NCBI GenBank assembly: GCA_900290295.1
Contig: OMSW01000314.1
Location: 1-32,550 of the forward strand
Direction: 5' to 3'
From: Burkholderiales bacterium
GTDB lineage: Bacteria; Pseudomonadota; Gammaproteobacteria; Burkholderiales; Burkholderiaceae_F
Length of the DNA: 32,550 nt
Part shown: in pieces, positions 1 through 32,550 of the stretch
Layout: each line of letters opens with the position of its first letter
Numbering within the stretch: the stretch's first letter is position 1
Position numbers and translations under genes: made by a program
Notes under the pieces: generated by a model
The model's input: only the letters and a program-made list of their open reading frames with translations
The model's database searches: none
Told to the model about the DNA's origin: nothing

Positions 1-52
1 TCGCAAGGCCGTCAAGCGCGGAAAAATCCTATGCGCAGGTTCGCGCAGCTAT

Positions 53-106
53 TTAGGAACAGTAGGGCGAGCTGAAGTCGAAGTAAAACTCGATCGGCGC
101 TGGCAT
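53..106 (-). pseudogene. 5' fragment of a 2-hydroxychromene-2-carboxylate isomerase-like gene, interrupted
   Basis: Starting from an ATG at 106, the minus strand reads MPAPIEFYFDFSSPYCS and then a TAA stop. The run IEFYFDFSSPY is the characteristic N-terminus of DsbA/kappa-GST-fold 2-hydroxychromene-2-carboxylate isomerases, which continue for about 200 residues. A good ribosome-binding site (GAGGAAAG) lies just upstream, and the fragment follows the methyltransferase by 35 bases in the same direction, so it looks like the true start of an operon member. After codon 15 no frame continues the family: the original frame meets stops at codons 18 and 26, and the other two also stop soon. Bases 1-52 are therefore unassigned; they could belong to an inserted element or a decayed gene. 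Sequencing error is possible but would need several changes. Confidence 0.55.
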
Positions 107-141
107 GCTGGTGCTTTCCTCGGGTGTCCTGAGGCCGACCA

Positions 142-969
142 CTAGACGGGCGGACCCGGCGGCGGTTCGCTGCGCCTTGTCTGCCCCGCCATCGCCGCCT
201 CCAAATCACCGTACCAAACGCGTGTATCGAATTCCATGGTTACCACGCCATCGCGGGCCGTGGCCGCGAACAACTCGCGCAGGCGCTCCATCATTGGGGC
301 GTGTTGGGGCTCGCCCGGGGCGGGAACGTACGAGGCCGAATTGAGCCGGTCCGCGAGCATGTCGAAGTCCAGTTCATCGCTGTGTGCCACGCTGATGCTG
401 TCCCAGTGGCCGTTGCCGAAGAATTGCTCGACCCGGTCGAGGCGCGCGTGCCGATGCCGCACTTCGAGGTACTCGGCGCTGCAGCCCAGCAGTAGGGACT
501 CGAATCCGCGGGCAAATTCCGATCCCTGCGTGCGCCGGTCGTTCCAGATGAGCGCCGCTAGTGCCGGTCGGCGCAGTATCCGCAGCGCTTCGGTCCGCGT
601 GGCTGCAACGTCAAACCAATGAAACGCTTGCGCCGCGATCACCAGGTCGGCGCAGGCCGCATTCAGGTTGGTCGATTCGGCACGTCCGTCGATGGCGGCA
701 AATCCGGGTTGCGCCGACAAACGCTGATTGGCGTGCGATCGCATCGCCTCGTTCGGTTCGATCCCAATTACCCGGAATCCGGCTCGCAGAAAAGGCTCGC
801 TGGACAAACCGGTGCCGCAACCGAGGTCCACAATAACCGAGCCGATCGCCAGCTTCGTGACTCGCGCCAGTTCGTCGACCACGGCGTCGGGATATCCCGG
901 GCGCGCCCGCGCGTAGGCCGCCGCGCGCGGGCCGAAGCGCAGCGTCGAATCTAGAGAGGAAGCGGTCAC
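142..969 (-). CDS. class I SAM-dependent methyltransferase
   Basis: This is a predicted cytoplasmic methyltransferase of the class I Rossmann fold. The SAM-binding motif I is VDLGCGTGLSS at about residues 47-57, followed by an acidic motif II (GIEP) and a later AFHWFD segment typical of the Methyltransf_11/ubiE-like group. The substrate cannot be told from sequence. I chose the GTG start at 969 (VTASSLDSTLRF), because GCGAGG lies six bases upstream. The ATG at 999 in the ORF track would add ten residues outside the domain and has no comparable site. At 275 residues it has normal length. It sits at the end of the minus-strand catabolic operon, after a small membrane protein, and its link to that pathway is unclear. 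Confidence 0.75.
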   Translation of the reverse strand: MTASSLDSTLRFGPRAAAYARARPGYPDAVVDELARVTKLAIGSVIVDLGCGTGLSSEPFLRAGFRVIGIEPNEAMRSHANQRLSAQPGFAAIDGRAESTNLNAACADLVIAAQAFHWFDVAATRTEALRILRRPALAALIWNDRRTQGSEFARGFESLLLGCSAEYLEVRHRHARLDRVEQFFGNGHWDSISVAHSDELDFDMLADRLNSASYVPAPGEPQHAPMMERLRELFAATARDGVVTMEFDTRVWYGDLEAAMAGQTRRSEPPPGPPV

Positions 970-975
970 GGCGCA

Positions 976-981
976 CCTCGC
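976..981 (-). promoter_or_regulatory. ribosome-binding site deciding the methyltransferase start
   Basis: GCGAGG on the minus strand lies six bases before the GTG at 969 and supports that start over the upstream ATG at 999. Confidence 0.5.
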
Positions 982-1012
982 TGTGTTCGCTGTTAGCAAC
1001 CACTATCGGCCG

Positions 1013-1450
1013 CTACTGGTCCACAACAGGCTTGCGTGGCGGCGGCCGGATGATGAGTACTCCCGTGAGAACGCCGGCCACCAGGGCGGCGGCCAGCATC
1101 GGGCCGCCGCCGACGATCGCGGCGGCGAGCAGGGTGTGGCCGAAGCACTGCCCGATTTGATGCGGTGGGCACCACGCCCAGGTCGCGAGCAGCGAAAATG
1201 AGATCCAGGTCAGCAGGGCAATGAGGATTCCGCGCGAAATGGATTCGCCCAGCCGTTTGATCTTGCGCCGCGCGTCCTGGTACAGCAACATGGCGAACAG
1301 CATGGCAAACAGCCCGGGAACGGCAACGAATATCCATCGGTTTATGCCGGCTTCGTCCGCAACCGTTCGCAGAATATATTCGACAGCCGCCGCGGCAAGC
1401 AGGCCGCAGGCGCCAAACACGAGACTTGCAATTACGGCGGGAGAGATCAT
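1013..1450 (-). CDS. small four-helix membrane protein of unknown function
   Basis: I do not recognise this 145-residue protein. It shows four hydrophobic stretches at about residues 5-27, 39-57, 74-93 and 107-134, so it is probably an inner-membrane protein. A basic loop (DARRKIKRLGES, about 59-70) separates the second and third helices and would face the cytoplasm by the positive-inside rule. The tail is short and basic (RPPPRKPVVDQ). One cysteine pair (CPPHQIGQC, about 94-102) lies between helices three and four and could be periplasmic. The ATG at 1450 has only a weak upstream GGAAA. It lies between a short-chain dehydrogenase and a methyltransferase on the same strand, with gaps of 54 and 43 bases, so co-transcription is likely but gives no clear hint of function. 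Confidence 0.6.
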   Translation of the reverse strand: MISPAVIASLVFGACGLLAAAAVEYILRTVADEAGINRWIFVAVPGLFAMLFAMLLYQDARRKIKRLGESISRGILIALLTWISFSLLATWAWCPPHQIGQCFGHTLLAAAIVGGGPMLAAALVAGVLTGVLIIRPPPRKPVVDQ

Positions 1451-1504
1451 CGCGTTTCCGTCAGCGCGTCACCGGGGTCGAGCTACCGGTTTGCGGGCAT
1501 GACC

Positions 1505-2179
1505 TTACCACTCCAGTTGCTCGCCGTTGTAGTTCAGGAATCGGCCGTTGTGCGAACGGTTGGCCGCAGCGATCACGCGGCGCATCGATGCCGCGCTTTC
1601 CTCCACCGGCAGATTGGCTCCTGGCCCACCCATGTCGGTGCGAACCCAGCCAGGGTGCAAGGCCATGCAGACAACGCCCCGGCGACCCAATTCGACGCTT
1701 GCGGACTTGAGCACGCTGTTGAGCGCCGCCTTGCTGGCGCGGTACAGCCACCACGACGAGTCTGTTGTATTGCCGATCGATCCCATCCTGCTGGAAATCA
1801 CCGCGAGTTTACCGCGAGTGGCAACCAGGCGATCTGCCAGCAGCGGGATCAATTGCATCGACACCAGGACATTGGTGTGCATGACCGCATCGAAGTCCGC
1901 TGGCTCCGGCGGCGCAAGATCGGCCGATTTCGGGCCCGAGATGCCGGCTACGACGATCGCCAGGTCGATCGACTCGCCGGCAAGCTGCCGGGCGAGGGTA
2001 GGCACGCAAGTCGCTTGTATCAGGTCTACCTCGATGGTGCGGGCGCAGAACCCAGCCAGGTTTGCAGCGTTATCTGCGCGACGATAGGTGGCGATGACGC
2101 GGTCGCCATCGGCGGCATACTGGCGCGCTAGCTCGTGGCCAATGCCGCGGGAGGCACCCAGGATCAGGCAGGTCGACAT
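1505..2179 (-). CDS. short-chain dehydrogenase/reductase (C-factor-like)
   Basis: A 224-residue NAD(P)-dependent oxidoreductase of the classical short-chain family. The cofactor-binding motif GASRGIG is at residues 8-14, the catalytic Ser lies in the ISSRMGS segment at about 128-134, and the Tyr-x3-Lys pair is YRASK at 146-150. The usual NNAG motif is replaced by VVAGIS at about 76-81. The LHPGWVRTDMGG segment after the catalytic helix is typical of the CsgA/C-factor-like subgroup, whose substrates are mostly unknown. The gene begins nine bases after the thiolase stop, so the two are almost certainly in one transcript. A role in acyl-CoA or short-chain alcohol metabolism fits the operon but is inferred. 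Confidence 0.8.
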   Translation of the reverse strand: MSTCLILGASRGIGHELARQYAADGDRVIATYRRADNAANLAGFCARTIEVDLIQATCVPTLARQLAGESIDLAIVVAGISGPKSADLAPPEPADFDAVMHTNVLVSMQLIPLLADRLVATRGKLAVISSRMGSIGNTTDSSWWLYRASKAALNSVLKSASVELGRRGVVCMALHPGWVRTDMGGPGANLPVEESAASMRRVIAAANRSHNGRFLNYNGEQLEW

Positions 2180-2188
2180 GAAACGGCC

Positions 2189-3382
2189 TTAGACGAGTTC
2201 GAGCGCCAGCGCCGTCGCCTCGCCCCCGCCGATGCACAGCGCGGCAACTCCGCGACGCAGGCCCCTTTGGCGCAAGGCACCCATCAGGGTGACGACGATC
2301 CGGGCACCACTGGCGCCGATGGGGTGACCCAGGGCACAGGCGCCGCCATGAATATTGACGCGATCATGAGCGATACGATACTCGTGCATTGCCGCCATGG
2401 TAACCGCGGCGAAGGCTTCATTGATCTCCCAGAGGTCGACATCATCGGCGCGCCAGCCGCACCTATCGAGCACCTTCGCAATGGCCCCGATCGGGGCGGT
2501 CGTGAACCAGTTCGGCTCCTGCGCGTGCATCGCGTGCGCGCGTATGCGGGCCAGCGGCTTGCAGTCGAACTGCTCCGCGAGCGACGCGCGCGCAAGTATC
2601 AGCGCCGCAGCCCCATCGGATATGGAGGAGGAGTTTGCCGCAGTGATGGTCCCGTCCTTTTTGAACGCGGGCTTGAGCTGGGCAACTTTTTCTGGCCGGG
2701 CCTTGAAGGGTTGTTCGTCCTTGGTGACCGTGGTCTCGCCGGACTTGCCGGCCACGGCAACCGGTGCGATCTCCCACTCGAAGCTGCCGTCCTCGTTGGC
2801 GCGCACGGCCCGCTCGGTCGAGGTGATTGCGAAGCGATCCTGATCGGCCCGCGAGAAGCCAAATTTGGCAACGCATTCCTCGGCGAACTCGCCCATCGCT
2901 TTGCCGCGTTCGTAGGCGTCTTCGAGCCCGTCGAGCGCCATGTGGTCGTACAGCGTGGCATGCCCGTAGCGGTATCCCTGGCGCGCCTTGGGCACCAGGT
3001 AGGGGGCGTTGGTCATGCTCTCCATGCCGCCGGCCACGACAAGCTGGGCCGAGCCTGCGAGCAACATGTCGTGCGCGAACATCATCGCGCGCATGCCGCT
3101 GCCGCACATCTTTGACAGTGTCACCGCGCCGGCAGTTGCTGGCAGGCCCGCACCCAGCGCCGCCTGGCGCGCCGGTGCCTGGCCCTGTCCTGCGGGCAGG
3201 CAGTTCCCCAGCAAGACCTCGTCAACCCGTTGCCCTGGTATCCCCGAGCGTTCGAGGGCGGCGCGTACTGCGATGGCCCCCAGCTGCCATGCCTGCAGCG
3301 TGCTGAACGCGCCCATCATGCTGCCGATCGGCGTGCGGACGGCAGCCAAGACGACCACCGGATCTTCTACTGTATGTGCCAT
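2189..3382 (-). CDS. acetyl-CoA C-acetyltransferase (thiolase)
   Basis: A thiolase of normal length (397 residues from the ATG at 3382). It condenses two acetyl-CoA or cleaves acetoacetyl-CoA. The active-site residues are all visible: the acylated Cys in LSKMCGSGMR (about residue 93), the His in CALGHPIGASGAR (about 353) and the second Cys in ALCIGGGEA (about 383). I start at the ATG at 3382 because GGAGG lies eight bases upstream; the ORF track uses a TTG two codons earlier. The context (isovaleryl-CoA dehydrogenase and AceK upstream, a dehydrogenase downstream) suggests catabolic use, handling the acetoacetyl-CoA end of leucine or fatty-acid breakdown. The sequence does not separate AtoB-, PhaA- and BktB-type thiolases. 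Confidence 0.92.
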   Translation of the reverse strand: MAHTVEDPVVVLAAVRTPIGSMMGAFSTLQAWQLGAIAVRAALERSGIPGQRVDEVLLGNCLPAGQGQAPARQAALGAGLPATAGAVTLSKMCGSGMRAMMFAHDMLLAGSAQLVVAGGMESMTNAPYLVPKARQGYRYGHATLYDHMALDGLEDAYERGKAMGEFAEECVAKFGFSRADQDRFAITSTERAVRANEDGSFEWEIAPVAVAGKSGETTVTKDEQPFKARPEKVAQLKPAFKKDGTITAANSSSISDGAAALILARASLAEQFDCKPLARIRAHAMHAQEPNWFTTAPIGAIAKVLDRCGWRADDVDLWEINEAFAAVTMAAMHEYRIAHDRVNIHGGACALGHPIGASGARIVVTLMGALRQRGLRRGVAALCIGGGEATALALELV

Positions 3383-3390
3383 GGCCAATT

Positions 3391-3395
3391 CCTCC
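3391..3395 (-). promoter_or_regulatory. ribosome-binding site of the thiolase gene
   Basis: GGAGG on the minus strand, eight bases before the ATG at 3382, is one of the strongest Shine-Dalgarno matches in the window and fixes the thiolase start. The 138 bases between aceK and this gene otherwise hold nothing I can name. Confidence 0.6.
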
Positions 3396-3520
3396 GCCGT
3401 ATCGCGCCGGTCGCGGCGCGGTATTTGCGGCCAATTATCGATGGTTCCCGCCCGCCCCGCCGGCCCGGAGCTGTCCCGCCAACGCGCAGTAAGCGCGCCG
3501 TACTGCGCCGCGCTGCGTCA

Positions 3521-5416
3521 CTATGGCGCCGGCGCCTGCCGCAGGCCGCGCGCTTGCGCTCGAACGCCAAAACGGCGGTCCCGCGGGTAGGGAAAGACGT
3601 CCTCCATGATGCCGGCCCGTATGCGCTGCTGCCGCAGTTGCCAGAATTCGGGCGTCAGCAGATCGGCATGGTGGCGCAGGAAGGCCGCGCGTATGCGCGG
3701 ATCGCCCAGCAGGAAGGGACCGAACTGCTCCGGGAACACGTCGTGCGGTTCGACGCGGTACCACGGTTCCCCGGACATCTCCGCCTCCTCGTTGGGGGCC
3801 GGCGGGATGCGCCGGAAATGACAATCGACCATGTACTCGATCTCGTCATAGTCGTAGAAGACTACGCGGTTCAGGCGGGTCACCCCGAAATTCTTGTACA
3901 GCATATCTCCCGGGAAGATGTTGGCGGCGGCCAGTTCCTTGATGGCGTTGCCATATTCGTTGATCGCGTGGTCGACTTCCGCGTCACTTGCGTGTTGCAA
4001 ATAGATATTGAGTGGTGTCATGCGGCGCTCGATGTACACGTGGCGCAGCAGCACCGAATCCTCGTCGACCTCGACGACGCTCGGACAGTCCTGCAGCAAC
4101 TCGCGAATCATTTCCGGGGAAAAACGCTTGCGCGGCAGCGTCACTTCCGAGTATTCCCAGGTGTCCGCCATCCGCCCCACCCGATCGTGCAGCTTCACCA
4201 GGCGATATTTCTCCATAACCTGCTTGCGATCGGTCTCCTTCGGACGCGCGATGATGTCCTTGATGATTTTGAACACGTAGGGATAGGAAGGCAGGGTAAA
4301 AACGGTCATGACCAGGCCCTTGATGCCCGGAGCGGTGACGAAGCGATCGGTGGAGTGGCGCAGGTGATGCAGGAAATCCCGGTAGAACAGCGTCTTGCCC
4401 TGTTTCTGCAGGCCAACCATCGTGTACAGCTCTGACACCGGCTTGTGCGGCAGGATCGACTTGACGAATTCGGCGTAGGCCGACGGCGCCTCCATGTCGA
4501 CGAGGAAATATGCCCGCGTAAAGGAGAACAAGGTCGCAATAAGGTCCGCCGAGAACAGGATCGTGTCGATGTAGATCTGGCCGCGCTCGTCGCGCAGAAA
4601 CGGCACCGCGATCGGGGTCGCGCGCGTGCCGTTGATGAAGCGCCCGATCAGGTAGGCGCCCTTGTTGCGGAAGAACAGGTTCGACAGGACCTGGATCTGA
4701 CAGTCGGGATCGACATGAAACGGGCGTACCAAGGCGTTCGGCGACCCGTCGCGATGTGCCTCGCAGATGGCACGCAGCACGTAGCGCAGGTCGCGCTCGA
4801 AATCGACAAAAGGCGCAGCCAGTCCTAGGTCGATCACGATCTGGCGCAGGGTCGCGCGCAATCCAGTGGTGGCCGGGTAGTAGCTGCGTATCGAGGGTGG
4901 ATCCGAATCCATGTAGTCCGTCGCGACACCGGGGCGGACGAAGATGAACGCGTTTTGATAATAGATGCGGTGCAGCAGCTTGGTGCAGACCGAATTGAAG
5001 AAGGTCTCCGCGCATTCCGGCTGCCGATGCTCCGGGAGCAGGGAAACGAACTGCTGTTTGACCGCTTGCCAGAGACGATCGCGCTCCTGGTCCGTGAGGC
5101 AGGCCAGGTCGAATCCACGCTCGATGCGCTCGACCGCTTCGACCACGCGCTGATCGTAATAGTCGATGCGCTCCCGCGCCGATTCGCGCATGCCCAGCCA
5201 GTCGCCATGCTCGAAGCGGCTCTTTGCCTGCTGCGCGACGAAGCGAAAGCGGCGGTAGTGCAGATCGAAGCCTTCCAGAATCGCCTTGGCGATCGCGCGA
5301 GGTTGCGGCATCGAGTGATCGAAGCGCACGCTGGCCCCCGCCGCCGCTTCGAGGCCGGCACGCGGTCGGGGCATTTGATCCGTGTCCATCGCGCCCGGGC
5401 CTTCAGCCGGTCTCAT
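3521..5416 (-). CDS. aceK: isocitrate dehydrogenase kinase/phosphatase
   Basis: AceK phosphorylates and dephosphorylates isocitrate dehydrogenase in the cytoplasm and so switches carbon between the citric acid cycle and the glyoxylate shunt. The ATP-binding loop is clear ([12 protein letters not shown], about residues 362-373, followed by [11 protein letters not shown]), as are [10 protein letters not shown] (503-512) and the metal/catalytic acidic segment [12 protein letters not shown] (518-529). The regulatory N-terminal domain is present ([14 protein letters not shown]). At 631 residues it is slightly longer than usual (about 580-610), mainly from an Ala/Pro-rich N-terminus. The start is uncertain: the ATG at 5416 overlaps the ivd stop region by 14 bases, while the ATG at 5389 (MDTDQMP) would give a more typical length. 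The overlap implies translational coupling with isovaleryl-CoA dehydrogenase. Confidence 0.95.
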
Positions 5417-6593
5417 TGAAATATTCCCGCCCGATCAGCATGCGCCGGATCTCGGACGTGCCGGCGCCGATCTCGTAGAGCTTTGCGTCGCGCCAAAGCC
5501 GTCCCGCGGGATATTCATTGATGTAGCCGTTGCCGCCCAGGATCTGGATGGTCTCGCCCGCCATCCAGGTGGCCTTCTCGGCGGCCACCAGGATCGCACC
5601 GGCGCAATCCTTGCGGGCGGCCCGTTCGTGCCCGGCTCCGGCCCGGCGCGCCGTGCGATCGAGATTCTTGCCCACTGCGTAGGTATAGGCGCGGCACATG
5701 GACAGGCTGGTGTACATGTCGGCGATCTTGGCCTGGACGAGCTGAAATTCGCCGATGGATCGGCCGAATTGCTGGCGGTCGTGGATGTACGGCGTCACCA
5801 GGTCCATGCAGGCCTGCATGATGCCGATCGGCCCGGCGGCCAGCACCGCGCGTTCAAAGTCCAGCCCGCTCATCAGGACCCGCACGCCTTGATTGACCTG
5901 CCCCAGCAGGTTGGCCGCCGGGACTTCGCAATTTTGAAAAACCAATTCTCCGGTGTGGGAGCCGCGCATGCCCAGCTTGTCGAGCTTTTGCGCAACCGAG
6001 AAGCCCGGCATCGATTTTTCCACGACAAATGCGCTGATTCCGTCCTGTCCGAGTTCCGGTTCGGTCTTGGCATAGACCACGAGCACGTCGGCGTCCGGGC
6101 CGTTGGTGATCCACATCTTGGTGCCGTTGAGCAGGTAATAGCCGCCTTTGTCCTGCGCGCGCAGCTTCATCGAGAGCACGTCTGATCCGGAGCCGGCCTC
6201 GCTCATCGCCAGGGCGCCGACCCATTCGCCCGAGATCAATCTTGGCAGATAGCGCTGCTTTTGCGCTTCGCTCCCATTGCGGTGAATCTGGTTGACGCAA
6301 AGATTCGAGTGCGCCCCGTAGGAGAGCCCCACCGCGGCGCTGGCGCGCGATATCTCCTCCATGGCGATCATGTGCGCCAGGTAGCCCATGTCGGCACCGC
6401 CGTATTTCTCGGGTGCGGTCACCCCCAGCACCCCGAGCTGACCGAATTTGCGCCAGAGATCGTCGGGAAAACGGTCGGCGCGATCGATCTCGCCGGCGCG
6501 CGGCCGGATCTCGCGCTGGGCAAATGCGTGCACCGCGTCGCGCAGCGAATCGATATCGGCACCCAGATCAAAATCCAGCCCTGGCATCTGCAT
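5403..6593 (-). CDS. ivd: isovaleryl-CoA dehydrogenase
   Basis: An FAD-dependent acyl-CoA dehydrogenase (396 residues) that oxidises isovaleryl-CoA to 3-methylcrotonyl-CoA in leucine breakdown. The general fold is shown by [11 protein letters not shown] and WITNGPDAD. Two features point to the isovaleryl type. The catalytic Glu lies in SGLDFERAV (about residue 247), the position used in this enzyme. The C-terminal loop reads [20 protein letters not shown], with Gly-Ala where other acyl-CoA dehydrogenases carry the catalytic Glu. I start at the ATG at 6593, preceded at seven bases by GGGGAG; the track adds 14 basic residues without a site. It is the first gene of the minus-strand catabolic operon. 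The usual partners (methylcrotonyl-CoA carboxylase, hydratase, lyase) are not in the window. Confidence 0.93.
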
Positions 6594-6600
6594 TCGCTCT

Positions 6601-6606
6601 CTCCCC
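6601..6606 (-). promoter_or_regulatory. ribosome-binding site deciding the ivd start
   Basis: GGGGAG seven bases before the ATG at 6593 supports this start over the longer frame given in the ORF track. Confidence 0.55.
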
Positions 6607-6692
6607 TCAAGTGCGCCCCTGCGCCCGCGCTGCACCGCCGCCGCCGGCCCGTCCCGGCCGGCCCGACGGTGAACCTAGGCGCTTGCGGATCG

Positions 6693-6722
6693 ATCCTAAC
6701 GTCTGGACCACGGTGGCGGCAA
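6693..6722 (-). promoter_or_regulatory. candidate sigma70 promoter for the ivd operon
   Basis: On the minus strand TTGCCG (6717-6722) and TAGGAT (6693-6698) are 18 bases apart, about 100 bases upstream of ivd. Both hexamers are imperfect, and in GC-rich DNA such matches arise by chance, so this is only a candidate. Confidence 0.25.
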
Positions 6723-6758
6723 ATGAGTCCCGGCCGCCGGGGCACCGTGCAAACGCCA

Positions 6759-6785
6759 TTGGCCGCGAGACCGCCGTACTACAAT
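6759..6785 (+). promoter_or_regulatory. candidate sigma70 promoter for the metC-like gene
   Basis: TTGGCC (6759-6764) and a good -10 hexamer TACAAT (6780-6785) are separated by 15 bases, shorter than the ideal 17, and lie about 120 bases upstream of the GTG at 6905. The -10 is convincing, the -35 is weak. Confidence 0.25.
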
Positions 6786-6904
6786 CGCCACAAAGCTCCC
6801 ATTCGCCGCCACCTCCGCGCCGCCCGCGGACCCGTACAACGCAGTCCCGAATGCCATCCGGCATGGGATCACTATGATGAGCGTCGTGCCGCTCGCCAGG
6901 AACC

Positions 6905-8089
6905 GTGAAACCGTCAACCCGCCTGATAACCCTGGGGCGTGACGCTCCGGGCAGCGCCGGATTCGTCAATCCGCCCCTGGTGCGCGGTTCGACAGTACTC
7001 CACACGGACGTAGCCGATCTGCGCGAGCGTGCGCGACGCGGCGCGGCCGGCGAGGATAGCGGGCCGGTCACCTACGGCATAAACGGCACGCCCACGCACC
7101 ACGCCTTTTGCGACGCTCTAACGGCGCTCGAAGGCGGCCATCGCAGCTGGGCCCTGCCATCGGGGCTGAGCGCCTGTACCATCGCCATTCTTGCGTTCGT
7201 ACGCCAAGGCGATCACATTCTCGTTCCCGATTCGGCGTATGGACCGACGCGCAAATTCTGTCGCGACACCCTGCCGCGCTACGGCATCGAGACCACGTTC
7301 TATGATCCGCGCATCGGCGCGCCGATCGAGGAGCTGTTTCGCCCCAATACGCGCCTGCTTTTTTTGGAATCGCCTGGGTCACTGACTTTCGAGGTCCAGG
7401 ATGTGCCACTGCTGGCGCAGATAGCGCGGTGCCGCGATGCCGTGTCGGTCATCGACAACACCTGGGCCACGCCGCTGTATTTTCGGCCCCTGCAGCATGG
7501 CGTGGATGTCTCGGTGCACGCGGTGACCAAGTACATCGGCGGCCACGCCGATCTGTTGCTCGGCACCGTCACCAGCAACGAAGCGTGCTGGGGCGCGCTG
7601 CGCGAAACGATCCGGTCCCTGGGCATGACCACGAGCCCCGATGACTGCTGGCTTGCCCTGCGCGGACTGCGCTCGCTCGAGGCGCGCCTTACGCGCCATC
7701 GCGCCACGGCCGAACGGCTCATCGATTGGCTGCTGGCGCAGCCCGAGGTCGAGCGTGTACTGTTTCCGACGCGGCCGCAAGATCCTGGCTACGCGCTGTG
7801 GAAACGGGACTTTTGCGGCGCTACCGGCGTTTTCGGGGTGGTGTTGCAGCCGCAGGTCAGGGTCGCGGGATTTCACGCCCTGATCGATGGCATGCGCCTT
7901 TTCGGGCGCGGCTATTCCTGGGGCGGATTTGAGAGCCTGCTGATTCCATGCCACCCGGATCGTAGTGTTGCGCCGCTGCCGACTGCGGGACTGTTGATGC
8001 GGATTTCTGCGGGCTTGGAAGACGCCGAGGACCTCATCGACGACTTGCAGGACGGTTTTTCCCGTCTGCGCGCCGCGAAACAGGACTAG
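6905..8089 (+). CDS. metC: cystathionine beta-lyase (Cys/Met metabolism PLP enzyme)
   Basis: A 394-residue fold-type I PLP enzyme. Such lyases split cystathionine into homocysteine, pyruvate and ammonia in methionine synthesis. The PLP lysine is K209 in HAVTKYIGGHADLLLGT, the cofactor-nitrogen Asp is in VIDNTWATPL (D184), and the stacking Tyr is in DSAYGPTRKF (Y112). The YGxxGTPT and IGGHAD patterns and the C-terminal RGYSWGGFESL segment favour cystathionine beta-lyase over the gamma-synthase/gamma-lyase types, though a related beta-lyase role cannot be excluded. The start is GTG with AGGA five bases upstream. It is followed after two bases by a CoA-transferase gene, an odd partner for methionine synthesis, and the two form a short operon. 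Confidence 0.82.
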   Translation: MKPSTRLITLGRDAPGSAGFVNPPLVRGSTVLHTDVADLRERARRGAAGEDSGPVTYGINGTPTHHAFCDALTALEGGHRSWALPSGLSACTIAILAFVRQGDHILVPDSAYGPTRKFCRDTLPRYGIETTFYDPRIGAPIEELFRPNTRLLFLESPGSLTFEVQDVPLLAQIARCRDAVSVIDNTWATPLYFRPLQHGVDVSVHAVTKYIGGHADLLLGTVTSNEACWGALRETIRSLGMTTSPDDCWLALRGLRSLEARLTRHRATAERLIDWLLAQPEVERVLFPTRPQDPGYALWKRDFCGATGVFGVVLQPQVRVAGFHALIDGMRLFGRGYSWGGFESLLIPCHPDRSVAPLPTAGLLMRISAGLEDAEDLIDDLQDGFSRLRAAKQD

Positions 8090-8091
8090 CG

Positions 8092-9333
8092 TTGGTGGAC
8101 CCGCGACGCGCTAGCGCAGCCAGTGGTGCACTGGCCGGCCTCAAGATTGTCGATCTTTCCCGGGTACTGGGCGGACCGTATTGCACGATGATCCTTGCCG
8201 ATCACGGTGCGGACGTCATCAAGGTCGAGCCGCCGCAAGGCGACGAGACCCGTCTATGGGGGCCGCCGTTTGCGGTGCGTGCCGACGGCAGCCGCGACGC
8301 GAGCTATTTTCTCGGCGTGAACCGCAACAAGCGTGCGATCGCGCTCGACATCGCCTTGCCTGCCGGGCGCGAGGTGCTGCTGCGCTTGCTCGATGGTGCC
8401 GACGTCCTGTTGGAAAACTTCAAGACCGGCACCATGGAAAGGTGGAACCTCGGATACTCCGAAACCTTGGCTGCGCGCTTTCCCTGGCTGATTCATTGCC
8501 GCGTTTCGGGCTTCGGAGCCGACGGCCCCTTGGGCGGCCTGCCCGGCTACGACGCGGTAGTACAGGCGATGAGCGGCCTGATGAGCATTAACGGCGAGGC
8601 CGATCGCGGGGGCGTGCGCCTGGCTACGCCCATGGTCGATCTTGCCACGGGTATGTATTCGGCGATCGCCATACTCATGGCGCTGCAGGAGCGCGCGCGC
8701 AGCGGCCGCGGCCAGTTCATTGACATGACGCTGTACGACTGCGCGACCGCGCTGCTGCATCCGCAGGCGGCCAATTACCTGTTAAGCGGTGTCCGCCCCG
8801 TCGCGCTAGGCAATGCGCACCCGAATGTCGCTCCCTATGACAAGTGGAGCACGAACTCGGGCGATATCTATATTGCAATCGGCAACGATCGCCAATTCCG
8901 AATTCTCGTGCAAATCCTCGGTCAAGCGCAGCTTGCCACCGACGCGCGATTTTCTACCAATGCGGATCGGCTCGTACACCGCGCGGAACTGCGCACGGCC
9001 CTGATGCAGGCATTTGCGCAGGCCGACGGCCACGAGCTCGCCGAGCGCCTGCTGCGCGCAGGGGTCCCGGCGGGCCTGGTGCGCAACATCGATGAGGCAC
9101 TTGCATCGCCGCACGCGCAGGCGCGCGCCATGGTGGTGCAAACCGACGACATCCGTTCGGTGGGCACACCGATCAAGTTTTCGCGTACCCCGGCGCAGAT
9201 GCGCTGCGCACCGCCGATCTTTGCCCAAGATAGCGACGCCGTGCTGAGCGAGTGCGGATTCTCCGCGGACGAAATCGCCCGGCTCAAGCGCGAGGGCGTG
9301 ATCGCTGGACCGCGCGCGCAGCCGCGGCGGTAA
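8092..9333 (+). CDS. CaiB/BaiF family (class III) CoA-transferase
   Basis: A 413-residue class III CoA-transferase that moves CoA between carboxylic acids through an aspartyl-CoA intermediate. The family opening is clear (LKIVDLSRVLGGPYCTMILA, then GADVIKVEPP), and so are ENFKTGTMERWNLGY and the catalytic Asp in MVDLATGMYS (D183). The acyl substrate cannot be read from sequence; formyl-, succinyl- and carnitine-type members look alike at this level. The start is either TTG at 8092 or GTG at 8095: AGGA at 8082-8085 fits both. It follows the metC-like stop by two bases and ends four bases before the convergent dehydrogenase stop, leaving no room for a conventional terminator on either side. Confidence 0.85.
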   Translation: MVDPRRASAASGALAGLKIVDLSRVLGGPYCTMILADHGADVIKVEPPQGDETRLWGPPFAVRADGSRDASYFLGVNRNKRAIALDIALPAGREVLLRLLDGADVLLENFKTGTMERWNLGYSETLAARFPWLIHCRVSGFGADGPLGGLPGYDAVVQAMSGLMSINGEADRGGVRLATPMVDLATGMYSAIAILMALQERARSGRGQFIDMTLYDCATALLHPQAANYLLSGVRPVALGNAHPNVAPYDKWSTNSGDIYIAIGNDRQFRILVQILGQAQLATDARFSTNADRLVHRAELRTALMQAFAQADGHELAERLLRAGVPAGLVRNIDEALASPHAQARAMVVQTDDIRSVGTPIKFSRTPAQMRCAPPIFAQDSDAVLSECGFSADEIARLKREGVIAGPRAQPRR

Positions 9334-9337
9334 CGAG

Positions 9338-10141
9338 CTAGTCGCGCTGTACGTCCGAGGCCCGGGGCTTGCGGGCGCGCCCCGCCAGCAGGGGATCGAA
9401 GGCCCAGTTGGGCAGCGCACGCAGCAGCTTTGCGACCCATGCCATTTGCCACGGGATTACGGTGTAGCTCGAGCCGCGCGCGATGGCATCAACCGCCCGC
9501 ACGGCGAAGGCCTGCGCGTCCATAAGAAACGGCATGGGATACGGATTTGCGTCGGTCATCGGCGTGCGGACGAAACCAGGGGCGATGGTGACCACCCGAA
9601 TTCCGCTGCCGCGCAGTCCCACCCGCAGGCTTTCGCAATAGTTGATGAGTGCGGCCTTGGACGCGCAATAGGCTTCGGAGCCCGGCAGGCCACGCACGCC
9701 GGCCACGCTGGCGATTGCTACCAGCGTGCCGCGCCGGCGCTTGCGCATTGCCCCGATGAAGGGATGAAAGCTCGTCACCACCGCGTTGAGATTGGTTGCC
9801 AGCACCCGGTCGAACACTTCCAGGTCCTCGTAATACTCGGTCTGCACGCCGGTGGATATGCCGGCACTGGCGACCACCACGTCGGTGCCGCCGCACCGAT
9901 GGTCGAAATCCCGCGCTGCCGCGAGCAGGCGCTCCCGGTCCGTTACGTCGAGCGCGTAGACCTGACAGGGACCCGACAGTTCCGCGGCCAGCGCCTGCAA
10001 GGCGTCGGCCCGGCGGGCTACCAGTCCCAAGCGGGCGCCGCGCCGGGCAAACTCGCGCGCGAGCGCCGCGCCGATCCCGCTGGACGCGCCGGTCAGAAAT
10101 ACATTCACGGTGCTGGATGAATCGACGAGGGCCCGAGGCAA
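9338..10141 (-). CDS. short-chain dehydrogenase/reductase with C-terminal extension
   Basis: A short-chain dehydrogenase with cofactor motif GASSGIG (residues 18-24 of the long form), ASAGIS in place of NNAG (about 91-96), catalytic Ser in ASVAGV (145) and YCASK (158-162). The tail after residue 205 (MDAQAFAVRAVDAIARGSS, then WQMAWVAKLL) resembles the YqjQ/DltE-like group in which a C-terminal amphipathic or hydrophobic segment may contact the membrane. The substrate is unknown. The start is uncertain: the track uses TTG at 10141, but a GTG at 10108 (VNVFLTG) would begin right at the first beta strand; neither has a clear ribosome-binding site. It lies 12 bases after dsbA and is the last gene of the folE2-argS-dsbA run. 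Confidence 0.82.
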   Translation of the reverse strand: MPRALVDSSSTVNVFLTGASSGIGAALAREFARRGARLGLVARRADALQALAAELSGPCQVYALDVTDRERLLAAARDFDHRCGGTDVVVASAGISTGVQTEYYEDLEVFDRVLATNLNAVVTSFHPFIGAMRKRRRGTLVAIASVAGVRGLPGSEAYCASKAALINYCESLRVGLRGSGIRVVTIAPGFVRTPMTDANPYPMPFLMDAQAFAVRAVDAIARGSSYTVIPWQMAWVAKLLRALPNWAFDPLLAGRARKPRASDVQRD

Positions 10142-10153
10142 GCGGCGCCCGCG

Positions 10154-10834
10154 TTACGCCTTTTTGCGCGCTCGCTCGCGGCGCACGCGCTCGAGGAGGT
10201 AATCCATCACCGCGAGCGTGCCGCTATTGGTGTGGCTCTGGACCATGGATGGTGCGGTGAGGAAGCGCCCATCGCAGGCCAGCGTTGGCGTGCCGTCGAT
10301 CGTGTAGGCCTGGGTCGTCAGGCGTGCCCGATTGACCGCGCCGGCGACCGAAAACGAGTCGTACGCGGCTAGCCACTTGTCGCGGCTGATCCCGTTGCTT
10401 GCCATGAAGTCGGCGATCTCGTCGCGATCGAGCAGGCGCTGGCGCTTGTCGTGATAGGCCGCGAATACCTTGACGTGCAGGTCATCGACTCGATTGAGCA
10501 CCTGCAGCGTATAGAAAATGCGCGTGTGCGCTTCGCGCGCCGGATCGCCGAAATCCACCGCCACGTGTTTGTAGGCGACATCCGACGGCAGCTTCTTGCG
10601 CCAGGCTTCCAGATCGGGAAGAAAGGCGTAGCAATGCGGACAACCGTACCAGAAGAAATCGAGCACCTCGATCTTGCCAGGGGGATCGGTAGGCTGCGGA
10701 TTGAGCAATACCTTGTAATCGACTCCTTCCCGGGGCTCGGCGGACGCTTGCGCCAACACCGATGGGACACTCACCAGGGAAGGGCTTGCGCAAAGGCCGA
10801 TCAGGATCTGGCGCCGACGTGCAAAAAATGACAT
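10154..10834 (-). CDS. dsbA: periplasmic thiol:disulfide oxidoreductase DsbA
   Basis: DsbA introduces disulfide bonds into exported proteins in the periplasm. The 226-residue product starts with a signal sequence (MSFFARRRQILIGLC, cleavage probably near SVLAQA), followed by a thioredoxin-fold domain with the redox motif CPHC at about residues 65-68 within FFWYGCPHCYAF. The cis-proline loop is IDGTPTLACDG with Pro at about 183. The ATG at 10834 is chosen because GAGGA lies five bases upstream; the track frame adds 16 residues that would spoil the signal peptide. The gene follows the SPOR-protein gene by 64 bases. DsbA is needed for disulfide-containing exported proteins and often for type II secretion substrates, so it may serve the gsp system in this window (inference). 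Confidence 0.93.
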   Translation of the reverse strand: MSFFARRRQILIGLCASPSLVSVPSVLAQASAEPREGVDYKVLLNPQPTDPPGKIEVLDFFWYGCPHCYAFLPDLEAWRKKLPSDVAYKHVAVDFGDPAREAHTRIFYTLQVLNRVDDLHVKVFAAYHDKRQRLLDRDEIADFMASNGISRDKWLAAYDSFSVAGAVNRARLTTQAYTIDGTPTLACDGRFLTAPSMVQSHTNSGTLAVMDYLLERVRRERARKKA

Positions 10835-10839
10835 GGAAA

Positions 10840-10844
10840 TCCTC
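10840..10844 (-). promoter_or_regulatory. ribosome-binding site deciding the dsbA start
   Basis: GAGGA five bases before the ATG at 10834 supports the start that gives a normal signal peptide. Confidence 0.55.
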
Positions 10845-10898
10845 GTTTGATCTACGGCAGGTACGGTTTGGCGGAAACGCAACGGGGCAGCAATGCGG

Positions 10899-11486
10899 TC
10901 AGCGGATATGGACGAGTTGTGGCTCCATCCCGTTCTCGGACAGCGTACGTCGAATTCCGTTCACATCATCGAGCTGCCCATAGGGCCCGAGCCGGACGCG
11001 GTAGAGCGTTGTCCCTTCGGCCTGCACGGCGGAAACCTTCGCGTCCAGACCCAGTAGCGCCAGACGTGCGCGAATGGCGTCGGCGTCGTCCGCGCTCTTG
11101 TAGGCGCCGACCTGCAGCAGGAACCGTGCGCCCGGCTCCGCCGGTTCGGCGCCGCTCGCCGTTGCCGGGCTCGCTGCGGACCGGGCGGCCGGCCCGGAGC
11201 CCGGGTTGGTATCGGGGATCGGGTTTGCGCTCTCCGGTGCCTCGGAAGGGGCCGCCGCGGACCGGTTGGCCTCGGGCGAGGGCCCGGAGGGAATCTGGGG
11301 CGAGAACAAGGGGCGATTCGGATCGCCCGCGTCCGGCGTGACATTCTCGGTCGAGCGCTGCACCTTGGTGACGAACGGTACCGGGGCGTTGGTCAGGTAC
11401 AGCGCGATGGCGACCGAAATGGCCAGGCCGCTGACGAGTCCGGCGAGAAAGCCGATCAGGCTTATTGGGTGTCGATCGGAAGCCAT
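10899..11486 (-). CDS. membrane-anchored SPOR-domain protein (FtsN-like architecture)
   Basis: A 195-residue protein with a short cytoplasmic N-terminus, one transmembrane helix (about residues 9-31, ISLIGFLAGLVSGLAISVA), a Pro/Ala/Ser-rich periplasmic linker (about 45-118) and a C-terminal SPOR domain (about 120-195) opening with FLLQVGAYKSADDADAIRAR and containing LYRVRLGPYG. SPOR domains bind glycan strands stripped of stem peptides, usually at the division septum. The layout is that of FtsN, and in Burkholderiales this gene commonly lies between argS and dsbA (recalled, not checked here). Its ATG is four bases after the argS stop, so it is probably translationally coupled. Whether it is the essential FtsN or an accessory septal protein cannot be decided. 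Confidence 0.85.
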   Translation of the reverse strand: MASDRHPISLIGFLAGLVSGLAISVAIALYLTNAPVPFVTKVQRSTENVTPDAGDPNRPLFSPQIPSGPSPEANRSAAAPSEAPESANPIPDTNPGSGPAARSAASPATASGAEPAEPGARFLLQVGAYKSADDADAIRARLALLGLDAKVSAVQAEGTTLYRVRLGPYGQLDDVNGIRRTLSENGMEPQLVHIR

Positions 11487-11490
11487 CGTG

Positions 11491-13230
11491 TCACATGCGA
11501 TCCGGCGCCGTTACGCCGATCAGGGCCAGTCCGTTGCGCAGTACTTGACGCGTGGCCATCAGCAACACCAAGCGTGCGGCACGCAAGCTGGGATCATCGA
11601 CCAAAATGCGCTCCGCGTTGTAGAAGGCATGCAGGTCGGCAGCCAGGTCCTTCAGGTAAAAGGCAAGCTGGTGCGGTGCCAGGTCGCTGGCGGCCTCGCG
11701 CAAAATATCCGGATATTCGGCCAGGCGCGCCAACAAGGCAAGCTCGCGCGCGGCCACCAATGGTGCCGGGTCCACCCGTTGGGCCGCGGCCTCGTCCAGC
11801 GGTGCAACCGCTTGTTCGGCAGCCTGTGCCAGCACCGAGCAAATGCGCGCGTGCGCATATTGAATGTAATAGACCGGGTTTTCTTCCGAGTGCGACAGCG
11901 CCAGGTCGACGTCGAACGTGAACTCCGAATCGCTCTTTCGCGAAACCAGGAAAAAGCGCGTTGCGTCGCGACCGACCCAATCGACCAGGTCGCGTAACGC
12001 GACGTAGGTGCCGGCGCGCTTGGACATCTTGACTTCCTCGCCACCCCGTGTCACCCGCACCATCTTGTGCAGCAGGTACTCCGGGTATCCGGGCGGAATC
12101 GGCAGTCCGAGGGTGCGCGCGAGAATCTGTAGACCGGCACGCACCCGCGCCACCGTACCGTGGTGATCGGACCCCTGCACGTTGATGGCGCGGGTAAATC
12201 CGCGCTCGAACTTGGCCAGGTGGTAGGCGACGTCCGGCACGAAGTAGGTATAGGTACCGTCGGATTTGCGCACGACCCGGTCCTTGTCGTCGGATATTTC
12301 GTGTCCGCCGCCGCTGGCGACCGAGGCCTGCGTGGTCCGCAACCACAAGGCGCCTTCGGATTCAAACGTCAAGCCCGATTTGATCAGTCCCTGTACGGTT
12401 TCCTCGACACTGCCGTCCTGGTACAGGGAAGATTCGAGAAAAAAATGGTCGAACCGCACGCCGATCGCCTCCAGGTCCAGGTCCTGCTGATGGCGCAAGC
12501 TGGCAACGGCGAATCGCCGCACCGACATCGAATCATCCGGATCCCCACTGGCCTTGACCTGCGCACCGTCGCGTGCGCGCACGGTTGCGCCGGAGAGAAA
12601 CTGGCGCGCAATCTCGACGATGTATTCGCCCTGGTACCCGATTCGGGAATCATCGATCTGGCGCCCTTGCAGCTGCTGCGCGCGCGCCTGTACCGAGTTG
12701 GCAAGCAGTTCGATCTGGGCGCCGGCGTCGTTGTAGTAAAACTCGCGCTGCACAGCCCAGCCGCGCGCGGCCAGCACGTTTGCCAGGGCATCGCCCAGTG
12801 CGGCCTGGCGTGCGTGGCCCAGGTGCAACGGTCCGGTGGGATTGGCCGAGACAAACTCGATCACCACGGGACGGTTGCCGCCTTCGTGGCCGCTGCCAAA
12901 GGCGTGGCCGGCACGCAGGATCTCGCCAAGGACCTGCTGCTTGAGTGCCTTGGTGAGCCGCAGATTGATGAACCCGGGCCCGGCAATCTCGATGGATTCG
13001 ATCCAGGGGTCCGCGCGTCGGTTGGCGCGCAGCGCAGCGACGATGACGCTCGCGAGCTCGCGCGCCGGCCGGCCCAGCTGTTTGGCAAGCTGCAAGGCGA
13101 CCGTGCAGGACAGGTCGCCATGAGCGGCCACTTTCGGCCGTTGCAACTCAATGTCCGGGGGAGCGGCGCACAGTGTTGCAAGCGCCTCGCGGATCAGGTC
13201 CGCGATCGCTTGCCGCTGTTCGGCGAGCAT
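11491..13230 (-). CDS. argS: arginyl-tRNA synthetase
   Basis: A class I aminoacyl-tRNA synthetase that charges tRNA-Arg. From the ATG at 13230 ([12 protein letters not shown]) the protein is 579 residues, the normal length. The N-terminal Add1 domain is present ([16 protein letters not shown]), the HIGH motif reads HLGH (136-139) within [14 protein letters not shown], and the KMSKS-like motif is [10 protein letters not shown] at about 395. The C-terminal DALR anticodon-binding domain includes [10 protein letters not shown] and ends in [15 protein letters not shown]. The ORF track extends 95 codons upstream through the asparaginase gene; that part has no synthetase similarity and I reject it. 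No strong ribosome-binding site is seen before the ATG. It lies 37 bases after the asparaginase stop. Confidence 0.96.
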
Positions 13231-13267
13231 GAAGAGGGAACATCCGAAGATACGGGAGCGCGGTAGT

Positions 13268-14296
13268 CTACCGGAGTGCCAGAGGCGGCAGGGTGAACAG
13301 GGATACGAAGCGGCCGGTCTGCGTGCCGCGCGCGTTGCGCAGAGCGGTTCGAAAATGCGGCGCCAAGGCCGTGCGCAGCGGATTCTGGAGTAGGCCCGTC
13401 TGGTGCAGGACTTCGACCGTGGCCACGTGCAGGGCCGACGGATCGCCTCCCGCGATTCGGATTGCAATCCCCAGCCCCAGCGAGCGCACGCCGATCGCCT
13501 GCAGGCCATCGGCACCGATCTTGCTGACCCAGTCGCCCGCGCCGGTGCGCATGAGCGCCAAGTCGATTCGCGCCGTACCAGACACCAAGTCCGGGTGGCG
13601 CGTCATGGCAAAGAACAGCGCCCGCAGGCCGGGCGCATCGTCGCAGGCGAGGCGGCAATACAACTGCGCGATGTCGCGCAGCGGCACGGCGAAGTTGGGT
13701 GCGCTGCAGCCGTCGGTTCCGGCGACCAGCGCGTCCGCAGGAAAAAAATCCTGCGCGGTCTTGCGGATGCGTAGTTGCAGGGGCGAGTCCGGGTCGAGGT
13801 AGTCGTCCCAGCGGTGACCGTGCAGCCGACAATACGCGAGGAATCCGCTGTGCTTGCCGGAACAGTTGTGGTGCAGCGCGCTGATGGGAAACGACGCAGG
13901 GCAAGCCGTCGCCGTGGCCGCGAAATAGCGTGGTGGATGGCAGCCGCACTGCAGGTCGGCGGTGCCTGCCCCGATGCGGTCAAGGATCGATTGCACAATG
14001 GCGACGTGGACGGATTCGCCGCTGTGGCTTGAGCACAGCAGCGCCAGCTCCTGGGAGCCGAAGCCGAATTGCGCCATCCCACCGTCCTCCACGAAGGGCA
14101 GGGCCTGTAGCGGTTTTAGGGTAGAGCGGGAAAAATTGATCCCGTCGGTATCGCCCGCGCCGGCAACGACCCTGCCAGCGTGGTCAACGACCGCTATGGA
14201 TCCGAAATGCACGCACTCGACGGCGCCGCCACGCGTCGTGGCGAGCAGCGGGACATGCGACGGAATCCTACCGTTCGAGCCGCTTATCGCTTTCAA
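13268..14296 (-). CDS. asparaginase_II family protein (Rhizobium-type L-asparaginase)
   Basis: A cytoplasmic-looking protein of about 330-342 residues related to the thermolabile Rhizobium etli asparaginase family, unlike the classical E. coli enzymes. Family landmarks are TTRGGAVE near the N-terminus, the Ser-x2-Lys tandem in [13 protein letters not shown] (S58/K61), CSSHSGE (88-94), the Cys in [12 protein letters not shown] (C145) and in [14 protein letters not shown] (C197), and a later [10 protein letters not shown]. The two Cys and Ser-Lys sites correspond to zinc and catalytic positions described for that family. The start is unclear. The track uses TTG at 14296, inside the end of folE2, and no ATG or GTG occurs before the conserved domain; a start near the folE2 stop, with translational coupling, is likely. 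Confidence 0.83.
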
Positions 14297-15071
14297 TCAA
14301 TGCGTAGGCCGAATGGTTGTGGATGGATTCGAAGTTTTCCGATTCCACCCGATAGGCAGCCACCCGCGGATCCCGTTGCAGTACCAGTGCGATGTCCCGC
14401 ACGGTGTCTTCGACGAACTTCGGATTGTCGTAGGCACGCTCGGTGACGAACTTCTCATCGGGGCGCTTGAGCACCGACCACAGCTCGCAGGACGCGGCAT
14501 CTTCGGCGATGCGAACCTGCGACTCGATGGTTATGGCCTCGACCAGTTCGAGCTCGATGGTGACGTGCGAGCGCTGATTGTGCGCGCCGTAGTCCGCTAC
14601 CTTCTTGCTGCAGGGGCAAAGGCTGGTTACCGGAACGACGACCTTTTGCCGGATCCGCACCTTGCCGGCGCGAATCATTCCGCTTAGTGCGACGTCGTAA
14701 TCCATGAGGCTCTCGACGCCCGATACGGGTGCAGCCTTGTTGATGAAGTAGGGGAAACGGAGTTCGATGGCGCCCTCGTGGGCGCCCAGGTGCCGTAGCA
14801 TCTTCGTCAAAAGTCTTTCCAGGGAGGGTCCCGAGAGCGGCTCGCGGTGTTCCTGCAAGACCTCAACGAAGCGCGACATGTGTGTGCCCTTGCGCTCGCC
14901 AGGCAACGCGACGTACATGTCGACCGATGCCACGGTCGAAACTGGCCCGGCGCCCGAGCTGATCACGACCGGGTAGCGCAGGGACTTCACGCCGACGCGG
15001 GAAATCGCGATGTTTCGCGAGTCGACGGACGACTGCACGTCCGGCAGCAAGACTTGTTCTGGTGCATTCAC
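14268..15071 (-). CDS. folE2: GTP cyclohydrolase FolE2 (type IB)
   Basis: FolE2 converts GTP to 7,8-dihydroneopterin triphosphate, the first step of folate synthesis, using a metal site that does not strictly need zinc. The 267-residue product has the expected length. The metal/catalytic Cys lies in [15 protein letters not shown] (C152/C154), with the following [12 protein letters not shown] strand and SIHNHSAYA near the C-terminus typical of the family. The start is GTG at 15071 with GAGA a few bases upstream; an ATG at 15067 is out of frame. The gene is the first of a run with the asparaginase, argS, SPOR and dsbA genes and is divergent from a B12-type MerR regulator across 557 bases. Two palindromes lie in its upstream region (separate entries). 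Confidence 0.94.
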
Positions 15072-15123
15072 GGGTTTTCTCTGCTCATGGCGCCGGCCCC
15101 TCGAGCCCGAAAGGGCCGCGCGG

Positions 15124-15140
15124 GGAACGTAACGCGTTCC
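15124..15140. promoter_or_regulatory. perfect inverted repeat upstream of folE2 (candidate operator)
   Basis: GGAACG-TAACG-CGTTCC is a perfect six-base inverted repeat with a five-base spacer, 53 bases upstream of the folE2 GTG and just downstream of the AT-rich patch that probably holds its promoter. The position suits an operator. The protein that would bind it is not known. Confidence 0.35.
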
Positions 15141-15143
15141 GGC

Positions 15144-15168
15144 ATGTATTAATTTGACTATTTCAGTC
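15144..15168. promoter_or_regulatory. AT-rich promoter-like patch with GACT-N5-AGTC element
   Basis: GACT-ATTTC-AGTC (15156-15168) is a short inverted repeat with an A/T-rich centre, resembling the core of type 1 IscR/Rrf2 sites (established family knowledge, compared by eye). On the minus strand it is followed at once by TTAATAC, a plausible -10 element for folE2. A regulator overlapping this promoter is possible, but the flanks fit IscR consensus only partly. Confidence 0.3.
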
Positions 15169-15221
15169 GGAATTTAGGGGTAGGCCCCGACCCTAGTTTG
15201 CCCGAGCCTCGCCCGGCACGC

Positions 15222-15256
15222 AAACCGCAAACGGGCGAGCAAGCGCTCGCCGGTTT
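15222..15256. other. bulged hairpin in the folE2/merR intergenic region
   Basis: GGCGAGC and GCTCGCC pair around an AAGC loop (15234-15251), and the flanking AAACC and GGTTT extend the stem after a seven-base bulge (15227-15233). No T-run follows on either strand, so it is not a classical terminator. It could be part of a structured leader or small RNA, or an extended operator. Confidence 0.35.
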
Positions 15257-15628
15257 GACGCGGCCATTTCTGCAAAATTCCCCGGCAAATTATGGGCATA
15301 TCGCTACACGGCGCATTCTTGTGCTGGACAAAGATTCCTCCTTGCACTAGAAAGCAAAATGTTTGGACGTTGCTGGAACCGTCGCGGACTGCCGCCTGGG
15401 CGCCGACGCTCGTGCGGTAGGCCACTGTTATTGGGATGATTCCAGGAAACGAGGCGAGCCTGAGACAAGCAGATGGGAGTTCGCCTAAAGGGATCCGCGA
15501 TTATGCCGATCTCCAATTTGTCCACGACAGAATTGCAATGGTGCGTTCCGTGAATTTGGCTCTCTGCGTTTCTTGCGGCAGGTTCGTCCCTTCACGGCCT
15601 TGGCCGCCGATTGCGGTTTGGTGACGGG

Positions 15629-16570
15629 ATGAAGCCAACGGGTACCGGTGAGAGTAACCCGGTGAACATCGCCGCCGTGGAACGTGACACGGGCCTTTCG
15701 AAGGACACCCTGCGGGTTTGGGAGCGGCGATATGGATTTCCCGCACCGCAGCGCGACGCTTCCGGGCAGCGTGTCTATACCCGCGATGACGTGGAAAAGC
15801 TGCGCCTGGCAAAACGCCTGCTCGACTACGGCTATCGCCCCGGAAAGATCCTGTCGTATACGTCCGAGCACCTCCTCCAGCTGGCCGACGCCGCGGCCCC
15901 GCCGCTGATGCGGCGCCAAGACGCGCTCCGCGACGGCGCCGACGTCGAGCTGTTCCTGGATCTGGTTCGGGCACACCGGGTCGAAGAGCTGCGGCGCCAG
16001 CTCTCGCAATCGCTGTTGCGCCTTGGTCTGGCGCAATTCGTTGCCGGGGTCGTCGCCCGGCTCAACGCCCGGGTCGGCGACGCCTGGGCCCGTGGCAAGC
16101 TCGAGGTATTCGAGGAACACCTTTACACCGAGTCGATCCAACTGATCCTGCGCAACGCGATCAGCGGTATTCCGCGGCCGGGCGTTAATCCGCCGTTCGT
16201 TTTGCTTACGACCTTCCCGCGCGAGTCGCACGGGCTTGGCCTGTTGATGGCCGAGGCATTCTTCGCGCTGGAGGGCTGCCGCTGTATTTCGCTGGGCGTG
16301 CAGACGCCCGTGCCCGACATCGTGCGCGCGGCCCAGATACAAAAGGTCGATATCGTCGCGCTGTCCTTCAGCGACTCGATGAATGCCAATCACGTCATCG
16401 GCGGCATCGCGGAACTGCGTGCCCAACTGCCGTCGAGCTTCGAGGTCTGGGTCGGCGGCAACTGCCCGATCTTGGAACGGCGGTCGCTCGATGGCGTCGT
16501 GCGCCTGCGCCTGCTTACCGATGTCGGTCCCGCGCTAGCGCGATGGCGCAAGGGCCACCGCCCAGGCTAA
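15629..16570 (+). CDS. MerR-family regulator with cobalamin-binding sensor domain (CarH/LitR-like)
   Basis: A 313-residue DNA-binding regulator. The N-terminal MerR winged-helix domain (about residues 12-75) includes DTLRVWERRYGFPAP and the wing GQRVYTRDDV. The C-terminal half has a B12-binding helical bundle carrying W-x9-EH (WARGKLEVFEEH, W153/E163/H164) and then a Rossmann-like domain with PRESHGLGLLMAEAF, whose His (about 201) sits where the lower axial cobalt ligand lies in CarH. CarH/LitR proteins use adenosylcobalamin as a light sensor: they repress in the dark and release DNA on illumination (established for that family). Here the role is inferred. The start is ATG at 15629; a GTG at 15662 is an alternative. 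It is divergent from folE2 and convergent with phaM. Confidence 0.85.
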   Translation: MKPTGTGESNPVNIAAVERDTGLSKDTLRVWERRYGFPAPQRDASGQRVYTRDDVEKLRLAKRLLDYGYRPGKILSYTSEHLLQLADAAAPPLMRRQDALRDGADVELFLDLVRAHRVEELRRQLSQSLLRLGLAQFVAGVVARLNARVGDAWARGKLEVFEEHLYTESIQLILRNAISGIPRPGVNPPFVLLTTFPRESHGLGLLMAEAFFALEGCRCISLGVQTPVPDIVRAAQIQKVDIVALSFSDSMNANHVIGGIAELRAQLPSSFEVWVGGNCPILERRSLDGVVRLRLLTDVGPALARWRKGHRPG

Positions 16571-16645
16571 GCGCTACGGCTGCGCCGGCTGCAACGACAG
16601 CCCAGGGACGGTCAAGGCGCGCTTGGAAAAATTGGCAGCTGCTAA

Positions 16646-17218
16646 TTAGCCACTACCCCGGGCCGGCCCCGCTGCCCGGGGTTTGCCTGGCGCCTTTGCG
16701 GCCGGCGCTGGGGCTTCGGGCGGCTCGGAGGGCTGCGGCTCGGTCTTGGCGGCGGCTTGCTGTTCGGCGGCGCTTGCCGCCATCTGCGCGAACTGCTGCT
16801 GCAGCGCCGCCCACCAAAGCGCTGGCTGAAAGGCCGGCGCTTCCGGAGCGGCACCAGCAGGGGCGCCCCCGGTACCGCCCGGCGCCTGTGCCGATCCGGC
16901 TCCGGCCCCGATCGCCTGCCACGCAGCCAGCGTATTGCGTTGCATTTCAAGACCCTGGATGGTCGTGTGCAGCAGACCTTGGTTCAGCGTGAGCCAGTGT
17001 TCCACGCTGCGCAGGTCGGCGATCCTCTTGTCCAGTTCCTTGATGTCCAACGTTGGCATCATCATGGAGGGGATGGCGCCCCCCGACGCGATCCGGGCCG
17101 CACCCGAGGCCTCCGTGGCGCCGCCCCAAAACTGGTTGAACCAGCGCACGGCATCTTGGAAGTTTCCCGCCAGCGTGTCGGGCAATGGTATTCCGGATGG
17201 TTCGTTTGCCTCTGCCAT
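16646..17218 (-). CDS. phaM: polyhydroxyalkanoate granule regulatory protein PhaM
   Basis: A 190-residue PhaM-like protein. In Ralstonia PhaM binds PHB synthase, PHB granules and DNA, activates the synthase and places granules on the nucleoid. The conserved core is MMPTLDIKELDKRIADLRS followed by VEHWLTLNQGLLHTTIQGLE (about residues 53-91), preceded by FQDAVRWFNQFWGG. The C-terminal third is Ala/Pro/Gln-rich (about 105-190). It contains few basic residues, unlike the Lys-rich tail that binds DNA in the Ralstonia protein. The start ATG at 17218 has GAGG five bases upstream. It is divergent from the DUF3108 gene by 91 bases and convergent with the regulator gene. No phaC or phasin gene lies in the window. 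Confidence 0.8.
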   Translation of the reverse strand: MAEANEPSGIPLPDTLAGNFQDAVRWFNQFWGGATEASGAARIASGGAIPSMMMPTLDIKELDKRIADLRSVEHWLTLNQGLLHTTIQGLEMQRNTLAAWQAIGAGAGSAQAPGGTGGAPAGAAPEAPAFQPALWWAALQQQFAQMAASAAEQQAAAKTEPQPSEPPEAPAPAAKAPGKPRAAGPARGSG

Positions 17219-17309
17219 TTCTGCCTCGTATCCGACATGTGCCAGACTATCTTATCCCAAGGACCCATACCACGAGACTCGAGGTCGACTTGACTACTAC
17301 GAACAGAAT

Positions 17310-18113
17310 ATGCCGCGCACTTTCTTGCTGATCCTTGCCCTGACGGCGGTAGCCTTGCTGCCATTGCCCCCGGCGCTTAGCCGCGCGCTAGCACAAACCG
17401 GGCCGGACGCGGCGGGCACGAGCGCCGCTGGCGCTCCTTCCGCGCCGGGCGAAGCGCGCGGCACATTGCCGCCAACGGCCACTCTCGTGTACCTGACGAC
17501 CGCGGTCTTTCGGCTGGCAGGCCTGCCGATCACGATGCACGCGCACACGACTACCACTTGGCGGCTCGATGGTGACCGCTATGAAACGCACCTTCACATG
17601 GAAACCGCCGACTTCGATCAGACCTCGCACGGCACGCTGGGTGTCGATGGCTCCCTGATCCCGGATCGCTACACGGAAAAGCGTCCGTTTCACAACGCCG
17701 AGTCCGTCGACATCGATTGGCCGCACGGGCGCATTCAATTCGGCAGCACGCCGCCGGTGCACGCGCCCGAGCCGGGCGCCCAGGACCGGCTCAGCCTGCA
17801 ATTCGAGATCGCGCGCCAGTGCGAGCAGAACCCAGAGCGATTCGTCCCCGGTAGCATCCATTCGGTCAACCTCATTGGAACGCACGACGTCGACCCCTGG
17901 AAATTCAGCGTTGCGAAAGAAGAACCGGTCGACACCGGCAGCGGACCGATGCGGGCGGTGCGTTTCTCGGCACGCCGCATGGTCGGAACGGTCGAAGAGA
18001 CGATGGATATCTGGGTCGGCGCGGACCTGCGCTGGATGCCGATCCGGATTCGCATGGTCGACCGGAATCAGTCGATCATCGACTCCGTGTTGGAAAAAGC
18101 GGACATGCCGTGA
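17310..18113 (+). CDS. exported DUF3108-family protein
   Basis: A 267-residue protein with a signal peptide (MPRTFLLILALTAVALLPLP, probable cleavage after RALA) and then an Ala/Gly-rich spacer. The domain of about 60-265 matches the DUF3108 pattern: a beta-rich lipoprotein-like fold with SLIPDRYTEKRP, FHNAESVDIDWPHGRIQFGS, AQDRLSLQFEIA and a final DIWVGADLRWMPIRIRMVD. The family is periplasmic and its function is not established. The ATG at 17310 is chosen because it starts the signal peptide; the track frame runs 125 codons further upstream through the antisense of phaM and is rejected. It precedes the ABC exporter genes by 160 bases on the same strand, so a shared envelope function is possible but not shown. 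Confidence 0.75.
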   Translation: MPRTFLLILALTAVALLPLPPALSRALAQTGPDAAGTSAAGAPSAPGEARGTLPPTATLVYLTTAVFRLAGLPITMHAHTTTTWRLDGDRYETHLHMETADFDQTSHGTLGVDGSLIPDRYTEKRPFHNAESVDIDWPHGRIQFGSTPPVHAPEPGAQDRLSLQFEIARQCEQNPERFVPGSIHSVNLIGTHDVDPWKFSVAKEEPVDTGSGPMRAVRFSARRMVGTVEETMDIWVGADLRWMPIRIRMVDRNQSIIDSVLEKADMP

Positions 18114-18135
18114 TGCGTATCGGCTCTGGCGCCAT

Positions 18136-18156
18136 GGCGGGCGTTTGACGCTCGCC
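18136..18156 (+). terminator. weak hairpin after the DUF3108 gene
   Basis: GGCGGGCG-TTTGA-CGCTCGCC forms an eight-pair stem (one G-U) 23 bases after the stop at 18113. There is no following T-run, so it may only pause or attenuate transcription into the ABC genes. Confidence 0.25.
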
Positions 18157-18260
18157 GGACGCTTACGTCGCAAGATCCCTGCGGCGAGGCATGACCGCAT
18201 CGTGTGGGCCACCGGCATGCGCATCGCTATCATCGGCTGCTCCATCCCGAAAAGGAATCC

Positions 18261-18308
18261 ATGGTGACTTTCGATGCGCCGGATCGCGATCCGCTCGATC
18301 CTCTTTGA
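18261..18308 (+). other. possible 15-codon upstream ORF overlapping the devC start
   Basis: ATG at 18261 is preceded by AAAGGAA at close spacing and reads MVTFDAPDRDPLDPL then TGA, in a different frame from the permease, whose ATG is at 18274. The better ribosome-binding site therefore serves the short frame. It may be a leader peptide coupling translation, or chance; nothing else supports it. Confidence 0.25.
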
Positions 18309-19398
18309 CCGCGGAAAGCTGATCGCCTCGCTGCTCGGCGTGGCGCTTGCCTCGACTTTGGGATTCGTACAGATCGGCCTCTACGAAGGCTTCGTGCGCA
18401 GTTCGTCCACGGTCATCGATAACGTCGGCGGCGACATCTGGGCGACGCCGCGCGGGGTGAACGTCATCGACTATTCCCAGATCGTCTCCGCGGGCCCGCG
18501 CAGCCTGCTGCTCTCGCATCCTTGTGTGGCCGACGTGCGCGGCCTGCTCTACGGCTTCTCGTTCATCCAGCGGCCAGGTGGCACGCGCTCGACCGCGATC
18601 GTGGTCGCCGTGGAACCGCGCCCCGGACAGCAGATTCCGTGGGGCGAGGTCGTCGGCGACGTGGCCGATTTGAATCAACCGCTGCGTGTCAGCGTCGATC
18701 GCACCGATCTGGTCAAGCTCGAATTGCCCTCCGACCCCATCGGCAGAAACTTCGAGGTCAACAGCCTACGGGTAACGGTGGGCGCAGTAACCGAAGGCAT
18801 CCGCTCGTTCACCCTGAATCCATACCTGTTCACGTCGATGACCAATGGCCGACGGCTGCTGGGACTGTCCGAAAACGAGGTGATGTACTACGTGGTTGAT
18901 CTCGTAGACCGGCGCTGCGGACCGGACCTGGTGCAGTGGATGAAACGCCAGCCCGACATCGAGCTTTGGGACACGGCGACCTGGAGCAGGGCGACGGAAG
19001 ACTATTGGGTGGGGAGTTCCGGGGCCGGTGCGGCGCTCGCGTTTTCCGCCATTCTGGGGCTCTTCGTGGGTGGCGTCATCGTCGGCCAGACGCTGTATTC
19101 CATGGCCAAGGAGCACCTGTTGGAGCTGGCGACGCTCAAGGCGGTCGGTGCCCGGCCGATGGAGCTGGCCGGGTTCGTACTATGGCAGGTCGCGTTCCTG
19201 GCCGCTGTCGGGGTCGTGTCCGGCTTCGTCCTGGCGCTCATCCTGCGGCACGTGCTCGCCCGATTGGGACTGTCGGTGGTCGTGTCCCCTGGCACGGTGG
19301 GCCTGAGCATTGTGGCGACGCTCGTCATGTGCTTATTGGCGAGCATTGCCAGCCTTTCGGCGGTTTTCAAGGTCGAGGCCGCAAAGGTGCTGCGTTGA
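18274..19398 (+). CDS. ABC exporter permease, DevC/MacB-type (FtsX domain)
   Basis: A 374-residue inner-membrane permease of the DevC type. One transmembrane helix near the N-terminus (about 15-38, LIASLLGVALASTLGFVQIG) is followed by a large periplasmic domain (about 40-245) and three C-terminal helices (about 250-275, 295-325, 337-363) forming the FtsX domain. The cytoplasmic loop EHLLELATLKAVGARPMEL is the usual ATPase contact. DevC-type permeases work with an ATPase and an HlyD-like adaptor to export glycolipids or other envelope substrates through an outer-membrane channel. The start ATG at 18274 matches family N-termini, although its own ribosome-binding site (GGTGA) is weak. The stop overlaps the TTG start of the ATPase gene. 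Confidence 0.85.
   Translation: MRRIAIRSILFDRGKLIASLLGVALASTLGFVQIGLYEGFVRSSSTVIDNVGGDIWATPRGVNVIDYSQIVSAGPRSLLLSHPCVADVRGLLYGFSFIQRPGGTRSTAIVVAVEPRPGQQIPWGEVVGDVADLNQPLRVSVDRTDLVKLELPSDPIGRNFEVNSLRVTVGAVTEGIRSFTLNPYLFTSMTNGRRLLGLSENEVMYYVVDLVDRRCGPDLVQWMKRQPDIELWDTATWSRATEDYWVGSSGAGAALAFSAILGLFVGGVIVGQTLYSMAKEHLLELATLKAVGARPMELAGFVLWQVAFLAAVGVVSGFVLALILRHVLARLGLSVVVSPGTVGLSIVATLVMCLLASIASLSAVFKVEAAKVLR
19383..19387 (+). promoter_or_regulatory. ribosome-binding site for the TTG-started ATPase
   Basis: AAAGG lies seven bases before the TTG at 19395 and supports this unusual start, which overlaps the permease stop as TTGA. Confidence 0.45.
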
Positions 19399-20150
19399 TC
19401 GTCCAGGACCCGCAAGCCGATACCCGCGCGGGCCTGGTACTGGCCCGGGCGCGCGGCGTGAGCAAAACGTTTCGCTCCGGCGCGATCGAAGCCACCGTGC
19501 TGCGCGACGTTACGATCGAAGTTCGGACCGGAGAGCTCGCCCTTTTGATGGGTCCGTCGGGCTCGGGCAAGACGACGCTGCTGTGCGTGCTCTCGGGACT
19601 GTTGCGGCCGACTGCGGGGGAGGTCGAACTGTGCGGCGTGCCGATCTCGCGCTTGCCCGACAGCGCGGCCAGTGAAGTGCGGCGGCGCAGCGTCGGATTC
19701 GTCTTCCAGACCTACAACCTGTTCCCGGCGCTGAGTGCACTCGACAATGTCGCCGAGGTGCTCGCCCTCAAGGGCATGCCGCGCGCACAATCGCGTTCCG
19801 TTGCCCGTGGCTCGCTTGCCCACGTGGGTCTGAGCAACCGGCTCCAACACCGGCCCGGCGAACTCTCTGGCGGCGAACGCCAACGCGTGGCGATCGCGCG
19901 CGCACTGGCCGGTAATCCGAGCTTGATTCTCGGGGACGAACCGACCGCGGCGCTCGATCGGCACACCGGATTGGAGGTCGTCGAGTTGCTCAAGCGCCAG
20001 GTCAATGATGGGCGCGGCGTGCTGCTGGTCACCCACGATCTGCGGCTGCTGCAGTTCGCCGATCGCGTGATCGAGATCGACGATGGCCAGATCGTCCGCG
20101 ATGAAGTGGTGCGCGACGTGACAACGCCCGCCGGGATCGGTGCCCTATGA
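19395..20150 (+). CDS. ABC exporter ATP-binding protein, DevA/LolD-type
   Basis: A 251-residue ATPase of the MacB/LolD/DevA class. All nucleotide-binding motifs are intact: Walker A GPSGSGKTT, Q-loop FVFQTYNLFPAL, signature LSGGERQRVAIARALAG, Walker B LILGDEPTAALD and the H-loop LLVTHD. It energises the permease encoded just upstream. The start is inferred as TTG at 19395, overlapping the permease TGA (TTGA), because the in-frame ORF upstream is antisense or shadow sequence and the family domain begins within about 15 residues (LARARGVSKTFRSG). The stop TGA overlaps the ATG of the adaptor gene (ATGA), so permease, ATPase and adaptor are translated as a coupled set. Confidence 0.9.
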   Translation: MIVQDPQADTRAGLVLARARGVSKTFRSGAIEATVLRDVTIEVRTGELALLMGPSGSGKTTLLCVLSGLLRPTAGEVELCGVPISRLPDSAASEVRRRSVGFVFQTYNLFPALSALDNVAEVLALKGMPRAQSRSVARGSLAHVGLSNRLQHRPGELSGGERQRVAIARALAGNPSLILGDEPTAALDRHTGLEVVELLKRQVNDGRGVLLVTHDLRLLQFADRVIEIDDGQIVRDEVVRDVTTPAGIGAL

Positions 20151-21106
20151 ACCGCCGACGGCTTGCCGTGATCGGCGCGCTGAGCGCAGCCACGCTGATC
20201 CTGCTATTCCTTGCCATCGCCTGGCGTCAGCCCGGACCTGTCGTGCACCCGGGCGATCGCGTGGCCGCCGACCAGCTGCTGGCCGAAATCGAGAGCGACA
20301 TCCCGTCGGCAACGGTTCGCCAGCGCCGTGCCGAGCTGCGCGGCGCTGGTGAACACTTGCATCTGACCCGCGAAGGAGTGCGCCTGGAAGAGCAGGCGGC
20401 GCTTGCCGCGGAGGCGGAGGCTGCGCGGCACGAGGCCGAGTTGGCGCGCGACAACTCGCAACGCCAGCACCAGTTGCTGGCGCAGGGCTTCGTCGCGGAT
20501 CAGGCGGCGATCGAAGCCGATGACCGGCTGGCAGCCGCAGAAGCGCGCGCGCGGGAGGCCGCGATGCGCGCGCAGGCCGCGGCAACCGGCGGGCGTGCAG
20601 CCGAGGTGCAGGCGGCCAAGGAAGAAGTGACCTCGGCCGGCGCGGCGCTCAGCCAGGGGGAGGTTCTGCTGTCGCGAACCCGCATCCTTGCGCCGATTGC
20701 CGGTGTCGTCATGGCGCGTAACGTCAATCCCGGCGACATCATCGGCACGAATATCACGTCGCCAACCCTGTTTCGCATCGTCGACCCGGCGCGTATCGAA
20801 GTGCGAATCGAGGTCGAAGAGCTTTTGGCGCCTCGGATCGAACTCGGTCTGCCGGTGCAATTCGTCCTGCCAGGGACCGGGACCGTGGTTGGGCGCGGCA
20901 AGATCACCCGCATTGCGCCGCAGGTCGAGAAGCGCACGATCGGCGCCGACGACGCACGCATCCGCGCCGACAGCATGGTTCGCCCCGCCTGGAGCGAGTT
21001 CACGCGCGAACCGGGCGCCGAGACCTTGCCCGTCAACTATCGGCTCGAGGCCTGGGTTCAGGTGCGCGATCGCGGCGCCCTGGGATCGGCTCCGATGGAT
21101 CGATAA
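20147..21106 (+). CDS. HlyD-family periplasmic adaptor, DevB-like
   Basis: A 319-residue membrane-fusion protein linking the ABC transporter to an outer-membrane channel. It has an N-terminal anchor (about residues 7-25), an N-terminal lipoyl half-motif (HPGDRVAADQLLAEIES), a long alpha-helical coiled coil (about 50-170, rich in Ala/Glu/Arg), the second lipoyl half (RTRILAPIAGVVMARNVNPG) and a beta-barrel segment (IEVRIEVEELLAPRIELGLP). The anchor runs almost directly into the first lipoyl half: the barrel and lipoyl strands normally found before it (about 30-40 residues) are missing. The C-terminal PVNYRLEAWVQV resembles DevB ends. No TolC-like gene is in the window. Convergent with the ferredoxin oxidoreductase gene, with only 17 bases between the stops. 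Confidence 0.8.
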   Translation: MNRRRLAVIGALSAATLILLFLAIAWRQPGPVVHPGDRVAADQLLAEIESDIPSATVRQRRAELRGAGEHLHLTREGVRLEEQAALAAEAEAARHEAELARDNSQRQHQLLAQGFVADQAAIEADDRLAAAEARAREAAMRAQAAATGGRAAEVQAAKEEVTSAGAALSQGEVLLSRTRILAPIAGVVMARNVNPGDIIGTNITSPTLFRIVDPARIEVRIEVEELLAPRIELGLPVQFVLPGTGTVVGRGKITRIAPQVEKRTIGADDARIRADSMVRPAWSEFTREPGAETLPVNYRLEAWVQVRDRGALGSAPMDR

Positions 21107-21123
21107 AGCGTCCGATCCGCCTG

Positions 21124-24100
21124 TTAGACCTCGGCGGCCACTTGCCCGCCCGACCACTGCGTGCGCAACTGCAGCAGATGCGGCCGCACGCGGGTAGCGC
21201 TTTCTAGCTTCACGTGCCCGAAGCCGCGGATCTCCTCCGGGAAGCTCGCCATGCGAACGGCGAGTCCGAGATTCTCCCGGCCAAGACGAGGCAGGATCTC
21301 CTCGACCATCTGTTCGTAGTCCTGCACCAGCGCGCGTTCCAGTCGACGCTCCTGGGTGTGGGTAAAGGGATCGAAGAGGCTGCCGCGCAGAAACCGCAAT
21401 CGCGCCAGAACCATGAACACGCCCCCGAGCCAGGGGCCGAAGCGGATCTTGCGCGCGTGTCCGGTCACGGGATCGCGCGGCGCCAGCAGCGGCGGTGCAA
21501 GGCTGTAGAAGAGACGGTACTTGCCCGTATAGGCCGCGGCGATGCGGGCGCGAAACTTCGGGTCGCGGTGCAGCCGCGCAACCTCGTACTCGTCCTTTAC
21601 CGCAAGCAGCTTGAAGTAGTTGCGCGCGACCGCTACGGCCAGGTCCGTTCCCTGTCCGACGCGCTCCTTCTCGGCCGCGGCCACGCGTTCGACCATGCGC
21701 AAATAGCGCTGGGCCAGGCGCCCGCTCTGGTAGCCAACTAGGAAATCCGCCCGCAGCGCAACGATCTGTTCGAGCGTCGTCGCCTGGGGGCCCGCCTTGG
21801 CTGCGCCATCCTGCGCCGCGGCGGCCGCCCGCAACACCGCTGGCAAGTCATGTGCCGCCGCCCGGCCCCATTCGAAGGCGCGCTTGTTTGCGTCGATCGC
21901 GACGCCGTTGAGTTCGATGGCCCGCAGCAAGCTTTCATAGCGCAGCGGTATCCAGCCTCTTTGCCACGCGGCGCCGAGCATCAGCGGGTTGGAATAAATT
22001 GCGTCGCCGAGCAGGTCCGTCGCCAGTGCTTGTGCGTCGAGCACGGCGCAGTCGGCGTCATCGGCAAGCGCCTCGCGCACTTGCCGGGCTAGGCTGGCGG
22101 CAGGGAAGCGCCAGTCGCGATTGCGCACGAACTCGGCCGTCGGCGATTGGGAACTGTTCAGAAGTGCGCGCGTTCGGCCTTGCTGGAATTTGCCGAGCAC
22201 CTCGGCACCGGTACTGACGATCAAATCGCAACCCAGCAGCAGGTCGGCCTCCCCCATCGCGATTCGGGTGGCGAACAGCTGCTCCGGCGCAGCGGCGATC
22301 TGTATGTGCGAATGAACCGCCCCTCCCTTTTGCGCCAGCCCCGCCACGTCCAAAACGGAAATCCCGCGCCCCTCGATGTGCGCCGCCATGCCCAGGAGCT
22401 GGCCGATGGTCACCACGCCGGTGCCGCCGACACCGGCGACGATGATCCCGTAGGTCCTGCCTGCGCTCGGCTCGACCGGGACCGGCCACGGCACTTCGGG
22501 AGCCCGGACCTGGCTCATTGACGGCGGGCGCGGCTGCCCGCCCTCGATCGTCACGAAGCTTGGGCAAAAGCCGTTTACGCAAGAAAAGTCCTTATTGCAG
22601 CTCGACTGGTTGATGCGACGCTTGCGTCCAAACTCGGTCTCGACCGGTTCCACCGACAGGCAGTTGGATACCGTGCTGCAGTCGCCGCAGCCTTCGCAGA
22701 TCAGTTCGTTGATCATCACGTGCCGCCGCGGGTCCTCGATCGTGCCGCGCTTGCGCCGGCGGCGCAATTCGGCCGCGCAGGTCTGATCAAATATCAGCGC
22801 CGACACCCCGTTGTATTCGCGCAATTCGATTTGCACGGCATCGAAGCGCTCGCGGGGCTCCACCCGCACCCCGGGAGCGAAGTCGTCGCCCGGCCGATAT
22901 CGCTTGGTGTCCTGCGTGACCACGACGATGCGCTGCACCCCTTCGGCTGCCAGTTGCCGCGTGATCTGCGGCACCGTGAGCGTCCCGTCCAGTGGTTGCC
23001 CGCCGGTCATTGCCACCGCATCGTTGAACAGGATCTTGTAGGTGATGGCAACCTGCGCGGCAACGGCCGCCCGCACGGCAAGGATTCCCGAATGAAAATA
23101 AGTGCCGTCGCCCAGGTTGGCGAAGATGTGCCGCTCGCTCGTAAAGGGCGACTGTCCGATCCACGGCACGCCTTCGCCGCCCATCTGGCTGAAGGTCGAG
23201 GTGTTGCGATCCATCCAGGTGACCATGTAATGGCACCCGATGCCGGCGACGGCGCGCGATCCTTCCGGCACCTTGGTCGAGGTGTTGTGCGGACAGCCCG
23301 AACAGTAATACGGGACGCGCTCGGCAATCGCCCGCGGGACCGCCAGTGCCCGCTCCTTGGCCTCGATGACGGCGATGCGGGCATCGAGGCGCGCGCGAAT
23401 GTCCTGGGGCAGTTCGAGCTTGCCGATGCGTGCTGCGATCGCCTTGGCGACTATGGCCGGTGAAAACTCGTAATGCGCGGGAAGAATCCAGTTTCCTTGT
23501 GGTACCGCCCACTCTCCCCCGTCCTTCTCGTCGAATTTGCCGATGACGCGCGGGATCTTCTTGCCGCTGCCCAGCCACTGGAAAAGTTCCTCCTTCAACT
23601 GGTACTCGATTACCTGCCGTTTTTCCTCGATCACCAGGATTTCCGTCAAGCCCTCGGCAAACTCGCCAATCGTGCGCGCCTCCAGCGGCCAGACCATGCC
23701 GCACTTGAACAGGCGGACGCCGATCTGGCGGCAGGCGCCTTCGTCCAGCCCGAGGTCGACGAGCGCCTGGCGCGTGTCGAGGTAGGCCTTGCCGCTTGCG
23801 ACAATGCCAAAGCGCGCGTGCGGCGAATCGATGACTGTCGCATTGAGCCGATTGGTCCGGCAGTACGCCAGGGCGGCATAGAGCTTGTAATCCAGCAGTC
23901 GCGCCTCCATCTCCAGCGGGCTATCGGGCCAGCGGATATTGAGGCCGCCGGCGGGCATGCGGAAATCCTCGGGCAGCCGTATGTCGACGCGGTCCGGGTC
24001 GACGTCCACCGAGGATGTCGCCTCGACCACTTCGGTGACACACTTAAAGCCGACCCATACCCCGGCGTAGCGGCTCATCGCATAGGCATGCAGGCCCAGA

Positions 24101-24672
24101 TCAAGGTATTCCTGCACCGAGGCCGGGAACAGCACCGGGATCATGCAGGCCTTGAGCAGATGATCCGACTGATGCGGCAAGGTCGAGCTCTTTGCGCCGT
24201 GATCATCGCCGCAGGCCACGATCACGCCGCCACGCGGGCTTGTTCCCGCGGCGTTGGCATGCTTGAAGACATCGCCGCAGCGATCAGCCCCCGGGCCCTT
24301 GCCGTACCACATGCCGAAGACTCCGTCGTAGCGCGCGCCGGCGAACATGTTCACTTGCTGCGTACCCCAGACCGAGGTTGCGGCAAGGTCCTCGTTGACC
24401 CCGGGCCGAAAGTGAATGTGGCTGCGTTCGAGGTGGAGCTTGGCCTTCCATGCCGTTTGATCAACCGCTCCGAGCGGCGATCCGCGGTAACCGGTGAGAA
24501 AACCCGCCGTATTGAGGCCGGCAAGGGCATCGCGCCGGCGCTGCAGCATCAGCAGTCGCACGAGCGCTTGCGTGCCGTTGAGGTAAACGCGGCCGCGATC
24601 GGCCGTCCACTTGTCTTCGAGGGAGACGCTCGCCAGGGCGTGGCGTATCGCGTCGGGAAGAGGAGCGTTCAT
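21124..24672 (-). CDS. fused indolepyruvate ferredoxin oxidoreductase
   Basis: A single 1182-residue chain that combines the alpha (IorA-like) and gamma (IorB-like) parts. It oxidatively decarboxylates aryl- or branched-chain 2-oxo acids to acyl-CoA with ferredoxin. From the N-terminus: a pyrimidine-binding region (YRGSPLGAVDQTAWKAK), a TPP-binding segment near residues 520-555 (FANLGDGTYFHSG, then NDAVAMTGGQPL), iron-sulfur cysteines near 650-690 (CEGCGDCSTVSNC), a 2-oxoacid-oxidoreductase gamma domain near 740-900 (VAGVGGTGVVTIGQ, LAQKGGAVHSHIQ) and a C-terminal DUF6537-type region. The start is ATG at 24672 (MNAPLPDAIRH); the track adds 64 unrelated codons. It fits amino-acid catabolism beside the leucine genes. 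No ferredoxin gene is present in the window. Confidence 0.92.
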   Translation of the reverse strand: MNAPLPDAIRHALASVSLEDKWTADRGRVYLNGTQALVRLLMLQRRRDALAGLNTAGFLTGYRGSPLGAVDQTAWKAKLHLERSHIHFRPGVNEDLAATSVWGTQQVNMFAGARYDGVFGMWYGKGPGADRCGDVFKHANAAGTSPRGGVIVACGDDHGAKSSTLPHQSDHLLKACMIPVLFPASVQEYLDLGLHAYAMSRYAGVWVGFKCVTEVVEATSSVDVDPDRVDIRLPEDFRMPAGGLNIRWPDSPLEMEARLLDYKLYAALAYCRTNRLNATVIDSPHARFGIVASGKAYLDTRQALVDLGLDEGACRQIGVRLFKCGMVWPLEARTIGEFAEGLTEILVIEEKRQVIEYQLKEELFQWLGSGKKIPRVIGKFDEKDGGEWAVPQGNWILPAHYEFSPAIVAKAIAARIGKLELPQDIRARLDARIAVIEAKERALAVPRAIAERVPYYCSGCPHNTSTKVPEGSRAVAGIGCHYMVTWMDRNTSTFSQMGGEGVPWIGQSPFTSERHIFANLGDGTYFHSGILAVRAAVAAQVAITYKILFNDAVAMTGGQPLDGTLTVPQITRQLAAEGVQRIVVVTQDTKRYRPGDDFAPGVRVEPRERFDAVQIELREYNGVSALIFDQTCAAELRRRRKRGTIEDPRRHVMINELICEGCGDCSTVSNCLSVEPVETEFGRKRRINQSSCNKDFSCVNGFCPSFVTIEGGQPRPPSMSQVRAPEVPWPVPVEPSAGRTYGIIVAGVGGTGVVTIGQLLGMAAHIEGRGISVLDVAGLAQKGGAVHSHIQIAAAPEQLFATRIAMGEADLLLGCDLIVSTGAEVLGKFQQGRTRALLNSSQSPTAEFVRNRDWRFPAASLARQVREALADDADCAVLDAQALATDLLGDAIYSNPLMLGAAWQRGWIPLRYESLLRAIELNGVAIDANKRAFEWGRAAAHDLPAVLRAAAAAQDGAAKAGPQATTLEQIVALRADFLVGYQSGRLAQRYLRMVERVAAAEKERVGQGTDLAVAVARNYFKLLAVKDEYEVARLHRDPKFRARIAAAYTGKYRLFYSLAPPLLAPRDPVTGHARKIRFGPWLGGVFMVLARLRFLRGSLFDPFTHTQERRLERALVQDYEQMVEEILPRLGRENLGLAVRMASFPEEIRGFGHVKLESATRVRPHLLQLRTQWSGGQVAAEV

Positions 24673-24686
24673 GCAAGTAGCCTGCA

Positions 24687-24705
24687 CCAAAAATCGTGCT
24701 TTTGG
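24687..24705. promoter_or_regulatory. inverted repeat just upstream of the ferredoxin oxidoreductase gene
   Basis: CCAAAA-N7-TTTTGG, a perfect six-base inverted repeat, lies 15-33 bases before the ATG at 24672. AT-rich arms stand out in this GC-rich stretch. It could be an operator or a hairpin in the mRNA leader near the ribosome-binding site. The rest of the 253-base gap up to gspF holds only a CGCGCTT-GCG-AAGCGCG hairpin (24830-24846) without a T-run. Confidence 0.3.
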
Positions 24706-24925
24706 AAGCGCGCCCGGCGGCTGTTTGGCCCCGGTGCGTGTTGCCGTTTCCCATGGCAGCTGCCTTTTGGGCCGCTGCCCGCCGGAGCACGCAGGATACT
24801 CCGCCGGCTGCGCCGCGATGGGCAGCCGCCGCGCTTGCGAAGCGCGCCCGCGGCAAGGGGCCAAGCACGGCGTAACGCGCGATCACGGAGCACGAGCTCG
24901 CGGCCGAGTTCTTCCGGCTTGCCGC

Positions 24926-26170
24926 TCAGCGGGCCAGCTGATTGATCTCGATGATGGGCATCAGTACCGCGAGCACGATCATCATGACGACCAGGCCCAT
25001 AGTGAGAATCAGCGCGGGCTCGAGCAAGGAGGTGAGCAGCATGGCGCGCCGCTCCGCTTCACGCGCGTGCATATCGGCGGCGCGGGCCAGCATCTCGGGC
25101 AGTTTGCCGGTAGCCTCACCGGAGCCGATCAGGTGAAGCAGCACCGGCGGGAAAAGGCGCAAACGGCCCGACCCGGCCTGACCGTCATCCTCCGCGCGCA
25201 ACGCGCGCGCCAGCGAGGCTCCTTCGCGCACCCGATGCGTGGCATCGACCACGCGCGATCGCAGGGCGAGGTTGGTCACGGTTTCGCCGGCCGCCTGCAG
25301 GCCGCGCAGCATCGGCACGCCCGAGCCGACCAAAATTGACAGCGTGCTCGCAAAGCGCGCCGTGTTGAGCGCGCGCGAGAGCATACCCACCACCGGCAAG
25401 CGCAGGATGCGGCGGTGCCACTGCAGCCGCACGCTTTCGATGCGCAGGGCCCGCGAGATGCCAAAGGCCACAGCGCCGCCCGCCAGAATCAATATCCAGC
25501 CGTAACTGCGCAGGAACGCCGACAGCCCGATCATCACCCGCGTGATCAGCGGCAGCGCCTGCTTCGTCTGCGCGAAAACCTGTACGACCTGGGGGATCAC
25601 GTACGTAAGCAGGAAGACGACGACGAGCAGGGAGACCACGGTCAGGATGGCGGGGTACACGAACGCCAGCAGGATCTTTTGTTGCAGCCGGGCGCGCTCT
25701 TCGATGAAATCGGCCAGGCTGCCGAGCACCGAGCCCAGCTTTCCGGACTCCTCGCCGGCTGCGATCAGGGCGCGGTAAATCGCCGGGAACTGGCGTGGGT
25801 GCCGGGCAAGCGCATTGGACAGCGACATGCCGCCGCGCACCTCGGTGCGAATCGAGGCCATCATCTCGCGCACGGCCTGTTTCTCGCTCTGCTCGACGAG
25901 CACGGTAAGGGCATCGGCGATCGGCAGGGCCGCTGCCATCAGACTGGCGAACTGGCGGGTGAGTACCGCCAGCTCGGTCTGCGACAGGCGGCGTCCGCGC
26001 AGGGCTCCGGGGCCGCGGCGCATGGCCTCGGTTTCCACCGGCTCGACCACGAGCGGGACCAGCGCCTGGCTGCGCAGCATCTGGCGTGCCTGGCGGACGC
26101 TATCGGCCTCCAGTACGCCTACCTGATCCCTGCCCAGACTGTCGGCTGCGGAGTATCGAAAGGCGGTCAT
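24926..26170 (-). CDS. gspF: type II secretion inner-membrane platform protein GspF
   Basis: GspF is the polytopic platform protein that couples the GspE ATPase to pseudopilus assembly. The 414-residue product has the two repeated GspF domains: about 75-200 (LTRQFASLMAAALPIADAL, FPAIYRALIAAGEESGKLG) and about 275-405 (ARFASTLSILVGSGVPMLRG, PPVLLHLIGSGEATGKLPEM), each followed by hydrophobic helices (ILLAFVYPAILTVVSLLVVV; PALILTMGLVVMMIVLAVLM). A usual N-terminal segment is present (MTAFRYSAADSLGRDQVG). Length is normal. It is the last gene of the operon as seen here, 56 bases after gspE. The minor and major pseudopilins and gspC are not encoded downstream and must lie elsewhere, presumably upstream of gspL beyond the window. 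Confidence 0.94.
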   Translation of the reverse strand: MTAFRYSAADSLGRDQVGVLEADSVRQARQMLRSQALVPLVVEPVETEAMRRGPGALRGRRLSQTELAVLTRQFASLMAAALPIADALTVLVEQSEKQAVREMMASIRTEVRGGMSLSNALARHPRQFPAIYRALIAAGEESGKLGSVLGSLADFIEERARLQQKILLAFVYPAILTVVSLLVVVFLLTYVIPQVVQVFAQTKQALPLITRVMIGLSAFLRSYGWILILAGGAVAFGISRALRIESVRLQWHRRILRLPVVGMLSRALNTARFASTLSILVGSGVPMLRGLQAAGETVTNLALRSRVVDATHRVREGASLARALRAEDDGQAGSGRLRLFPPVLLHLIGSGEATGKLPEMLARAADMHAREAERRAMLLTSLLEPALILTMGLVVMMIVLAVLMPIIEINQLAR

Positions 26171-26226
26171 TCTCGTGGCGGCGGTTGCTGCGGCGGCTGG
26201 CGCGGTCGGGGCGCGTCCGCCGGGCG

Positions 26227-27660
26227 TCAGTCGCGCGTGACTCGCAGGATTTCCTCCTGCGAAGTGATTCCGGCGGCGTACCAGCGCATGGCATCGGCAC
26301 GCAATGGAAGCATGCCTGCGGCCTCGGCGGTACGTCGAATCTCCTGGTCATTGGCCGCTGCGTGGATCAGGTCCCGTATCGAATCGTCGACCGGCAGCAG
26401 TTCATAGATGCCGGTGCGCCCGCTGTAGCCGGAATGGCCACATAGCTCGCAGCCGACTGGATGGAACCCGCGTCCGGCCGAATCGGGCTTTTTGCAACGC
26501 GGGCAAAGCTTGCGGATCAGGCGCTGCGCCAAAACGCCAAGCAGGGAAGACGACAGCAGGAACGGTTCGATGCCCATGTCGATGAGGCGGGTGACGGCGG
26601 TCGCGGCGTCGTTGGTGTGCAAGGTGGCCAGAACCAGGTGGCCGGTGAGCGAGGCCTGGACCGCAATCTGGGCGGTTTCCAGATCGCGGATCTCGCCGAT
26701 CATGATGACATCGGGATCCTGGCGCAGTATCGAGCGCAGGGCCCGGGCGAAGTTCATGTCGATCTTCGGGTTGACCTGGGTCTGTCCGACTCCCGGCAGG
26801 TCGTACTCGATCGGGTCCTCCACCGTCATGATGTTGGAGGTCGCGTAATCGAGCCGGCGGATGGCGGCGTACAGCGTCGTCGATTTTCCGGAACCGGTCG
26901 GGCCGGTGACCAGGAGGATCCCGTGCGGCTGGTGAAACAGCTCGTCGAAGATCGCCAGGGTCCGGTCGGACATTCCCAGATTCGTGAGATCGATCCGGGA
27001 AGGATCCTTTTCGAGCAAACGCAGCACGACGCGTTCGCCGTAGCCGGTCGGCAGGGTCGAGACGCGCACGTCGATTGCGCGTCCGCCGACCCGCAGGGTG
27101 ATACGACCATCCTGTGGCAGTCGCTTTTCCGCGATATCCATGGCGGCCATGATCTTGATTCGGGAGACGAGGGCCGCGTGCAACGCCCGCTTGGGACGCA
27201 CAATATCGCGCAAGGTGCCGTCGACCCGGAAGCGCACCAGCGAATACTGCTCAAAGGCTTCCAGATGGATGTCCGAAGCGCCATCCCGCGCGGCGTGGGT
27301 GAGCAGCGCGTTGATCATGCGGATGATCGGCGCGTCGTCCTCGGTCTCGAGCAGATCCTCGATATCCGGCACGTCCTGCATCATGCGCGTGATGTCGATT
27401 TCGCCCTCGATATCACCGACAATTTGCTCCGCCGAATCTTCCGGGCGCGAATAGGTCTGGGCAATCGCCTCGGCAAGCACCTTGGCATCGACGATGCTCG
27501 GTCGCACGCGTCCTGGAAACGCCCGCATCACTTCGTTAAGGGCACCCAGACCGGTGGATTCGGTGATCCAGACCTCGGCCTCCCGATCGCCCTGCGGCTT
27601 GAGCAGGATCGAGTTGTCGCGCGCAAACGCGTACGGCACATATCGTTGCGCCGAGCTCAT
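26227..27660 (-). CDS. gspE: type II secretion ATPase GspE
   Basis: The cytoplasmic ATPase that drives type II secretion (477 residues). Walker A is GPTGSGKST (253-261), the Asp box is NIMTVEDPIEYDLPGVGQ (276-293), Walker B is DVIMIGEIRD (317-326) and the His box is LVLATLHTND. A zinc-binding C-x2-C pair (CPRC at 386-389 and CELC at 404-407) is typical of GspE. The N-terminal N1 domain is short, with QRYVPYAFARDNSILL near the start, and N2 begins around ASDIHLEAFEQ. The ATG overlaps the gspD stop by four bases (ATGA), so the two are translationally coupled. GspL, whose cytoplasmic domain anchors GspE, is encoded four genes upstream. Confidence 0.96.
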   Translation of the reverse strand: MSSAQRYVPYAFARDNSILLKPQGDREAEVWITESTGLGALNEVMRAFPGRVRPSIVDAKVLAEAIAQTYSRPEDSAEQIVGDIEGEIDITRMMQDVPDIEDLLETEDDAPIIRMINALLTHAARDGASDIHLEAFEQYSLVRFRVDGTLRDIVRPKRALHAALVSRIKIMAAMDIAEKRLPQDGRITLRVGGRAIDVRVSTLPTGYGERVVLRLLEKDPSRIDLTNLGMSDRTLAIFDELFHQPHGILLVTGPTGSGKSTTLYAAIRRLDYATSNIMTVEDPIEYDLPGVGQTQVNPKIDMNFARALRSILRQDPDVIMIGEIRDLETAQIAVQASLTGHLVLATLHTNDAATAVTRLIDMGIEPFLLSSSLLGVLAQRLIRKLCPRCKKPDSAGRGFHPVGCELCGHSGYSGRTGIYELLPVDDSIRDLIHAAANDQEIRRTAEAAGMLPLRADAMRWYAAGITSQEEILRVTRD

Positions 27661-30218
27661 GGAACAGACACCTGGCCCGCGCTCACCAGCGAGGGCGAAT
27701 AGCCTAGGCCGCGCAACAGGACGAGCGCTTCCTGGGTGTTGTGCCGGGCATGCGTGACCGTAACGCGCACCCGCACGCTATGGCCCGCGGGCGTATCGAC
27801 CGCTTCCCAATAGGCGTCGAGGCCTTCGTTCTTGAGCTGCTGCTGCAGTTGGCGCGCACGCACAATGGTGTCGACGGTGGCAACCTCGATGATCTGCTCG
27901 TCGGCGCCCTGCGTGACCGGGGCGGCGGGTGTTGGCGCAAGGGCACTCTTGCCGATCGGCGCGTCCGGGCCGGCCGTGCCCGGGAAGGCCGTCGCTGCCC
28001 CGGGTGGCCCCTTGGCGGGCATCGGCGGCAGCGGAGCGATTCCGTAGTTTCCCAGGACCGGGTGGTGTTCCGGCTGCGCCTGCGCAAGCGCGTTACGGAT
28101 GTAATCGTAGCGATCGCTCGCAACCGTGCCGGATGCGGCTTCATCACGGATCACGGTCGGACGCAGGAATACCATCGTCTGCGTCTTGATGTGCTCGCGG
28201 GTGTCGTAGCGAAACAGGTAGCCGAGCAGCGGTATATCGCCCAGCAGTGGAACCTTGTACTGGTTTTCATTGGTTTGATCCGAGATCATGCCGCTGATCA
28301 CGACGAAACTGCCGTCCTCGACCATAACGCTGGTTTCGAAACTTTGCTTGTTGAGCACCAGTTCGGTGCCGCTGGTGCCGGACGAAACCGAGGAATCCTC
28401 GATGTAGATGGTAAGGCGCACCGAGCCGCCCTCCGAAACCTGCGGCTTGACGCGCAATAGCATCCCGACATCCTGGCGCTGGTACGTCTGGAAAGGCGTC
28501 ACCGTCGACCCCGTATTCGTGGTCGTTACCGTGCCGGTATTGGCGTACGAACCGGTAACGATGGGAACGTTTTGGCCGACGAGAAATTTGCCTTCCTCGT
28601 TGTCTAGGGTCTGGATGTTCGGGCGCTGCAGGATGTTGGCATTGGCCGTGGTCTCGAGCGCGCGCGCCAGCAGGGCGATGTTGGTTATCGACCCGATCCC
28701 AGGAACCGTGATCGTGCCCTTGATGACGCCGATGTTCAGACCCTGGCCGAGATTGCCCAGGCTCTCGGCACCACTGATGATGTTCTGGCTGGAATTGCCG
28801 AAATTGGTGCCGCCGACCACGGAGGTGCCGCTGTTATTGAGCCCGTTCAGTGACTGCCACTGGATGCCGAACTCGGAGGACTTGTCCCCGCTCAGTTCCA
28901 CCACCAAGGATTCGATCAGCACCTGCGCCGGCCGTACGTCGAGCTTGTCGACGATCGCGCGAATGTTGCGGTACAGCGGCTCCGGCCCCGAAATGATGAG
29001 CGAATTGGTCGCCGGGTCCGCCTGGATCATGCCCGAGAGCCCGCCAGGGCTGCCGCCGCCGCCGGTGGCCCCGTAGCTTGACGAGGGCGATGGCGTGGCC
29101 GCCGGCCCGCTGGCATTCGGGGTGGCCGGTCCCCCAAAACCCGAGCCGCCGCTGGCTAACGCATTCGAGGAACCGCTGGTCCCGGACAGGCCTGCTCCCA
29201 TTCCGCCGGCTCCTCCGCCGGACAAGCTGATGGTGCCCCCGGCCTGTGACATGAAGGACGGGTCGGAGGAAAGAACCGCACGCAGCAGGGGTGCCATCTT
29301 GGTGGCCTGCGCGTTGCGAAGATAGATCACGTTGATGTTGCCGGGGGTCGCACTGGGCTGGTCGAATTGCGCGATCAGGGCCTTGGCCTGTTCGATCCGA
29401 GCCCGGCTGGCAGCGCGAATTATCAGGCTGTTGCTGCGGGGCTCGGCCTGCACGACGATGCGTTGGCCGGCATCGACGCTTTGTGCGCCAGAGCCCGCGC
29501 CGCCTTCGAGCACGCGGGTGACAATGGTTGCGATATCGGTAGCCAGACCGTATTTCAAGGGCACGACAACCACGTCGGCTGCGGTCGGCGAGTCTATGGC
29601 TTCGATGATGTGTGCCAGCCGCCGCAAGTTTTCCGCATAGTCCGTGATGACCAGGGTGTTGTTGGCAGCGTACGCGGCGATCGTGTTGTTGGGAGCGATC
29701 AACGGTCGCAGTACCGGCACCAGGTTGCTCGCCGATTCGTACTGCAGGCGAAAGACCTGCGTGATGACCTGATCGCCGCGCGGGGTCGTGGTCGCGGGCG
29801 CGAGCACTCGACCGCCCTGTAGCTTTGCGTCGGCTTCGAGCACCACGCGCGCAACGCCGCCGGCATCGGGCGATTCGACCAGCGTGAATCCCTGCAAGCG
29901 CAGCGCCGAGAGCAGTTCCTCGTACGCCTGCCGCCGGGTGACCGGATGCTCGGTCACGAGCGTCATCGTTCCCTTGACCCGCGGGTCGATGACGAAAGAT
30001 CGTCCGGTGTACTGCCCGATTGCGCGCACCACGGCCTCGACGTCGGCATTGACAAAATTCAGTGTCACCGTCTCTTCCGTCGCCTTGACGGAAGACCTTG
30101 TGGCAGGCGTGGCCGAATTGTCGCCAGCGGCAAGCGCCACGGCCGCAGACAGCGCGATGCCGGCGCCTGCAAGGATCGCGGCTCCCGATTGGAGGGGGAA
30201 GGCAAGCCCAATCCTCAT
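27657..30218 (-). CDS. gspD: type II secretion secretin GspD with C-terminal SPOR-like domain
   Basis: GspD forms the outer-membrane channel of the type II system. The 853-residue product has a signal peptide (about 1-31), an N0 domain (about 49-125, VTLNFVNADVEAVVRAIG), N1 (about 151-210), N2 (about 215-288), N3 interrupted by a Gly/Ser/Pro-rich insert (about 326-396) and a secretin domain (about 425-690) with VPLLGDIPLLGYLFR. It then continues through a Pro/Ala linker (about 715-770) into about 80 residues with a SPOR-like pattern (EQIIEVATVDTIVRARQLQQ, then SVRVRVTVTHARHNTQEALV). The usual pilotin-binding S domain is not recognisable. The start is ATG one base after the gspN stop, and the stop overlaps gspE. 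The SPOR call is by eye and needs a profile search. Confidence 0.93.
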   Translation of the reverse strand: MRIGLAFPLQSGAAILAGAGIALSAAVALAAGDNSATPATRSSVKATEETVTLNFVNADVEAVVRAIGQYTGRSFVIDPRVKGTMTLVTEHPVTRRQAYEELLSALRLQGFTLVESPDAGGVARVVLEADAKLQGGRVLAPATTTPRGDQVITQVFRLQYESASNLVPVLRPLIAPNNTIAAYAANNTLVITDYAENLRRLAHIIEAIDSPTAADVVVVPLKYGLATDIATIVTRVLEGGAGSGAQSVDAGQRIVVQAEPRSNSLIIRAASRARIEQAKALIAQFDQPSATPGNINVIYLRNAQATKMAPLLRAVLSSDPSFMSQAGGTISLSGGGAGGMGAGLSGTSGSSNALASGGSGFGGPATPNASGPAATPSPSSSYGATGGGGSPGGLSGMIQADPATNSLIISGPEPLYRNIRAIVDKLDVRPAQVLIESLVVELSGDKSSEFGIQWQSLNGLNNSGTSVVGGTNFGNSSQNIISGAESLGNLGQGLNIGVIKGTITVPGIGSITNIALLARALETTANANILQRPNIQTLDNEEGKFLVGQNVPIVTGSYANTGTVTTTNTGSTVTPFQTYQRQDVGMLLRVKPQVSEGGSVRLTIYIEDSSVSSGTSGTELVLNKQSFETSVMVEDGSFVVISGMISDQTNENQYKVPLLGDIPLLGYLFRYDTREHIKTQTMVFLRPTVIRDEAASGTVASDRYDYIRNALAQAQPEHHPVLGNYGIAPLPPMPAKGPPGAATAFPGTAGPDAPIGKSALAPTPAAPVTQGADEQIIEVATVDTIVRARQLQQQLKNEGLDAYWEAVDTPAGHSVRVRVTVTHARHNTQEALVLLRGLGYSPSLVSAGQVSVP

Positions 30219-30219
30219 T

Positions 30220-31008
30220 TCATGTTCCGAAGTTCAATATGGCTCCGTCGCCATCGCGCCGGCCCAACAAAGAGATCAGGCCGGACAGTTGCGTTGCGAC
30301 GGCCGCGTCCGTTCCGGGTTGCACGCGAGCTATCCCCCGGAAGCGCAAACGCCGGCCGTCCACGATTGTGCCACTGCCAGTCATTTCCATGGGCCCGGAA
30401 ATCGTTTCCAATTGCACCTGGGCGCCGGCGAAGACGCCATCGGCTTGCAGACGGTAATGGCCGAACGGCACGACGGGGCTCAGACCGCTGGATGCGCCGA
30501 CCCATTCCGCGCTCAGGTGCCCGCGCAGCGCACCGGACTGCAGGTGCAGCGTATCCCATTCGAGCTCGATATCGCCACCGGGCCGAATCGTATTCCACGG
30601 CGCGCCCAGCCCGACGAGTACCCCGGCCGGCAAACGCAACCGGCCGGGCTCGACGGTGGCATTTGCCTTCCAGTCCACCCGCAGCGCCAGGGGCACGTCG
30701 CTCGCCGCCGCGTTTGTCAAAGTCAGATCCAAGGCCCCGATCAGTAGGCGCCACGGGTCAATGTGCCAGGAGGTGCGGCCGGGGAGTCTCGTGCGAAAGG
30801 ATGAGCCGCGATCGCCGCTTGCTAGGATGAGGTCCGCCTGACCGTCCCAAACCGTCCCCGACGGATCGCCCAGTTCGACCCGCTCGCTGGTCCAGGAGTT
30901 CACCGCGCTGGCCAAAAGACTCGCCGGGGCCTGCGTGAGAACGACAAGGACGGCGCCGGCTAGCGCAGCGGCCAGTATCGCAAACCTGCGCCCGAGGTGA
31001 TTGCTCAT
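30220..31008 (-). CDS. gspN: type II secretion protein GspN
   Basis: GspN is an accessory inner-membrane-anchored periplasmic protein found in some type II systems; its exact job is unsettled. The 262-residue product has one N-terminal helix (about 10-32, FAILAAALAGAVLVVLTQ) and a beta-rich periplasmic domain with the family segments GDPSGTVWDGQADLIL, LPGRTSWHIDPWRLLIGAL and EMTGSGTIVDGRRLRFRG. Its length is normal. It follows gspM by 30 bases and precedes gspD by one base. The order gspM-gspN-gspD, with the secretin after N, differs from the common order that starts with C and D. Confidence 0.88.
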   Translation of the reverse strand: MSNHLGRRFAILAAALAGAVLVVLTQAPASLLASAVNSWTSERVELGDPSGTVWDGQADLILASGDRGSSFRTRLPGRTSWHIDPWRLLIGALDLTLTNAAASDVPLALRVDWKANATVEPGRLRLPAGVLVGLGAPWNTIRPGGDIELEWDTLHLQSGALRGHLSAEWVGASSGLSPVVPFGHYRLQADGVFAGAQVQLETISGPMEMTGSGTIVDGRRLRFRGIARVQPGTDAAVATQLSGLISLLGRRDGDGAILNFGT

Positions 31009-31038
31009 GATCGTGGAGTTGCGAGCCGCCGGCCGCGA

Positions 31039-31536
31039 TCAGGCCCGCGGCAAGCGCAGCGACAGCTCGATATCGGCGTTGCCTGCCGTGGCATTGGCCT
31101 TGGCGCTCACGGCAACGGTATGCACTCCCAGCGTACGCTCGCTTGCAGCGAGCCAGGTCGTCCATTTGCTGTACGGCACGTTGACGAAGCTCAGGTGCAG
31201 GTCACCGTTGGCGAGGGGGACGTTGCGCGATGGCTTCAGGCCGGCGGTTTCCAGCGACTTGTCCAGGGCGGAGCGTGCGTCCAAGGAGCCGGGCGCGGCT
31301 GCCGGCGGCAGGCTGCGCAGGGCCTTGGCCTCGGTTACCATCGCTTCGAGTTGCGCCGCCTGGGCGCGTGTCTGCGGCAGCAGCCGCTGCAACTTGGCTA
31401 CCCCGCTGGCGGCCGGCTCGATGAATGCGAGGTAGAGCACGATCGCAGCGAGTACGGCGCCGCCGATTGCCAGGATGCGCTGCTCGCGCGGCGCCCGCTC
31501 GGACCAGAATTGCGCGAGGATTTTGGCGAAACTCAT
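31039..31536 (-). CDS. gspM: type II secretion protein GspM
   Basis: GspM is a bitopic inner-membrane protein that pairs with GspL in the secretion platform. The 165-residue product has a short cytoplasmic N-terminus (MSFAKILAQFWSERAPREQR), one transmembrane helix (about 21-39, ILAIGGAVLAAIVLYLAFI), a coiled-coil stretch (about 45-75) and a small ferredoxin-like periplasmic domain (about 88-163) ending in IELSLRLPRA. The WSERAPREQRIL pattern before the helix is typical of the family. The ATG at 31536 lies three bases after the gspL stop. Sequence identity in this family is low, so position between gspL and gspN is part of the evidence. Confidence 0.88.
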   Translation of the reverse strand: MSFAKILAQFWSERAPREQRILAIGGAVLAAIVLYLAFIEPAASGVAKLQRLLPQTRAQAAQLEAMVTEAKALRSLPPAAAPGSLDARSALDKSLETAGLKPSRNVPLANGDLHLSFVNVPYSKWTTWLAASERTLGVHTVAVSAKANATAGNADIELSLRLPRA

Positions 31537-31539
31537 GCT

Positions 31540-32550
31540 CTAGCCGCCCAGCGGCGCCAGATGCGCCGCGCCGTCCGCATCAAAGCGCAGCGTCAAGCCC
31601 CGCGCCATCGCGCGCGCCTGCAGGGAATTGCGCAATTCCGGTCGGTCGACGCTGCCGGGCTTGAATCGGACCACATAGTTGCGATCGGTGTATTCGATCG
31701 CCGCCACGATCCCCACCGGCGCACTGGCGAAGACCTGCAGTGCCTGCGAATTGAGCACAGAAAAGTCATCGGTGGAGGGGCGCCCGACCCGTGTCCGCAA
31801 TGCCGCCACGGAACGCTTGGCCTGCGCAAGTTCATCTTCGATGGTCGTTTCGTTCGGAAAAGCGTCGCGAAAGGCGTGCCGCATCGACTGACGCAAGTCG
31901 GTGAATTGGGAGTCCAGTTTCAGCCAGTACGCGTTCAGGCCACCGATCGCGATCGCCGCGCAGATGCCGATCCAGGCAGCCGGGGCCTTCCAGGTTCCGT
32001 GGCGGGTGAGCCGTGCGAGGATCCGTCCCGTGAAGCCGAAACCGCCACCGGATGCGTACGATCCTTGCAGCAGGTTCACGGAGTCGGCAATCGAATTGAT
32101 GTCGATCTCACGCCGGGCTTCCTCCAGCTCCAAACCGAGCGCCGCCGCGACCGATCGCAAGCCGTCAGTGGCTTGACCGTAGACACGCAGGCGTGACACC
32201 GCGAGCTGGTGCTTGGCCAGGGCAATTGCTCCCGGGGCGCCGTCGGCCAGATCAAATGCGCAGCCCTGGTCCGCGCCGGTGCGCATAACGCCACGGCCCC
32301 GATCGCTGCGCAGGCAAAGCGTGCCCTCGCGCGGGCGCGGCAGGGTGTAGATCTCGCTGTAGGCAGCGCGCGGCTGCAACTGCGCCTGGGCGCATGCCTC
32401 CAAGGTGCGTGCCAGGGTCGCCTGGTCGATGGCCGCCACCGAAATCCACGCGATCTCGGGCGCACCGCTGGTCCCGGTGTCCTGCGCGCTCCCGGCGGTC
32501 GGCATCGACGCGAAATGGCAATCGGCCGGGTCGACGAGCATGCGCTCCTC
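31540..32550 (-). CDS. gspL: type II secretion protein GspL (5' end outside the window)
   Basis: GspL recruits the GspE ATPase to the inner membrane and binds GspM. The frame is open to the right edge of the window: three more codons (Glu-Glu-Arg) precede the first ATG of the track, and the sequence there (EERMLVDPADCHFA) matches the end of the first actin-like subdomain of GspL, so about 80-100 N-terminal residues lie outside. The visible 336 residues hold the rest of the cytoplasmic domain, one transmembrane helix (AWIGICAAIAIGGLNAYWL) and a periplasmic ferredoxin-like domain ending in RFDADGAAHLAPLGG. The ATG at 32541 in the track should not be taken as the true start. Confidence 0.88.
   Translation of the reverse strand, partial: EERMLVDPADCHFASMPTAGSAQDTGTSGAPEIAWISVAAIDQATLARTLEACAQAQLQPRAAYSEIYTLPRPREGTLCLRSDRGRGVMRTGADQGCAFDLADGAPGAIALAKHQLAVSRLRVYGQATDGLRSVAAALGLELEEARREIDINSIADSVNLLQGSYASGGGFGFTGRILARLTRHGTWKAPAAWIGICAAIAIGGLNAYWLKLDSQFTDLRQSMRHAFRDAFPNETTIEDELAQAKRSVAALRTRVGRPSTDDFSVLNSQALQVFASAPVGIVAAIEYTDRNYVVRFKPGSVDRPELRNSLQARAMARGLTLRFDADGAAHLAPLGG

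Follow-up and report, generated by a model that had tools for sequence, protein, structure and literature searches.

A C-terminal SPOR domain on the type II secretion secretin GspD of a Burkholderiales family

A type II secretion locus with an extended GspD

The stretch of DNA analyzed here, a 32,550-nucleotide region referred to as the window, carries part of a type II secretion system (T2SS) operon in which gspD is accompanied by gspL, gspM, gspN, gspE and gspF, all recognized by profile (Table 1). The gspD product scores 597.7 bits against TIGR02517, for which the cut-off is 351, and its N0, three Secretin_N and Secretin domains all exceed the curated Pfam cut-offs. The start codon of gspE (ATG) and the stop codon of gspD overlap by 4 bases. 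From reading of the sequence, K-, J-, I-, H- and G-like ORFs continue collinearly past the window, and a divergent gspC-like ORF (PF11356) lies near the contig end. The break in gspL is a short run of Ns in locus L172 that falls beyond the window end and inside the start of the gene. On the other side of the operon, gspF adjoins a very long minus-strand ORF (21124-24864) that by eye resembles indolepyruvate ferredoxin oxidoreductase.

Table 1. Features of the gspD locus and of a second GspD with a C-terminal SPOR domain. Positions refer to the window unless a locus is named.
Feature	Position	Strand	Basis
gspD, type II secretin with C-terminal SPOR, 853 aa	27657..30218	-	TIGR02517, PF21305 (N0), PF03958 (three), PF00263
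N0-N3 and secretin core, residues ~48-700	28119..30077	-	Pfam domains; aligned to GspD cryo-EM entries, e.g. 5wln, 5zdh
Conserved S-like segment SDRYDYIRNALAQAQPEHHPVLGNYGIAPLP, residues ~701-731, C-terminal to secretin domain	28026..28118	-	Common to nearly all related GspDs; PDB alignments
Pro/Ala-rich linker, residues ~732-773	27900..28025	-	49% Pro+Ala
SPOR domain, residues ~774-847	27678..27899	-	PF05036; A1 profile 114.8 bits; AF2 model; Foldseek to RlpA
gspE ATPase	26227..27660	-	PF00437 488.6 bits
gspF	24926..26170	-	PF00482
gspN	30220..31008	-	PF01203
gspM	31039..31536	-	PF04612
gspL, 5' end interrupted by assembly gap just outside window	31540..32541	-	TIGR01709 114.9 bits
P0002, XcpQ-like GspD, other gammaproteobacterial family, canonical C-terminal SPOR	L226 831-3083	+	

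The C-terminal tail of the window GspD is a SPOR domain. The window sequence taken alone is a marginal match, with the isolated tail scoring 21.1-21.5 bits against PF05036, borderline for a cut-off of 21, and the whole protein 18.2 bits, which is below it. The assignment extends beyond this one marginal score because 13 of 14 homologous tails match PF05036 at E<=1 (best E 1e-11), the window tail scores 36.7 bits (iE 3.7e-11) with a SPOR model derived solely from DedD, FtsN and RlpA sequences, and an AlphaFold2 (AF2) model of the tail from a 14-sequence alignment (mean pLDDT 84.7) has its elements in the order E-H-E-E-H-E. In a Foldseek search of this model against the PDB, the first rank is held by the RlpA SPOR domain with denuded glycan (6i09; E 9.3e-4, probability 1.00, TM 0.78), and ranks two and three are SPOR domains as well (RlpA 6i05 and CwlC 1x60). 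The fold search is decisive, since phmmer with the tail alone returned no matches in the PDB and a tail profile reached a single SPOR domain there, that of DedD, only weakly (E 0.044). An earlier note on this DNA, made from the sequence alone, had proposed a SPOR-like C terminus on GspD from a beta-alpha-beta-beta-alpha-beta pattern and had suggested a PF05036 search and a structure prediction; both bear the proposal out, the modeled elements follow the same order, and the segments quoted lie where it placed them, at residues ~771-853.

A known secretin C-terminal domain is ruled out as the identity of the tail, as solved GspD structures align into the S-like segment and only to residue ~710-720. 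Matches of the window GspD to DUF3313 (17.5 bits) and T2SSI (13.3 bits) are rejected, being below their own cut-offs and without backing from homologues. No family corresponding to the tail is present in NCBIfam or PHROGs, and neither Pfam nor the DedD/FtsN/RlpA model gives an N-terminal SPOR match in the window GspD. A second SPOR protein is encoded elsewhere in the window (10899-11486, minus strand); it is FtsN-like, matches PF05036 with 57 bits and lies between argS-like and dsbA-like genes.

Distribution, loss and origin of the SPOR tail

The earlier note also raised the question of whether Burkholderiales GspDs share the tail. The tail is carried by 17 GspDs from about nine genera of the same family as the window, but by none of 79 related GspDs outside the family (genome_contigs; chiefly from other Burkholderiales and from Pseudomonas). 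For the majority of the family's remaining genera there was no GspD match at all. When the tail profile was searched against 399 genomes of the order, the matches examined from outside the family were only DedDs. In the tree of GspD cores the family forms one clade (support 100/99), on which the presence of SPOR requires three changes; these are best interpreted as a single gain at its root and two losses, one in four congeners and one in G017. Where the domain was lost, the stop codon of gspD adjoins the start codon of gspE, and a search of this junction in SPOR-less congeners revealed no pseudogene remnants of SPOR. The loss of SPOR in two lineages with an intact gspD-gspE junction indicates that the domain is dispensable. 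In one genome (G078, locus L130) the SPOR copy is degraded and scores 20.5 bits while other members of the genus keep the tail, and a loss may possibly be under way there.

Comparison of two congeners (G000 and G004) gives a dN/dS of ~0.31 for the SPOR segment. The core has a value of 0.17 and the linker one of 0.66, the latter a rough figure from 27 codons. The SPOR segment is under purifying selection and so has been preserved, with less constraint than the core. The two losses, the clearly degraded L130 copy and the faster evolution of SPOR relative to the core would fit a functionless fusion that is decaying or neutral. Such a fusion is nevertheless very unlikely in view of the lower dN/dS relative to the linker, the retention of the domain with invariant positions across about nine genera, and its apparently separate acquisition in a second family.

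The nearest non-GspD SPOR domains in the sampled genomes are all encoded beside folC and/or cvpA, which identifies them as DedD, and DedD is the probable source of the SPOR domain in the window's GspD lineage. The DedDs of the folC-dedD-cvpA cluster are the closest SPOR sequences to the GspD tails; they differ in being small inner-membrane proteins and in having a Gly-Pro turn that is absent from the tails of the window's lineage. A 615-residue SPOR ORF in G404, considered as a possible secretin, was ruled out as such, being a DedD that contains a lengthy stretch of charged repeats.

Among GspDs sampled across the class there is one more C-terminal SPOR domain, that of P0002 in G613, which belongs to a different family. 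This protein of 750 residues matches PF05036 with 75.6 bits at residues 676-746 and has the canonical Gln and Gly-Pro. In the 80 genomes of this second family that were searched there are five GspDs with C-terminal SPOR domains, four of them congeneric and the fifth from a different genus, the related loci besides L226 being L229-L231 and L260. The end of gspD in the second family lies ~3.7 kb from a dedD gene that adjoins folC and cvpA, and the G613 GspD tail shares 56-61% identity with the neighboring DedD SPOR domains of the same genus; the SPOR domain was probably copied from the nearby dedD. In the SPOR tree the second-family tails group with the DedDs of their own family (100/100 for the joint group), and those of the window's family make up a separate clade (100/99). 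Forcing all GspD tails into one clade costs 27 log units with a p-AU of 0.060 on 75 columns, so that the SPOR tree alone does not formally reject a single origin. Two independent acquisitions are the best reading, short of formal proof, given the nesting of the second group with its own family's DedDs and the taxonomy.

Residues at the glycan site

In the SPOR domain of RlpA from Pseudomonas aeruginosa (6i05, 6i09), direct polar side-chain contacts with the glycan are made by Q270, R302 and R309 only, most other contacts being through the backbone, and R311 completes the basic patch (PMC6895207). The window tail shares the fold of this domain and keeps the R309 and R311 equivalents, but the equivalents of Q270, F274 and R302 are changed. 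In the sequence alignment the R309 and R311 equivalents are each found in 16 of 17 GspD tails. The position of Q270 is occupied by Gln in 11 of the 17, by Glu in five, the window copy among them, and by Ser in one. The R302 equivalent occurs in none of the 17 tails, nor in any of 43 DedDs. The window copy has Val at the F274 equivalent. All 17 tails of the window's lineage have lost the Gly-Pro that follows strand 3; at this position in the 43 DedDs Gly is invariant and Pro nearly so. Given the Glu and Val of the window copy and the lineage-wide absence of the Gly-Pro, denuded glycan may be bound more weakly or in an altered manner. Judged by side chains, the case for glycan binding would be mixed where the window protein is concerned, and fair across its lineage.

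These substitutions bear on a different explanation, in which the SPOR fold was kept after denuded glycan binding was lost and was reused as a protein-protein module, for instance for contacts with a partner from the T2SS or the division machinery, with a pilotin-like factor or with the neighboring subunit. The lineage-wide disappearance of the Gly-Pro turn and the replacement of Gln in six tails point in this direction, as do conserved positions particular to the tails (e.g. Q19, L22, G26 and P69 of alignment A1) and a reported interaction of E. coli DedD with PBP1A/1B (PMC7642682). Set against these are the near-universal arginines of the basic patch and the canonical Gln and Gly-Pro of the second lineage, and reuse as a protein-protein module is considered rather unlikely.

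Probable peptidoglycan anchoring and placement of the secretin

The preferred reading, at a probability of about 0.6, is that the SPOR domain of GspD, derived from a DedD-type protein and carried on its linker, functions as a peptidoglycan anchor and placement device for the secretion channel. A cell-division SPOR domain of the DedD type would have been placed on a flexible Pro/Ala linker beyond the S-like segment; the length of this linker ranges from ~15 to ~212 residues in relatives. The C terminus of the assembled secretin is periplasmic, so that the tails would be displayed close to the outer membrane. With 15 subunits in the T2SS secretin channel (PMC9239104), up to 15 SPOR domains could be presented by each channel and bind glycan strands of the peptidoglycan, and the resulting avidity could offset weak single sites. 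Binding of this kind would fix the channel to the wall and could bias its insertion to places with many peptide-free strands, such as the septum and new poles. Tethering of the secretin to peptidoglycan by its SPOR tail, as proposed in the earlier note, is plausible. The predicted placement is comparable to that of PilQ in type IV pili, where the AMIN domains attach to peptidoglycan and guide the pilus machinery to midcell (PMC5285504). PilQ is a direct functional analogue, being a secretin with its own peptidoglycan-binding domains and placement at division sites, and differs in that its domains are of the AMIN type, are N-terminal and belong to the type IV pilus system.

The further idea of the earlier note, that the SPOR tail might make the S domain and its pilotin unnecessary, is not supported. 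The S-like segment (SDRYDYIR...LPP) is kept in GspDs with and without SPOR. No pilotin of the PulS/OutS (PF09691) or AspS (PF16549) type was found in nine family genomes, SPOR-less congeners included, in a search for which the E. coli control was positive. GspB is present in three of the nine, all of them SPOR-bearing, and was not found in the window's own genome, the assembly of which is 88% complete. The presence of SPOR does not track the lack of pilotin or GspB, as the SPOR-less congeners also have no such pilotins and GspB occurs in three SPOR-bearing genomes. A substitution of the SPOR tail for the pilotin and S-domain route of outer-membrane targeting would account for the missing pilotins, but is highly improbable given the retained S-like segment, the equal lack of these pilotins in SPOR-less congeners, including the one-contig genome G002, and the co-occurrence with GspB. 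The GspA/GspB scaffold of other T2SSs is an alternative means of anchoring the secretin to peptidoglycan (PMC9239104), and differs in consisting of separate proteins.

The earlier note knew of no characterized GspD of such layout, which stands for the C-terminal position and does not extend to SPOR-bearing secretins in general. A SPOR domain on a T2SS secretin has already been reported for Legionella LspD, where it is N-terminal and proposed to bind peptidoglycan (PMC9239104, PMC6617341). Both proteins are type II secretins with SPOR, but the domain of LspD precedes N0 and that of the window GspD follows the S-like segment on a linker. The C-terminal position appears to be new, no description of it having been found in a literature search that covered few subscription journals. 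Closely related GspDs that have or lack SPOR, together with the second case near dedD, form a natural set for testing how a large secretin passes through peptidoglycan and is held there, a question still debated for most T2SSs and above all for those that have neither GspAB nor a known pilotin. A broader and more tentative proposal, possible though less than probable, is that SPOR domains recruited from the host's own dedD have repeatedly and independently been fused to the C terminus of T2SS secretins as a means of anchoring them to peptidoglycan and division sites, and that the site in the window's lineage has diverged toward another glycan form or ligand.

Other unusual C termini were seen among the GspDs examined. 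The minus-strand ORF at 428-3253 of L214 encodes a GspD of 942 residues with ~270 extra C-terminal residues, the end of which appears AMIN-like by eye and has no Pfam match at 0.01. A plus-strand ORF of 757 residues in L223 (G453) encodes a GspD with a long poly-lysine run in its C-terminal tail.
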